NCBI GenBank assembly: GCA_000378025.1
Contig: KB899087.1
Location: 744,001 to 808,000 of the forward strand
Length of the DNA: 64,000 nt
Direction of reading: 5' to 3'
Origin: Xanthobacteraceae bacterium 501b
Lineage (GTDB): Bacteria; Pseudomonadota; Alphaproteobacteria; Rhizobiales; Xanthobacteraceae
Both the position numbers and the translations under genes were made by a program. Below the pieces are notes generated by a model. That model made no database searches and had not been told where the DNA came from. It saw nothing but the letters and a program-made list of their open reading frames with translations. Of the stretch, positions 1 to 64,000 are shown one piece after another (within the stretch, counting starts at the first letter, position 1; the number at the start of each line of letters is the position of its first letter).

Positions 1-17
1 CCGCCGAGGATCGAAAT

Positions 18-650
18 ATGCGTGACCCGATTGATACCTTGAACAACTACCTGGTCCCGATGGTTGTCGAACAGACCAACCGGGGCGAGCGTTCCTACGA
101 CATTTATTCCCGGCTCCTGAAGGAGCGCATCATTTTCCTGACCGGCCCGGTCGAGGACGGCATGGCGACCCTCATGGTCGCCCAGCTGCTGTTCCTCGAA
201 GCGGAGAATCCGAAGAAGGAAATCTCGATGTACATCAACTCCCCGGGCGGGGTGGTGACGTCGGGGCTGGCGATCTACGACACGATGCAGTTCATCAAGC
301 CGGCGGTGTCGACGCTGTGCATCGGCCAGGCGGCCTCGATGGGCTCGCTGCTGCTGACCGCCGGCGAGAAGGACATGCGCTTCGCCCTGCCCAACGCGCG
401 AATCATGGTGCACCAGCCCTCGGGCGGCTTCCAGGGCCAGGTGACGGACATCATGCTGCACGCCAAGGAGATCATGAGCCTCAAGCAGCGGCTCAATGAG
501 ATCTACGTGAAGCACACGGGCCAGGACATCAAGGCGGTGGAGGACGCGCTGGAGCGCGACAACTTCATGACCGCCGAGGTCGCCAAGTCCTTTGGGCTTA
601 TCGACAAAGTGATCGACAAGCGCCCGGAAGAGGCACCGGCGAAGCCCTGA
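18..650 (+). CDS. clpP: ATP-dependent Clp protease proteolytic subunit ClpP
   Basis: Serine peptidase subunit that forms the barrel-shaped protease chamber and degrades proteins fed by ClpX or ClpA in the cytoplasm. The 210-residue product has the usual family length. The catalytic triad is visible: Ser107 in GQAASMGS, His132 in MVHQPSGG and Asp181 in ERDNFMT. The oligomerisation and substrate-groove motif YINSPGG is at about residues 72-78. The ATG follows a GAGGAT ribosome-binding site. clpX follows on the same strand after 376 bases, the standard alphaproteobacterial order. Identification is firm. Confidence 0.98.
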
Positions 651-1026
651 CGGGCGTTTGCGCCGTGTTTCCGAAGCCGGGTCGGCTTCCTATATTAAGA
701 TCGAAGCCCGCGCCGAATTGAAGCGCGGGCTTGCATGCTTCGCGGTATCGCGCTTGCATGACTTCAGAATGAAGTGTCGCCCGGAGGTGTGACGGGGGTA
801 CGACGAGGCCAGCGCCCATCCGCGAAGTCGGGGATGGTTCGATTGCCCGCTTGATCGTGTCGCTGCTAGCGTGCTTGGCTGTGACACCGAACAAGGACCC
901 TTAAGTCGCTTCCTTTTGACGGCGTTTTCGAGCCGTCGCGTTTCTCCCCCCTTGGAGGCCCGCGGCGGCCGCGGGACTGGGGCGGTTCCGGGCAATGCCT
1001 GGACCGCCGAGCGGACGGAGAGACGC
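651..1026 (+). other. clpP-clpX intergenic region
   Basis: No convincing gene lies here. A 9-bp stem hairpin (704-732) follows clpP. A CCTATATTAA stretch at about 689-698 resembles the -10 of alphaproteobacterial heat-shock (RpoH) promoters, but I could not find a matching -35, so this is only a possibility. The reading frame of clpX stays open upstream to about 871, but the extra N-terminus is not ClpX-like, so this stretch is treated as leader sequence. Confidence 0.5.
704..732 (+). terminator. hairpin after clpP
   Basis: Perfect 9-bp inverted repeat (AAGCCCGCG and CGCGGGCTT) with an 11-base loop, about 55 bases after the clpP stop. No T-run follows, so it may be an attenuating or mRNA-stabilising structure rather than a classical intrinsic terminator. 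Confidence 0.45.
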
Positions 1027-2298
<1,272 letters not shown>

Positions 2299-2316
2299 GG
2301 AACCGGCGGTGGGCAG

Positions 2317-2338
2317 GGCCGGGCAGCCACGCCCGGCC
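2317..2338 (+). terminator. hairpin after clpX
   Basis: 8-bp inverted repeat GGCCGGGC and GCCCGGCC around a 6-base loop, 18 bases after the clpX stop. There is no T-run, so termination strength is uncertain. Confidence 0.4.
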
Positions 2339-2550
2339 AGCGACGCGGCCCGCTCCCTTGACGGGGGGCGGGGGCATCGCCATCTGAGCCTCAACCCCCG
2401 GTCCTCGACCGCATCGACGTGCCCAGCGCGCCTCACGCAGCCCCCGCACAGAGATCAACGTTCGCGTTCCGGCCGCATTGCGGCACGGTGCCGCCCGACG
2501 ACGCCTGTCGTCAGGACACGTCGCCCGCCGCCAACAGAAAGGAAAGAGCC

Positions 2551-4989
2551 ATGACGAGCCCCAAGCCTCGCACCGCGCTCACCCCGGGAGTCCCTCAGAC
2601 CTTCCCGGTCCTGCCGCTGCGCGACATCGTCGTTTTCCCGCACATGATCGTGCCCCTGTTCGTCGGCCGTGAGAAATCCATCCGCGCCCTCGAAGAAGTG
2701 ATGCGCAACGACACCTTCATCCTGCTGGCGACGCAGGAGAACGCCTCCGACGACGACCCGGAGACCTCGTCCATCTACAAGATCGGCACGCTCGCCTCGG
2801 TGCTGCAGCTGCTGAAGCTGCCGGATGGCACGGTGAAGGTGCTGGTCGAGGGCATTTCGCGCGCCAAGGTCCGGCACTACACCGACCGCACCGACCTCTA
2901 TGAGGCCGAGGCGGAGGCGCTGGAGGAGGAGCTTGGCGCCAAGGTCGAGGCCGAGGCGCTCGGCCGCTCGGTGCTGGCCGAATTCGACAGCTATGTGAAG
3001 CTGAACAAGAAGGTCTCGCCCGAAGTCGTCGGCGTCGTCACCCAGATCGAGGAGCACTCGAAGCTGGCCGACACCGTGGCCTCGCATCTCGCGGTGAAGA
3101 TCCCCGAGAAGCAGGCGGTGCTGGAAATCCTCAAGGTCACCACCCGCCTTGAGAAGGTGCTCTCGCTGATGGAGAGCGAAATCTCGGTCCTTCAGGTCGA
3201 GAAGCGCATCCGCACGCGCGTCAAGCGCCAGATGGAGAAGACCCAGCGCGAGTACTATCTCAACGAGCAGATGAAGGCGATCCAGAAGGAGCTGGGCGAC
3301 GGCGAGGACGGCCGCGACGAGCTGGCCGAGCTGGAAGAGCGCATCAAGACCGTCAAGCTCTCCAAGGAGGCGCGCGAGAAGGCCACGCACGAGCTGAAGA
3401 AGCTGCGGCAGATGTCGCCCATGTCGGCGGAAGCCACCGTGGTGCGCAACTATCTCGACTGGATGCTGTCGATCCCGTGGAGCAACCGCAGCAAGGTCAA
3501 GAAGGACCTGCCCTTCGCCCAGAACGTGCTGGATACCGACCATTTCGGCCTCGACAAGGTCAAGGACCGCATCGTCGAATATCTCGCCGTGCAGAGCCGG
3601 CAGAACAAGCTGACCGGCCCGATCCTGTGCCTGGTCGGCCCGCCCGGCGTCGGCAAGACCTCGCTTGCCAAGTCCATCGCCAAGGCGACGGGCCGCGAAT
3701 ATGTGCGCGTGGCCCTTGGCGGCGTGCGCGACGAGGCGGAGATCCGCGGGCATCGCCGGACCTATATCGGCTCCATGCCCGGCAAGATCATCCAGTCGAT
3801 GCGCAAGGCCAAGAAGTCCAACCCGCTGTTCCTGCTGGACGAGATCGACAAGATGGGCGCCGATTTCCGCGGCGACCCGTCCTCGGCCCTGCTTGAGGTG
3901 CTGGACCCCGAGCAGAACCACACCTTCGCCGACCACTATCTGGAGGTGGACTATGACCTCTCCAGCGTGATGTTCGTCACCACGGCCAACACGCTGAACA
4001 TCCCGCCGGCTCTGCTGGACCGGATGGAAGTGATCCGCATCGCCGGCTACACCGAGGACGAGAAGGTCGAGATCGCCCGCCGCCATCTCATTCCGCAGGC
4101 GCTGACCAAGCACGGTCTGCAGCTGAAGGAATGGTCGATCGACGATGAGGCGCTGCTGATGCTGGTGCGCCGCTATACGCGGGAAGCCGGCGTGCGCAAC
4201 CTTGAGCGCGAGATTTCCAATCTCGCCCGCAAGGCGGTGAAGGACCTGATGCTGACCAAGAAGAAGACGGTCAAGGTCACGGTCCAGCAGCTGGAGGACT
4301 ATCTCGGCGCGCCGAAATACCGCTATGGCGAGGCCGAGACCGAGGACCAGGTCGGCGTGGTCACAGGCCTGGCCTGGACCGAGGTCGGTGGCGAGATCCT
4401 CACCATCGAAGGCGTGATGATGCCCGGCAAGGGCAAGATGACCGTCACCGGCAATCTGCGCGACGTGATGAAGGAATCGATCTCGGCGGCGGCCTCCTAT
4501 GTCCGCTCGCGCGCCCTCGATTTCGGCATCGAGCCGCCGCTGTTCGACCGGCGCGACATCCATGTCCACGTTCCCGAAGGGGCGACCCCGAAGGACGGGC
4601 CGTCGGCCGGCGTCGCCATGGCGACCGTGCTGACCTCGGTGCTGACCGGCATCCCGATCCGCCGCGACATCGCCATGACCGGCGAAATCACGCTGCGCGG
4701 CCGGGTGCTGCCGATCGGCGGCCTCAAGGAGAAGCTGCTGGCGGCCCTGCGGGCCGGCATCAAGAAGGTTCTGATCCCCGAGGAGAACGCCAAGGATCTG
4801 GCGGAAATCCCCGACAATGTGAAGAACGCGCTGGAGATCGTGCCGGTGTCGCGGATGGATGAGGTGCTGCAGCACGCGCTCATCCGCCAGCCGGAGGCGA
4901 TCGTCTGGGAAGAGAAGGTGCTGGCGCCGACCACCGAGGTCGAGCCGGTGATCGCCCGCGACGAAATCGGCGGCCTCGCCGCCCACTGA
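2551..4989 (+). CDS. lon: ATP-dependent protease Lon (LonA type)
   Basis: Soluble hexameric AAA+ serine protease that degrades misfolded and regulatory proteins. The 812-residue product starts at ATG 2551, preceded by AAGGAAAG. Domain order is the N-terminal LON substrate domain (about 20-215), a coiled-coil linker, the AAA+ module with Walker A GPPGVGKT at about 363-370 and Walker B FLLDEIDK, and the C-terminal peptidase domain. The Ser-Lys dyad is visible: Ser685 in PKDGPSAG and Lys728 in GLKEK. Length matches LonA. A strong intrinsic terminator follows, so lon ends a transcription unit before hup. Confidence 0.98.
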
Positions 4990-5016
4990 GCGGACGTTTC
5001 GACGCTGGAAAAGAAG

Positions 5017-5047
5017 CGGCGGTGCCCAAGCGGGCGCCGCCGTTTTT
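5017..5047 (+). terminator. intrinsic terminator after lon
   Basis: 11-bp GC-rich stem (CGGCGGTGCCC with GGGCGCCGCCG, one G-T pair), loop AAGC, then five Ts. This is a textbook Rho-independent terminator 27 bases after the lon stop. Confidence 0.9.
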
Positions 5048-5432
5048 GCGTCTCGGGGCCGTCGCCGCGCTCTCGCCCGGGCCGGCTTTCCGGGCTGATG
5101 GAACGCGGTTTTGGCGCCAGGGGCGGGCGCCGGCGCGGGCCGTGCGAGTCAGTTTTGCGCCGATCGGGCGCCTCCAGCCCCCAAGGCGGCGCTCTCGCCC
5201 GGCCCGCCGCCCGGCGCCGGTGGTAAAAGGGTCGCATCCGCCTAAATTGCGGGCGTGCCGCATTGTCATAAAATGCGGTATCGAAATACACTCAAACCCC
5301 CTGAAGTCGTGTATTTGTGCGGGTTTCTAGCGGGGGGCGCTTGCAATCGCCGCATTTTGGGGAAAGTGTGCCCGCCCGTCGTCGGTGCATGCGATCGACG
5401 ATTCTTGTGCAATCAAGGGAAGGACCGGTCAA
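5048..5432 (+). other. lon-hup intergenic region with probable hup promoter
   Basis: No gene is seen. A relatively AT-rich stretch at about 5240-5330 contains a possible sigma-70-like promoter: TTGTCA at 5263-5268 and AATACA at 5285-5290 with a 16-base spacer. That would give a leader of roughly 135 bases before the hup ATG. This is inference from pattern only. Confidence 0.4.
5263..5290 (+). promoter_or_regulatory. possible hup promoter
   Basis: -35-like TTGTCA and -10-like AATACA separated by 16 bases, in the most AT-rich part of the lon-hup gap and downstream of the lon terminator, where a hup promoter is needed. Confidence 0.35.
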
Positions 5433-5711
5433 ATGACCACGAAGAACGAACTCGTCGCCGCCGTGGCCGAGCAGGCCAAGCTGACGAAGGCCGCTGCTGC
5501 GGCCGCGGTCGACGCGACCTTCGACGCTATTGCCGCCTCGCTGAAGGCCGGCGAAGAAGTCAAGCTGATCGGCTTCGGCAGCTTCTCCGTCGTGACCCGC
5601 GCCGCGCGCGAGGGCCGCAACCCGCGTACCGGCAACCCGGTCAAGATCGAGGCCTCCAAGGCCCCGAAGTTCACGCCCGGCAAGGGCCTGAAGGAAACCG
5701 TCAACGGTTGA
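5433..5711 (+). CDS. hup: DNA-binding protein HU
   Basis: Small nucleoid-associated protein that bends DNA as a dimer. The 92-residue product (MTTKNELVAAVAEQ...) has the standard HU length. It shows the HU signature region with GFGSFSV (about 49-55), the flexible DNA-binding arm containing RNPRTGNPV, and the C-terminal FTPGKGLKETVN. An in-frame upstream ATG-like start at 5385 would add 16 residues outside the family. The chosen ATG has GGAAGGAC upstream. Position after lon is conserved in alphaproteobacteria. Confidence 0.97.
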   Translation: MTTKNELVAAVAEQAKLTKAAAAAAVDATFDAIAASLKAGEEVKLIGFGSFSVVTRAAREGRNPRTGNPVKIEASKAPKFTPGKGLKETVNG

Positions 5712-6210
5712 TCCTGACGCTGGGGCCGCGCCCCCCGTGCCGGAAGGTGCGGGGTGCGGCGCGGTGCCATCGGGGCAGGTTCGCCGGTAGCGTTACCGGC
5801 GGACCAGCGCCCTGACCAACAGAAGCCATGCAGGCCGGCGGGGGCGCTGCGTGGTTTCGCGGCGGCCGATGCGCCGCGGCTTCAGCCCCCCTCGCGCCCG
5901 CCGCCCCGGCGCTGTCGCAGCCCAAATGGCCGGTGCCCGCCCTGCGGCGCTGCGGCCCGCGCGGCATGAAGACCTCCCCACACTGAACATCTTCGCTATC
6001 GCAGGCGCTTCTCGCCTTACGCCGCCACAGAGCGCGCCGTGGGCCGCCGGAGGCGTGCCCGGGGTGCCGCCCATCCCGAAGACGCCGCACGCTCCCACGG
6101 GGGCTGAGGGCGCCCCTGCGGTCGCTTCGCGGCGGGGATGTCCCGACCCGGTCCTTCGTGACTGACCCGAGGACCCGCCGTCGTGGCAGCGTCGGCGCGG
6201 GCGGATCTCG
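5712..6210. other. intergenic region between hup and kdgK, no gene seen
   Basis: 499 bases lying downstream of both hup (plus strand) and kdgK (minus strand). Several open frames exist because of high GC, but none has family-like sequence or a ribosome-binding site. An imperfect GC-rich hairpin at about 5725-5760 could end hup transcription; it lacks a T-run. No tRNA or other RNA gene was recognised. Confidence 0.5.
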
Positions 6211-7143
6211 TCAGCGCGGCGTCAGGGTGAGTTCGCGCAGCTCCGCCATGTCGATGAGCGCCCCGCGACGGCCGATCACCCGCGCGGCCACGCGATGGGC
6301 GAAGCGGGCGGCGTCGGCCGGCGCCGCGCCGTCGCGACGCGCGGCGATGTAGCCCGCATTGAAGCTGTCGCCCGCGCCTGTTGTATCCAGCGGATTGGCG
6401 ACGGCGAGCGGCGCGATGGTCTCGATCCGGTCGCCCACCAGCAGTGTGCAGGGATCGGCGCCGTTCTTGACCACGATCTCCTCGGCGCCACAGGCGGCCA
6501 GCCGGCGCGCCGTCGCTTCCGGCGCGGTGTCGCCGAACAGTTCGGCCTCGTCGGGGAAGGTCGGCAAGGCGAGGGTCGCGACGCGATAGCCCGCATCGAG
6601 CGCGGCGCGGGCGGCGGCGCGATCCGGCCATAGGTTCAGGCGGATATTGGCGTCGAACGCGATCATGGCGCCCCGGGCGCGCGCGTCGGCCAGCTGGTCC
6701 AGCAGCGTCTGGCGATGCGGCGGCGACAGGATCGCCAAGGTGATGCCGGAAAAATAGATGCTGTCGGCATCCGCCAGCGCCTGCCGCAGCACGCCGGCGT
6801 CGGCGGCGAGCAGCCGCGCCGCCGAGCTGTCGCGCCAATAGGAGAAGGAGCGCTCGCCATTCTGCAGGGCGATCATGTAGAGGCCGACCGGACGGTCGGG
6901 CTCGCGCGCGATGTGCGCCGTGTCGATGCTGGCATCGGCGATGAAGCGCAGCATTTCGTCCGAGGAGGCGTCCGCGCCGACCCGCGTCACATAGCGCACG
7001 CCGACCCGCGCCGGATCGGTCAGCCCGCGCACACCCCAGGCGGTGTTGAGCGTGTCGCCGGCGAAGCCGCGTCGGTAGAGCCCCTTGGCGGTGAGGGACA
7101 TCTCGATCATGCATTCGCCGATGCTGGCAAATATCCGGGTCAC
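6211..7143 (-). CDS. kdgK: 2-keto-3-deoxygluconate kinase (PfkB family)
   Basis: Ribokinase-fold sugar kinase expected to phosphorylate 2-keto-3-deoxygluconate to KDPG in hexuronate breakdown. The 310-residue product starts at a GTG (7143) that overlaps the stop of the upstream regulator gene (GTGA), which decides the start and implies translational coupling. Visible features are the N-terminal SIGECMIEM strand, the FAGDTLNTA substrate-lid region, and the C-terminal PfkB signature DTTGAGDSFNAG with the catalytic Asp in GAGD. The family (KdgK) is clear; the exact substrate is inferred from neighbouring uxaA/uxaB-like genes. No KDPG aldolase gene is in the window. Confidence 0.85.
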   Translation of the reverse strand: MTRIFASIGECMIEMSLTAKGLYRRGFAGDTLNTAWGVRGLTDPARVGVRYVTRVGADASSDEMLRFIADASIDTAHIAREPDRPVGLYMIALQNGERSFSYWRDSSAARLLAADAGVLRQALADADSIYFSGITLAILSPPHRQTLLDQLADARARGAMIAFDANIRLNLWPDRAAARAALDAGYRVATLALPTFPDEAELFGDTAPEATARRLAACGAEEIVVKNGADPCTLLVGDRIETIAPLAVANPLDTTGAGDSFNAGYIAARRDGAAPADAARFAHRVAARVIGRRGALIDMAELRELTLTPR

Positions 7144-8063
7144 ATTACGGCTCCGGCCAGTGAGGGGGTGGTCGCGCGGGCTTCCAGCGAGCGGATCAGC
7201 GTGGCGCACGCGGTGCGCAGATGCTTGCGGCAGCTGGCGTCGATGGCGCGCGGGTCGCGGCTGCGCAGCGCGGCGATATAGTCGAGGTGCTCCACCAGCG
7301 CGGTGGCGCTGCGCGGCTTGGCGTCGGCGCGGTTCCAGCGATAGGTGTGGTGAAACAGCGTCGCGACGACATTGTAGAAGTCCAGCACGAAGCGGTTGCG
7401 CGTGGTCTCATGGATGATGCGGTGCAGGCGCTCGTCGAGCTGGGGAAACAGCGCATGGTCCCGGTCGAGATGGGCGAGGATGTCGCGGTGCTCCTGCTCG
7501 ATCGCCGCCAGTTCGCGCCAGGGGGGCGCGCTGTCGGGCAGTTCCAGCAAGCTGCGCGTGGCCCGCAGCTCGAACATTTCCCGCACCTCGTACATCTCCC
7601 GCACGAAGTCGCCGGTGACGCCGCCGAACAGCCAGGAGCTGTTCGGCCGGCGCTCCAGCAGGCCGAAATGCTGGAAGCGGGCGAGACATTCGCGGATGGT
7701 GGTGGTGGAGGTGCCGAACTGGCGCGCTAGCTCGGCCGCGTTCAGCAGCTGGCCGGGACTGAGATCGCCGGTGAGGATCCACTCCATGAAGCGGCGCTCG
7801 AACGTCGCGCCCGCCGACAGGGTCTGCGCGTCGGGGAAGTGATCGGCCGGGGTCGGTGCGCGGGTGAGCCGGCGCTGCCCGTCCTGGCGCTCGGTGATGC
7901 CGTGCTCCTGCAGCATGGCCAGTATCGCGCGGACCGTGGTGCGGCTGACCTCCAGCGATTGGGCGAGGTCGCTCTCCGAGGGCAGGGCGGCGCCGGGTGA
8001 CAGGGCACCGAGGCGCTGAAGGCTGCGATTATAGCCGCTCTTGAAGACGGCATTGCCCTTCAT
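7140..8063 (-). CDS. GntR/FCD transcriptional regulator with two winged-helix segments
   Basis: Predicted DNA-binding repressor of sugar-acid genes. The 307-residue product (ATG 8063, MKGNAVFKSG) is longer than usual FadR-type regulators (about 230-250). It appears to carry two GntR-like winged helices in tandem: one at about 15-65 (GAALPSESDLAQSLEVSRTT) and one at about 90-155 (NAAELARQFGTSTTTIRECL), followed by an FCD-type all-helical ligand domain (about 160-295). An open frame continues upstream to 8195 but crosses the promoter-like region and lacks family sequence. It is coupled to kdgK by a 4-base overlap and is divergent from the uxaB-like gene. The effector is unknown. Confidence 0.82.
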   Translation of the reverse strand: MKGNAVFKSGYNRSLQRLGALSPGAALPSESDLAQSLEVSRTTVRAILAMLQEHGITERQDGQRRLTRAPTPADHFPDAQTLSAGATFERRFMEWILTGDLSPGQLLNAAELARQFGTSTTTIRECLARFQHFGLLERRPNSSWLFGGVTGDFVREMYEVREMFELRATRSLLELPDSAPPWRELAAIEQEHRDILAHLDRDHALFPQLDERLHRIIHETTRNRFVLDFYNVVATLFHHTYRWNRADAKPRSATALVEHLDYIAALRSRDPRAIDASCRKHLRTACATLIRSLEARATTPSLAGAVM

Positions 8064-8130
8064 GATGCCCCGCCCCGCTCTTGCACCCCCGGGTGAGCGG
8101 GCGGCCTGTTCTTTCTGTATTAAAAACACA

Positions 8131-8157
8131 TTGACAGCCTGTGTCCAGCGTGGACAG
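8131..8157. promoter_or_regulatory. divergent promoter region with TGTCCA-GCG-TGGACA operator candidate
   Basis: A perfect 6-3-6 inverted repeat (8142-8156) lies between the divergent regulator and uxaB-like genes. On the plus strand a consensus TTGACA (8131-8136) sits just before it. On the minus strand the repeat supplies a TGGACA -35 with TTTAAT 17 bases further on. A repressor bound there would block both directions. The binding protein is inferred to be the adjacent GntR/FCD regulator. Confidence 0.5.
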
Positions 8158-8209
8158 CTGTGCCCGGCATTTCTTCCAATAAGTTGTTCGCACAAGGGAT
8201 TCAGGCGGC

Positions 8210-9337
8210 GTGAGCGTTCGTATCATCCAGTTCGGCACCAGCCGGTTCCTGCAGGCGCATGCGGACCTTTTCGTGCATGAGGCGCGCGAGGCGGGGCAGG
8301 ATATCGGCCCCATCGCCATCGTGCAGGCCTCCGGCTCGGCGGACCGCGCCGGCCGGGTCGCGGCGTTCGGCCGGCCGGAGGGTTTTCCCGTGCGCCTTCG
8401 CGGCATGGTCGACGGCGCGCCATGCGAGCGCGAGGTGCAGGTGCGCTCGGTCGACCGGGGCCTGTCAGCGGGCACGGACTGGGAGGCGATCAAGGCGCTG
8501 TTCGCGGCCGAGGCCCGGCTGGTGATCTCCAATATGGGCGATTCCGGCTATCGGGTGGCGCCGGAGGAGGCGTCGCCCGCGCTGCTCGCCGGCGCCGTGC
8601 CAGCCTCCTTTCCGGGAAAGCTCACCGCGCTGCTGCACCATCGCTGGAGCGCCGGCGGCGGGCCGCTGACCGTGCTGCCCTGCGAACTGATCAACCGCAA
8701 TGGCGAGGTGCTGGCGGCGGAGGTGGGCCGGCTCGCGGCCGCCAGCGGGGCGCCGGCCGCCTTCGCCGGCTGGATCGACCGCTCGGTGGTCTTCGCCAAT
8801 ACGCTGGTCGATCGCATCGTCTCCGAGCCGATCGAGCCCATCGGGGCGGTCGCCGAGCCCTATGCGCTGTGGGCGATCGAGCGCCGGCCGGGGCTGGAAC
8901 TGCCCTTCAGCCACCCGAGCGTGGTGCTGACCGACGATCTCGAACCGTTCGAGCGGCTGAAGCTGCATATTCTCAATCTCGGCCACACCGTGCTGGCCGA
9001 GATCTGGTCCCGGGAGGGGCGCCCGGCCGGCGAGACCGTGCGGGAAATTCTCGCCGACCCGGCCGTCTCCGCCCGGCTCACCGCGCTTTATGCCGGGGAG
9101 GTGGTGCCGGGTTTTTGCGCGCGCGGTATGGAGGGAGAGGCCCGCGCCTATGTCGGCGTCACGCTCGACCGTTTCCGCAACCCGTTCCTCGACCACCGCA
9201 TCGCCGACATCGCGCAGAACCATGGCGTGAAGATCGAGCGCCGCATCGGCGCGTTTCTCGACTGGATCGCCGGCCGGCCCGGCGCGCCGGCGACGCCTGT
9301 GCTCGCGGCCATCCTCGCCCGCCACGCGGCCGGCTGA
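8210..9337 (+). CDS. uxaB: tagaturonate/fructuronate reductase-like (mannitol dehydrogenase family)
   Basis: NAD(H)-dependent polyol-type dehydrogenase of the mannitol dehydrogenase superfamily, expected to interconvert a keto-hexuronate (tagaturonate) and the matching aldonate (altronate). The 375-residue product has the short-form N-terminus VRIIQFGTSRFLQAHADLF (nucleotide-binding fold), the INRNGEVL region, and the C-terminal mannitol-dehydrogenase domain with KLHILNLGHT. It starts at GTG 8210, the first start after the divergent promoter. Shorter than E. coli UxaB (about 480), so the exact substrate is not certain. An altronate dehydratase gene (uxaA) lies at 20.3 kb, which supports the assignment. 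Confidence 0.72.
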   Translation: MSVRIIQFGTSRFLQAHADLFVHEAREAGQDIGPIAIVQASGSADRAGRVAAFGRPEGFPVRLRGMVDGAPCEREVQVRSVDRGLSAGTDWEAIKALFAAEARLVISNMGDSGYRVAPEEASPALLAGAVPASFPGKLTALLHHRWSAGGGPLTVLPCELINRNGEVLAAEVGRLAAASGAPAAFAGWIDRSVVFANTLVDRIVSEPIEPIGAVAEPYALWAIERRPGLELPFSHPSVVLTDDLEPFERLKLHILNLGHTVLAEIWSREGRPAGETVREILADPAVSARLTALYAGEVVPGFCARGMEGEARAYVGVTLDRFRNPFLDHRIADIAQNHGVKIERRIGAFLDWIAGRPGAPATPVLAAILARHAAG

Positions 9338-9350
9338 GGCGGAAACGGCA

Positions 9351-9377
9351 ACGGGCGGCGCTCGCGCGGCCGCCCGT
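9351..9377. terminator. bidirectional terminator hairpin between convergent genes
   Basis: 9-bp perfect stem ACGGGCGGC / GCCGCCCGT with a 9-base loop, lying in the 75-base gap between the convergent uxaB-like and fuconate dehydratase genes. Followed on the plus strand by a T/G-rich tract. Confidence 0.6.
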
Positions 9378-9412
9378 GTCTTGTGGTAGGGCGCCGGGTT
9401 TGGGCGCGAGGC

Positions 9413-10705
9413 TCAGGCGGGGGAGGCCGCCGGCACATAGGCGAAGGCGGAAAGCGTTTCCGGCTTCATCTCGATGGAAAAGCCCGGCTGGCGCGGCGGC
9501 ATGTAGGCGGCATTCTCGATCACGCAGGGGTCGAGGAAATGCTCGTGCAGATGGTCGACATATTCGATCACCCGGCCTTCCTTGGTGCCGGAGACGGCGA
9601 CATAGTCGATCATCGACAAATGCTGCACATATTCGCACAGGCCGACGCCGCCGGCATGCGGCCAGACCGGCAGGTCGTATTTCGCCGCCACCAGCAGCAC
9701 CGCCAGCACCTCGTTCAGCCCGCCCATGCGGCAGGAATCGATCTGCACCACATCGATGGCGCCCTCGGCGATGAACTGCTTGAACATGATGCGGTTCTGG
9801 CACATCTCGCCGGTCGCCACCTTTACCGGCGCGATGGCTGCGCGGATCTTGCGGTGCCCGGCGATGTCGTCGGGGCTGGTCGGCTCCTCGATGAAGAAGG
9901 GCTTGGCGAAGGCGAGCTGGCGCACCCAGTCGATTGCCTGGCCCACCTCCCACACCTGGTTGGCGTCGATCATCAGATAGCGGTCCGGCCCGATCACCTC
10001 GCGGGCGATGGTGAGGCGGCGGATGTCGTCGTCGAGATCGCGCCCGACCTTCATCTTCACATGGTTGAAGCCGGCCTCGATCGCCTCCTGGCAGAGGCGC
10101 CGCAGCTTGGCGTCGTCATAGCCGAGCCAGCCGGCCGAGGTGGTGTAGCAGGCATAGCCTTCGCGTTCGAGACGCGCGATGCGCTCGGCCTTGCCGGCCT
10201 CCGCCCGGCGCAGGATCGCGAGCGCCTCGCCGCGGTCGAGCACGTCGGTGAGGTAGCGGTAATCGACAATGTCGGCGATCGCATCGGGTGGGAGATCAGC
10301 GACGAGGCGCCAGACCGGCTTGCCGGCCTGCTTGGCGAGCAGGTCCCAGACGGCGTTGACCACCGCGCCGGTGGCGAGGTGCATCGCGCCCTTTTCCGGG
10401 CCGATCCAGCGCAGCTGGCTGTCGCTGGTGAGGTGCCGCCAGAAGGCCCCGGGGGCGGCGCGCACCACGTCGAGATCCGCGCCCACCACGAGGTGGCGCA
10501 TGGCGAGGATCGCCATGCAGCAAATGTCGTTGCCGCGCCCGATGGTGAAGGTGAGCCCGTGCCCCTTCAGCGCCGGCTCGTCGGTGTCGAGGATGACATA
10601 GGCGGCCGAATAGTCCGGATCGGGGTTCATAGCGTCCGATCCGTCGAGCGCGTGCGAGGTGGGAAAGCGCAGGTCGATGACCCGCATATCGGTGATCTTC
10701 ACCAT
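9413..10705 (-). CDS. fucD: L-fuconate dehydratase (enolase superfamily)
   Basis: Mg2+-dependent dehydratase converting L-fuconate to 2-keto-3-deoxy-L-fuconate. The 430-residue product fits the family length. Visible active-site motifs are the KxK pair in HVKMKVG, metal ligands in MIDANQ, IEEPTSPDD and GEMCQNR, and the C-terminal His in WPHAGGVG. The segment KGAMHLATGAVVNAVWDLL is characteristic of fuconate dehydratases rather than other enolase-superfamily members. Last gene of the minus-strand fucose operon, followed by a hairpin terminator. The neighbouring hydrolase, SDR and lactonase genes support the assignment. Confidence 0.92.
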   Translation of the reverse strand: MVKITDMRVIDLRFPTSHALDGSDAMNPDPDYSAAYVILDTDEPALKGHGLTFTIGRGNDICCMAILAMRHLVVGADLDVVRAAPGAFWRHLTSDSQLRWIGPEKGAMHLATGAVVNAVWDLLAKQAGKPVWRLVADLPPDAIADIVDYRYLTDVLDRGEALAILRRAEAGKAERIARLEREGYACYTTSAGWLGYDDAKLRRLCQEAIEAGFNHVKMKVGRDLDDDIRRLTIAREVIGPDRYLMIDANQVWEVGQAIDWVRQLAFAKPFFIEEPTSPDDIAGHRKIRAAIAPVKVATGEMCQNRIMFKQFIAEGAIDVVQIDSCRMGGLNEVLAVLLVAAKYDLPVWPHAGGVGLCEYVQHLSMIDYVAVSGTKEGRVIEYVDHLHEHFLDPCVIENAAYMPPRQPGFSIEMKPETLSAFAYVPAASPA

Positions 10706-10732
10706 GTTAGGCCTCCCGGCGCGGAGCCGCGA

Positions 10733-11578
10733 TCAGATGTCGGAAACGAAGGTCTGCTTCTGCGTGCCCAGCCCCTCAATGCCGAGTTCGACCACGTCGC
10801 CGGCCTTGAGGTAGCGCGGCGGCTTGAAGCCGAGGCCGACGCCGGGCGGGGTGCCAGTGGAGATGATGTCGCCGGGGTAGAGGCTCATGAACTGGCTGAG
10901 ATAGGAGACGAGATAGGCGGCGCCGAACACCATGGTCCGGGTCGAACCGTTCTGCAGCGTCTCGCCATTCACCGTCAGCCACATGGCGAGGTTCTGCGGA
11001 TCGGGAATCTCGTCCCGCGTCGCCAGCCACGGGCCGATCGGGCCGAAGCCGTCGCAGGACTTGCCCTTGGTCCACTGGCCGGCGCGCTCCAGCTGAAACT
11101 CACGCTCCGACACGTCGTTGCAGACGCAGTAGCCGGCGACATAGTCGAGCGCTTCGGCTTCGCTGACATATTTCGCCGTCCGGCCGATGATGATGGCGAG
11201 CTCGACTTCCCAGTCGGTCTTGCTGGCGCCGCGCGGGATCGGCACGTCGTCATGCGGGCCTGAGATCGCCGAGGTGGCTTTCATGAACACCACCGGCTCG
11301 GGCGGCACCGCCATGCCGGATTCGGCGGCATGGTCGGAGAAATTGAGGCCGATGCAGACGAACTTGCCGGTTCCGCTAACGCAGGGGCCGAGGCGGGTAC
11401 CTTCCGCGACCAGCGGCAGTGTCGCCGGGTCGAGCGCGGCGAGGCCGGCCAGCGCGGCGGGCGCGAGCGCGGCGCCGGCGATGTCAGCGACATGGGCCGA
11501 GAGATCGCGGATGTGGCCCTGCGCGTCGATCAGGCCGGGTTGTTCCCGGCCGGCAAGGCCGTGGCGTACCAGTTTCAT
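10733..11578 (-). CDS. 2,4-diketo-3-deoxy-L-fuconate hydrolase (fumarylacetoacetate hydrolase family)
   Basis: Predicted to split 2,4-diketo-3-deoxy-L-fuconate into pyruvate and L-lactate, the last step of non-phosphorylating L-fucose degradation. The 281-residue protein has the FAH-family C-terminal domain: CIGLNFSDHAAE, PVVFMKATSAISGP, the acidic metal-binding residues in DWEVELAIIIG, the NDVSEREFQ turn, and GDIISTGTPPGVG. Members of this clade are often labelled ureidoglycolate lyase. The neighbouring SDR and fuconate dehydratase make the fucose role more likely. Confidence 0.88.
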   Translation of the reverse strand: MKLVRHGLAGREQPGLIDAQGHIRDLSAHVADIAGAALAPAALAGLAALDPATLPLVAEGTRLGPCVSGTGKFVCIGLNFSDHAAESGMAVPPEPVVFMKATSAISGPHDDVPIPRGASKTDWEVELAIIIGRTAKYVSEAEALDYVAGYCVCNDVSEREFQLERAGQWTKGKSCDGFGPIGPWLATRDEIPDPQNLAMWLTVNGETLQNGSTRTMVFGAAYLVSYLSQFMSLYPGDIISTGTPPGVGLGFKPPRYLKAGDVVELGIEGLGTQKQTFVSDI

Positions 11579-11599
11579 TCTGTCGTCCTCACATGCGGA

Positions 11600-12331
11600 T
11601 CAGAGCGACCAGCCGCCATCGATGGCGAAGGCCTGGCCGGTGGTGTAGGTGGCGCCGGCCAGATGCACGGCGAGATCGGCGATTTCCTCCGGCGTGCCGA
11701 TGCGCCCGATCGGCTGGCGGGCGATGAAGGCCGCGCGTGCCGCCTCATAGTCCCCCTGCGCCCGCAGCCGGTCCTGCAGCGAGGGGCTTTCCACCGTGCC
11801 GGGGCAGATGGCGTTGCAGCGTATGTTGTGGCCGACATAATCGGCCGCCACCGATTTGGTGAGCCCGATCACCGCCGCCTTGGTGACGCTGTAGGCGAAG
11901 CGGTTGGGCACGCCCTTCAGCGATGACGCCACCGACGACATGTTGATGATCGCGCCGTCGCGCCGGTCGATCATGCCGGGCAGGACGGCGCGGATGGTGC
12001 GCACCATCGATTTCACGTTGAGGTCGAAGGCAAAGTCGAGATCGCCCTCCTTCATGTCGAGAATGCTGCCGGGATGCACCACGCCGGCGCAGTTGAACAG
12101 CACGTCGACCGGGCCGATGCCGGCGATGAAATCGGCGACGGCGGCCGCGTCAAGCACGTCCAGCCGGGCGGTGGTGAGAAGCGGCGAAGGCGGCAGTTCC
12201 GCCAGCAGCGCGGCGTTGATGTCGGTGGCGATGACCCGTGCGCCGGCGGCGAGAAAGCCGAGCGCGCTGGCGCGGCCGATGCCCTGCGCGCTCGCGGTGA
12301 CGAGGACGGTCTTGCCCTCAAGAGTGGCCAT
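11600..12331 (-). CDS. 2-keto-3-deoxy-L-fuconate dehydrogenase (SDR family)
   Basis: NAD+-dependent short-chain dehydrogenase expected to oxidise 2-keto-3-deoxy-L-fuconate to the 2,4-diketo acid. The 243-residue product has the SDR cofactor motif in the variant TASAQGIG (about 12-19), the NxAG motif as NCAG, catalytic Ser in INMSSVAS and YxxxK as YSVTK, and ends with the typical DGGWSL. It sits between the mutarotase and the diketo-acid hydrolase genes, which is the pathway order. The start ATG (12331) follows AGGAAACC. Confidence 0.88.
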   Translation of the reverse strand: MATLEGKTVLVTASAQGIGRASALGFLAAGARVIATDINAALLAELPPSPLLTTARLDVLDAAAVADFIAGIGPVDVLFNCAGVVHPGSILDMKEGDLDFAFDLNVKSMVRTIRAVLPGMIDRRDGAIINMSSVASSLKGVPNRFAYSVTKAAVIGLTKSVAADYVGHNIRCNAICPGTVESPSLQDRLRAQGDYEAARAAFIARQPIGRIGTPEEIADLAVHLAGATYTTGQAFAIDGGWSL

Positions 12332-12355
12332 GGCCAGGTTTCCTTTGCTGATGGT

Positions 12356-12685
12356 TCAGTCGAGGTGGAACACTTCTTCCATCGAGGCCCACCATTCACC
12401 CTCCTTGCGGGTGGCGAGCGGGCGCTGGCAGGGGATGGTCAGGCTCCACCATTCCTGATTGACCGGGTCGGCGGCGATCTTCGCCATGTCGGCGGCGAAG
12501 TCGTTGCCGTGATATTCCCAGGTGCCGAACAGGATGTTCTCCGGCTCGCGCAGGAAGATGGTGTAGTTGCGGATGTTGCTGGCGGTGAGGAGGGCCAGCA
12601 CCTGCGGCCACACCGCCGCGTGCAATTCCTTGTAGCGCTCCACCCTATCCGGCTCGACGCCGATCATCATTCCCATGCGCTGCAT
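12356..12685 (-). CDS. L-fucose/L-rhamnose mutarotase (RhaM-type)
   Basis: Small dimeric alpha+beta-barrel enzyme that interconverts alpha and beta anomers of a 6-deoxy-L-sugar. The 109-residue product begins at ATG 12685 (MQRMGMMIGV), chosen because GGGAGG lies 6 bases upstream; a longer frame starts at 12703. Family features are KELHAAVWPQVLALL (active-site His), NIRNYTIFL and the Trp-Trp pair in QEWWSLT. The fold family is named for rhamnose mutarotase, but the operon indicates L-fucose as substrate. Confidence 0.88.
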   Translation of the reverse strand: MQRMGMMIGVEPDRVERYKELHAAVWPQVLALLTASNIRNYTIFLREPENILFGTWEYHGNDFAADMAKIAADPVNQEWWSLTIPCQRPLATRKEGEWWASMEEVFHLD

Positions 12686-12716
12686 GCCTATCCTCCCGCT
12701 CACGCCGACCTCCCGC

Positions 12717-13727
12717 TCACGCCACGTCGATCAGTGCCTTGACCACGCCCGCGCTGGGTTCGGCGAGGGCGGCGAACTTCTCCGGCACCTCGGACAGGCG
12801 CAGGCGGTGGGTGATCAGCGCGTCCGGCACCTCGCCGGCGCGGATCGCCGCCATCACCCGCTCGAAATCGGCCACGGTGGCGTTGCGGCTGCCGAGCAGC
12901 GAGGTCTCGCGCTTATGGAATTCCGGATCGGAAAAGGTGATGTCGCTGGCGACGATCGACACCAGCACATAGGTGCCGCCATGGCCGACAAAGCCGAAGC
13001 CGCGCTCGATCGCCTTCGGGTTGCCGGTGGCGTCGAACACGCCGTCGAAGAAGTCGCCGCCGGTGAGCCGTGCGAGTTCGTCCACGTCGCCGGGCCCGAG
13101 AAGTACGGTCGCCGCGACGCCGAGATGGCGGCGGGCGAAGGCGAGCCGGTCCTCGCGCCCGTCGATGAGCGTGACCTTTGCCCCCGCGCTGCGGGCGAAG
13201 AGGGCGACGGCGGCGCCGATCGGCCCGGCGCCGGCGACCAGCACGCTGTCGCCCGGGCCGGTGCCCGCCCGCGCCACCGCATGGGCGCCGATGGCGAGGA
13301 ATTCCACCATCGCCGCCTGATCGAGGCTCAGACCTTCCGCCTTCAGCACGAATTGTTCCGGCAGGCAGATGAACTCGGCCATGCCGCCGTCGCGGTGCAC
13401 GCCGAGCACGCCGAGGTTGCGGCAGCAATTGGTCCTGCCCTTGCGGCAGGCGCTGCACTGGCCGCAGGAGATATAGGGGATCACCGAGACGACATCGCCG
13501 GGCGCCAGCCGACTTCCCGGGGGCACTTCTTCCACCGTCGCGGCCAGTTCATGCCCCATCACACGGGGATAGGAGAGATAGGGCTGCTTGCCGGCGAAGA
13601 TGTGCAGGTCGGTGCCGCAGACGCCGATGCGGCGCAGCCGGAGAAGGACCTCGCCCTCGCCGCGCACCGGTTTCTCGCGTTCGATGGCCGACAGCGTGCC
13701 GGGCGCGTCGCAGATGATGGTGAGCAT
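12717..13727 (-). CDS. zinc-dependent medium-chain alcohol dehydrogenase
   Basis: NAD(P)-dependent polyol/sugar-acid dehydrogenase of the sorbitol dehydrogenase-like group (336 residues). Catalytic zinc ligands are in GVCGTD and GHELAA; the structural zinc cysteines are in the CGQCSACRKGRTNC cluster; the Rossmann motif is GAGPIGAAV. It lies inside the fucose operon. Its substrate is uncertain: it could be a second L-fucose (or L-galactose/D-arabinose) dehydrogenase or act on a related aldonate. The AKR gene in the same operon is the better L-fucose dehydrogenase candidate. Confidence 0.85.
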   Translation of the reverse strand: MLTIICDAPGTLSAIEREKPVRGEGEVLLRLRRIGVCGTDLHIFAGKQPYLSYPRVMGHELAATVEEVPPGSRLAPGDVVSVIPYISCGQCSACRKGRTNCCRNLGVLGVHRDGGMAEFICLPEQFVLKAEGLSLDQAAMVEFLAIGAHAVARAGTGPGDSVLVAGAGPIGAAVALFARSAGAKVTLIDGREDRLAFARRHLGVAATVLLGPGDVDELARLTGGDFFDGVFDATGNPKAIERGFGFVGHGGTYVLVSIVASDITFSDPEFHKRETSLLGSRNATVADFERVMAAIRAGEVPDALITHRLRLSEVPEKFAALAEPSAGVVKALIDVA

Positions 13728-13736
13728 GATCGTCTC

Positions 13737-14576
13737 TCAGTTCGCGGCGGCGAGAGCGTCGCCGTCCAGGCGGTAGAAGCGGGCCGCATTGGCGCCGAAC
13801 ACGGCGTCGTGGTGGGCGGCCGGCACGATGTCGCGGCACAGCGCGAGCCAGCCGGCATAGTCACCGGCGAGGCGCAGCACCGGCCAGTCGCTGCCGAAGA
13901 TCAGCCGCGCGGGGCCGAACAGGTCGAGCAGCGTCTCGGCATAGGGGCGCACCGCAGCCGGGCCGCGCCCGTCCGCCTCGGTGAGCAGGCCGGACAGCTT
14001 GCACCAGACATTGGGCAGGGCGGCGAGGGCGGCGAGATCGGCCCGCCAGCGCGAGATCCGCCCCTCGCCGATCAGCGGCTTGGCGCCATGGTCGATGACG
14101 ATGCGCAACGCGGGATGGCGCGCGGCGAAGGCGAAGAGCGGGCGCAGATGGCGCGGCAGCACCAGCGCGTCGAAGGCGAGATCGTGCGCGATCATCGCGC
14201 CAACGGCCGGCGCCAGCGCCGGATCGGTGATCCAGTCGTCCTCGGCGATGTCCTGCAGCATGGGGCGCAGGCCCTTCAGCCGGGGATGGGTGGCGAGCCG
14301 GGCGATGGCGCCTTCGGCATCGGGCGCCTTCATGTCGGTCCAGCCCACCACCGCCCTGATGAAGGGATGGCGCGCGGCAAGGTCGAGCATGTAGGCGGTG
14401 TCGGCCTCGCGCTCCATGGTCTGGACGAGGACCGTGCCCTCGATACCCGCGGCGGCGAGCAGCGGCGCGAGGTCCTCCGGGCCGAAGTCACGATAGATCG
14501 GCGCCAGATCGGGCGGGGGCCACTGCCCGGCCCGGTCGGCGATGCGCCAGAAATGCTGATGGGCGTCGATACGCAT
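13737..14576 (-). CDS. L-fucono-lactone hydrolase (amidohydrolase 2 family, COG3618)
   Basis: TIM-barrel metal-dependent hydrolase that opens the lactone formed by oxidation of L-fucose, giving L-fuconate. The 279-residue product starts MRIDAHQHFW, carrying the HxH metal ligands at 6 and 8. Other conserved parts are LKGLRPMLQD, the VIDHGAKP His segment, NVWCKLSGL, and the Asp ligand in FGSDWPV. The location between the two dehydrogenase genes fits the second step of the pathway. L-rhamnono-lactonase is the main alternative and is less likely given fucD. Confidence 0.9.
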   Translation of the reverse strand: MRIDAHQHFWRIADRAGQWPPPDLAPIYRDFGPEDLAPLLAAAGIEGTVLVQTMEREADTAYMLDLAARHPFIRAVVGWTDMKAPDAEGAIARLATHPRLKGLRPMLQDIAEDDWITDPALAPAVGAMIAHDLAFDALVLPRHLRPLFAFAARHPALRIVIDHGAKPLIGEGRISRWRADLAALAALPNVWCKLSGLLTEADGRGPAAVRPYAETLLDLFGPARLIFGSDWPVLRLAGDYAGWLALCRDIVPAAHHDAVFGANAARFYRLDGDALAAAN

Positions 14577-14589
14577 AATCGCTCCCCGT

Positions 14590-15594
14590 TCAGGCGGGCA
14601 CCGGAGCGCTGTCGGCGATGAGGCCGCGCTCCTTCAGCCGGGTCCAGAAGGCGGAGGGCACCGGCGCCTCGAACCGCTCGACATTGTCGCGCACCTGCGC
14701 CGCGTTGCGGGCGCCGGAAACAACGGTGAGCGCGGCGGGGTGGGCGAGGGGAAAGTGCAGCGCGGCGGTCTGGAGGTTCACGCCCTCGCCCGCGCAGGCC
14801 GCACGCAGCGCCTCGACGCGGGCGACGATGTCGGCCGGGGCGTCGCCATAGTTGAACTTGGCGCTGCCGGCGAGAATGCCGGAATTGTAAGGTCCGGCGA
14901 TGACGATGCCGATGCCGCGCGCCGCGCAGGAATCCATGAAGGCGAGGCTCTGCTGCTCCAGCAGCGTGTAGCGGCCGGCCAGCATGCAGATGTCGAGATC
15001 GGCGACCTCGATCGCCGCCGCGATGACCTCGAACTCGTTGACGCCGAGGCCGAAGGCCCTGATAGCGCCTTGCTCGCGCAGCCGGGTCAGCGCGCGGAAA
15101 CCGCCGCCCTCGGTGAGCTGGGCCCAATACTGCGCGTGGCGCTCGCCATGGGTGAAGCGGCCGATGTCGTGCACATAGAGAATGTCGGGCGAAAGAAGGC
15201 CGAGGCGGGACTGGCTGGCCTCGAAAGAGCGCATTATGCCGTCATGGCTGTAGTCGTAGACCGGGCGGAAGGGCAGGGGCTCGGCGAAGCCGTCCTCCTC
15301 CGCGCCGACGCTCGCATCCGGGGTCATCACCCGGCCGACCTTGGTGGAGACGGTGTAGTCCGCGCGCTTCCGTTCGGTCAGCATCGTGCCGAGGCGCAGT
15401 TCGGACCGGGTGTAGCCATAGAAGGGGGCGGTGTCGAAGGTGCGGATGCCGGCGTCCCAGGCGGCGTGGAACGCGCCGGCGGCCTCGGCATAGGGGGTGA
15501 CGCGGTAGAGGTTGCCCATCTGCGCGCAGCCAAGGCCCATCCCTGTCAGGGACACGCCGCTGCGGGCATGAATGCGCCGATCGCCGACCTTCAT
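14590..15594 (-). CDS. L-fucose (D-threo-aldose) 1-dehydrogenase, aldo/keto reductase family
   Basis: NAD(P)+-dependent oxidation of L-fucose to L-fucono-lactone, the entry step of the pathway. The 334-residue protein has the AKR (beta/alpha)8 pattern: FDTAPFYG with the catalytic Asp and Tyr, the STKVGRV lysine, and the YVHDIGR histidine. The sequence resembles D-threo-aldose 1-dehydrogenase/pyridoxal 4-dehydrogenase members. It is the first catabolic gene after the ABC transporter genes. Function is inferred from family plus operon. Confidence 0.87.
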   Translation of the reverse strand: MKVGDRRIHARSGVSLTGMGLGCAQMGNLYRVTPYAEAAGAFHAAWDAGIRTFDTAPFYGYTRSELRLGTMLTERKRADYTVSTKVGRVMTPDASVGAEEDGFAEPLPFRPVYDYSHDGIMRSFEASQSRLGLLSPDILYVHDIGRFTHGERHAQYWAQLTEGGGFRALTRLREQGAIRAFGLGVNEFEVIAAAIEVADLDICMLAGRYTLLEQQSLAFMDSCAARGIGIVIAGPYNSGILAGSAKFNYGDAPADIVARVEALRAACAGEGVNLQTAALHFPLAHPAALTVVSGARNAAQVRDNVERFEAPVPSAFWTRLKERGLIADSAPVPA

Positions 15595-15669
15595 GATGAT
15601 GCGGATCCGTTCTGGGGAAAGGCGGGACGCGGCACGGATGCCGCGTCCCGTGAGGCGGGGAGGAAGGGC

Positions 15670-16623
15670 TCAGTAGAGGACGTTCTTGGCTTCCGGCTGG
15701 TCGATATTGGCCTTGGTCACCACCACGGCGCCGGTGTCGACGAACTTCTCGACCTTCTCCTTCTTGATCAGCTTGGAGACGGTCTGCACGCCGAGCTCGC
15801 CCATCTGGAACGAGCCCTGCACGATGATCGCGGCCAGCGTGCCGTCCTTGACGAATTCCTGCAGGTCCTGATTGCCGTCGAAGCCGACGGCGACGATCTT
15901 GCCTGATTTGCCGGCCTGCTTGATGGCGCGGGCCATGCCGATCGCGGTCGGCTCATTGGCGCCGAAAATGCCCTTGAGGTCGGGATTGGCGGCGAGCACG
16001 TCGGTGGTCTGGTTCAGCGCCGTCGCCATCTGCGACTGCGAGTAGAACGGGCCGACGATTTCCAGCTTGGAATGCGCCTTGATGTAGTCGGTGAAGCCGC
16101 CCACGCGGCCGATCTCGGAGCCGGCGCCGGCGACATAGGACATGACGGCGATCTTGCCCTCGGTGCCGACCTTGGCGATCAGCGCCTGCGCCGCCAGCTC
16201 GCCGGCCTTGCGGTTATCGGTGGCGAGGTAGGACTGGTAATATTGTTCGGCGCCCTTCGCGAGCAGGGAGTCGATGATGACTACCGGAATGCGGGCTTCC
16301 CACGCCTTCTTGACGGCGGGGACCAGCGCGTCCGGATCGGACGGGGCGAGCACGATGCCGGCGACGCCGCGATTGACGGCGTTCTCCACCATGTTCACCT
16401 CGTCGGCGATGGCGGATTCCGAGGCCGGGCCCTGGAAGGTCAGCGTGTTGCCGCCGCCCGCCTGCTTGAGCGCGGCGTCGGCGCCCTTCTGCACATTCTG
16501 CCAGAAGGTGGAGTTGACGGTCTTGACGATGACGGCGATCTCGCCGGCCTGCGCGGTGGACTGGGCGGCGACGCCGCCGAACAGGACCGCCGAGGCGAGC
16601 AGGGCTGTGACGATTTTCTTCAT
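15670..16623 (-). CDS. sugar ABC transporter periplasmic-binding protein (RbsB type)
   Basis: Periplasmic receptor that captures the sugar and delivers it to the permease, presumably L-fucose. The 317-residue product starts at ATG 16623 after a strong AGGAGG (MKKIVTALLASAVL), giving a clear signal peptide with a likely cleavage after AQA at about residue 27. The mature part shows the ribose-binding fold: FWQNVQKGADAA, the Asp-containing hinge APSDPDALVPA, and GFDGNQDLQEFV. Stop is 76 bases before the dehydrogenase gene. Substrate inferred from the operon. Confidence 0.9.
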   Translation of the reverse strand: MKKIVTALLASAVLFGGVAAQSTAQAGEIAVIVKTVNSTFWQNVQKGADAALKQAGGGNTLTFQGPASESAIADEVNMVENAVNRGVAGIVLAPSDPDALVPAVKKAWEARIPVVIIDSLLAKGAEQYYQSYLATDNRKAGELAAQALIAKVGTEGKIAVMSYVAGAGSEIGRVGGFTDYIKAHSKLEIVGPFYSQSQMATALNQTTDVLAANPDLKGIFGANEPTAIGMARAIKQAGKSGKIVAVGFDGNQDLQEFVKDGTLAAIIVQGSFQMGELGVQTVSKLIKKEKVEKFVDTGAVVVTKANIDQPEAKNVLY

Positions 16624-16664
16624 GGTTTCCTCCTTGTCGTTGGCGCCGCCTCGCGGTCGCCGGC

Positions 16665-17696
16665 TTATTTTCGGTTGCGTAGCTGGTCGATCCACACCGT
16701 GAGCAGGATCACCAGGCCGATGATGATCTGCTGGGTGAAGGCGGAGACGCCGTTCATGTTCAGCCCGTTGCGCAGGATGCCGATCACGAAGGAGCCGATG
16801 AACGTGCCGGAAATGGTGCCCACGCCGCCGATCAGCGACGTGCCGCCGATGACGGCGCTGGCGATGGCGTCGAGCTCGTACATCACGCCCTCATTGGGCT
16901 GGGCGGTGACGAGGCGGGACATCAGCACGCAGCCGGTGAGGCCGGCGAGCGCGCCCGAGAGCACATAGGTGAAGCGGGTGACGCCGGCGACATCGACGCC
17001 CGACAGGCGCGCGGCCTCGCTGTTGGAGCCGACCGCGTAGATGTGGCGGCCGAGCACCGAGCGGTTCAGCATCAGCGAGACGGCGACGGCGATCACCGCC
17101 ATCAGGATCACCGGGTAGGGGATGCCGGGGAAGACCACGGTGGGAAAGCCGTCATCGGCAATAGTGACGACGCGGAACAGTGCGCCATTGCCGAGCACGC
17201 CGAAGGATTCGCCCAGCCCCGAAATCGCCCGCGCCCCGGTGATCTGCAGCGCCACGCCGCGCGCGATCAGCATCATGCCGAGCGTGGCGATGAAGGGCGG
17301 CAGCCGCAGGCGGGTGACGAGTATGCCGTTGACGAGGCCGCAAAAGGCGCCGGTGAGGATGCCGAACATCATCGCGAAGGGCACCGGCATGCCGAGCTCC
17401 TTCACCGCCAGCGCGGCGATGACGCCCGAGAGCGCCAGCACCGAACCGACCGAGAGATCGATGCCGCCGGTGATGATGACGCAGGTCGCGCCGATGCCGA
17501 GCAGGGCGATGGACGTCACCTGCAGGGCGATGGTCATGCCGTTATTGACGGTGAAGAAGGCGCCGCTGCTCAGCGAAAACACCACGATCAGCACGAGAAG
17601 GCTGCCGAGCGCGGCGAATTTCTGGACAATGTCCTTCTGCCGGTCGGTCAGGCCGCCACGGGCGGGCGCGGGTGGGGTGGTCACGGTCATCGTCAT
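16665..17696 (-). CDS. sugar ABC transporter permease (RbsC type)
   Basis: Inner-membrane subunit of the importer, 343 residues with eight to ten hydrophobic segments. Family motifs are VIITGGIDLSVGSVLALSGV and the region RLPPFIATLGMMLIARG. The start at 17696 (MTMTV) follows GAGCAGGGA and lies just 11 bases after the ATPase stop; the second Met at 17690 is possible too. The same frame stays open well upstream inside the ATPase gene in a different reading frame; that part is not coding. It is one of only two genes called here that end in TAA. Confidence 0.92.
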   Translation of the reverse strand: MTMTVTTPPAPARGGLTDRQKDIVQKFAALGSLLVLIVVFSLSSGAFFTVNNGMTIALQVTSIALLGIGATCVIITGGIDLSVGSVLALSGVIAALAVKELGMPVPFAMMFGILTGAFCGLVNGILVTRLRLPPFIATLGMMLIARGVALQITGARAISGLGESFGVLGNGALFRVVTIADDGFPTVVFPGIPYPVILMAVIAVAVSLMLNRSVLGRHIYAVGSNSEAARLSGVDVAGVTRFTYVLSGALAGLTGCVLMSRLVTAQPNEGVMYELDAIASAVIGGTSLIGGVGTISGTFIGSFVIGILRNGLNMNGVSAFTQQIIIGLVILLTVWIDQLRNRK

Positions 17697-17707
17697 TCCC
17701 TGCTCCG

Positions 17708-19273
17708 TCAGCCGTGGCCGGCCGGTCGTCCGTAACCGGACGCGAAGTGCATGATTTCCTCCTGGGAGGTGGCGGCGGTTTCCAGCACGCCGGCGATGCG
17801 GCCGTGGTGGAACACGGCGACCCGGTCGGTCATTCCCAGTATTTCCGGCAGCTCGGAGCTGATGAGGATGACCCCGATCCCCTTCGCCGCCAGTTCGTCC
17901 ATGATCTGGTAGATCGCGAACTTGGCGCCGACATCGATGCCGCGCGTCGGCTCGTCGAAGATCAGCACCCGCGACTGCCGGAACAGCCATTTGCCGATGA
18001 TGATCTTCTGCTGGTTGCCGCCCGACAGCAGGCGCACCGGCTGGTCGGGGGAGGGGGTCTTGATGCTGAGCAGGTCGATATATTCCTTCGCGACCTCTGC
18101 ATGCCGGGTGAAGTCGATCACGCCGAAGCGGTTCGACACCGCCTCCATGTTCGCCAGCGTCATATTGGCGTCGACCGGCATCTTGACGGCGAGGCCCTGC
18201 GCCTTGCGGTCCTCGGAGAGATAGGCGAGGCCGGCTTTGATCGCGTCGCGCGGCGAGCGGATGTCGAGCACCCGCCCCTCCAGCGACACCGTGCCGGCGT
18301 CGAGCGCGTCGGCGCCGAAGATGGCGCGCGCCACCTCGGTGCGGCCCGCGCCCATCAGCCCGGCGAAGCCGAGGATTTCGCCGCGAAAGAGATCGAAGTC
18401 GATGTCCTGGAACACGCGGTGGCGGGTCAGGCCGCGCGCCGAGAGGATGACGTCGGTGGTGGGGCGGGAATTGCGCTCGGGGAATTTCTCCTCCAGCGAG
18501 CGGCCGACCATGCGGGCGACGATGGCGTCGACATTCGTGGCGGCGAAATCGTCGGTGGCGATGTAGCGCCCGTCGCGCAGCACGGTGACGCGGTCGACGA
18601 TCTCCGCCATCTCGTCGAGACGGTGCGAGATGTAGACGATGCCGACGCCCGACGCCCGCAGATCGTGGATGACCTTGAACAGCAGGCGCGTCTCCTGCTC
18701 GGTGAGCGAGGAGGTCGGCTCGTCCATGATGAGGACCTGCGCGTCGAGCGACAGCGCCTTGGCGATTTCCACCATCTGGCATTGCGCGACCGAGAGTTCG
18801 CGTACCAGCCGGTCCGGATCGATGGCGACGCCGAGCCGGTCGAGGCAGGCCTTGGCGTTCGCCCGCAGTGCCTTGCGATCGACGAAGAAGCCGCGCCGGG
18901 GCTCGCGGGCGAGATAGATGTTCTCCGCCACCGACAGGTGGGGGATGAGGTTGAGTTCCTGGTGGATGATGGCGATGCCGACCGCTTCCGCCTCCAGCGG
19001 CGAGGCGAAGCTGCAGGGCTGGCCCTTGTAGACGAGGCGTCCCGAGGTCGGGGCGTAGACGCCGCTGATGATCTTCATCAGGGTCGACTTGCCGGCGCCG
19101 TTCTCGCCGCAGACCGCGTGAACCTCGCCCCGGCGCAGATTGAAATGAACCCCCTGCAGCGCCTTAACGCCCGGGAATTCCTTGCAGATATTCTCCAGCG
19201 ACAGCAGCGTCTCGCCCGCCGCCCGTGCGGGGCGCGCGTCGATCCGGCCGTCGGCGATCGTGCCGCTCGGCAT
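17708..19273 (-). CDS. sugar ABC transporter ATPase (RbsA type, two nucleotide-binding domains)
   Basis: Fused dual-ATPase subunit energising monosaccharide import. The 521-residue product starts at ATG 19273, preceded by GGGAGGA. The first domain has an intact Walker A GENGAGKST, a degenerate signature LSVAQCQ and Walker B LIMDEPTSSL. The second domain has the usual degraded Walker A GLMGAGRTE, with signature LLSGGNQQK and Walker B LIFDEPTRGIDVG. It is the first gene of the ten-gene operon, so the promoter should lie in 19274-19506, opposite the divergent GntR gene. Confidence 0.93.
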   Translation of the reverse strand: MPSGTIADGRIDARPARAAGETLLSLENICKEFPGVKALQGVHFNLRRGEVHAVCGENGAGKSTLMKIISGVYAPTSGRLVYKGQPCSFASPLEAEAVGIAIIHQELNLIPHLSVAENIYLAREPRRGFFVDRKALRANAKACLDRLGVAIDPDRLVRELSVAQCQMVEIAKALSLDAQVLIMDEPTSSLTEQETRLLFKVIHDLRASGVGIVYISHRLDEMAEIVDRVTVLRDGRYIATDDFAATNVDAIVARMVGRSLEEKFPERNSRPTTDVILSARGLTRHRVFQDIDFDLFRGEILGFAGLMGAGRTEVARAIFGADALDAGTVSLEGRVLDIRSPRDAIKAGLAYLSEDRKAQGLAVKMPVDANMTLANMEAVSNRFGVIDFTRHAEVAKEYIDLLSIKTPSPDQPVRLLSGGNQQKIIIGKWLFRQSRVLIFDEPTRGIDVGAKFAIYQIMDELAAKGIGVILISSELPEILGMTDRVAVFHHGRIAGVLETAATSQEEIMHFASGYGRPAGHG

Positions 19274-19347
19274 GGCATTCCTCCCTGCCGCCTGAGGCGA
19301 CATGCGTCCGCTGTGCGGATCTCATTGTCCGTTGGTTGCTACCTGTC

Positions 19348-19378
19348 TTTATGGTGCCATTCCGGCCAAGGTGGTCAA
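19348..19378 (-). promoter_or_regulatory. possible promoter of the fucose operon
   Basis: On the minus strand TTGACC (19378-19373) and CATAAA (19353-19348) are separated by 19 bases; an 18-base spacing to CCATAA is also possible. It lies in the AT-rich divergent gap upstream of the ABC ATPase gene. Suboptimal spacing keeps confidence low. Confidence 0.33.
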
Positions 19379-19453
19379 GCCAATTTTTCAGATTGAGCCG
19401 CCAAATTACACAACCTAAAGAAATATTGTTGTTTATCAATTGGATATGGACTC

Positions 19454-19461
19454 TTGGCCAA
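19454..19461. promoter_or_regulatory. TTGGCCAA palindrome upstream of gntR, operator candidate
   Basis: Perfect 8-base palindrome in the divergent gap, with a second TTGGCC word inverted about 35 bases nearer the GntR start (AAGGCCAAA at 19483-19491) and AAGCCAAT further up. Could be the binding site of the adjacent FCD regulator; no experimental or comparative support available here. Confidence 0.25.
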
Positions 19462-19506
19462 AAGGCGTATCCGGGATATGGTAAGGCCAAATCAAGAGTG
19501 TGACGG

Positions 19507-20202
19507 ATGAACATCAATCGGACCTCGGAGCGGCGGCTTTACCAGCAGGTCGCCGACCAGATTCGTGGCCTGATCCAGAAGGGCCATTTCGAGGTGGGCA
19601 GCCGCCTGCCGGCAGAGCGCGACCTGGCGCAGCAGTTGGGCGTGTCGCGCCCCTCTCTGCGCGAGGCGCTGATCGCGCTCGAAATCGACGGCACGGTCGA
19701 GATCCGCATGGGGTCCGGCATCTATGTCGCCGCCGCTGTCGAGCGGCGCACGCTCTCGCAGGCGGCGACGGGCGAGAGCGCCGTGGAGCTGATGGAGGCG
19801 CGGGCGACGGTGGAGGCGGCGGTGATTGGCCTGGCCGGCGCCCGCTTCACGCCGGCGACTCTGCGGGGCCTGCGGATGACGCTGGAGGCGATGCGGGCCG
19901 ATATCGAGGAGGGGCGCAAGCCGCTGGGGCATGACCGGCAGTTCCACCTCGCCATCGCCGCGCAGTCCGGCAACAGCGTGATCGTCCGGCTGGTGGGCGA
20001 GCTGTTCGACGAACGCCACAGCCCAATCTCGTCACAGTTCCGCGCGCGCTTCGACACGCCGGCCACCTGGCGCCATGCGCTGGCCGAGCATGAGGCCATT
20101 CTCGCGGCGCTGGAGGCGCGCGACGTGCCGCTCGCCCAGATGCGGATGCATGCCCATCTCGAAGAATCGAAGCGCCGCTGGATCGAGAGCGAGCCGCGCT
20201 GA
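19507..20202 (+). CDS. GntR-family regulator with FCD domain
   Basis: FadR-type transcription factor, 231 residues, predicted to control the divergent fucose operon and/or uxaA. An N-terminal winged helix (about 10-75) contains LYQQVADQIRGLI, LPAERDLAQQLGVSRPSLRE and the wing IRMGSGIYV. The FCD domain (about 90-220) shows metal/ligand residues in HDRQFHLAIA and AEHEAILAAL. Start ATG 19507 is 233 bases from the divergent ATPase start; uxaA follows on the same strand 143 bases downstream. Confidence 0.9.
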   Translation: MNINRTSERRLYQQVADQIRGLIQKGHFEVGSRLPAERDLAQQLGVSRPSLREALIALEIDGTVEIRMGSGIYVAAAVERRTLSQAATGESAVELMEARATVEAAVIGLAGARFTPATLRGLRMTLEAMRADIEEGRKPLGHDRQFHLAIAAQSGNSVIVRLVGELFDERHSPISSQFRARFDTPATWRHALAEHEAILAALEARDVPLAQMRMHAHLEESKRRWIESEPR

Positions 20203-20234
20203 GGCGCGCGGGCGTCCGGCCGGCACGAACACCG

Positions 20235-20272
20235 TTGACAGCGCCGGCCTTGCGCTGTCGTTTATACATAAA
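20235..20272 (+). promoter_or_regulatory. putative promoter/operator of uxaA
   Basis: Consensus -35 TTGACA at 20235-20240 followed by an AT-rich palindrome TTTAT-AC-ATAAA (20261-20272). The distance to a -10-like hexamer is 19-21 bases, longer than ideal, so activity may need an activator. The palindrome could be a GntR-type operator. Confidence 0.38.
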
Positions 20273-20345
20273 AGACATTCGCCGTCGGCCCGCCTTCATT
20301 CCAGGCGTTGCGTGCGCCGGGCGGCGGGCTTGAGGTTCGGACCCG

Positions 20346-21869
20346 ATGACCACACCGCGCACGCTGCGTCTCAACGCGACCGACAACATCCTTGTCGCCC
20401 TCGACAGCCTGCCCACCGGCACGGCGCTCGCCGAGGGAATCGTGGCGACGCGCCATGTACCGAAGGGGCACAAGATCGCCACCCGCCCGATCGCCGCCGG
20501 CGAGGCGATCCGCAAATTCGGCCAGGTGATCGGCTTCGCCGCCAGCGACATCGCGCCCGGCGACTGGGTGCATGAACACAATGTGCGGCTGCAGGATTTC
20601 GAGCGCGACTATGCTTTCGCCTCCGAGGCGACGCCGCAGGAAGGGCTGCGGCCCGGCGAGGCGCCCGCCAGCTTCGAGGGCTTCCGCCGCGCCGACGGGC
20701 GGGTCGGCACCCGCAACTATATCGGCATCCTCTCCTCGGTGAACTGCTCGGCGACAGTGGCCGATTTCATCGCCGAGGCGGTGACGCGCTCAGGGATGCT
20801 GGACGACTACCCCAATGTCGACGGCGTGGTCGCCTTCACTCATGGCACCGGCTGCGGCATGGGCGCCAAGGGCGAGGAGTTCGACATTCTCGCCCGCACC
20901 CAATGGGGCTATGCCAGCCATCCCAATTTCGCCGCCGTGCTGCTGATCGGCCTCGGCTGCGAGGTGTTCCAGATCCCGCGCCTCAAGCGGGACTACGGCC
21001 TGGTCGAAGGCCCGCATTTCCAGAGCCTGACCATCCAGGACAGCGGCGGCACCCGTAAGTCGATCGAGGCCGGCGTCGAGAAGATCCGCGCCATGCTGCC
21101 CGCAGCCAGCGCGGTCACCCGCGAGAGCGTGCCGGCGAGCGAACTGGTGCTGGCGCTGCAGTGCGGCGGCTCGGACGGCTATTCCGGCCTCACCGCCAAT
21201 CCGGCGCTCGGGGCGGCGGTGGATCTGCTCGTCCGTCATGGCGGCACCGCGATCCTGTCGGAAACGCCGGAGATTTTCGGCGCCGAACACCTGCTCACCC
21301 GCCGCGCCGAGAGCGAGGCGGTGGGGCGTCGGATCGTCGATCTGATCGACTGGTGGACCGACTATGCCGCCCGCTCGGGGGGCGAACTCAACAATAATCC
21401 CTCGCCGGGCAACAAGGCGGGCGGACTGACCACCATTCTGGAGAAGTCGCTCGGCGCGGTCGCCAAGGGCGGCACCTCGACCCTGCGCGGGGTCTATCGC
21501 TATGCCGAGCGAATCGACCGCCGTGGCTTCGTCTATATGGACACGCCCGGCTATGACCCCGTCGCCGCCACCGGGCAGGTGGCGGGCGGGGCGAACATGC
21601 TGTGCTTCACCACCGGGCGCGGCTCGGCCTATGGCTGCAAGCCGACGCCCTCGATCAAGCTCGCCACCAATTCCGAGCTGTTCGCCCGGATGGAAGAGGA
21701 CATGGACCTTAATTGCGGCGACGTGCTTGAGGGCGTGAGTATCGAGGAGAAGGGCCGGGAGATTTTCCAGCTGGTGCTCGACATCGCCTCGGGCCGGCGC
21801 TCCAAGTCGGAACTGCTGGGCTATGGCCGCAACGAGTTCGTGCCCTGGCAGATCGGCGCGGTGATGTGA
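20346..21869 (+). CDS. uxaA: altronate dehydratase (UxaA)
   Basis: Fe-dependent dehydratase converting D-altronate to 2-keto-3-deoxygluconate in galacturonate breakdown. The 507-residue product is full-length, with the N-terminal SAF-type domain (about 10-95) and the large catalytic domain carrying VGTRNYIGILSSVNCS, HGTGCGMG, LQCGGSDGYSGLTANPALG and FTTGRGSAYGCKPTPS. The product would be the substrate of the kdgK at 6.2 kb. Uronate isomerase (uxaC) is not in the window. Galactarate dehydratase is the main paralogous alternative; the full two-domain form of this length fits UxaA. Confidence 0.9.
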   Translation: MTTPRTLRLNATDNILVALDSLPTGTALAEGIVATRHVPKGHKIATRPIAAGEAIRKFGQVIGFAASDIAPGDWVHEHNVRLQDFERDYAFASEATPQEGLRPGEAPASFEGFRRADGRVGTRNYIGILSSVNCSATVADFIAEAVTRSGMLDDYPNVDGVVAFTHGTGCGMGAKGEEFDILARTQWGYASHPNFAAVLLIGLGCEVFQIPRLKRDYGLVEGPHFQSLTIQDSGGTRKSIEAGVEKIRAMLPAASAVTRESVPASELVLALQCGGSDGYSGLTANPALGAAVDLLVRHGGTAILSETPEIFGAEHLLTRRAESEAVGRRIVDLIDWWTDYAARSGGELNNNPSPGNKAGGLTTILEKSLGAVAKGGTSTLRGVYRYAERIDRRGFVYMDTPGYDPVAATGQVAGGANMLCFTTGRGSAYGCKPTPSIKLATNSELFARMEEDMDLNCGDVLEGVSIEEKGREIFQLVLDIASGRRSKSELLGYGRNEFVPWQIGAVM

Positions 21870-22088
21870 ACGCCGGAGACCGGATGGGGCCGCACGCGGC
21901 GGCGCCAGCGCCGGGGGCGGCATTCCCCGGTCCTCACAGGCCGGGATATTCGATCACGGAGGTTTACGCTGCCGCCGAGCCGCTTTATATGGCGGCACGT
22001 CGCGAGGCTTTGGGACATCGGGCCGGCGTCCTTTGCCGGACACCGCCTGATGACACAGACGCGGCACGGTTGCCGGCCTGAACAGGTC

Positions 22089-22164
22089 GGGCGGTTAGCT
22101 CAGTTGGTAGAGCATCTCGTTTACACCGAGAGGGTCGGCGGTTCGAGCCCGTCACCGCCCACCA
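22089..22164 (+). tRNA. tRNA-Val(TAC)
   Basis: 76-nt cloverleaf. Acceptor GGGCGGT pairs with ACCGCCC; D-arm GCTC-AGTTGGTA-GAGC; anticodon stem TCTCG/CGAGA with loop TTTACAC, anticodon TAC; T-arm GGCGG-TTCGAGC-CCGTC; encoded ACCA end. Confidence 0.97.
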
Positions 22165-22335
22165 CTACCTGGCCGGTCCCACGGCGCGGCACGGACGGCC
22201 CGGCCTGATCGTCATCCGAGTGATCCGAACAGCTTCGCGCAAGGCCGCCATTCCATGGTGCGCCGTCATGTCTCCGTAGCGACCACGCATGGGCGGGTTT
22301 TCACCGGGGCATGTTGGCCAGTCCGTGGAGCTCCC

Positions 22336-24036
22336 ATGTCATTCAAGAATATGCCGCTGATCGGCAAAATCTCTGCCCTGCTGCTGCTGCTTGCCGTGTT
22401 CTCGGCCGGCGGCATCCTTCTCGCTGGCATGAAAATGCAGGAGATCAGCTCGGAATACCGCGCCGCCCTGACCGGGCCGGCCAAGGCGACCGTGATGATG
22501 GCGCGGGCGAACCGCTTCGTCGTCAATTTCAACCAGGGCGTCTATCAATCGCTGTCGTCGCTGACGAGTGAGGCGAACGAGGCCGCCATCAAGGTGCAGA
22601 AGGACTCCGTTACCGGCTTTCGCGACCGCATGGCGGAAGCGGCCACGGTCGACCCCGAAATCGCCGATGACGTGAAAAAGCTGGTCGGCGACTTCGACCG
22701 CTTCGTTGGCGAGCAGTGCGGCGATGTCGTCGCCCGTGCCAATGCCTCGACCTCGGTCGAGGAAAACAACAAGATGGTGGCGGAATGGAACGCGCGCTGC
22801 ATGCCGCTTTCCGGCGCGGTCGTCACCGCTATCGGGGCCGAGGTGAACGCCCGTACCGCTGCTCTCGCCACGCTCGCCGCCACGCTGAGTGACGCGGCCG
22901 ATTCCACCGTGACTATGGTCTATAGCGCCATGGCCGGCGGCCTGGTCCTGGTGTTCCTCCTCGCCTTCCTGGCGACCCGCTACGGGATCGTGGCACCGCT
23001 GGAGCGGCTGCGGGCGGTCTTCGACAACCTCGCCCAGGGCGTGCTCGCCGTCACCGTCGAGGGCACCGAGCGCAAGGACGAGATCGGCGGCATGGCCCGC
23101 TCGGCGGATATGCTGCGCGGCGCGCTTGTCGACGCGGAGAAGGCCCGCGAGGAGGCCCGGCTGGCGGAGATTCGCGGCGCCGAGCGGGTCACCGCCCAGC
23201 GCCATGCGATCGCCGATGAGTTCGAATCGAAGATGGGCGCTCTCTCCAATGCGCTGGCCAACTCCTCCGGCGAAGTCTCCGAGGCGGCGCGCAATCTCGC
23301 CGCCAGCGCCGAGGAAACCTCCCGGCAGGCGGCCGCGGTGGGCAGTGCCGCGGCCGATGCCTCGGGCAGCGTGCAGACCGTGGCGGCCGCGACCGAGGAA
23401 ATGACGTCCTCGATCCGCGAGATCGGCATTCAGGTCAGCGGCGCCGCCGCGAGGGCAGTGACGGGGGCGGATGCGGTGAACCGCACCGCCGACGAGATCC
23501 GCGAGCTTTCCCAGGCGGCGAGCAAGATCGGCGAGGTCGTCAACCTGATCACCGACATCGCCGCCCAGACCAACCTTCTCGCGCTCAACGCCACCATCGA
23601 GGCGGCGCGCGCCGGCGATGCGGGCCGGGGCTTCGCCGTGGTCGCGCAGGAGGTCAAGCAGCTCGCCGAGCAGACCGCCGGCGCCACCAAGGAGATCGGC
23701 CTCAAGGTCGCCGATATCCAGCAGGCGACCGGCCGCACCGTGGGCTCGATCGAGCACATCGTCGCCACCATCGCCCAGATCCGCGACGCGACGACGATGA
23801 TCGCCGGCTCGGTGGAGGAGCAGAGCGCCGCCACCCAGGAGATCGCGGTCAACACCAACCAGGCCGCGACCGGCACGGGCCTTGTGAGCGAGAACATCGT
23901 CGGTGTCGGCCGCGCGGCCGAAATGACCGGCGCCGCCTCCGCCCAGCTGACCTCGCTCTCCGGTTCGCTGGCGCATCAGGCCGGCGACCTGAAGCAGCAG
24001 GTGGCGGAACTCGTGCGCAGCCTGCGCGCGGCCTGA
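22336..24036 (+). CDS. methyl-accepting chemotaxis protein
   Basis: Transmembrane chemoreceptor that senses a ligand in the periplasm and signals through CheA/CheW. The 566-residue product begins at ATG 22336 ([15 protein letters not shown]) after GTGGAG. TM1 is at about 11-33, a helical periplasmic sensor region at 35-190 and TM2 at about 195-215; then a HAMP domain (about 216-270) and a long coiled-coil signalling domain. The signalling tip has [19 protein letters not shown]. No obvious pentapeptide CheR tether is at the C-terminus, which ends RSLRAA. No other che genes are nearby. Ligand unknown. Confidence 0.93.
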
Positions 24037-24059
24037 TCCGCCGCACCCGACTAAACGTG

Positions 24060-24087
24060 CCGCGCGCCGCACCCCTGCGGCGCGCGG
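24060..24087 (+). terminator. hairpin terminator after the chemoreceptor gene
   Basis: 12-bp perfect GC-rich stem with a CCCC loop, 24 bases after the stop codon, followed by TTCGCGTTG. Strong structure, weak T-tract. Confidence 0.6.
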
Positions 24088-24217
24088 TTCGCGTTGCAAA
24101 GGGCGCATGCGGCCGGCGGGGTTGACATCGCCGGCCGCATCCTCGACTTCGACGGCTCATCCGCGCCGCCGTGCCCTCCCGCGCGCCGCGCGCCTTCCGC
24201 CGCGCCAGGGTGTGCCG

Positions 24218-24889
24218 ATGAAACTGGTTCTGTTCGATTGCGACGGCACGCTGGTGGACAGCCAGCACGTCATCGTCGCCGCCATGGGCCGCGCCTTCGC
24301 CCGCGCCGAACTGCCCGTGCCGCCGCGCGAGGCGGTGCTCGGCATTGTCGGCCTGTCGCTGGTGGAGGCGATGCAGCGGCTCGGCGAGGACGATCCGCGC
24401 TTTCCCGCCGAGCGGCTGGCCGATCTCTACCGCGAGGCCTTCCGCGAATTGCGCACCGAGCCGGATTTCAGCGAGCCGATGTTCCCGGGCATGCGCGGGC
24501 TGATCGACACGCTGTCGGCCCGCGACGACCTGCTGCTCGGCATCGCCACCGGCAAGTCGCAGCGCGGCGTGGCGGCGGTGCTGGCCCATCACGGGCTGGA
24601 AGGCCGCTTCGTCACCATTCAGACGGCGGATGACGCCCCCTCCAAGCCGCACCCGGCCATGGTGCACCAGGCGATGGCGGCGACCGGGGTGGCGGCGCTC
24701 GACACCGTGCTGATCGGCGACACCAGCTTCGACATGGTGATGGCCCGCGCCGCAGGTGCCGGCGCCATCGGCGTCAGCTGGGGCTACCATGCGCCGGAAC
24801 TGTTGCGGCAGTCCGGCGCGCAAGGGCTGGTCAATGATGCCGACGAGCTGCTGCGGGCGATCGACACTCTCTGGGAGACGGTGGCGTGA
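24218..24889 (+). CDS. HAD-superfamily hydrolase, phosphoglycolate phosphatase-like
   Basis: Soluble phosphatase of the HAD family (223 residues). Motif I FDCDGTLVDS carries the nucleophile Asp8 and acid/base Asp10; motif II is in LGIATGK; the motif III lysine is in DAPSKPHP; motif IV is LIGDTSFDM. A helical cap of subtype 1 lies between motif I and II, as in Gph/PGP-like enzymes. The gene overlaps the ATP12 gene by 4 bases (GTGA), so both are likely translated together. Substrate not predictable from sequence. Confidence 0.88.
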   Translation: MKLVLFDCDGTLVDSQHVIVAAMGRAFARAELPVPPREAVLGIVGLSLVEAMQRLGEDDPRFPAERLADLYREAFRELRTEPDFSEPMFPGMRGLIDTLSARDDLLLGIATGKSQRGVAAVLAHHGLEGRFVTIQTADDAPSKPHPAMVHQAMAATGVAALDTVLIGDTSFDMVMARAAGAGAIGVSWGYHAPELLRQSGAQGLVNDADELLRAIDTLWETVA

Positions 24890-25650
24890 GCGAGATGACC
24901 CCCGACGCCCCGCCGGCCCCCGCGCGGCCGGGCTTCACCGAGCGCACGCCGCTGCCCAAGCGCTTCTACAAGGAGGCGCGCGCGGCGGCGACCGAAGGCG
25001 GGCTGTTCCGCATCGAGCTGGACGGGCGCCCGGTGCGCACCCCGGGGCGCAACCTCGTCGCGGTGGCCAGCGCGCCTCTGGCGCAGGCGCTGGCGCAGGA
25101 ATGGGACGCGCAGCGCGCATTCATCGACCCCGTGACCATGCCGATCACCCGGCTGGCCAATTCCGCCATTGACGGCGTCGCCTCGGCGATGACGGAGGTC
25201 GGCGACGAAATCGTGCGCTATGCCGGCAGCGACCTGCTCTGCTACCGGGTCGACACGCCGGCGGCGCTGGTGGCGCTGCACGCGGAGCTGTGGGACCCGG
25301 TGCTGGCCTGGGCGCGCGAGCGCTTCGGCGCCATTTTCATGCTGAGCGAGGGCGTGGTGCATGTCGTCCAGCCGCCGCGCACGCTGGAACTCCTCGCGGG
25401 CGCGCTGCCGGACGATCCGCTGCGTCTGGCGGCGCTGAACCTGATGACGACGCTCAGCGGCTCGGCGCTTCTCGCGCTTGCCGTGGCGCATGGCCGCCTC
25501 TCCCCGGAGGAGGCGTGGCGCGCCGCCCATGCCGATGAAGAGGTGCAGGAACAGCTCTGGGGCACCGATGCCGAGGCGCTGGTGCGCCGCGCCGCGCGCT
25601 ATCGCGACTTCGAGGCGGCGGCGCGGGCCTACGCGCTGCTGGAGAGCTGA
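24886..25650 (+). CDS. ATP12-family F1-ATPase assembly chaperone
   Basis: Homologue of mitochondrial Atp12, which shields the F1 alpha subunit during ATP synthase assembly; the family is typical of alphaproteobacteria. The 254-residue product starts at GTG 24886 overlapping the HAD gene stop. Recognisable parts are KRFYKEARAA, FRIELDGRPVRTPGRN, the DPVTMPITRLANSAIDGV segment and YAGSDLLCYR. The HAD-ATP12 pairing is common in Hyphomicrobiales from general knowledge. A palindromic element follows 11 bases downstream. Confidence 0.92.
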   Translation: MSEMTPDAPPAPARPGFTERTPLPKRFYKEARAAATEGGLFRIELDGRPVRTPGRNLVAVASAPLAQALAQEWDAQRAFIDPVTMPITRLANSAIDGVASAMTEVGDEIVRYAGSDLLCYRVDTPAALVALHAELWDPVLAWARERFGAIFMLSEGVVHVVQPPRTLELLAGALPDDPLRLAALNLMTTLSGSALLALAVAHGRLSPEEAWRAAHADEEVQEQLWGTDAEALVRRAARYRDFEAAARAYALLES

Positions 25651-25660
25651 GGCGCCGCTT

Positions 25661-25765
25661 TGAGCACATCCGGTGAAAGCCGGTTCACCGGATGTGCTCT
25701 AGGTTTTTGTTTTTACGCATTTTCTTCACGCGAACCGGAATCCACTTCGCTCGAAAATGCTCTAA
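25661..25765. repeat. intergenic palindromic element, copy 1
   Basis: Starts with a 16-bp perfect hairpin (arms 25662-25677 and 25684-25699, loop 6), then a T-rich spacer, a GCGAA/TTCGC small inverted repeat, and ends (minus-strand reading) with TAGAGCATTTTCGAGC. It lies between convergent ATP12 and acetate kinase genes and overlaps the ackA stop codon (TAG, 25764-25762). The hairpin plus T-tract should also act as a terminator for ATP12. Related to copies at 31.3 and 50.1 kb. Confidence 0.85.
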
Positions 25766-26949
25766 CCCGCCGGGCGCAGCAGGTGCAGCGTGTGCAGGGC
25801 GATCATCCGCTCCTCGTCGGTGGGGATAACCAGTACATGCGGGCCGGGCCCGTCGGCGTCGATCCAGGTCTCGCTGGCGTTGTTGGCCACCGCGTCGAGC
25901 GCGACGCCGAGCAGGCCGAGCCGGGCGCAGATGCGGGCGCGGATCTCGGGCGCGTGCTCGCCAATGCCGGCGGTGAAGACCAGCGCGTCGAGCCCGCCGA
26001 GCGTGACGGCCAGCTGCGCCACCGCCTGCGCGACGTGCAGCGTGAAATAATCCACCGCCAGCGCCGCGGCGGGCGCCTCGCTGGCCAGCAATTCGCGCAT
26101 GTCGCTGGAGAGGCCGGACAGCCCCTTCAGCCCGCTGTCGTGATAGAGCATGTGGCCGACTTCGGCCGCGCTCATGCCCTTCTGCTCGATGAGATGCAGC
26201 ACCACGCCGGGGTCGAGCGACCCGCAGCGCGTGCCCATCGGCAGCCCGTCAAGCGCGGTGAAGCCCATGGTGGATTCCTGGCTCCGCCCGTCGATGAGGC
26301 CGCAGGCCGAGGCGCCCGAGCCGAGATGGCAGATGACGACGCGCCCGCGCGCCAGTTCCGGCGCCAGCTCGCGCAGGGCGCCGGAGACATATTCATAGGA
26401 CAGGCCGTGAAAGCCATAGCGGCGCACGCCGGCCTCATAGAGCTCGTCCGGCAGGGCGAAGCGGTCGGCGATCTCCGGATGGCCGCGGTGGAAGGCGGTA
26501 TCGAAGCAGGCGACCTGCGGCAGGTCCGGCCGGCGCTCGGCGATGACGCGGATCGGGTCCAGATTGGTTAGCTGGTGCAGCGGCGCCAGCGGGATGAAGC
26601 TCTCCAGCGTGCGCAGCACCTCCGCGTTCACCCGCTCCGGGTGGGAGTAATGCGGCCCGCCATGCACCACGCGATGGCCGACGCCGATCAACTCGACATC
26701 GTCCAGATGCGGCAGCACCCATTCGCTGATGGCGTGCTGGGCCTGCGGGGCGCTGGCGATCTCATCAGGCGTGAAGCGGCGATCGACCAGCACCGTGCCG
26801 GCCTCGTCCTTCGCTTGCAGGCGCGGGCGGGTGCCGATGCCATCCAGCGCGCCGCCGAGCAGCAGGGCGACGTCGCGCCCGGTGACGCGGTAGAGCTTGA
26901 ACTTGATGCTGGACGAGCCGGCATTGACGACGAAGATGGCCTCGTTCAC
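25762..26949 (-). CDS. ackA: acetate kinase
   Basis: Reversible phosphorylation of acetate (or propionate/butyrate) with ATP. The 395-residue product starts at GTG 26949 with GGGAGG about 8 bases upstream; a longer frame to 26994 would overlap the neighbouring gene. ASKHA-fold signatures are AIFVVNAGSSSIKFKLY, GHRVVHGG, DTAFH, YGFHGLSYEYV, HLGSGASACG and FTAGIGEHAPEIR. It is adjacent to a phosphotransacylase gene and probably co-transcribed, forming an acyl-CoA/acyl-phosphate/acid pathway. The TAG stop lies inside a palindromic element. Confidence 0.95.
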   Translation of the reverse strand: MNEAIFVVNAGSSSIKFKLYRVTGRDVALLLGGALDGIGTRPRLQAKDEAGTVLVDRRFTPDEIASAPQAQHAISEWVLPHLDDVELIGVGHRVVHGGPHYSHPERVNAEVLRTLESFIPLAPLHQLTNLDPIRVIAERRPDLPQVACFDTAFHRGHPEIADRFALPDELYEAGVRRYGFHGLSYEYVSGALRELAPELARGRVVICHLGSGASACGLIDGRSQESTMGFTALDGLPMGTRCGSLDPGVVLHLIEQKGMSAAEVGHMLYHDSGLKGLSGLSSDMRELLASEAPAAALAVDYFTLHVAQAVAQLAVTLGGLDALVFTAGIGEHAPEIRARICARLGLLGVALDAVANNASETWIDADGPGPHVLVIPTDEERMIALHTLHLLRPAG

Positions 26950-26953
26950 CCGA

Positions 26954-27922
26954 TCAACCTCCCAGTCCCGGCTGGCGCAGCCGCGCCTGCGCATAGAGCA
27001 CCGCCACCGCGCAGGAGGCGAGGCGGGTCTTCAACGTGTCGGCGCGGCTGGTCAGGATGATCGGCACCCGCGCGCCGAGCACGAGGCCGGCGGCGTCGGC
27101 CCCGGCCATGAAGGTGAGGTTCTTTGCCAGCATGTTGCCGGCTTCAAGATCCGGCACGACGAGGATCTGCGCCCGGCCGGCGACCGGGGAGACGATGCCC
27201 TTGATCCGCGCCGCTTCCGGCGAGATGGCGTTGTCGAGCGCCAGCGGCCCGTCGAGATCGCCGCCGGTGATCTGGCCGCGATCGGCCATCTTGCACAAAG
27301 CGGCGGCCTCGATGGTGCTGGGAATCGCGGTGGTGACGGTTTCCACCGCCGAGAGGATGGCGACGCGGGGGCGCCCGAGGCCAAGGCCGACATGCAGGTC
27401 GATGGCGTTCTGCACGATGTCGCGCTTGGCATCGAGGTCGGGGAAGATGTTCACCGCCGCATCGGTGATGAACAGCGGCTCGGCATAGCTCGGCACGTCC
27501 ATGATGAAGACATGGCTGATGCGCCGGCCGGTGCGCAGGCCGGTGTCGCGGGCGGTGACGGCGGCGAGCAGTTCGTCGCTGTGCAGGCTGCCCTTCATCA
27601 ACAGGCTGACGCGCCCCTCGCGCACCAGTTCCACCGCCCGTGCCGCCGAGGCGGCGCTGTGCGGGGTGTCGATGATCTCGATGCCGGCAAGGTCCAGCCC
27701 CTCGGCTTGCGCCACCGCCCGGATGCGGGCGGCGGGGCCGACGAGAATGGGGAGGATGAAGCCGGCCGTGGCGGCATCGAGCGCTCCCCGCAGCGAGGCG
27801 GCGTCGCAGGGATGGGCGATGGCGGTGGCCATCGCCTCCACCTCGCCGGCGCGGGCGACCAGGCGCTCATAATTGCCATGGTCGATGAGGGGGACGGTGC
27901 CGGGCCGTGTGGCCGTGTCCAT
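26954..27922 (-). CDS. phosphate acyltransferase (phosphotransacetylase/phosphotransbutyrylase family)
   Basis: Transfers acyl groups between CoA and phosphate; with the kinase next door it would interconvert acetyl-CoA (or butyryl-CoA) and the free acid. The 322-residue product starts at ATG 27922 with GGAGG 8 bases upstream. Family parts are LLMKGSLHSDELL, ISHVFIMDVPSY, FITDAAVNIFPD and VAGRAQILVVPDLEAGNMLAKNL (split by residue). It lacks the N-terminal MaoC-like hydratase domain found in the about 470-residue bifunctional relatives. Butyryl versus acetyl preference cannot be decided. Confidence 0.9.
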   Translation of the reverse strand: MDTATRPGTVPLIDHGNYERLVARAGEVEAMATAIAHPCDAASLRGALDAATAGFILPILVGPAARIRAVAQAEGLDLAGIEIIDTPHSAASAARAVELVREGRVSLLMKGSLHSDELLAAVTARDTGLRTGRRISHVFIMDVPSYAEPLFITDAAVNIFPDLDAKRDIVQNAIDLHVGLGLGRPRVAILSAVETVTTAIPSTIEAAALCKMADRGQITGGDLDGPLALDNAISPEAARIKGIVSPVAGRAQILVVPDLEAGNMLAKNLTFMAGADAAGLVLGARVPIILTSRADTLKTRLASCAVAVLYAQARLRQPGLGG

Positions 27923-28077
27923 GTGCTCGCCTCCGTGCCGCCGGCGCCGTGCCGATCGTGTCGCTTGCAATGTGGTCGCTTGCAGTGTCGCCGCTTCTAC
28001 TGACGACGGGACGACACAGACCGGCCCCCGGCGCCAGCGTCCATGATCTGACGCAAACGCCTGGAGCGAAGGGTCGT

Positions 28078-28470
28078 TCAGCCCGGGCGGCGGGCGACGA
28101 GGTCGATTTCCACCAGCGCGTCGCGGGCGAGGCCGGTGACGCCGACGCAGGTGCGGGCCGGGCGGCGGTCGCCGGGGAAATAGGAGGCGTAGGCCGCGTT
28201 CATGGCGGGGTAGTCGCCCTTGAAATCGGTGAGGTACACCCGCGCCTGCAGCACATGCGACAGATCCAGCCCGATGCCGCCGAGAACCAGAATGAGATTG
28301 TCCATCACGCGGCGGGTCTGCGCCTCGACCCCCTCGGGAAGCGGGCGGGAATCATCGTCCGGCCAGGTCGGCATCTGGCCGGTGATGAACACCCAGCCAT
28401 CGGCCTCCACCGCATGGCTGAACGGGGCGACCGGCGTGGGGGCGCCGGCGATCATGTGAAACTGCGCCAA
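28078..28470 (-). CDS. RidA/YjgF-family protein
   Basis: Small trimeric protein of the RidA superfamily; family members hydrolyse reactive enamines/imines formed by PLP enzymes. The 130-residue product probably starts at TTG 28470 (reading M-AQFHMIAGAPTP), with GGAG 8 bases upstream; an ATG 5 codons later is the alternative. Visible are GWVFITGQMPTW, VMDNLILVLGGIGLDLSHV and RPARTCVGVTGLARDALVEI with the conserved Arg that binds the substrate carboxylate. Genomic role unclear, standing between ptb-ackA and the mutarotase. Confidence 0.85.
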   Translation of the reverse strand: MAQFHMIAGAPTPVAPFSHAVEADGWVFITGQMPTWPDDDSRPLPEGVEAQTRRVMDNLILVLGGIGLDLSHVLQARVYLTDFKGDYPAMNAAYASYFPGDRRPARTCVGVTGLARDALVEIDLVARRPG

Positions 28471-28644
28471 GATCTCGTCTCCTGATGGGCATAGCGGTTG
28501 CGGACCTTCCCCCGGCGGCGCCCGGCCCGTCAATGCGGGGGGGCGGATGGCGCGCGCCGGGGGCTGGCAATCGCGGCGGGACCGGAGGACAATGGGGCGT
28601 CGAACGCCGAGCCGGGCACGCCCGGAATTTCCTGAGTAGCGAGC

Positions 28645-29727
28645 ATGAACCAGCCTGTCGGCGCCCGCATCCGGCGCGAGCCTTTCGGCACCCTGCCGGA
28701 CGGAACCGAAATCCAGCGTTTCCGCCTTTTCGGCGCGGGCGGATTTGAGGTCGCGGTGCTCGATCTCGGCGGCATCGTGCAGGCGCTGCACGTGCCCGAC
28801 CGCGAGGGCCGGCTGGCCGATATCGTGCTCGGCCATGACGCGCCGGGCGCCTATCTCGACGAGCCGCGCTTCTTCGGCGCGGCGGTGGGGCGCTATGCCA
28901 ACCGCATCGCCGGCGGGCGTTTCGCGCTGGACGGGGTGGGGTATCGCGTGCCCGCCAATGATGGCGACCACGCCTTGCATGGCGGGCCGCAGGGCTTCGA
29001 CAAGCGGGTGTGGAAGTTGGCCGAGCTGTATGAGGGGGAGGCGCCCTCGCTGCGCCTCAGCCTTACCAGCCCGGATGGCGACCAGGGCTTTCCCGGCACG
29101 CTGAAAGCGAGCGTGACCTATACGCTCAGCGGGGCGGGCGAGCTGACCATCGCCTTCGAGGCGACGACGGACGCGCCCACACTCGTCAACCTCACCCATC
29201 ACGGCTATTTCAACCTTGGCGGGGTGGAGGCGGGCGGCGATGTGCTCGACCACATCCTGACCATCCATGCCGATGATTATCTGCCGGTTGATGCCGCGGC
29301 GATTCCGCTGGGGCGGCCCGAGCATGTGCAGGGCACGCCGTTCGATTTCTGCACGCCCCGCGCCATCGGCGCCCGCATCCGCGAGGGCCACCCGCAGCTG
29401 CATCGCGGGCGCGGCTACGACCACAATTACTGCCTCGACGCCCGGGCCGCGCCAGCGCCGCGCCTTGCCGCACGGGTCGAGCACCCCGGTTCCGGCCGGG
29501 TGATGGAGCTTTTGACCGACCAGCCGGGGCTGCAATTCTATTCCGGCAATTTCCTCGACGGCACGGCGCTGGGCAAACAGGGCCGGCTCTACCGCCAGTC
29601 CGACGGCTTCTGTCTCGAACCGCAGACCTGGCCCGACGCGCCGAACCGGGCGGATTATCCCTCCGCCCGGCTCGACCCCGGCGAAACCTACCGGCACGTC
29701 TCGGTCTACCGCTTCTCCGCCGCCTGA
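28645..29727 (+). CDS. galM: aldose 1-epimerase (galactose mutarotase, GalM type)
   Basis: Catalyses anomerisation of aldohexoses. The 360-residue product has the GalM fold motifs: AVGRYANRIAGGRF, NDGDHALHGGPQGFDKRVW, the catalytic His in NLTHHGYFNL, and the late catalytic Glu region CLEPQTWPDAPNR. Start ATG 28645 (MNQPVGARIR) has only a weak ribosome-binding site (GAGTAGCGAG). It converges with the M32 carboxypeptidase gene with a gap of 14 bases. Confidence 0.92.
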   Translation: MNQPVGARIRREPFGTLPDGTEIQRFRLFGAGGFEVAVLDLGGIVQALHVPDREGRLADIVLGHDAPGAYLDEPRFFGAAVGRYANRIAGGRFALDGVGYRVPANDGDHALHGGPQGFDKRVWKLAELYEGEAPSLRLSLTSPDGDQGFPGTLKASVTYTLSGAGELTIAFEATTDAPTLVNLTHHGYFNLGGVEAGGDVLDHILTIHADDYLPVDAAAIPLGRPEHVQGTPFDFCTPRAIGARIREGHPQLHRGRGYDHNYCLDARAAPAPRLAARVEHPGSGRVMELLTDQPGLQFYSGNFLDGTALGKQGRLYRQSDGFCLEPQTWPDAPNRADYPSARLDPGETYRHVSVYRFSAA

Positions 29728-29741
29728 GGCGCCGGCCGCGT

Positions 29742-31232
29742 TCAGCTGGCGAGATAGCGCCGGGCGAGGTGGGCCTTGAACACGCCGGCATCGAGCGGGT
29801 GGCCGGTGGCGCGGGTCAGTAGCTCGTCGGTGTCGAGCAGCGCGCCCTGCCCATGCACATGGGTGCGCAGCCAGGCGACCAGCGGGGCGAAATCGCCGCG
29901 CGCAATGCCCGGCAGCGCGTCCGGCTTGGCCCGGCAGGCGGCGTCGAACAGCTGGGCGGCGGCGATGGCGCCGAGCGTGTAGGTGGGGAAATAGCCCCAG
30001 CCGCCGCTCGGCCAGTGAATGTCCTGCAGGCAGCCGAGCCGGTCGTTTGGCGGCGTGGTGCCGAGCAGTTCCTGCATGCCGGCATTCCACGCCGCCGGCA
30101 GTTCGGCCAGCGGCATCGCGTCGGCGATCAGCGCCTTCTCCAGCCGGTAGCGCAGGATGACATGGGCGGGATAGGTGACCTCATCCGCATCGACGCGGAT
30201 GAAGCCGCGCTCGACGCGGGTGTAGCGGCGCCAGAGCGAGTCCGCCTCCCAGTCCGGGCCGGAGGCCTTGAACGCTTCCCGCATCAGCGGCGCGGCGAAG
30301 CCGAGGAATTCGGGCGAGCGGCAGGCCTGCATCTCCATCAGCAGCGACTGGCTCTCATGCAGCACCATGCCGCGCGCCTGCCCCACGGGCTGGCTCATGA
30401 AGGCGGCGGGGCGGCCCTGCTCATAGAGCGCGTGGCCGGTCTCGTGGATCACCCCCATCAGCGCCTTGGAAAAATCCGCCTCGTCATAACGGGTGGTGAT
30501 GCGCACGTCGTTATCGGCGCCGCCGCAGAAGGGGTGGGTGGAGACATCGAGCCGCCCGCGGTCGAAATCATAGCCGAGCGCCGTCATCATCCGTTGCCCG
30601 AGCCCGCGCTGGGCCTCGATGGCGAAGGGGCCGGCAAGCGGGGCGGGGGTGGGCCGGCGGGCCTGCGCCGCCAGCGCCTCTTGCGTGAAGCCCGGCAGGA
30701 AGGCCGCGAGGTCGTCGAACAGCGCGTCGATCTTTTCCGAGCGGCCGCCCGGCTCATAATCGTTCAGCAGCGCGTCATAGGCCGAGAGGCCGAGCTTTTC
30801 GCCCTTGGCGACGCCGGCTTCGCGCTGCAGGCGCAGCACCTCGGCGAGGGTGGGCAGCAGCGCGGGGAAGTCCGCATCGGCCCGCGCCTGCCGCCACGCC
30901 ATCTCGCAGGCGGAAATCGCCTTGCTGGAGGCCTCGACGAGATCGGCGGGGAGGGCGGTCTGCGCGGTGAAGACGCGGCGCATCTCGCGCAGATTTGCCC
31001 GCTCCCACGTCCCGAGGGTGGCGTCCTCGCCGGCCGCCTCCAGCCAGTCACTGAGGCGCGGGTCGACCGCCATCTCGTGCTGCATCACCCGCAGCAGAGC
31101 GAGGCTTTCCGCCCGGCTGGCGGCGGCGCCCTTCGGCATCATCGTGTCACTGTCCCATTGCAGGATGCCGATGGCGTTCGACATCGCGCTGATGCGGCCG
31201 AAATGGACGGTGAGGGAGGCATAGGCGGACAT
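29742..31232 (-). CDS. carboxypeptidase Taq, M32 family metallopeptidase
   Basis: Cytoplasmic zinc carboxypeptidase, 496 residues, the normal M32 length. Zinc-binding HETGH is at residues 263-267 (VIHETGHALYEQG), and the third ligand Glu lies in VLHESQSLLME. Other family motifs are ILQWDSDTMMP near the N-terminus and RVDADEVTYPAHVILRY. Start ATG 31232 follows GAGAGCCTCC-type sequence (GGAGAGCCTCC on the coding strand). Preceded by a palindromic element separating it from oxyR. Confidence 0.93.
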   Translation of the reverse strand: MSAYASLTVHFGRISAMSNAIGILQWDSDTMMPKGAAASRAESLALLRVMQHEMAVDPRLSDWLEAAGEDATLGTWERANLREMRRVFTAQTALPADLVEASSKAISACEMAWRQARADADFPALLPTLAEVLRLQREAGVAKGEKLGLSAYDALLNDYEPGGRSEKIDALFDDLAAFLPGFTQEALAAQARRPTPAPLAGPFAIEAQRGLGQRMMTALGYDFDRGRLDVSTHPFCGGADNDVRITTRYDEADFSKALMGVIHETGHALYEQGRPAAFMSQPVGQARGMVLHESQSLLMEMQACRSPEFLGFAAPLMREAFKASGPDWEADSLWRRYTRVERGFIRVDADEVTYPAHVILRYRLEKALIADAMPLAELPAAWNAGMQELLGTTPPNDRLGCLQDIHWPSGGWGYFPTYTLGAIAAAQLFDAACRAKPDALPGIARGDFAPLVAWLRTHVHGQGALLDTDELLTRATGHPLDAGVFKAHLARRYLAS

Positions 31233-31278
31233 GGAGGCTCTCCGGCGGATGGCGGCGCGGGCCGCCCTGCGGCTTGTT

Positions 31279-31396
31279 CTAGAGCCCTTTCCGATCAGGT
31301 GAAATTACCTGATCGATAAGAAAGCGCTCTCTAATCAATAAGCTGGAGCATTTTCTCGTCGCGAAAGTCTGTCAGCTTTCGCGGAAAATGCTCTAG
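31279..31396. repeat. intergenic palindromic element, copy 2
   Basis: Contains three nested inverted repeats: GATCAGGT...ACCTGATC (31293-31314), GCGAAAG...CTTTCGC (31361-31382) and outer GAGCATTTTC...GAAAATGCTC (31346-31393). The minus-strand reading at its right end is TAGAGCATTTTCC, whose TAG (31395-31393) is the oxyR stop codon. Shares the TAGAGCATTTTC edge with copy 1 and TAGAGCAT with copy 3. Confidence 0.85.
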
Positions 31397-32331
31397 CTGA
31401 GGTGCCAATCGGGCGGAACAGCGCTGGCGCCGGCCACGGCGCCCGCAAGCCCCACCGTGCCCACGATGATCGCCATCTGCTCGAAGGAGCCGGCGAGCGG
31501 GTTGGTCCGGCGCCAGACCATGCCGATGGTGCGCGAGGGGCGCGGCGCCGCCAGCCGCGCCACCGAGACGGCGGCGGAGCGGGTCTCGATCGCCACCGCC
31601 ATTTGCGGGATGAGCGTGACGCCGATGCCGGCGCCGACCATCTGCACCAGCGTGGTCAACGAGCTGCCCTCCATCAGGTCGCGCGGCAGCTGCGAGGAGA
31701 GGTTGCAGAAGGACAGCGCCTGTTCGCGGAAGCAGTGGCCTTCCTGCAGCAGCAGCAGCCGCATGGTGCGCAGCGTCTCGGGATTGGGCACCGGCAGCGC
31801 CGCCTCGTGCAACGGACGCACCAGGACGAATTCCTCCTCGAACAGGGCATGCTCGGTCAGCGAGGGCTCGGAAACCGGCAGGGCGACGATGGCGGCATCG
31901 AGCCGACCCTCGACCAGGTCGTCCACCAGCCGCTGCGTCACCGCTTCGCGGGGCCGCAGGTCGAGATCGGGGAAGCGTTCGCCCAGACGCTGCATCACGG
32001 CGGGCAGCAGATAGGGGGCGACGGTGGGAATGACGCCGATGCGCAGCCGGCCCGCGAGCGGGCTGTGCGACGCGCGGGCGAGGTCCTCCAGCTCATCGAC
32101 CGCCTGCAAAATGCTGCGCGCCCGTGTGGCGAATTCCTCGCCGAGCCGGGTGAGCCGGATCTGCCGCATGCCGCGCTCGACCAGCGGCGCGCCGAGGATC
32201 TCCTCCAGCTCCTTGATCTGAAGCGACAAAGCGGGCTGGGAAATCGAACAGGCTTCGGCGGCCCGGCCGAAATGCCGGTGATGAGCGAGCGCCTCGAAAT
32301 AGCGCAGATGCCGCATGGAAATGCTTATCAT
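31393..32331 (-). CDS. oxyR: hydrogen-peroxide-responsive LysR regulator OxyR
   Basis: Redox-sensing LysR activator of peroxide defence. An N-terminal helix-turn-helix (HFGRAAEACSISQPALSLQI) is followed by the effector domain. Two cysteines nine residues apart in GHCFREQALSFCNL match the disulfide pair of E. coli OxyR (Cys199/Cys208). Divergent from katG with a 160-base gap, the expected arrangement. The start is uncertain: ATG 32331 (MISISMRHL, 312 residues) was chosen; ATG 32316 and 32352 are in frame and none has a good ribosome-binding site. TAG stop supplied by a palindromic element. Confidence 0.9.
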   Translation of the reverse strand: MISISMRHLRYFEALAHHRHFGRAAEACSISQPALSLQIKELEEILGAPLVERGMRQIRLTRLGEEFATRARSILQAVDELEDLARASHSPLAGRLRIGVIPTVAPYLLPAVMQRLGERFPDLDLRPREAVTQRLVDDLVEGRLDAAIVALPVSEPSLTEHALFEEEFVLVRPLHEAALPVPNPETLRTMRLLLLQEGHCFREQALSFCNLSSQLPRDLMEGSSLTTLVQMVGAGIGVTLIPQMAVAIETRSAAVSVARLAAPRPSRTIGMVWRRTNPLAGSFEQMAIIVGTVGLAGAVAGASAVPPDWHLS

Positions 32332-32355
32332 AAGAATTTCATATCGGACCAATTA

Positions 32356-32371
32356 GAAAATGCAAATTTTC
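32356..32371. promoter_or_regulatory. oxyR-katG divergent control region, GAAAAT-GCAA-ATTTTC palindrome
   Basis: Perfect 6-4-6 inverted repeat in an AT-rich 160-base divergent gap. LysR regulators bind dyads in such gaps and OxyR normally controls katG and itself, so this is a candidate OxyR operator. It is inferred, not matched to a proven consensus. Confidence 0.4.
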
Positions 32372-32392
32372 ATTATGCTTAGCCTACGATAA

Positions 32393-34669
<2,277 letters not shown>

Positions 34670-34687
34670 GGCCGAAGAAGCCAAACA

Positions 34688-34753
34688 CTCCCCCGCACCC
34701 TGCGGGGGAGCTGAAGGCCAAAGGGCCCGTTGCGCAAAGCGTGGCGGGCCTTT
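34688..34753 (+). terminator. terminator after katG (two hairpins)
   Basis: First hairpin is a perfect 10-bp stem CTCCCCCGCA / TGCGGGGGAG (34688-34710). A second imperfect one (AAAGGGCCCG ... CGGGCCTTT, about 34720-34752) ends in TTTACC. Placed 18 bases after the katG stop. Confidence 0.7.
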
Positions 34754-34808
34754 ACCTCTTGTGGGTGTGGCGGCGCGCGGCGCCGTCCTGCCCGGGGGGA
34801 GCAGGTGC

Positions 34809-36308
34809 ATGACGGATCCGGTCCTCATCGTCGGGGCCGGCCCGGTCGGGCTGGCGATGGCGCTCGAACTGGCGCGCTACCAGGTGCCGGTGCGCATCGT
34901 CGACGCCATGACCGAGCGTGCCACCACCTCGCGCGCGGTGGCGATCTGGCCGCGCACGCTGGAACTTCTGGAGCGCGCCGGCGACGGGCTGTCCGCCGAG
35001 CTGGTCGGGCTCGGCAACAAGGTGACGGTGGCCAACATATTGGCCGACGGCAAGGCGCTGGCCCGGGTGCCGCTCGGCGACATCGAAACGCCCTATCCCT
35101 TTGTGCTGATGCTGCCGCAGAGCGAGACCGAGCGGGTGCTGCTGGCGCATCTGGAGGGGCGCGGCGTGCGGCCGGAACTCGGCATCTCGCTCGCCGACTT
35201 CACCCAGGAGGGGGAGACCGTCACCGCCACGCTGCACCATGCGGACGGGCGCGAGGAAACGGCGCGCTATGCCGCGCTGGTGGCCTGTGACGGCGCCCAC
35301 AGCCCGGTGCGCCATCATCTGGGTCTTTCCTTCGCCGGCGACACGCTGGGCAGCGACTGGGCGCAGGGCGATTTCCACCTCTCCGGCATGCCCTATCCGG
35401 TGAACGAGTTCGCCACCTGCCTGAATGCGGAGGGGCCGGCGGTGCTGTTTCCGCTGGCGCCCGGCCGCTACCGCGTCATTGTCGGGCTTGGTTCTCCCGA
35501 GGGTACTGGGTCTTCCGAAGGCGAGGCGCCCCCGCCGCCGCCCGACATGGCCGGCTTCCAGGCGCTGCTGGACCGGCGCGGGCCCGGCGGCATCGTGCTG
35601 CACGACACGCTCTGGTCGACCTCGTTCCGCATCAATGAGCGGCAGGTGGAAAACTACCGGGTCGGCCGCGTCTTCCTCGCCGGCGATGCCGCCCATGTCC
35701 ACAGCCCCGCCGGCGGGCAGGGCATGAACACCGGCATGCAGGATGCGGTGAACCTCGCCTGGAAGCTGGCTTTGGTGCTGCGCGGCCTCGCCACCGCGCC
35801 GGCGCTGCTGGGTAGCTACGACCCCGAGCGCCGGGCGGTGGGGGCGGAGGTGATCGCCACTTCCGGCCGGCTGACCCGGATGGCGACGCTGCAAAACCCG
35901 GTGGCCCGCCACATCCGCAACGCGGTGATGCACGTCATGCTCGGGCTGGCGCCGGTGCAGCACGCTCTGGAGGGCGAACTGACCGAGACCGCGATTCATT
36001 ACCGCGACAGCCCGCTCAACGGCATCTCCTGGGGCGCCGGGCCGCGCGCCGGCGATCGCGTGCTGCCGGCCGAGGGCGAGCCGCCCTATGGTGCCGGCGA
36101 CATGCCCCGCTTCACCCTGCGCGCCGGGCCCGAGGTGGGGCCACCGCCCGGCGCTCTGCCCGCCGCGCTGGTCGACCCGGCGGTGCGGCCGCACGAGGTG
36201 GCCGGCGGCATCCAGCTGATACGCCCGGACGGCTATCTCGCCATGGCGGTGGCGGAAGGGGAATGGGAGCCGATTGTCGCCTATCTCAGCCGGCTTGGAC
36301 CGGCCTGA
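34809..36308 (+). CDS. FAD-dependent aromatic-ring monooxygenase (phenol/PCP hydroxylase-like)
   Basis: Flavoprotein hydroxylase of the PheA/TfdB/RdmE group, using NAD(P)H and O2. The 499-residue product has the Rossmann FAD motif VGAGPVGLAMA near the N-terminus, the DG motif in VACDGAHSPVRHHLG, and the second FAD motif GDAAHVHSPAGGQGMNTGMQDAVNL. The C-terminal part is short and lacks the full thioredoxin-like domain of phenol hydroxylase. It starts at ATG 34809 and is followed after 17 bases by a cupin gene, so the two are likely one operon. Substrate unknown. Confidence 0.85.
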   Translation: MTDPVLIVGAGPVGLAMALELARYQVPVRIVDAMTERATTSRAVAIWPRTLELLERAGDGLSAELVGLGNKVTVANILADGKALARVPLGDIETPYPFVLMLPQSETERVLLAHLEGRGVRPELGISLADFTQEGETVTATLHHADGREETARYAALVACDGAHSPVRHHLGLSFAGDTLGSDWAQGDFHLSGMPYPVNEFATCLNAEGPAVLFPLAPGRYRVIVGLGSPEGTGSSEGEAPPPPPDMAGFQALLDRRGPGGIVLHDTLWSTSFRINERQVENYRVGRVFLAGDAAHVHSPAGGQGMNTGMQDAVNLAWKLALVLRGLATAPALLGSYDPERRAVGAEVIATSGRLTRMATLQNPVARHIRNAVMHVMLGLAPVQHALEGELTETAIHYRDSPLNGISWGAGPRAGDRVLPAEGEPPYGAGDMPRFTLRAGPEVGPPPGALPAALVDPAVRPHEVAGGIQLIRPDGYLAMAVAEGEWEPIVAYLSRLGPA

Positions 36309-36325
36309 TCCTGAGGGGAGAGCGA

Positions 36326-36805
36326 ATGAGCGTGTCCTTCCTGTATTCGCGCGGCGACGAGCCGCCGATCAAGATCCCGGCCATCGGTCTCGACCTGTTC
36401 GTCCGCATGGCGCCGGCGATGAGCGGCGGCGAGTTCTGCTTCATCGAGACCATCAACGCCCCCGGCGCCGGCCCGCCGCGCCACCGCCACCGCGAGGCGG
36501 AGATTTTTCGCGTGCTCGAAGGGCGTTATCTCTACGAGGTCGACGGCCGGCGCTTCTTCGCCGATGCGGGCGACGTGGTGAGCATTCCCGGCGGCGCGGC
36601 GCATGGCTTCGTCAATGTCACCGACGCGCCGGCCCGCCAGTACATCCTCATGGCCCCGGCGCTGGACGCGGTCGCCTTCTTCACCGAGCTTGCCGGCGTG
36701 ATGCATGACGGCCTGCCCGACACCGCCGCGCTGAACGCTTTCGGGGCGAAATGGCAGGTGGAGTTCCTCGGGCCGCCGGTGCGCGCCAGCGACGGGGCGA
36801 CGTGA
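36326..36805 (+). CDS. cupin-domain protein
   Basis: Small single-domain beta-barrel protein, 159 residues, starting at ATG 36326 after GGGGAG. Metal-binding cupin motif 1 is in PPRHRHREAEIFRVLEG (His, His, Glu) and motif 2 is VSIPGGAAHGF. It lies 17 bases after the monooxygenase stop; such cupins often handle the hydroxylated product or act as quercetinase-like dioxygenases or isomerases, but its reaction cannot be named from sequence. Confidence 0.8.
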   Translation: MSVSFLYSRGDEPPIKIPAIGLDLFVRMAPAMSGGEFCFIETINAPGAGPPRHRHREAEIFRVLEGRYLYEVDGRRFFADAGDVVSIPGGAAHGFVNVTDAPARQYILMAPALDAVAFFTELAGVMHDGLPDTAALNAFGAKWQVEFLGPPVRASDGAT

Positions 36806-36834
36806 CCGGGCGCCGCGGCCTGCGCTTGGCGCAA

Positions 36835-36863
36835 TTGTGATGGCCGGGATTGCATGGTACTGT
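36835..36863 (+). promoter_or_regulatory. predicted promoter for the small peptide gene
   Basis: TTGTGA (36835-36840) and TACTGT (36858-36863) with a 17-base spacer, in a short AT-rich island. The predicted transcription start near 36870 falls only 11-25 bases before the candidate ATGs at 36881 and 36893. Confidence 0.5.
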
Positions 36864-36892
36864 AGAACCATCGAAATTTCATGGGGCCGGCG

Positions 36893-37096
36893 ATGCCGTC
36901 AAAAGGTGGGCGTGACCACATTCGACCCGCCGATTTGGCCGGTTCCGAGACGAGGCGGGCTGGCGCGCCTGAAGCATCTTTCGCCGCCCGTAAGAAGTGG
37001 TCGCTGCCTGTCCTGCAGGTCGAACCTCTGGCCCGGCTGACCGTGGCCGGCAGCTCGGCGGACCCGGGCGACGAGAATTGGTCAGGGGCGAGCTGA
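36893..37096 (+). CDS. candidate RiPP (lasso-like) precursor peptide
   Basis: A 67-residue peptide (71 if ATG 36881 is used) ending 72 bases before an asparagine-synthetase-like gene. Its C-terminal half reads KKWSLPVLQVEPLARLTVAG and then SSADPGDENWSGAS. This resembles the lasso leader pattern (aromatic-x-x-Pro-x-Leu, then a Thr two residues before the core). If cut after Thr-Val, the core would be 16 residues with an Asp at position 9, a workable macrolactam ring size. A promoter-like sequence lies just upstream; no ribosome-binding site is seen. No similarity could be searched. It could be a chance open frame. Confidence 0.45.
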   Translation: MPSKGGRDHIRPADLAGSETRRAGAPEASFAARKKWSLPVLQVEPLARLTVAGSSADPGDENWSGAS

Positions 37097-37168
37097 CGGG
37101 CCTTACCAGGGGCACGGTGCTGGGCCGTCCGGCGCACGAACCGATGGCGGGAGCGAGCGCGACACGCC

Positions 37169-39061
37169 ATGAGGTTCCGCGGTTTCCTCGGTCTCGTCGA
37201 GTGCCAGGCTGGATGGCTGGCCCATCATGCCGGCGTGATCTCCGGCCTGCGGCGCTGGCGATTGGCGCAGACGCCCGGCGATTCACGGGGCGTGCTTCTG
37301 GCGCCGGGCGACGACGGCGCCCTTGCCCGCTCCGGTTCCTGGCTCATGGTGTGGCGAGGGCGGCTCCACAATCGGCGCGAGCTGGCCGATGACCTTGACC
37401 TTGACCCCGGCGCAAGCGCGGCGGCCGTTGCCGCCGCCGCCTTCCGGCGCTGGCGCGCGGAGGCGCCGGAGCGGCTTGTCGGGGAGTTCGCCCTGGCGGG
37501 ATACGACAGGGGTGAGCGGGAACTGGTGCTGGCCCGCGATCACATCGGCAGTATCGGCCTGTTTTTCCACCAGAGTTCCGGCGCGTGTGCCTTCTCCACC
37601 CATATGGGGGCGCTGCTGGACCTGCCCTTCGTCGAGCGTCGGCTGGATGAAAACCGCCTCGCCGACGATCTGCTGGGCAATGGCGCCGCCATGGATGGCA
37701 CGCTGTGGCAGGGCATCGACCGAGTCCCTTCCGGCGGGCTGGTGGTCATTCGTCCGGGAGCGGCCCGGCGCCGCGCCAAATACTGGCAGCCCGCGGCCTT
37801 GCCGCCGATACGCTTCTCCCGCGACGAGGACTATGTCGAGGCGGCGCGCGCGTTGCTCGACCAGGCGGTGGGAGACAACCTGCCCGCCGCCGGGCCGGTG
37901 GTTTGCGACGTCTCGGGTGGGCTCGATTCGTCCGCCGTGGCGGCGACGGCGGCGCGGCTGCGGCCCAACGAGGTGATCCACACGCTGACCCTGGTGCCAG
38001 CGGCGGGGCTGGCGCTGCCGACAAGGCCAGGCTGGTATGCCGACGAGCGCCCCTTCGTCGTCGCCCTCGCGGCCTGCTACCCAAGCATGCAGGCCGAATT
38101 CGTCGGAGACCGAGGCCCCGCGCTCATTGAGCGAGACCCGGACCGGCTATTCCAGCAGCTCGGCGCGCCGATGCGCAACACCAATAACGCCGCGTGGTTC
38201 GAACCCTCCTTTCATGCCGCCGCCGAGAGGGGCGCACAGATGTTGCTGACCGGCGGCCAAGGCAACTACTCCCTGAGCTGGAGCGGCATGGGGCGGTTGG
38301 CCGAGGAAGCGGCCGCCGCGCGCTGGCGCGTGCTGTGGCACGAGTTGCGCGCAATCGCCGCAAAAGCAGGGGGCACGCCGCTCGGCCTCCTCATGAATGA
38401 CGTGGCGCGCTATCGTCATCCCCGGCTGCATCGGCTTTACGAGGCGATGCGCGGGCGCGGCGGCGAGGCTTCTCCCGCCTCGCCCATCGCGCCGGATTTC
38501 GCGCGCGACACCGGCGCGATGGCGCGTCTTCAGGCCCGCGCCGCCGCCGCGAGGCATCTTTACGCGCAGGGTGACAGGTCACGCCGGCTCGACGTGTTCC
38601 AGGCCGCGGAGCGGGACCGGGACCACGCGCTGGCCTATCAGGATGCGCTGGGTTCGCGCCGGATTTCCCCGCTCTTCGATCGTCGCCTCATCGAGTTCTG
38701 TCTCGGTTTGCCGGCGGACCAGTTCCTGCGCAACGGACAGACCCGCTCCTTCGCGCGCCGCGTGCTGGCCGACCGGCTGCCGCGCGAGGTGCTGGAGAAC
38801 CAGCTCCGGGGCGCCCAGTGCCCGGAATGGTTCTACCGGCTCGATGCCCGGCGCCATGACCTCGCCGAAACGGTCAGCCGGCTCGAAGCCTCCGCGCTCG
38901 CCCGGCACTGCCTGGACGTGCCGAGGCTGCGCAAGCTCCTCGACGCCTGGCCGGCCGATGCCGCTGCGGCGCAGGCCCGCTGGTCGGACTACCACACCGT
39001 CTTCGGCCGTGGCCTGCATGTCGGGCAATTCCTGATGGCGGTGGAGGCCGGCCGGCTCTGA
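37169..39061 (+). CDS. asparagine synthetase-like protein (lasso-cyclase-like), no glutaminase cysteine
   Basis: 630-residue protein with an N-terminal Ntn/class II amidotransferase-like domain (about 1-200) and a C-terminal ATP-pyrophosphatase synthetase domain. The PP-loop SGGLDSS is at residues 249-255 (VVCDVSGGLDSSAVA). The obligatory Cys2 of glutamine-using AsnB is replaced by Arg (MRFRGFLG), so it should not use glutamine as nitrogen donor. Such proteins include lasso peptide cyclases (McjC type), which adenylate an Asp/Glu side chain. The peptide gene upstream supports this reading, but no B-type leader peptidase is in the window. An orphan asparagine synthetase-like role is the alternative. 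Confidence 0.75.
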   Translation: MRFRGFLGLVECQAGWLAHHAGVISGLRRWRLAQTPGDSRGVLLAPGDDGALARSGSWLMVWRGRLHNRRELADDLDLDPGASAAAVAAAAFRRWRAEAPERLVGEFALAGYDRGERELVLARDHIGSIGLFFHQSSGACAFSTHMGALLDLPFVERRLDENRLADDLLGNGAAMDGTLWQGIDRVPSGGLVVIRPGAARRRAKYWQPAALPPIRFSRDEDYVEAARALLDQAVGDNLPAAGPVVCDVSGGLDSSAVAATAARLRPNEVIHTLTLVPAAGLALPTRPGWYADERPFVVALAACYPSMQAEFVGDRGPALIERDPDRLFQQLGAPMRNTNNAAWFEPSFHAAAERGAQMLLTGGQGNYSLSWSGMGRLAEEAAAARWRVLWHELRAIAAKAGGTPLGLLMNDVARYRHPRLHRLYEAMRGRGGEASPASPIAPDFARDTGAMARLQARAAAARHLYAQGDRSRRLDVFQAAERDRDHALAYQDALGSRRISPLFDRRLIEFCLGLPADQFLRNGQTRSFARRVLADRLPREVLENQLRGAQCPEWFYRLDARRHDLAETVSRLEASALARHCLDVPRLRKLLDAWPADAAAAQARWSDYHTVFGRGLHVGQFLMAVEAGRL

Positions 39062-39088
39062 CGCGGCGAAGGCGAGGAGGTCCGCCGC

Positions 39089-39895
39089 TCACGGCCGGTC
39101 CGCCTCGGGGGCCGCCATGTCGGGCAATTCCTGGCGGCTGGGCGGGGCGAGCGCCGGCAGCGGAAGGGCGAGAAGCGCCTCCCAGGGATCGGCCTGCGTG
39201 CTGACGATCTCATAGGCGCGCCGCACCGGCATCTGGTCGTAAAGGGCGTGGTATCCCTCCGGCACGGCCTCGCGACGGACCCGGTAGAGCGCGTCGCTGA
39301 CATTGGCGATGGCCAGCGCCCGGCGCGCCTCGTCACCGGGGAGGCCGGCATGGTCGCGAAGGCGGTCCACCGCCGCGCCGGCATCGGAGAAGTAGAGCGC
39401 GTGCGGAACGAGAAGGGTGCGGGCACGCAGTTCCGGCACCTCGTGGACGAGCAACTGCGCCAGGGCGCGGTACTGGTAGGGAAAGCGATACAGGAAGCGC
39501 AAAACCCGCGCCGGCTGACTTTGCGCCTCCAGCCCGGGAGCGTCGAAGACCAGCAGTGACTGGGCGATCTCCAGCGGATGCCGGTAGGGTATGAAGAGGC
39601 GGGCGCCCTCGTCGCGCATGCGCCGCCACTGGCCGGATCGATCCGCCGCCAGCATTCCGCTCAGGCTGAGCTTGGCGGCCCGCCCGTCCAGGGAGCCCAG
39701 CCGCTCCAGCACGTCGGGTTCAAATCCCCGTGCCAGCAATGGGGGATCTTCGAGATATCCCCTGGGATTGGCGGCGATGGGAAGGGAAGGGCGCTCGCGT
39801 CGGCCCACCCAGGCCATGCCAAGAATATCCAGCGTCTGCATCAGCAGTGACGATCCCGTTCGGGGATGGGCGAGAACGAGGCAGGCATCCTTCAT
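39089..39895 (-). CDS. sulfotransferase-like P-loop protein
   Basis: 268-residue protein with a PAPS-type phosphate-binding loop near the N-terminus (LAHPRTGSSLLMQTLD, about 8-23) and a plausible 3'-phosphate site in IPYRHPLEIAQSLL, as in Stf0/NodH-like sulfotransferases. It converges with the AsnB-like gene (27-base gap) and is divergent from the tail-collar gene. Acceptor is unknown; modification of the peptide product or of a glycan are both possible. Start ATG 39895 has no strong ribosome-binding site. Confidence 0.7.
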   Translation of the reverse strand: MKDACLVLAHPRTGSSLLMQTLDILGMAWVGRRERPSLPIAANPRGYLEDPPLLARGFEPDVLERLGSLDGRAAKLSLSGMLAADRSGQWRRMRDEGARLFIPYRHPLEIAQSLLVFDAPGLEAQSQPARVLRFLYRFPYQYRALAQLLVHEVPELRARTLLVPHALYFSDAGAAVDRLRDHAGLPGDEARRALAIANVSDALYRVRREAVPEGYHALYDQMPVRRAYEIVSTQADPWEALLALPLPALAPPSRQELPDMAAPEADRP

Positions 39896-39975
39896 CAGGG
39901 CGGGCTTTCATCTTCGGTGGCCTTGATCGCGCTTTCGCGTATCCCCGGCACGGCACGCACAGGTTGAACTCTGGC

Positions 39976-40003
39976 TTGACGCCCGCACGGGCGAAGGTAA
40001 TAT
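39976..40003 (+). promoter_or_regulatory. strong promoter candidate for the tail-collar/IPT gene
   Basis: TTGACG (39976-39981) and TAATAT (39998-40003), 16-base spacer, near consensus. The spacer region holds a palindrome GCCCG-CA-CGGGC (39981-39992), a possible operator. Predicted start near 40010 gives a 150-base leader that contains the octamer repeat. Confidence 0.6.
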
Positions 40004-40064
40004 AAAACGGCCCTGATGTCGTGGGCCGGTGAGTGCCGGCCGTCTCATCGTCTGTCTTCCGCCT

Positions 40065-40120
40065 CCGCCCCTCCGCCCCTCCGCCCCTCCGCCCCTCCGC
40101 CCCTCCGCCCCTCCGCCCCT
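40065..40120 (+). repeat. tandem octamer repeat, seven copies of CCGCCCCT
   Basis: Seven perfect head-to-tail copies of an 8-base unit, flanked by degenerate partial units (CCGCCT before, CCGCCCT after). It lies in the leader between the predicted promoter and the ATG at 40161. Simple repeats of this kind change copy number by slipped-strand mispairing. Confidence 0.97.
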
Positions 40121-40160
40121 CCGCCCTCCGTCAGCGGGCGAGCGTTTGGATCAGTGAGCC

Positions 40161-43100
40161 ATGGCTGAAGCCTATATCGGCGAGATCCGCATGTTCTGCG
40201 TGCCGCCGGATCCGTCGGGCTGGCTCCCCTGTGACGGGCGGGCGCTGCCTGTGGCAAATCTGTACCTGGCGCTGTTCTCCTTGATCAGCACGACCTATGG
40301 CGGGGACGGGAAGAACTCTTTCAATCTTCCCGATCTGCGCGGACGGGCGGCGCTGGGGCGGGGCATCGCTTCGACCACCGTGCTCGGCTATGCCGGCGGC
40401 ACGGAATTCGTCACCCTGGCCGCCGACCAGCTGCCGCAGCATACCCACCAGCTTCGCTTCGCCGACGGCGCCGGAACCTCGCCCGTGCCGACCGGATGCC
40501 TGCCCGCGCGCGCGACGGCTGCGCCGGATGGCGACCAGCCCCTGCTCTATGACCTCCCACAGGACAATTCGCCGACCACCACCCTCGATCCGGAAACCGT
40601 CGGCGTCACGGGTGGGGGGGCCGCCCACAGCAATCTCCAGCCGTCCTTCGTCATCGGCTACTTCATCGCGATCGCCGGTGCCTATCCGCCGAGGCCAGGG
40701 GAGATCGAGGCGGCACCGGCGCCGGCTGCCGTCATTGTGGCGCCGAAGCCGGCGGCTGGTGGCTTTGTCGGCGAGGTCCGGCTCTACGCCGGATTGCACG
40801 CCCCCGTTCCGCAGGGCTGGGCGCTCTGCGACGGGACCGAACTGAAGGTGTCCGACTACACGGCGCTCTTCAGCGTGATAGGCACGATCTTCGGCGGCAA
40901 CGGCTATTCGACCTTCAATCTGCCGGACATGCGCGACCGCACGGCGGTGGGGCTCGGCAACGGTCCCGGATTGACGCCCCGGCCGACAATTGGCGCGACC
41001 TTCGGCGAGACGAACGTGCAGCTCACATACGGACAGATGCCGCCGCACACGCATGCCTTCAACGTGCTCACCTCTGCCGCCACGATGGAATGGCCGACCC
41101 AGGGCGTCATGTACGCGCAGGCGCAGAGGTTCCTGTTCTACCAGGGGCCATCGACCCAGGCGTTCCGCCGGCTCGCCATGGCCCCCCGCGCGCTCAGCCA
41201 GGGCGACACGCAGAGCGGCCTCCACAACAACATGATGCCGTCGCTGGCGCTGTACTACATCGTCTGCCTCAACGGGATCTATCCCACTCCGGGCGTGGCG
41301 CCGCGCGTCTCCAGCGTTTCGCCGCCCGGCGGGCCGCCGGTGCCGCCCGCCGGGCCGGATGCCGGGGAGGAACCGGGGGGCGGGCTCCAGGTGACGATAA
41401 GCGGCACCGACCTGTCGATTGCGGGCGCGGCGCCGTCCGTCACTTTCGGCGGCACGCCGGCACATCTCGACAGCTACAGCGCGAGCGCCGTCGTCGTGCA
41501 ATGCCCGCCCGGAAACGGCACGGTGATGGTGGAGGTCACGACCGCCAACGGGTCGAGCCAGCCCAATGCGGGCTGCCAGTTCAGCTACCTGCCCTCGGTC
41601 ACGGGCCTCTTCCCCGCCAGCGGCTCGCCCTCCGGCGGCGCCAACGTTACCGTCAAGGGCGTCGGCTTCAACAGCGCCACCGCCGTGACCTTCGGCAGCA
41701 TCGCGGCGGCCGGGTTCCAGGTTCTCGACGGCCATACGCTGCTGGCCACCACGCCGCCGCAGCTTGCGGCGGGATCGAGCGTGCCGGTCACCGTGACGGC
41801 GGGCGGCGCGACCTCGGCGGTGACACCGGCGTGCCGCTACGCGCTCACCTCGCTGTTCATCAGCGTATCGCCGGGATTCGGCCCGGCCGCCGGCGGCAAC
41901 ATGGTGACGATAACGGGGACCAATTTCGACCCGAACCTCGACAGTTTCGAGGTCTGGTTCGGCACGTCGAAGGCCACGGACGTCACCATCGTCAGCCCTA
42001 CCGAGATCACTGCGGTGGTGCCGCGCGGCGTCGGTGTGGTGGAGGTCGCGGTGGGCAGCGCGGCTTCCGCCAGCACGGGCGTTGTCGCGCGCTACAGCTA
42101 TGCGGCGATCCTCTCGGATTTCAGCCCGAAACACGGCAACTTCGCCGGCGGAACCAGCGTGACCCTTACGGGCGAGAACTTCGACCCGGCCTCTACCGTG
42201 CTGTTTGGCAGCGTGAAGGCGACGCCCGCTCAGGTCACACCGACCCGCATCGTCGTGACGGCTCCGGCGGGGACCGTGACGGCGCGGCTCAACGTGTCCG
42301 GTCCGGGCGGGGCGAGCACCGATGCCCACGAGCTTCCGCCCTTCAGCTACCTGCCGCAGCTCGACAGCCTCTCCCCCAGCGTCGGCACGCCGGTGGACGA
42401 CCCCGCCGTAACGCTGAGCGGCAGCAACTTCACGCCCGATGCGACGGTGAGCTTCGGCGGGGTGGCGGCGAGCCTTTCCTCGATCTCCGCCACCCGTATC
42501 CTCGCTGTGCCGCCCAATGGTACGGCCGGCGCGACGGTGGACGTCACCGTCACCACGGGTGGCGGGCGCAGCGCGGCGCGCGGCTACACCTACGCCCAGC
42601 TGGCCGTGACGGGCCTGCAGCCGGCGGCCGGGCCGCCGGGAACGGTCGTCACCATCGCCGGCATCGGCTTCGGCAGCAGCCCCGCCGTGCTGTTCGGGAC
42701 GGAGGCGGCGAAACAGGTGACCGTGAATGCCGCGGGCACCGAAATCGTCTGCGTCGCACCGGGCGGCATCGACGACGTGAATGTCTCGGTGACGGCCGGA
42801 GGCAACATCAGCCCGACGGTCAAGGCCAGCCGCTACAGCTACGCGCCGATCCTCCACGCCATCTCGCCAGACGCCGGGATGCCGCCGGCGGAGATTGTCC
42901 TCACGGGCGAGGGCTTCATGGTCTTGCGGCCTTACGGACAGCCCGACATGGTCGTGAAGTTCGGCGCGACCCAGGCCTCGATCCTGACCTCCACCACGAC
43001 CTCCGCGACCGTCGCCGTGCCCTCCGGCGCCGGCCGGGTGCCGGTGCGCGTGGGCACCGCGGGAGGGAAAAGCAATCAGGTCAGCTTCACCTATGTGCCG

Positions 43101-43880
43101 GCCGTGCTCTCGGTTTCCGCGCCCTACGGGACGGAGGGGAGCGTCGTCCGGATTGCCGGCGCCGGGCTCGGAAGTCCCCTCATCGTCAAGAATGTGCGAT
43201 TTGGGAGCGTTGCCGCCGCACAGGCGTGGACCGAAGGAGACGAAACCGTCTTCGCGCAGGTGCCCGCCGGCACCGGCGTGGTGCCGGTCATCGTCACCAC
43301 ATCGGCCGGCACCACCGCGGCGTGGAGCGGCGCCATGTTCGCCTATGCCCCGGTGGTGGACGCGGTTTCGCCGGCTGGCGGGCCGCCCGCCGGAGGCACG
43401 GTGGTGACCCTCACCGGCAGCGCCTTCACTGGCGCCACCTCCGTCACCTTTGGCGGCACGCCGGGCCTCCGCCTGAAGGTCGTGAATGACGGGCAGCTCA
43501 CCGTCACCACGACGCCCGGGGTCGGCGAGGTCGATGTCACCGTGCATCTGCCGAAGGCCCGGAGCGGGTTGAGCGAAGGCAGCACCTTCACCTTTGGCCC
43601 GGAGATCCGGGCTCTCTCGCCCGCCAGCCTTTCCATCCAGGAAACCGGGCGGGTGGTCATCACCGGCGAGGGGTTCCAGCGGATCCGGTCGATTAATTTC
43701 TGCGGCATCGAATATGACTGGGCCTCGCAGGGGGACCTGTGGGCGCCGGCGGCGACGGACCCGTCGCGGCAGATCTATATCGCTGTCAGGCCGCCATCGG
43801 GCGGGCCCGGCACCTATTCCGTCACCGTCACCACCGCCTATGGCACAAGCGCGCCGGCCAGTTTCGTCTGGACGAGCTGA
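40161..43880 (+). CDS. tail-collar and IPT/TIG multidomain protein
   Basis: 1239-residue protein. Two phage tail-collar domains (microcystin-dependent protein type) lie at about 5-60 (AYIGEIRMFCVPPDPSGWLPCDG, given here by residue) and 198-255 (FVGEVRLYAG, GWALCDGTELKV), each followed by a collar-associated segment with HTH motifs (QHTHQL, PHTHAF). Residues about 385-1235 are roughly ten IPT/TIG immunoglobulin-like repeats, each with a P..G...GGT.VT..G.NF pattern and an FG..A strand. There is no signal peptide or membrane segment. Probably a fibre-like surface or secreted protein; export route unknown. Start ATG 40161 follows the octamer repeat, with a weak ribosome-binding site. Confidence 0.85.
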   Translation: MAEAYIGEIRMFCVPPDPSGWLPCDGRALPVANLYLALFSLISTTYGGDGKNSFNLPDLRGRAALGRGIASTTVLGYAGGTEFVTLAADQLPQHTHQLRFADGAGTSPVPTGCLPARATAAPDGDQPLLYDLPQDNSPTTTLDPETVGVTGGGAAHSNLQPSFVIGYFIAIAGAYPPRPGEIEAAPAPAAVIVAPKPAAGGFVGEVRLYAGLHAPVPQGWALCDGTELKVSDYTALFSVIGTIFGGNGYSTFNLPDMRDRTAVGLGNGPGLTPRPTIGATFGETNVQLTYGQMPPHTHAFNVLTSAATMEWPTQGVMYAQAQRFLFYQGPSTQAFRRLAMAPRALSQGDTQSGLHNNMMPSLALYYIVCLNGIYPTPGVAPRVSSVSPPGGPPVPPAGPDAGEEPGGGLQVTISGTDLSIAGAAPSVTFGGTPAHLDSYSASAVVVQCPPGNGTVMVEVTTANGSSQPNAGCQFSYLPSVTGLFPASGSPSGGANVTVKGVGFNSATAVTFGSIAAAGFQVLDGHTLLATTPPQLAAGSSVPVTVTAGGATSAVTPACRYALTSLFISVSPGFGPAAGGNMVTITGTNFDPNLDSFEVWFGTSKATDVTIVSPTEITAVVPRGVGVVEVAVGSAASASTGVVARYSYAAILSDFSPKHGNFAGGTSVTLTGENFDPASTVLFGSVKATPAQVTPTRIVVTAPAGTVTARLNVSGPGGASTDAHELPPFSYLPQLDSLSPSVGTPVDDPAVTLSGSNFTPDATVSFGGVAASLSSISATRILAVPPNGTAGATVDVTVTTGGGRSAARGYTYAQLAVTGLQPAAGPPGTVVTIAGIGFGSSPAVLFGTEAAKQVTVNAAGTEIVCVAPGGIDDVNVSVTAGGNISPTVKASRYSYAPILHAISPDAGMPPAEIVLTGEGFMVLRPYGQPDMVVKFGATQASILTSTTTSATVAVPSGAGRVPVRVGTAGGKSNQVSFTYVPAVLSVSAPYGTEGSVVRIAGAGLGSPLIVKNVRFGSVAAAQAWTEGDETVFAQVPAGTGVVPVIVTTSAGTTAAWSGAMFAYAPVVDAVSPAGGPPAGGTVVTLTGSAFTGATSVTFGGTPGLRLKVVNDGQLTVTTTPGVGEVDVTVHLPKARSGLSEGSTFTFGPEIRALSPASLSIQETGRVVITGEGFQRIRSINFCGIEYDWASQGDLWAPAATDPSRQIYIAVRPPSGGPGTYSVTVTTAYGTSAPASFVWTS

Positions 43881-43979
43881 GGCGCCGACGAACACCTTTC
43901 GCGTCAGCGAGGCGAGGCGCTTGACCTCGCCTGCGCCTCGCGGCGGCGACCGCCCGGGGCCGGATCAGGAGAGAAGACC

Positions 43980-44594
43980 ATGGACGCCTATGTCGGCGAA
44001 ATCCGCGCCTTCGCCTTCGGTTTCGCTCTGGACGGCGAGGCCTGCACCTGGCTTCCCTGCAATGGCGCTGTCCTGTCGGCGAGACAATATCCCGTTCTCT
44101 ACGCCGTCATCGGCATCGCCTTCGGCACGCAGGGGACAGACACATTTTGCCTTCCGGATCTGACCGGCAGGGTGGCGATCGGTGCGCGGAACAACATGAA
44201 CGACGCCGGCTATGTCGTCGGCCAACGGGTCGGCGAGGATGACGTCACGGTGCACTCCGTTCCCGCCCATCGCCACACGGTGGAGGGAAAGGTGGTTATC
44301 TCCGCGCCCTATGCCGGGCTCAGCGACGAGCCTTCCCCCACCCGCTGGCTCTCGCGGCCGACCCGGCTGAATGCCCAGAACAGCCTCAGCGCCGGCACCA
44401 TTTCGCGGGCCTATGGCCCCCCCGGCGCGGCGCCGGAGCGCAACACCTTCGACAACCGCACCCTGACGCCGGTGGGCGGGACGGCGCAGCCGCATGAGAA
44501 CAGGCAGCCCTATCTCGCGATCAATTACTGCATTTGCGCGAAGGGCCTGCTGCCGTACCACACAAGCGGGGCCGCGGCACCGGAGGCGGTTTAA
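43980..44594 (+). CDS. tail-collar domain protein (MdpB-like)
   Basis: 204-residue single-domain protein of the microcystin-dependent/tail-collar family: [45 protein letters not shown], and a C-terminal [14 protein letters not shown], the typical end of these proteins. Starts at ATG 43980 with GGAGAG upstream. It lies 99 bases after the large collar/IPT gene on the same strand and is likely co-expressed. Function of non-phage members is not established. One of only two genes called here ending in TAA; the SOS box of recA begins 18 bases later. Confidence 0.88.
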
Positions 44595-44612
44595 TCGGCG
44601 CAGAAGCTGGGA

Positions 44613-44648
44613 GAACATATTGCGAACATCGAACAAACAGAGTACATG
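44613..44648 (+). promoter_or_regulatory. recA promoter with LexA (SOS) box
   Basis: GAAC-N7-GAAC (44613-44627) matches the alphaproteobacterial LexA box. A third GAAC follows at 44631-44634. It overlaps a promoter with TTGCGA (44620-44625) and TACATG (44643-44648), 17-base spacer, so LexA would block RNA polymerase directly. Confidence 0.88.
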
Positions 44649-44704
44649 TGAAGCAGCAACCCGCCCGCCCGCCTTTTCCCTTGCGCCCAGCCCGGAGCCC
44701 GGCA

Positions 44705-45784
<1,080 letters not shown>

Positions 45785-46149
45785 TTCTGGCGGCGGGGCC
45801 GCTCGGGGGGCGCTCCACGCGGAGCGGGCCCGCGTCTCGCCGGGCGCTTGAGGGTGCCGGGCGGGTCGGGCCAGCCGGCGGCTTTGACGCCAAGCCTTGA
45901 CGCCAGGCCTTGGCACTCGTCTTGCCACTAGCCTTGTCCCAAAGTGGCGCTGCTTGTCCGTGCCGTCCGCTCGTGCCGTAAGCCCTCGGCGGCAGCGCCT
46001 GCCGGCGGACAGGCGGCGGGGCGGGGGACGACGTTCTTCTGCTTTCTGGACAAGGTGTTGATGCGTCGTTAGAACCGTTGCGCCCGCGCCCGATGGTGCG
46101 GGTCGGCGCTTCTGCGGCGTCGGTATCTGGCATCGGCGGACCCGGGTTC
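45785..46149 (+). other. recA-alaS intergenic region, no gene seen
   Basis: A short hairpin CGCTCC-ACGC-GGAGCG (45811-45826) lies 27 bases after recA and may be part of its terminator. At 45883-45945 CTTGACGCCA/CTTGCCACTA-like words recur in a loose direct repeat (about 10-16 base spacing). The alaS promoter is probably in 45950-46120 but no clear hexamers were found. The alaS frame is open upstream to 46078 without family sequence. Confidence 0.4.
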
Positions 46150-48801
46150 ATGAGCGGCGTTAACGAGATTCGCGCGACCTTCCTCGACTATTTTGCCCGC
46201 AACGGGCACCAGGTGGTCGATTCCTCCCCGCTCGTGCCGCGCAACGACCCGACATTGATGTTCACCAATGCCGGCATGGTGCAGTTCAAGAACGTCTTCA
46301 CCGGCATCGAGAAGCGGCCTTATCAGCGGGCCGTCACCTCGCAGAAATGCGTGCGGGCCGGCGGCAAGCACAACGACCTCGACAATGTCGGCTACACTGC
46401 CCGGCACCACACCTTCTTCGAGATGCTCGGCAATTTCTCCTTTGGCGACTATTTCAAGGAGAACGCCATCGAGTTCGCGTGGAACCTGATCACCCGCGAA
46501 TTCGAGCTGCCGGTCGAGAAGCTGCTCGTCACCGTCTACCATGAGGACGACGAGGCGTTCGGGCTGTGGAAGCGCATCGCCGGCCTGCCCGATTCCCGCA
46601 TCATCCGCATCGCCACCTCCGACAATTTCTGGCAGATGGGCGATACCGGCCCCTGCGGCCCGTGCTCGGAGATCTTCTTCGATCATGGCCCCCATATCGC
46701 CGGTGGCCCGCCCGGCTCGGCGGACGCTGATGGCGACCGCTTCATCGAGATCTGGAATCTCGTCTTCATGCAGTTCGAGCAGTTGCCCGGCGGCGAACGG
46801 GTGCGCCTGCCGCGCCCGGCCATCGACACCGGCATGGGGCTGGAGCGCATTTCCGCCGTGCTGCAGGGCACGCACGACAATTACGAGATCGACCTGATGC
46901 GGGCGCTGACCGGCGCCGTGGAGGAACTCACCGACGTGCCCGCCAATGGCCCGCAGAAGGCGAGCCACCGGGTGATCGCCGACCATCTGCGCGCCGCCAC
47001 CTTCCTGGTGTCCGACGGCGTGCTGCCCTCCAATGAAGGGCGCGGCTATGTGCTGCGCCGGATCATGCGCCGCGCCATGCGTCATGCCCAGCTGCTCGGC
47101 GCCCGCGACCCGCTGATGCACCGCCTCGTGCCGGTGCTGGTGCGCGAAATGGGTCGGGCCTTCCCGGAAATCGTGCGCGCCGAGACGCTGGTGGCGGAGA
47201 CGCTGCGGCTGGAGGAAACCCGTTTCCGCAAGACGCTGGAGCGCGGCCTGTCGATTCTGGAGACCGAGAGCGAAGGGCTTGGCGCTGGAGCCAAATTCTC
47301 CGGCGAGACCGCCTTCAAGCTCTATGACACGTTCGGCTTCCCGCTCGATCTCACCGAGGACGCGCTGCGGGCGCGCGGCGTGGGCGTCGATGTCGAGGCC
47401 TTCAACACCGCGATGGAGCGCCAGCGGGCCGAGGCGCGCGCCTCCTGGTCCGGTTCCGGCGAGGCGGCGACGGATGCGGTTTGGTTTTCGGTGCGCGAGG
47501 ATGCCGGCGCGACCGAGTTCCTCGGCTATGACACGTTGAGCGCCGAGGGCACGGTCACGGCGCTGGTGTCGGATGGCCGGCGGATGGCGGAACTTCCCGC
47601 CGGCGCCACCGGGCTGGCGGTGCTGAACCAGACGCCGTTCTATGGCGAGTCCGGCGGCCAGGCCGGCGATACCGGGGTGCTGACCGGCGAGGACGGCCTG
47701 CGGGCCCTCGTCATCGGCACCCAGAAGAAGCTGGGCGACATCTTCGCCCATGAGGTCGAGGTCGAGAGCGGCACGCTCAAGGTCGGCAGCGCGCTGGCGC
47801 TGGCCGTCGATGCCGAGCGTCGTGAGGCGATCCGCGCCAACCATTCGGCAACCCATCTGCTGCACGAGGCGCTGCGCCGTGTGCTGGGCGACCATGTCGC
47901 GCAGAAGGGCTCGCTGGTGGCCCCCGACCGCCTGCGCTTCGACTTCTCCCACCCCAAGCCGGTGGAGGAGGCCGAACTGCGGCAGGTGGAGGACCTGGCC
48001 AACCGCATCGTGCTGCGCAACGAGCCGGTGGTCACCCGGCTGATGGCGGTGGATGACGCCATCGCCTCGGGCGCGCGGGCGCTGTTCGGCGAGAAATATG
48101 GCGAGGAGGTCCGCGTTGTCAGCATGGGCACTGATCCTGGCAATGGCGCGCCCTATTCGATCGAACTGTGCGGCGGCACCCATGTCGGGCGCACCGGCGA
48201 TATCGGCCTGATCAGCCTGGTCGGCGAAAGCGCCGTCGGCGCCGGCGTGCGCCGGCTTGAGGCGATGACCGGCGATGCCGCCCGCCACGCGCTGACGGCG
48301 GACCGCCAGGCGCTGCAGGGCGCGGCCGGCCTGCTCAAGGCGCCGGTCGGCGAGGTGGAGGCGCGCCTCGCCCTTCTGGTCGAGGAGCGGCGTAAGCTGG
48401 AGCGCGAGCTCGGCGAGGCGCGGCGCAAGCTCGCCATGGGCGGCGGTGCCGGCGCGGAGGAGCCGGTGCGCAGCGTGGGCGACGTGAAGCTGCTGGCGCG
48501 CGAGGTCACCGGCATCGAGCCGAAGGACCTCAAGAGCCTGGTCGACGAAGGCAAGAAGCGCATCGGCTCGGGCGTGGTTGCGATTGTCGGCATCACTGAA
48601 GAAGGCCGGGCCGGCCTTGTGGTCGGCGTCACCGAGGATCTGACGGGGCGCTTCGACGCGGTGGCGCTGGTGCGGCGCGGCGCCGAGATACTGGGCGGCA
48701 AGGGTGGCGGCGGCCGGCCCGATCTCGCCCAGGCTGGCGGACCCGACGGCGCCCGCGCCGGCGAGGCGCTGGCAGCCATCGAGAGCGCGCTGGCAGACTG
48801 A
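46150..48801 (+). CDS. alaS: alanine--tRNA ligase
   Basis: Charges tRNA-Ala and edits mischarged Ser/Gly. The 883-residue product starts at ATG 46150 ([15 protein letters not shown]). Class II catalytic core motifs include [32 protein letters not shown] and TGMGLERI. The editing domain has the zinc-binding [11 protein letters not shown] and CGGTHVG motifs. The C-terminal oligomerisation domain ends with [15 protein letters not shown], typical of AlaS. recA-alaS order is common in alphaproteobacteria. Confidence 0.98.
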
Positions 48802-48832
48802 TCGCTCCAAGGGAGCGGGGGAGTGGCCGTTG

Positions 48833-50089
48833 ATGACGGCGCACAGGCGCGAGGGCAGTTGGTTCACCGCGTCCGGCTGGCGGGCGCGGCGCCGGCGCTG
48901 CTACGAGATCTTGGAGCGCGACGCGGCGCATGATCGCACGGCGCATCGGGTCGAGGTCGGCCTGATCGTCTTGATCGTGCTGAACGTCGTCGTTGCCGTG
49001 CTGGAGACGGTGCCGAGCCTGTTTCTGCGCGACTATGCCGCCTTCCTCGCTTTTGAGCGGCTGTCGCTTCTGGTCTTTGCCGGCGAATACGCCCTGCGCA
49101 TATGGGTAGCGCCGGAAAATCCACGCTATCGCGGCGTCTCGCCGCTGCGGGCGCGGCTGCGCTATGCGCGCACGGCGGTTGCGATCGTCGATTTGATCGC
49201 CTGGCTTCCCTTCGTGGTTTCGGCGCTGTTCGGGGTCAACCTCGTGACCCTGGCGATTTTCCGCCTGCTGCGCTTCATCAAGCTGGTGCGGTATTCGCCG
49301 GGCATGCAGTCGCTGCTCGAAGTGCTGCACCGCGAGAGCCAGTCGCTGATGGCGTGTTTCTGGTTGCTTTCCGCAGCGGTGCTGATCGCCGCCTCGGCCA
49401 TGTATGTCGCGGAAGGGCATATCCAGCCCGAGCACCTCGGCTCGATACCGGCGGCGATGTGGTGGGCGATGGCGACGGTGACGACGGTCGGCTATGGCGA
49501 TGTCTACCCGCTCACCGTGCCGGGTCGGATCATCGCCAGCCTCACCATGGTGACCGGCATCGTGATGATCGCGCTGCCGGTGGGCATCATCGCCACCTCC
49601 TTCGTCGATGTGATCAAGCGGCGCGACTTCGTCATCACCTGGGGGATGGTGGCGCGGGTGCCGCTTTTCGCCGATCTCGACGCGGCCGGCATCGGCGAGA
49701 TCCACAAGATGCTCTCCGCCCATACCGCCCAGCCTGGCGAGGTGATCGCCCGCCGCGGCGAGGTGGCGCGCTCGATGTATTTCATCGCCTCGGGCGAGGT
49801 GGAACTGGAATTCGATGATGGGCTGCATCTGCTGGGCGAGGGCCAGTTCTTCGGCGAGATGGCGCTGCTCCATTCCGCCCGGCGCGCGGCGAATGCGCGG
49901 GCCCGCACGCGCTGCATGCTGCTGATGCTTGAGGCGGACGCGCTGGCCGATGTGATCCGGCGGCATCCCGAAATCGGCAGGCGCATCCGCGCCCTGGCCA
50001 AGGACGAGGAAGGCCCGCATGCGGTGAAGCGCAGCGCCGATATCGCCGATGACGAATTGACCAAGCCGCCGGCGCCGGAAGGGGCGTAG
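48833..50089 (+). CDS. cyclic nucleotide-gated potassium channel (MloK1-like)
   Basis: 418-residue six-transmembrane ion channel with a C-terminal cyclic-nucleotide-binding domain. S1-S4 lie at about 40-165, with a reduced S4 (FRLLRFIKLVRY); the pore helix and selectivity filter are TVTTVGYGD; S6 follows. The binding domain (about 275-390) contains GEVIARRGEVARSMYFIASG and GQFFGEMALLHSARRAANARA, the phosphate-binding cassette with the conserved Arg-Ala region. It resembles the Mesorhizobium loti MloK1 channel by architecture. The ATG at 48833 has GGGGGAG about 10 bases upstream. The gene ends in TAG that begins a palindromic element. Confidence 0.9.
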   Translation: MTAHRREGSWFTASGWRARRRRCYEILERDAAHDRTAHRVEVGLIVLIVLNVVVAVLETVPSLFLRDYAAFLAFERLSLLVFAGEYALRIWVAPENPRYRGVSPLRARLRYARTAVAIVDLIAWLPFVVSALFGVNLVTLAIFRLLRFIKLVRYSPGMQSLLEVLHRESQSLMACFWLLSAAVLIAASAMYVAEGHIQPEHLGSIPAAMWWAMATVTTVGYGDVYPLTVPGRIIASLTMVTGIVMIALPVGIIATSFVDVIKRRDFVITWGMVARVPLFADLDAAGIGEIHKMLSAHTAQPGEVIARRGEVARSMYFIASGEVELEFDDGLHLLGEGQFFGEMALLHSARRAANARARTRCMLLMLEADALADVIRRHPEIGRRIRALAKDEEGPHAVKRSADIADDELTKPPAPEGA

Positions 50090-50160
50090 AGCATCTTCGC
50101 GCGAAGCGGGTTTGGGCTCGCGCGACGAAAACGCGGAAAGACAAAAGCCTACCGCGCAGG
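50087..50160. repeat. intergenic palindromic element, copy 3 (diverged)
   Basis: Begins at the TAG stop of the channel gene: TAGAGCATCTTCGCGCGAAG, differing by one base from the TAGAGCATTTTC edge of copies 1 and 2. Contains the 12-base palindrome CTTCGCGCGAAG (50095-50106) and then GCGCGACGAAAACGCG. The right boundary is uncertain. Confidence 0.65.
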
Positions 50161-50520
50161 CCCGTCCGCGCGTGACGCAGGCGGATTGGATAACCTCAAC
50201 TGTCGAATTCGAGCGGTATCCGGCCCGATCGGTTCAATCGGGCGGATCGGATCGCGCTCTCGTGCCGGCGCGGGAAGTTCTGGCCAGGGTTCTTCGCAGC
50301 AATGCCGAGGTTCGGCCTCGTCGGGCGCGGTAGCTGGCGTCTTCCTGTGGAGGGCGAGTAGCGGCGGCCGCGTTCAGGTCTTCGGCGTGTGGGGCGTTGG
50401 CGGGAGCGTGGGGCGCCATCTCTGCCGCGTCGCGTTCGGCAGCGGCTTTGGCGGACGGCGCGGCGCCAGAGCAGGGGTGAAGACGGCGCGCGAACGCGCC
50501 GCCCGTGTGCCGCAGTCGCG
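50161..50520. other. intergenic region between channel gene and sapC, no gene seen
   Basis: Gap between convergent genes. No coding frame looks real. A 7-bp stem with CGAA tetraloop (50484-50501, CGGCGCG/CGCGCCG) lies 20 bases past the SapC stop and is the likely terminator for that gene on the minus strand. Confidence 0.5.
50484..50501 (-). terminator. hairpin downstream of sapC
   Basis: CGGCGCG-CGAA-CGCGCCG stem-loop 20 bases after the minus-strand SapC stop; no T-run on that strand. Confidence 0.45.
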
Positions 50521-51300
50521 TCAGGCGGCCGGGAAGGCGCGGCCAACCAGGGCGCGCCAGGCGTGCTGCGAGGCGAGGTGGAGGACGATGAGGTCGCTCC
50601 AGCCCTTGGCGTGGAACGTCTCCAGCGTCGCGCCGGAGAGGGCGCGGAACGCGGCCTCGTCGACCAGGCGGAAGCCCTGGATCAGCTTTTCCGTCCCATC
50701 GGGCAGGGTGACGCGGGCCTCGCGGGCGGTGAGCAGATTCGCGGCTTCGAGCGCCGCGCCGAATTCCCGCGAACGCTCATGCTCAATGGCATAGGCCTCG
50801 CAGAAGGCGATAGCGGCCTTGCCGGTCTCGGTCGCGGTGCCATCCTCGGCGAAGAGCGGGCGGGCGCCATCGCGGGCCGCGTCCGTGGTCACCTGGGCGG
50901 CGGAAAGGTCGAGCCCGAGCAGGATCGCTTCGCCCTCGCCTTGCGTCATGCCGATGAAGGGGTAGCGGCGCACATAGCTCGGCACATAGTCGCCGGCGGT
51001 CCAGGCCCCCTCCGGGCCAACGAACAGGTTCTCTCCGGTGGTGAGCCCGGTGACGGCCAGCGGCGCGGCGCCCTCATCCGTCGAGAAAACGAGGGGGTAG
51101 CTGCGCTGGGCGTGGACGAACTCGCTCGTCACCAGCGGAATCGCCGCTGCCGCCCGGGCGAAGCCATAGTCGACGCCGTCGCGCAGGCCGATCAGCCGGT
51201 GATCGGGAAAGCGCAGCAACGCGGGGGAGCCATAGAAGGGCGGAAGCCCGGGGGCGGGAGTGCCGGCAGTCATTGGAACGAGCTTTCGTGGAGAGGACAT
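50521..51300 (-). CDS. SapC-family protein
   Basis: 259-residue protein of the SapC family, named after a Campylobacter S-layer secretion locus; biochemical role is not established. Family features are PDHRLIGLRDGVDYGFARA, IPLVTSEFVHAQRSYPLVF, the GYVPSYVRRYPF-like segment (DYVPSYVRRYPFIG) and the C-terminal GWSDLIVLHLASQHAW. No signal peptide or membrane span is seen. The start is uncertain: ATG 51300 was used, ATG 51273 (MTAGTPAPG) is equally possible; neither has a good ribosome-binding site. Next to IalB and a giant autotransporter. Confidence 0.85.
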   Translation of the reverse strand: MSSPRKLVPMTAGTPAPGLPPFYGSPALLRFPDHRLIGLRDGVDYGFARAAAAIPLVTSEFVHAQRSYPLVFSTDEGAAPLAVTGLTTGENLFVGPEGAWTAGDYVPSYVRRYPFIGMTQGEGEAILLGLDLSAAQVTTDAARDGARPLFAEDGTATETGKAAIAFCEAYAIEHERSREFGAALEAANLLTAREARVTLPDGTEKLIQGFRLVDEAAFRALSGATLETFHAKGWSDLIVLHLASQHAWRALVGRAFPAA

Positions 51301-51347
51301 CAGGCCGCGGCCGAAAGGCCGGCCGCGGCTGCGCGAGCGTCGGAAAA

Positions 51348-51956
51348 TCAGGGCTTGAGGCTGGCGTCGAGGGCGGGAGCGAAGCCCTTGAACGATACCG
51401 GCAGGGTGACGGGACGCTGGGCGCCGTCCTGGAAGGTGAAGCTGCCGGCCTCGGCGGACGACTTCATGCTCTGCACGGTGGCCGCGTCGAGCTGGGCCTC
51501 GGCAATGCAGACCTGGGCGCAGCGCTTGTATTCAAGTTCCACCAGCTTGCCGTTCTCGCCGATCTGAAGCGTCATCCCGGCCGGCAGCCACACACCCTGC
51601 GGCACCTGGATGAGGATGATCATCGGCGATTTCGGGTCGGCCCGGCCGACCGCGATAGTGGCCACCAGGCCTTGTCCCTGAATCTGCAGCTTCTGGAGCA
51701 CTTCGCAGGCGCGGACCTTCTCGTCCGAGGTCACGCACCGCATCTGCCAGTCCTGATAGGTCGCCGTGGTCTCGGCTGGCTGCGAGGGATCGGCGGCGGT
51801 CGCTGCCGGGGCGGCGGGACGGGCGGTGGCCGGCGCCGCCGGGCGAGGCTGCGCCGCCTGGGCCGGAGCGGCCGGGGTCAGTTGAGCCTGCGCGGGGCCG
51901 GCGAGTATCAGGCCGGCCAGAAAGGCGGCGCCGACCAGCTTCGAGCTCATAGTCAT
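51348..51956 (-). CDS. invasion-associated locus B (IalB) family protein
   Basis: 202-residue exported protein. The N-terminus (MTMSSKLVGAAFLAGLILAG) is a signal peptide, with cleavage probably after AQA at about residue 23, followed by an Ala/Pro-rich linker to about residue 62. The IalB domain follows: YQDWQMRCV, CEVLQKL, QVPQGVWLPAGMTLQIG and YKRCAQVCIAEAQLD with four cysteines that probably form disulfides. Starts at ATG 51956 after AAGGAAGAC. IalB in Bartonella aids erythrocyte invasion; in free-living relatives the role is unknown. Confidence 0.9.
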   Translation of the reverse strand: MTMSSKLVGAAFLAGLILAGPAQAQLTPAAPAQAAQPRPAAPATARPAAPAATAADPSQPAETTATYQDWQMRCVTSDEKVRACEVLQKLQIQGQGLVATIAVGRADPKSPMIILIQVPQGVWLPAGMTLQIGENGKLVELEYKRCAQVCIAEAQLDAATVQSMKSSAEAGSFTFQDGAQRPVTLPVSFKGFAPALDASLKP

Positions 51957-52080
51957 GTCTCTGTCTTCCTTGAACGGGTGGGGTGCGTCTGGCGCCGGCG
52001 CAGCAGGATCGCGCCGAACGGCCGTGATGGAAAGAGGGGGGGGCCGGCGGGTGCCTGCCGGGCCGGCGCGGAGCATGCTG

Positions 52081-55000
52081 TCAGAACCTCAGGGAGAACT
52101 GGGCGGTGAAGGCGTTCTGGCTCGCCTGCGCCGCGATCTGGCCGGCATAGTTCACCTGGAGGGTGACGGTGTCCGACAGGCCATAGGCGAGGCCGGCGCC
52201 GACGATCAGCGTGTCTTCAGCGATCGGCACGCCCTGGATCTCGAACGGCGTGGTGCCGGTCAGGAACCGCATGGTGGCGGTCGAGTCGGTGTCGCCGAAG
52301 GCGTGCTGCCAGCCGAGCGTGGCGCTCGGCGTCAGCGTCCGGCCGCCCAGCTCGAAGGAGGTCGCTACCCGCGCGCCCAGCGTGGAGTAGAACGTGTCCT
52401 GCCCGGCCACATCGACCGCGAGGCCCGCCGCCCCGAGCCAGCTCTCGCTGGCCGACCCGCCGGCGACGCTGACATAGGCGAGACCGGCGAACGGCTCCAG
52501 CTCATAGCCGGCGAAGGCCATGCGGTAGCCGGCTTCGCCGAAGATCTGCGTGGTGCCGACCATGTAGCTCGCGCTTTCCTGCTCGGCAAAGCCGGGGAAG
52601 GCGACGGTGCGCTCCACATCGATGTCGTGCCAGCTATACGAGGCGCCGCCGCGCAGGCCGAGCGCGCCGAACTGCGCGCCGAGATAGACGCCGAGATCGA
52701 CATTATCCATCGAGCCGGAGGAGGAGCGGCCGTCGACATCGAAGGTCGAGCGGCTGTAGCCCGCGACAACGCCGGCGCGCACATTGTCGGCGATAGCCGC
52801 GTCGACGCCGCCGAGGAAGCCGCCGATCGAGGAGGAGATGGTCGCCGCATTGCCGTTGCCGAAGGCGTCGCCCCAGGCACCGTAGCCCTGCGCCCACAAT
52901 GTGGGGGCGAGTTCGCGGCTGAGCGCCGCCGTCGCCGGCCCGGCCGCCTTCGCGGCATAGGAAAGGGCGCTGGTGCCCGCGCTCAGATCCGCCTGCCGCA
53001 GCCGGGCGCCGACCGCGTCTCGCAGATAGATGCTCTCCTGCTGAATGACGGTGTTGACCGAGGGGTAGATCTCGCCGGTGAGCTGGTTCAGCGCCGGCGC
53101 CACGGCGTCGTCCGGCAGCGTCAGGAGAGACTCGAACACCTCATTGCCTTCGCCCAACGCCTGTGCCGCCACCGCGACCTCCGTCTGGTTCGGCGTGTTG
53201 GCAAAGGCGACGAATTCGGCACCGGTATAGACCAGGCTCAGATAGACATTGTGCAGGTCGTAGGTCAGCGTCGGCCGCAGGAAGGCGAAGTTCGAGCTGA
53301 CAGAGCCGAATGTCCCGGTCACGGTGCCGGATGTGTTCAGGATGGTGAGCGTGCTCTGGCGGTCATAGGTGCCCGCCGTCGCCACCACCTTGACGCTCGC
53401 CCCCGAGGAGAGCGTGACATTGCCGGAGGCGACGATCAGGTCGTGCCCGCCCTGCGGCGTCACGTCGACCGAATAGATCGCGCCGGTGTTGAACGCGACC
53501 GGACCGTCGACGGTGAGCGTGCCGGGGGAATAGCCCGGCGCCACCGTGCCGCCGCTGTTGACGGTCAGCCCGCCGATCGTCCCCGTGCCACCCAGCACGC
53601 CGCCGGTGCCGACCACGAAATCCGCCTCGGTGGTGGAGTCGAGGGCCAGCACGGTCGTGGAGTCCGTGAGCTCCACCGTGCCGGAATAGGAGGAGGCGAA
53701 TACGGCCGTGCCGCCGCCGGTAAGGGTCAGCGTGCCGTCGCCGGTGATCTCCCCGCTGATGGTGTAGCTATCCGAGCGGTCGAACACCAGATTGGCGTTG
53801 TTGACGATCTCGCCGCTGATCATGCCGGTGGTGCCGCCATCGCCGATCTGCAGCGTGCCCGCCGTGATGGTGGTGGTGCCGGTGAAGCTGTTGTTGCCGG
53901 TCAGGATCAGCGTGCCGGTGCCGGTCTTCTCCAGGTCGCCGCTGCCGGATATCACGCCGGAGACGGTCAGCGTCTTGCTGGCATCCACCTCGATCGCCGC
54001 GTCCGAGGGCGAGCTGACCGCCGTCGACAGCACAACGCCGCCGCCGAAGGTGAAGCTGTCGCTGGCCTGCAGCGTCGCGCCGCGCTCAATGGTGAGCCCG
54101 CCCGTGCCCAGAGCCTGCGCCGCCAGCACCCGCAGCGTGCCGGAGCCGATGGTCGTGCCGCCGGAATAGCTGTTGGCGCCGGTGAGGGTCAGCGTGCCCG
54201 TGCCCATCTGCGCCAGCGTGCCGCTGCCGGAGATCGCCCCGGCGAAGCTGGTGTCAGCGGAGAGAGCGAAGACCAGCGCGGCATTGTTGGTCACATCGCC
54301 GAGGATCGAGCCGGTGGTGCCACCATCGCCGATCTGCAGCGTGCCGGCGGAGAGGGTGGTGCCTCCCTCATAGGTGCTGGCGCCGGTGAGGATCAGAGTG
54401 CCGAGATCGGTCTTCTCCAGGCCCACCGTGCCGGTGAGGGCGCTGGCGATCGTCGCCACTGTCGACGCCCCGGCCTCGGTGCCGTCGCCGACGCGGATCG
54501 TCGCCTTGTCGGTGCCGGTCAGTTCGATCGACCCGCCGCTCACCAGATAGCCGCTGGTGACGAACTGCATGCCGGTGACGCTGACCTGGCCGGAGCCATT
54601 GTCCACCGTCACCGTCCCGTCCGTGCCCTGGAACACGGCGAAGCCGCCATTCCACGCCTGCGCGATGGTGCCCGAGGCGTTGGTCCAGTTGGTGGCCACG
54701 CCCGCCGTCCAGGTGCCGCTGCCACCGTCGACCGACTGCGAGGGCGTGGTGGTGGAGCCGTTCCAGAACTGGATCGGCGCGCCCGCCCCCTCGACGATGA
54801 GGTTCACCTCGCCCGCGACCGAGGTCTGCACCCCGCCCGCGAACCCGCCCGTGAGCGGCGCCACGTCCATGCCATTGTCGGTGAGGCTGCCGGTATAGCT
54901 GATGAAGCGGTACACGCCGGCGCCGAAGCCCGCCTCCTCGGTCACGTTCAGCGTGCCGTCCAGTGTCACGTCGCCATTCACCGTGAACACGTCCCCGGCC

Positions 55001-58000
55001 GTGGTCTGGCCGAGCGCGACATTCATGTTGGCGCCGGCCTTCAGGTCGAGCCCGCCCATGGTGAGGGCGTCCGCCTGCGCCCCGGCCAGCGTGCCGCCGG
55101 CGAGAACCTGCACCGTGCCCGCCACCGTGCCGTCGCCCGAGAGCGTCGCGCCGTTCTCCACCGTCGCGCCGCCGGCCACGCTGCCGGTCAGGGCCAGCGT
55201 GCCCCCGGCGACGGTGGTGGCGCCGGTATAGGTGTTGGCGCCGCTCAGGGTCAGCGTGCCGGTGCCGGTCTTGCCGAAGCCGCCGGCGCCGGAGAGGACG
55301 CCGGAGAAGCTGGTCGAGCTGTTGTCGCTGCCCGCCGTGAGGCTGGCGGCATTCATCTGCACGGCGCCGGCGCCGCTCAGCGCCTCGAGCGCCTTGGTGC
55401 CGCTCATCTGCAGATCGAGGGTCGCGCCTGCCGCCACCGTCACGGCGCTGCCATCGGCCAGCGCCCCGGTGCCGTCCGCGACCAGCGTGCCGGCGTCGAC
55501 CGTGAGCGTGCCCGCGCCATTGCTGCCGCTCAGGGTGAGCGTGCCCGCGCCTGATTTGGTGAGGCCGCCAGTGCCGGTGAGCGCGCCCGAGAAGGTGCTC
55601 GTCGTGCCGTCGCCGCCGGCGGTGAGGGTGTGGCTGCCGAGCGCGAGCGTGCCCGCCCCGGCGAGCGAGCCCACCGTCTCGTCGGCGTCGCCGAGCGAGA
55701 GGGTCGCGCCCGTCTCGATGCTGAGGCGCGCGCCATCGGCCAGCGAGGCGCCGCCCAACAGCGCCAGCGTGCCGGCCGCCACCGTCGTCGTCCCGGCGAA
55801 GCTGTTGGTGCCGGAGAGGGTGAGCGTGCCGGCGCCTGATTTGGTGAGCGAGCCCAAACCCGAGATCGCCCCGGCGAAGGTGAGGTCGTCCGAGCGGTCG
55901 AAGGCGAGGGCGGCGTTGTTGGTGATCGTGCCGGCAAGGCTGCCGGTGGCGCCGCCCGCGCCGATCTGCAGCGTGCCGGCGGCGATGGTGGTGCCGCCGG
56001 AATAGCTGTTGGCGCCGGTGAGGATCAGCGTGCCGCTGCCCTTCTGCGTCAGCGCGCCTGCCCCGGATATGTCGCCGGCAAAGGTCACGAGATCGGTGCG
56101 GTTGAAGGAAAGGGTTGCCCCGGTGGCTACCGCGACATCACCACCGATGCTGCCGCTCGTGCCGCCGCTGCCGATTTGCAGCGTGCCGGCGGAGATGGTG
56201 GTGCCGCCCTCATAAATGTTGGTGCCGGTGAGGATGAGCGTGCCGAGATCGGTCTTCTCCAGCCCGGTGGTGCCGGCGAGAACCGCGCCGATCGTCGCGG
56301 TGTAGCCGGCGCCGTCGGCGGTTCCGTCACCGACGCGCACCGGCGTCTTGCCGGAGACTGCGGCCAAGGTGAGGGTGCCGCCGGAGACGGTGTAGCCATC
56401 CACCATGAACTGCAGGCCGATGGCGGACACCGTGCCGTCGATGGTGACCTCGCCCGCCGTGCCGGCGAACGCCGCGAAGCCGCTGTTCCAGGCCCGCGAC
56501 TGGTTCAGTGACGAGGTGAGCCAGTTGGTTTCGGCCGCGCTCGCCGTCCAGGTGCCATCGCCACCCTGGATCGTGCCGTCCGCCGAGGTGGTGGTGCCGT
56601 TCCAGTACAGCATCTCGCCGCTGAGCACGGCGAGGTTCACCTGGCCGGGCGCCAGCTGGATCTCATAGGCGTAGTCGTCCGGGGTGATGCCGAGCACGAG
56701 CCCGTTATTCGCCGCCAGCGTGGTGTAGTCGATGATGCGGTAGACGCCCTGCGCCATCGACCCGCCATTGGCGACGTTCAGCACGCCGTCCAGTGTCAGG
56801 GTCTCGGCGGAGATGACGCCGCCGCCCGTGGCCGCGCCGAGCACGACATCGACATTGGCGCTGCTAGAGAGCACCAGCGTGGCCATGGAGAGGGCGTGGG
56901 TTCCGGCGGTCGAGGGCGCCCCCCGCAGCGTGCCGCCATCGGCGATGGTGACCGTGCCGGCGATCGTCCCGCCCGCCGTGCCGTCGGTCGCGCCCTGCAG
57001 CGTGGCGCCGGACTTCACCTCGACATTGCTGGCCAGCGTCACGCCGCCGAGCACAGCGAGCGTGCCGGCGGAGACGGTGGTGCCGGCACCGGCGCTGTTG
57101 GCGCCAGTGAGGGTCAGCGTGCCGGCCCCGCGCTTCTCCAGCGCGCCAGTGCCGGTGATGGCCCCGCCCGCGGTCAGGTCGTCGGAGCGGTCGAACACGA
57201 CCGTGCCACTATTGGCGATGGCGCCAGACACGGAGCCCGTGGTGCCGCCATTGCCGATTTGCAGCGTGCCGGCGGTGACGGTGGTGCCGCCCGTATAGGT
57301 GTTGGTGCCGGACAGGATGAGGGTGCCGGCGCCGGATTTGGTGAGGGCGCCGGTGCTGGAGAGCACGCCGCTCAGGGTGAGCGTGGTGCTTTCCGCCGTG
57401 CTGACCGTGCCGGTGCCGGTGAGGGTGATCGCGCGGGCGGAGGTGAAGGTGTCGGTGACGGCGAGCGTGCCGCCGGCCAGCGTCAGCCCGCCATCTTCAT
57501 CGCCGAGCGCCTCGTCCGCTGCGATCGAGAGCGTGCCGGCGGAGACGGTGGTGCCACCCTGATAGGTGTTGGTGCCGGACAGGACGAGCGTGCCGGCGCC
57601 GGATTTGGTCAGGGCGCCGGAGCCATCGAGCACGCCGCTCAGCGTGAGGGTGGTGCTTTCCGCCGTGCTGACCGTGCCGGTGCCGGTGAGGGTGATCGCG
57701 CGCGCCGAGGCGAAGGTGTCCGTGGTGGCCAGCGTGCCGCTGGCGAGGGTGAGGCCGCCCGAGGCATTGCCGAGATTGGCGTCCGCCGCTACCTGCAGCG
57801 TGCCGGCGGCGACGGTGGTGCCGCCCTGGTAGAGGTTGGTGCCGGACAGGACCAGCGTGCCGGCGCCGGTCTTGGTCAGACCGTCCGTGCCGGCGAGGGT
57901 GACGGCGAGCGTCGCCGTGCCGTCGTCCACCTTGATGAAGGGCGCGCTGTCGTCGGCCTGCGCCACCAGGGTCAGGGTCTGGGCACCCTGCAACTGATAG

Positions 58001-61000
58001 CCGGTCACCGCGAATTGCAGCCCGCTGGCGCTGATCGCGCTGCCGAGCGTGACCGTGCCGGCGGTGCCGTTGAAGATGGCGAGGCCGCCCTCGATCCAGG
58101 ACGAGGCGATGGTGCCGTCGACGTTGGACCAGTTGGCGCTCGCCGCGTTCCAGGTGCCGTCACCGCCGGTGATGGTGCCGCTGCCGGCGGTGCCGGCGCC
58201 GTTCCACCATTGGGTCGAGACGCCGTCGACGATGGCGATCAGATTGACCTGACCGGCGACCGAGGTCTGGATCACGCTGCCCGACAGCGCGGCGGGCACG
58301 CCTGTTAGGGTGAGCCCGTCGCCCTGCAGGGTGAGCGCGCCGGCATAGTCGATCAGCCGGTAGCTGCCCGCCTGGAAGCTGCCGCCATCATTCACCGTGA
58401 CCAGGCCGCCCGAGAGGGTGAGGTCGCCGGTGACGGCGATGCGGTCGTTGAGGGTGCTGTCGGGGTCGTTCGGCACGGCCAGGGTGAAGGCCAGCGTGGC
58501 GCCGGAGGCCACCGAGAGATCGCCGCCGACGGACAGGGTGCCGGCGGTGCCGGTGACACCGGCGGCGAGGCTGGCGCCGGTGGCCAGCGTCACGTTGCCG
58601 CCAATGCTGCCGCTGCCGGAAAGGGTCGCGCCGCTGCCCACCGAGGCCGCCCCGGCGATGCTGCCAGAGACCTGCAGCGTGCCGGCGGCGACGGTGGTTC
58701 CGCCCTGATAGGTGTTGGTGCCGGACAGGACGAGGATGCCGGCGCCGGATTTGGTGAGGGATCCGGAGCTGGAGAGCACGCCGCTCAGGGTGAGGGTGGT
58801 GCTTTCCGCCGTGCTGACCGTGCCGCTGCCGGTGAGGGTGACATCGCGGGCGGAGGTGAAGGTCGCGGTCGTCGCCAGCGTGCCGCCGGCGAGGGTGAGG
58901 CCGCCCGCCGCATCGCCCAGCGCGCCGTCGGCGCCGATCTGCAGCGTGCCGGCGGCGACGGTGGTTCCGCCCTGATAGGTGTTGGTGCCGGACAGGACGA
59001 GGATGCCGGCGCCGGATTTGGTGAGGGATCCGGAGCCGGTGAGCACGCCGCTCAGCGTGAGGGTGGTGCTCTCCGCCGTGCTGACCGTTCCCGTGCCGGT
59101 GAGGGTGACATCGCGGGCGGAGGTGAAGGTGGCGGTCGTCGCCAGCGTGCCGTCGGCCAGCGTCAGCCCGCCATCTTCATCGCCGAGCGCCTCGTTCGCT
59201 GCGATCTGCAGCGTGCCGACGGCGACGGTGGTTCCGCCCTGATAGGTGTTGGTGCCGGACAGCACCAGTGTGCCGGCGCCGGATTTGGTCAGGGCGCCGG
59301 TGCTGGAGAGCACGCCACTCAGCGTGAGGGTGGTGCTCTCCGCCGTGCTGACCGTTCCCGTGCCGGTGAGGGTGACATCGCGGGCGGAGGTCATATCCGC
59401 CGTGGTCGCCAGCGTGCCGCCGGCGAGGGTGAGGCTGCCCGCGGCATTGCCCAGATTGGCGTCGGCCGCGACCTGCAGCGTGCCGGCGGAGACGGTGGTG
59501 CCGCCCTCATACGTGTTGGTGCCGGACAGGACGAGCGTTCCGGCGCCGGCCATGGTGAGCGCGCCCGTGCCGGACACGACGCCGGAGAGGGTCAGGGTGG
59601 AACCTGTCGCGGGGGCGAGGGTTCCGGTGCCGCTGAGGGTGACGGCGCGGGCGGAGCTGAAGGTCGCGGTCGTCGCGAGTATGCCGCCGGAGAGCGCGAG
59701 CCCACCCGAGGCATCGCCGAGCGCCTCGTTCGCGGCCACTTGCAGCGTGCCGGCGGAGACGGTGGTGCCGCTGTAGGTATTGGTGCCGGACAGGACGAGC
59801 GTGCCGGCGCCGGTCTTCACCAGCGCGCCGGTGCCGGAGATGATGCCGCTCAGGGTGAGCGTGGTGCTTTCCGCCGTGCTGACCGTGCCGGTGCCGGTGA
59901 GGGTGACATCGCGGGCGGAGGTCATATCCGTCGTGGTGGCCAGCGTGCCGCCGGCGAGGGTGAGGCCGCCCGCCGCATCGCCCAGCGCGCCGTCGGCGCC
60001 GATCTGCAAGGTACCGGCGGTGACAAAGGTGCTGCCGGTATAGGAATTGCCCGCAAAGCCGAGCGTCAGCGTGCCGGTGCCCGCCTGGGTGAGCGAGCCG
60101 GACCCTTCCATGAAACCCGAGAAGGTGGTGCTGTCAGAGCGGTTGAAGACCACGGCCCCGTTATTGACGACATCGCCCAGCAGCACGCCGGATGTGCCGC
60201 CATTGCCGATCTGCAGCGTGCCCGCCGAGATGGTGACGCCGTAATCATTCTCGGTATTGGTGCCGGCGAGGATGAGGGTGCCGGTGCCGGTCTTGTAGAT
60301 GGTCCCCTGGCCGGTCATGGCGCCGGTCAGCGTCAGCGTGGTGCCGCTGGCGGTCTGGAAGGTGCCGCTGGAGGTGAAGGCGAGCGCCCGGGCCGAGGTG
60401 AAGGTGTCGGTGGTGGCTAGCGTGCCGCCATCAAGGGTGAGGCTCCCGAGCGTCCCGCCCGGTGTGCCGCCGAGCGGGCCGCCCAGATTGGCGTCGGCGG
60501 AGACCTGCAGGATGCCGGCTCTGAGCGTCGTGCCGCCGGAATAGGTGTTGGTGCCGGAGAGGATCAGCGTGCCGGCGGAGGCCTTGGCGAGCGATCCCGT
60601 GCCCGACACCGTGCCGCTGAGGGTGAGCTTTCCAGCCCCTGTCGTGAAGATCGTATTGCTGCCCGCCAGCGACACCGCGCGGGCGGAGGTGAACGTGTTG
60701 TTGGCGGTGTTGAGCGCCGCATCGGCCAAAGCGAGGCTGCCCGCGGCATTGCCCAGATTGGCGTCGGCCGCGACCTGCAGCGTGCCGGCGGAGACGGTGG
60801 TGCCGCCCTCATACGTGTTGGTGCCGGACAGGACGAGCGTTCCGGCGCCGGCCATGGTGAGCGCGCCCGTGCCGGACACGACGCCGGAGAGGGTCAGGGT
60901 GGAACCTGTCGCGGGGGCGAGGGTTCCGGTGCCGCTGAGGGTGACGGCGCGGGCGGAGCTGAAGGTCGCGGTCGTCGCGAGTATGCCGCCGGAGAGCGCG

Positions 61001-64000
61001 AGCCCACCCGCCGCATCGCCCAGCGCCTCGTTCGCCGCGATCTGCAGCGTGCCGGCGGAGACGGTGGTTCCGCCCTGATAGGTGTTGGTGCCGGACAGGA
61101 CGAGGGTGCCAGCGCCTGATTTAGAGAGGGCGCCCCCGGATACGACGCCCGACAGCGTGAGCGTGGTGCTTTCCGCCGTGCTGACCGTGCCGGTGCCGGT
61201 GAGGGTGATCGCGCGGGCGGAGGTGAAGGTGTCGGTGACGGCGAGCGTGCCGCCGGCCAGCGTCAGCCCGCCATCTTCATCGCCGAGCGCCTCGTCCGCT
61301 GCGATCGAGAGCGTGCCGGCGGAGACGGTGGTGCCACCCTGATAGGTGTTGGTGCCGGACAGGACGAGCGTGCCGGCGCCGGATTTGGTCAGGGCGCCGG
61401 AGCCATCGAGCACGCCGCTCAGCGTGAGGGTGGTGCTTTCCGCCGTGCTGACCGTGCCGGTGCCGGTGAGGGTGACCGCGCGCGCCGAGGCGAAGGTGTC
61501 CGTGGTGGCCAGCGTGCCGCTGGAGAGCGCGAGGCTGCCGGACGCGCCGCCGAGATTGGCGTCTGCGGCCACCTGCAGCGTGCCGGCGGCGACGGTGGTT
61601 CCGCCCTGATAGGTGTTGGTGCCGGACAGGACGAGGATGCCGGCGCCGGATTTGGTGAGGGATCCGGAGCCGGTGAGCACGCCGCTCAGCGTGAGGGTGG
61701 TGCTCTCCGCCGTGCTGAACGTGCCGCTGCCGGTGAGGGTGACATCGCGGGCGGAGGTCATGTCCGCCGTGCTGGCCAGCGTGCTGCCGGCCAGCGTCAG
61801 CCCGCCACCTTCATCGCCGAGCGCCTCGTCCGCTGCGATCGAGAGCGTGCCGGCGGCGACGGTGGTTCCGCCCTGATAGGTGTTGGTGCCGGACAGGACG
61901 AGCGTGCCGGCGCCGGATTTGGTCAGGGCGCCGGTGCTGGAGAGCACGCCACTCAGCGTGAGGGTGGTGCTCTCCGCCGTGCTGAACGTGCCGGTGCCGG
62001 TGAGGGTGACATCGCGGGCGGAGGTCATATTCGCCGTGGTCGCCAGCGTGCCGCCGGCGAGGGTGAGGCTGCCCGCGGCATTGCCCAGATTGGCGTCGGC
62101 CGCGACCTGCAGCGTGCCGGCGGAGACGGTGGTGCCGCCCTGATAGGTGTTGGTGCCGGACAGGATGAGGGTGCCGGCGCCGGATTTGGTGAGGGCGCCG
62201 GTGCTGGAGAGCACGCCACTCAGCGTGAGGGTGGTGCTCTCCGCCGTGCTGACCGTGCCGGTGCCGGTGAGGGTGATCGCGCGGGCGGAGGTGAAGGTGA
62301 CCGTGGTGGCCAGCGTGCCGCCGGCGAGGGTGAGGCCGCCCGAGGCCTTGCCGAGATTGGCGTCGGCGCCGACCTGCAGCGTGCCGGCGGAGACGGTGGT
62401 GCCACCCTGATAGGTGTTGGTACCGGACAGGACGAGCGTGCCGGCGCCGGTCTTCACCAGCGCGCCGGTGCCGGAGATGATGCCGCTCAGCGTGAGGGTG
62501 GTGCTCTCCGCCGTGCTGACCGTGCCGGTGCCGGTGAGGGTGACATTGCGGGCGGAGGCGAAGGTGACCGTGACGGCGAGCGTGCCGCTGGCGAGGGTGA
62601 GGCCGCCCGAGGCATTGCCGAGATTGGCGTCCGCCGCTACCTGCAGCGTGCCGGCGGCGACGGTGGTGCCGCCCTGGTAGAGGTTGGTGCCGGACAGCAC
62701 CAGCGTGCCGGCGCCGGTCTTGGTCAGACCGTCCGTGCCGGCGAGGGTGACGGCGAGCGTCGCTGTGCCGTCGTCCACCTTGATGAAGGGCGCGCTGTCG
62801 TCGGCCTGCGCCACCAGGGTCAGGGTCTGGGCACCCTGCAACTGATAGCCGGTCACCGCGAATTGCAGCCCGCTGGCGCTGATCGCGCTGCCGAGCGTGA
62901 CCGTGCCGGCGGTGCCGTTGAAGATGGCGAGGCCGCCCTCGATCCAGGACGAGGCGATGGTGCCGTCGACGTTGGACCAGTTGGCGCTCGCCGCGTTCCA
63001 GGTGCCGTCACCGCCGGTGATGGTGCCGCTGCCGGCGGTGCCGGCGCCGTTCCACCATTGGGTCGAGACGCCGTCGACGATGGCGATCAGATTGACCTGA
63101 CCGGCGACCGAGGTCTGGATCACGCTGCCCGACAGCGCGGCGGGCACGCCTGTTAGGGTGAGCCCGTCGCCCTGCAGGGTGAGCGCGCCGGCATAGTCGA
63201 TCAGCCGGTAGCTGCCCGCCTGGAAGCTGCCGCCATCATTCACCGTGACCAGGCCGCCCGAGAGGGTGAGGTCGCCGGTGACGGCGATGCGGTCGTTGAG
63301 GGTGCTGTCGGGGTCGTTCGGCACGGCCAGGGTGAAGGCCAGCGTGGCGCCGGAGGCCACCGAGAGATCGCCGCCGACGGACAGGGTGCCGGCGGTGCCG
63401 GTGACACCGGCGGCGAGGCTGGCGCCGGTGGCCAGCGTCACGTTGCCGCCAATGCTGCCGCTGCCGGAAAGGGTCGCGCCGCTGCCCACCGAGGCCGCCC
63501 CGGCGATGCTGCCAGAGACCTGCAGCGTGCCGGCGGCGACGGTGGTTCCGCCCTGATAGGTGTTGGTGCCGGACAGGACGAGGATGCCGGCGCCGGATTT
63601 GGTGAGGGATCCGGAGCTGGAGAGCACGCCGCTCAGGGTGAGGGTGGTGCTTTCCGCCGTGCTGACCGTGCCGCTGCCGGTGAGGGTGACATCGCGGGCG
63701 GAGGTGAAGGTCGCGGTCGTCGCCAGCGTGCCGCCGGCGAGGGTGAGGCCGCCCGCCGCATCGCCCAGCGCGCCGTCGGCGCCGATCTGCAGCGTGCCGG
63801 CGGCGACGGTGGTTCCGCCCTGATAGGTGTTGGTGCCGGACAGCACCAGTGTGCCGGCGCCGGATTTGGTCAGGGCGCCGGTGCTGGAGAGCACGCCACT
63901 CAGCGTGAGGGTGGTGCTCTCCGCCGTGCTGACCGTTCCCGTGCCGGTGAGGGTGACATCGCGGGCGGAGGTCATATTCGCCGTGGTCGCCAGCGTGCCG
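52081..64000 (-). CDS. giant autotransporter with repeat passenger (5' end outside window)
   Basis: Minus-strand reading frame open from the window edge to the stop at 52081, at least 3970 residues; the start and signal peptide are not in the window. The passenger consists of repeated beta-helix units (PATR type) such as [20 protein letters not shown] and [13 protein letters not shown], unit about 89 residues (267 bases). Four WNG-containing insertion segments ([10 protein letters not shown] twice, [18 protein letters not shown]) interrupt it. The C-terminal about 275 residues (52084-52905) form the type Va outer-membrane beta-barrel, ending in Phe (AQFSLRF). Expected to be a cell-surface adhesin. 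SapC and IalB genes lie downstream on the same strand. Confidence 0.93.
52084..52905 (-). other. autotransporter beta-barrel domain
   Basis: Segment of the giant gene encoding alternating hydrophobic/polar beta-strands: [67 protein letters not shown], and the terminal Phe needed for BAM recognition. Typical order for the autotransporter domain. Confidence 0.9.
57377..57738 (-). repeat. 362-base direct repeat, copy A (partner 61157-61518)
   Basis: Offset 3780 bases (in frame), one mismatch seen (57696/61476). Its end overlaps the start of the 1265-base repeat, showing mosaic structure. Confidence 0.88.
57731..58995 (-). repeat. long in-frame direct repeat, copy A (partner 62579-63843)
   Basis: 1265-base segment repeated at an offset of 4848 bases (divisible by 3) with only two mismatches noticed (57850/62698 and 57916/62764). 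It encodes a WNG segment plus the following non-repeat linker and part of a PATR unit. Confidence 0.93.
59431..59708 (-). repeat. 278-base identical direct repeat, copy A (partner 60733-61010)
   Basis: Perfectly identical as read, offset 1302 bases (in frame). Encodes the variant unit with [16 protein letters not shown] and [14 protein letters not shown] found only in these two places. Confidence 0.9.
60733..61010 (-). repeat. 278-base identical direct repeat, copy B (partner 59431-59708)
   Basis: Second copy of the variant unit; flanking sequence differs on both sides. Confidence 0.9.
61157..61518 (-). repeat. 362-base direct repeat, copy B (partner 57377-57738)
   Basis: Second copy; identity ends where the unit variant changes after the CCGCTGG word. 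Confidence 0.88.
62579..63843 (-). repeat. long in-frame direct repeat, copy B (partner 57731-58995)
   Basis: Second copy of the 1265-base segment; identity stops abruptly at 63844, where copy A continues with a different PATR unit variant. Confidence 0.93.

Follow-up and report, generated by a model that had tools for sequence, protein, structure and literature searches.

A probable lasso-type precursor and cyclase pair in Xanthobacteraceae bacterium 501b, with B1 and B2 proteins likely acting in trans

A small gene and the AsnB-like gene that follows it in Xanthobacteraceae bacterium 501b probably encode the precursor and the cyclase of a lasso-type peptide, the maturation proteins B1 and B2 being supplied in trans; we regard this whole model, built on sequence comparisons, as likely. 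The window is the whole stretch of 64,000 nucleotides that was analysed, and positions are counted from its first letter. The features to which we refer are the following.

36893..37096, plus strand: putative lasso-type precursor gene, 67 codons plus stop, recognized by its frame and by the family of like peptides beside homologous cyclases
ATG 36881, plus strand: alternative start of the precursor gene, giving 71 codons
36998..37015, plus strand: leader motif W-S-L-P-V-L, which corresponds to YxxPxL of lasso leaders, with Trp replacing the usual Tyr
37046..37093, plus strand: predicted core AGSSADPGDENWSGAS, after cleavage behind Thr-Val; it ends in Ser and, counted from the Trp, has its Thr at W+14 and its acid at W+24
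37070-37072, plus strand: codon of Asp9 of the predicted core
37169..39061, plus strand: putative lasso-type macrolactam cyclase of the AsnB-like kind, 630 aa, with a VSGGLDSS loop and without Cys at residue 2
39089..39895, minus strand: Sulfotransfer_3-like protein (SULT3), possible tailoring enzyme, by its homologue beside the L047 cyclase
40161..43880, plus strand: two phage-tail-collar domains and then about nine TIG domains, 1239 aa; the G016 homologue is kept without an adjoining cyclase
43980..44594, plus strand: single phage-tail-collar protein beside recA, 204 aa
36806..44610: cassette between the cupin gene and recA, missing whole from G026, G013 and G028; breakpoints at 36802 and 44611/44612

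The 67-residue frame of the original prediction can be read in the sequence from ATG 36893 to 37096. Its peptide contains KKWSLPVLQVEPLARLTVAG as claimed and ends in KKWSLPVLQVEPLARLTVAGSSADPGDENWSGAS, and a cut behind Thr-Val yields the 16-residue AGSSADPGDENWSGAS, whose position 9 is Asp. The leader motif of lasso precursors is given as YxxPxL (PMC10368454, accessible part); the aromatic-x-x-Pro-x-Leu form is present here as W-S-L-P-V-L, with Trp for Tyr, and with the predicted cleavage point the leader has a penultimate Thr and the core an acid within positions 7-9. This sequence is naturally read as a 16-residue core with Asp9, Asp6 being the other candidate ring acid. The small gene is very probably a real frame encoding a lasso-type precursor. 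Its GC content by codon position is weakly gene-like (0.69/0.63/0.72; 0.76/0.54/0.84 for the cyclase), no NCBIfam or Pfam model matches the peptide, and no near copy of it was found. The near-consensus promoter proposed upstream did not hold up: TTGTGA (36835) and TACTGT (36858), 17 bases apart, are present but match the sigma-70 consensus at only 4/6 and 3/6 positions, 7/12 in total, and with no site of at least 9/12 in a scan this candidate was dropped. As for the AT-rich island said to surround it, the GC content is indeed lower, but mildly so (63% at 36806-36892 versus roughly 67-75% in the surrounding 500-base windows).

The AsnB-like gene expected downstream lies at 37169-39061 (Asn_synthase, E 3e-26), and its product has Asn_synthase and GATase_7 domains. 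The best NCBIfam match is the lasso cyclase model NF033535, with 197 bits for a cutoff of 525; this model was matched by all 14 cyclases scanned. In an alignment of 14 of the 22 cyclases the VSGGLDSS loop of the window protein is intact and the columns invariant in the 14 homologues are kept. With the start used here there is no Cys at residue 2; several homologues have an early Cys, and the missing residue is therefore no family trait. A PDB search with the cyclase family profile returned hydroxyamidotransferase, beta-lactam synthetase and asparagine synthetases. In a tree built without L098, L103, L117, L118 and L119, the window cyclase falls into a group with 13 others (95/92 support); its own branch is long, and the nearest sequences by path are the cyclase of L047 and the second cyclase of L086. 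Among 151 relatives, 87 show a cyclase match at E 0.001 and 13 a strong one (E<1e-40; the next is at 1e-26), and four strong cyclases are found in G016. A wider search (5 of 397 genomes, three candidates scored in each) detected strong cyclases in G319 and G421, both outside the co-occurrence test described below; a B2-like frame adjoins the G319 cyclase and none was seen in 4.7 kb of G421.

We then looked for homologues of the small frame beside orthologues of the 37169 gene, as the original prediction had proposed; they were found, which favours the peptide. In other alphaproteobacteria, small ORFs beside cyclase homologues share a K/R-x-W-x-x-P leader, a Thr 13-14 residues after the Trp, a ring acid and a C-terminal Ser, and the same pattern is present in small frames flanking many of the strong cyclases, for example KPRWETPVIEVAPLHSAEANNSGSTDSGVSS at the second cyclase locus (L037) of the window's own genome. 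Scanning genome contigs with a profile from a three-member cyclase alignment added 20 loci, among them loci of Azospirillum, Sphingomonas, Tistrella, Ferrovibrio and Altererythrobacter. The motif search was confined to Trp-type motifs directly preceded by K or R, and gave 88 distinct bare-motif matches in 216,576 bases around cyclases versus 50 control matches, some listed twice, in 208,510 bases. The bare motif is thus frequent by chance in GC-rich DNA, and we rejected it as evidence for a precursor when taken alone.

A set of 29 ORFs was drawn from the 88 candidates by position only (cyclase strand, outside the cyclase, Trp codon -450 to +130 bases from the start of the cyclase frame), with the acid, Thr and Ser unused in the choice; it includes four spurious-looking ORFs (the second of L046, L048, the second of L050 and the first of L087). 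An acid at W+22 to W+24 is present in 22 of the 29 (9.2 expected) and a Thr at W+13 or W+14 in 16 (5.8 expected), values reached in none of 20,000 shuffles, and 25 ORFs end in Ser (4.0 expected). The single position W+23 gave a weaker signal (9/29 with an acid, 3.5 expected, p 0.005), because the family has two acid registers: with the Thr or Ala placed at -2, many of its acids fall at core 8, and the acid is at core 9 in the window precursor, in TRTCGGGSDSFPGWCATAS of L047 and in TRTCGTGSDSFPGWCAAS of L086. These last two predicted cores, from different genomes, are near-identical, with Asp9 and two Cys, and lie beside SULT3-type genes, the one from L086 at its second cyclase. The Trp and Pro are kept in 21/21 precursors, which were hand-chosen with the motif in view. 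A ring acid is missing from the peptides of L095 and L099, and in 10 of 42 cyclase stretches no plausible Trp-type precursor was seen by eye near the cyclase (L042, L048, L056, L082, L090, L096, L097, L100, L102 and L103). Taken together, the small frames, with their Trp/Pro leader, a Thr near -2, an acid and a C-terminal Ser at near-fixed places, support the lasso-leader reading of the window peptide.

The statement that no B protein is nearby is correct locally, since neither a PqqD nor a PF13471 gene lies near the 37169 cyclase. The implied minimal RiPP locus, working with no B at all, is not supported: B2 is encoded 1.87 Mb away and co-occurs with the strong cyclase, and the second cyclase locus of the genome holds a lasso-like B1 and an HPr-kinase-like gene. 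From these comparisons, the local lack of B appears best explained by B1 and B2 acting in trans. PF13471 has one strong match in the window's genome (G000:C1:2650107), which passes the lasso B2 model with 94.5 bits for a cutoff of 33. PqqD gives two matches, of which one passes the PQQ model and the other (G000:C1:1566286) belongs to the second cyclase locus, at a distance of 0.79 Mb; the best model of the latter is lasso_PqqD_Bac (59 bits, cutoff 80), and its closest PDB entries are the lasso PqqD chaperone 9x90 (3e-11) and TbiB1 (2e-9).

A strong B2 (E<1e-18) is found in nine of 30 congeners (G000, G002, G006, G009, G013, G016, G023, G026 and G028), and a strong cyclase in exactly the same nine. 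Over 151 relatives, both are present in the same 13 genomes. The Fisher values, nominal and ignoring kinship, are 7e-8 for the 30 congeners and 5e-19 for the 151 relatives. Weaker PF13471 matches (5e-9 to 8e-12) are present in five other relatives (G001, G011, G020, G022 and G132). All nine B2 congeners also have other cyclase loci or the second type, so the window pair need not be one that uses B2.

In eight of the 30 congeners, which we count as one event, the B2 gene is an orphan whose place is conserved: a GntR-type regulator lies on one side and an ABC transporter on the other, and no cyclase, B1 or kinase was found around it. In seven congeners that have no B2 at this place, the similarity stops at the regulator. 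The Cys and His motifs are kept in the seven orphan copies checked; the eighth, L075, was left out of the model, because the gene called there was too short and did not cover the frame. In G006 the B2 gene lies within a lasso locus. B2 most likely left a lasso cluster once, in an ancestor, to judge from this in-cluster B2, to which the orphans are closer (58%) than to any other B2 outside their set (at most 37%), and from the G006 cyclase, which branches off first in its group of eight. Whether the ABC transporter next to the orphan B2 is an exporter reserved for lasso peptides was also considered, and the idea was rejected: the permease is present in 25 of the 30 congeners, of which 16 are without a strong B2 and have it placed elsewhere.

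Two further observations concern B2-like genes. At G026:C17 4286-4629, in L046, such a gene is matched in two overlapping frames and is for that reason probably broken; this genome also has the orphan B2. In G009 and G026, L112 (8619, 9105 and 9527, minus strand) and L113 (7812 and 8266, minus strand) contain tandem small ORFs beside PqqD- and B2-like genes. They follow the pattern MKKPYVPPMV.PTVRL.SAS...VPVSG.P.VPP, with long Pro runs; most of their cores have no Asp or Glu, the window-type cyclase family was not found in these stretches, and they possibly represent another RiPP type.

The pair belongs to a larger unit. The original prediction was silent on the SULT3-like gene and the two collar genes, which are present or absent together with them. 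The cupin gene and recA, separated by 7.8 kb in the window, are adjacent in G026, G013 and G028; G009 and G002 lack the cupin gene as well, with junctions at 36303/36304 and 44611. At the same site G016 retains the collar-TIG and collar genes (66% DNA identity) with no cyclase, and G023 has kept one collar gene and the remains of a collar-TIG gene; both cases speak for an older presence of the cassette. The tail-collar domain PF07484 is found in nine of the 30 congeners; since these are the nine with strong cyclase and strong B2, the collar genes seem tied to the lasso system. Our guess is that the collar protein would be a secreted fibre-like partner or carrier.

Profile searches were extended to the 42 cyclase stretches, whose lengths vary, so that absences are soft. 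They detected an HPr-kinase-like gene in 33, a PqqD-like B1 in 30 and B2 in 8 (the two-frame gene of L046 uncounted), besides Sulfotransfer_1 (23), collar (17), GNAT (13), DUF6916 (10) and SULT3 (3: the window, L047 and L086); neither B1 nor B2 was found in 12, the window among them. The kinase motif pattern matches 11 of 17 kinase-like proteins. The window SULT3 protein itself has no Pfam or NCBIfam match; its homologue beside the L047 cyclase matches Sulfotransfer_3 at E 2e-5 (25.5 bits, below the cutoff of 27). A module of about three tandem tail-collar genes with GNAT, often with DUF6916, recurs divergent from or beside the cyclase in L037, L040, L050, L051, L053, L055, L056 and others. 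L114 (G002:C1:3550000-3566000) has a precursor-like frame, WETPALTVTSAADAEFDNTNPGDGSFIS, with its Trp near 9577 on the minus strand, surrounded by B1, kinase, sulfotransferase, collar, GNAT and DUF6916 genes; no cyclase was found in these 16 kb, and the same contig carries a strong cyclase about 70 kb away, which belongs to another branch.

How the pair would work, once expressed, can be proposed with the order of reactions carried over from known lasso peptides, in which B1 and B2 have their roles in maturation (PMC8498205, accessible part). The product of 36893-37096 would be a lasso-type peptide, threaded or at least a macrolactam. Its leader K-K-W-S-L-P-V-L would be bound by the PqqD-like B1 supplied by the second, fuller locus, and cut after Thr-Val by the B2 protease of the lone gene, which probably departed from a lasso cluster in an ancestor. 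ATP-dependent activation of Asp9 by the cyclase would follow, and its bond to Ala1, the N terminus freed by the cut, would close a ring of 9 residues and leave a tail of 7. The calculated mass of this Ala1-Asp9 product is 1488.575 Da, against 1506.586 Da for the linear core. The HPr-kinase-like enzyme of the second locus, which would be used in common like B1 and B2, likely has the conserved C-terminal Ser as its target, and the adjoining sulfotransferase-like protein may be a second tailoring enzyme, sulfating the product; the calculated masses are 1568.542 Da with the phosphate and 1568.532 Da with the sulfate.

Might precursor and cyclase instead be a silent or decaying fragment whose product is no longer made? 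The missing B1, B2 and kinase, the long branch of the cyclase, the sites of G016 and G023 with only collar genes or remnants, and the weak codon bias of the peptide would all fit this explanation. We nevertheless consider it unlikely, as the cyclase is open over 630 aa with its loop and invariant columns intact, the precursor retains the Trp, Pro, Thr, acid and C-terminal Ser, and B1 and B2 are present elsewhere in the genome. It is still less probable that the cyclase is independent of leader removal by B2, a general protease cutting the precursor and the cassette being self-sufficient. The strong B2 present in every strong-cyclase genome among the 151 argues against such independence, whereas the 12 of 42 stretches (of differing lengths) without B1 and B2 would agree with it, as would a paper on pseudomycoidin whose title, the part available, announces synthesis without leader and leader peptidase. 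That the peptide ORF is a chance frame before an unrelated AsnB-like amidotransferase we find hardly credible: the position-only statistics across cyclase loci and the cores TRTCGGGSDSFPGWCATAS and TRTCGTGSDSFPGWCAAS, near-identical in two genomes and adjoining the cyclases that are closest by path to that of the window, outweigh the frequency of the bare motif with a short tail (the 50 control matches in 208,510 bases, some listed twice) and the lack of a family model matching the peptide.

Maturation in trans thus remains the preferred reading. If it is true, a core lasso leader peptidase is common to several cyclase loci. Strong cyclase, strong B2 and collar genes coincide exactly over the 30 congeners, so that the sharing of one leader peptidase can be put to a direct test, and this coincidence also links a RiPP with proteins that are more familiar from phage tails. 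A bolder version, in which one expelled orphan B2 serves all cyclase-precursor pairs of a genome and the peptides act with the secreted collar proteins, for example as a fibre-tip cap or ligand, is possible, if doubtful. Since the precursor is unmatched by models, the cyclase is under the cutoff and the protease is usually alone and far away in the genus, searches for complete clusters would tend to miss such scattered systems. In the open-access literature searched we found no account of a dispersed lasso system with a lone protease and collar genes, nothing pairing a lasso peptide with a tail collar, and nothing joining at least five of the six terms lasso, phage tail, HprK, PqqD, sulfotransferase and gene cluster. 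In Pontixanthobacter-type genomes, clusters with lasso B2, PqqD, sulfotransferase, asparagine synthase and tail fiber genes have been linked to halotolerance (PMC10040529); the accessible part of that paper treats the asparagine synthase as an osmolyte enzyme and contains no joint lasso reading of these clusters.

Among known systems, the paeninodin type (A, C, HPr-like kinase K, B1 and B2) has the same enzyme classes as the homologous loci, and its kinase phosphorylates the C-terminal Ser (PMC8498205 and PMC9266682, accessible parts). That Ser is conserved there and also ends the window core, which fits a kinase target. In a Priestia record a cyclase, a paeninodin-family peptide, a PqqD chaperone, B2 and an ABC transporter stand in a row. 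The window set, in contrast, is without kinase, B1, B2 and transporter, has sulfotransferase-like and tail-collar genes, carries Trp for Tyr in its leader, and has a cyclase below the family cutoff. The window pair may work like the paeninodin type; we do not class it as a member because the cassette has no HPr-kinase-like gene, the genome having one at its second locus. A sulfotransferase gene is known from some Firmicutes lasso clusters (PMC8498205, in the part available). The BsfA type, as far as the accessible part of PMC10368454 describes it, resembles the cyclase-linked family in its PqqD-like B1, its kinase, its acid at core 8 and a non-Thr residue at -2, as in the Ala(-2) precursors; it differs in that the BsfA cluster is complete, the leader has Tyr and phosphorylation is on a ring Ser. 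Dispersal itself has parallels in the portions available of two papers: the citrulassin deiminase (PMC8498205) is an unclustered maturation enzyme, there a tailoring enzyme and here, on our reading, a lasso leader peptidase, and the unclustered lanthipeptide proteases (PMC8960859) act on another peptide class, with the maturation enzyme encoded away from the precursor, as it would be here.
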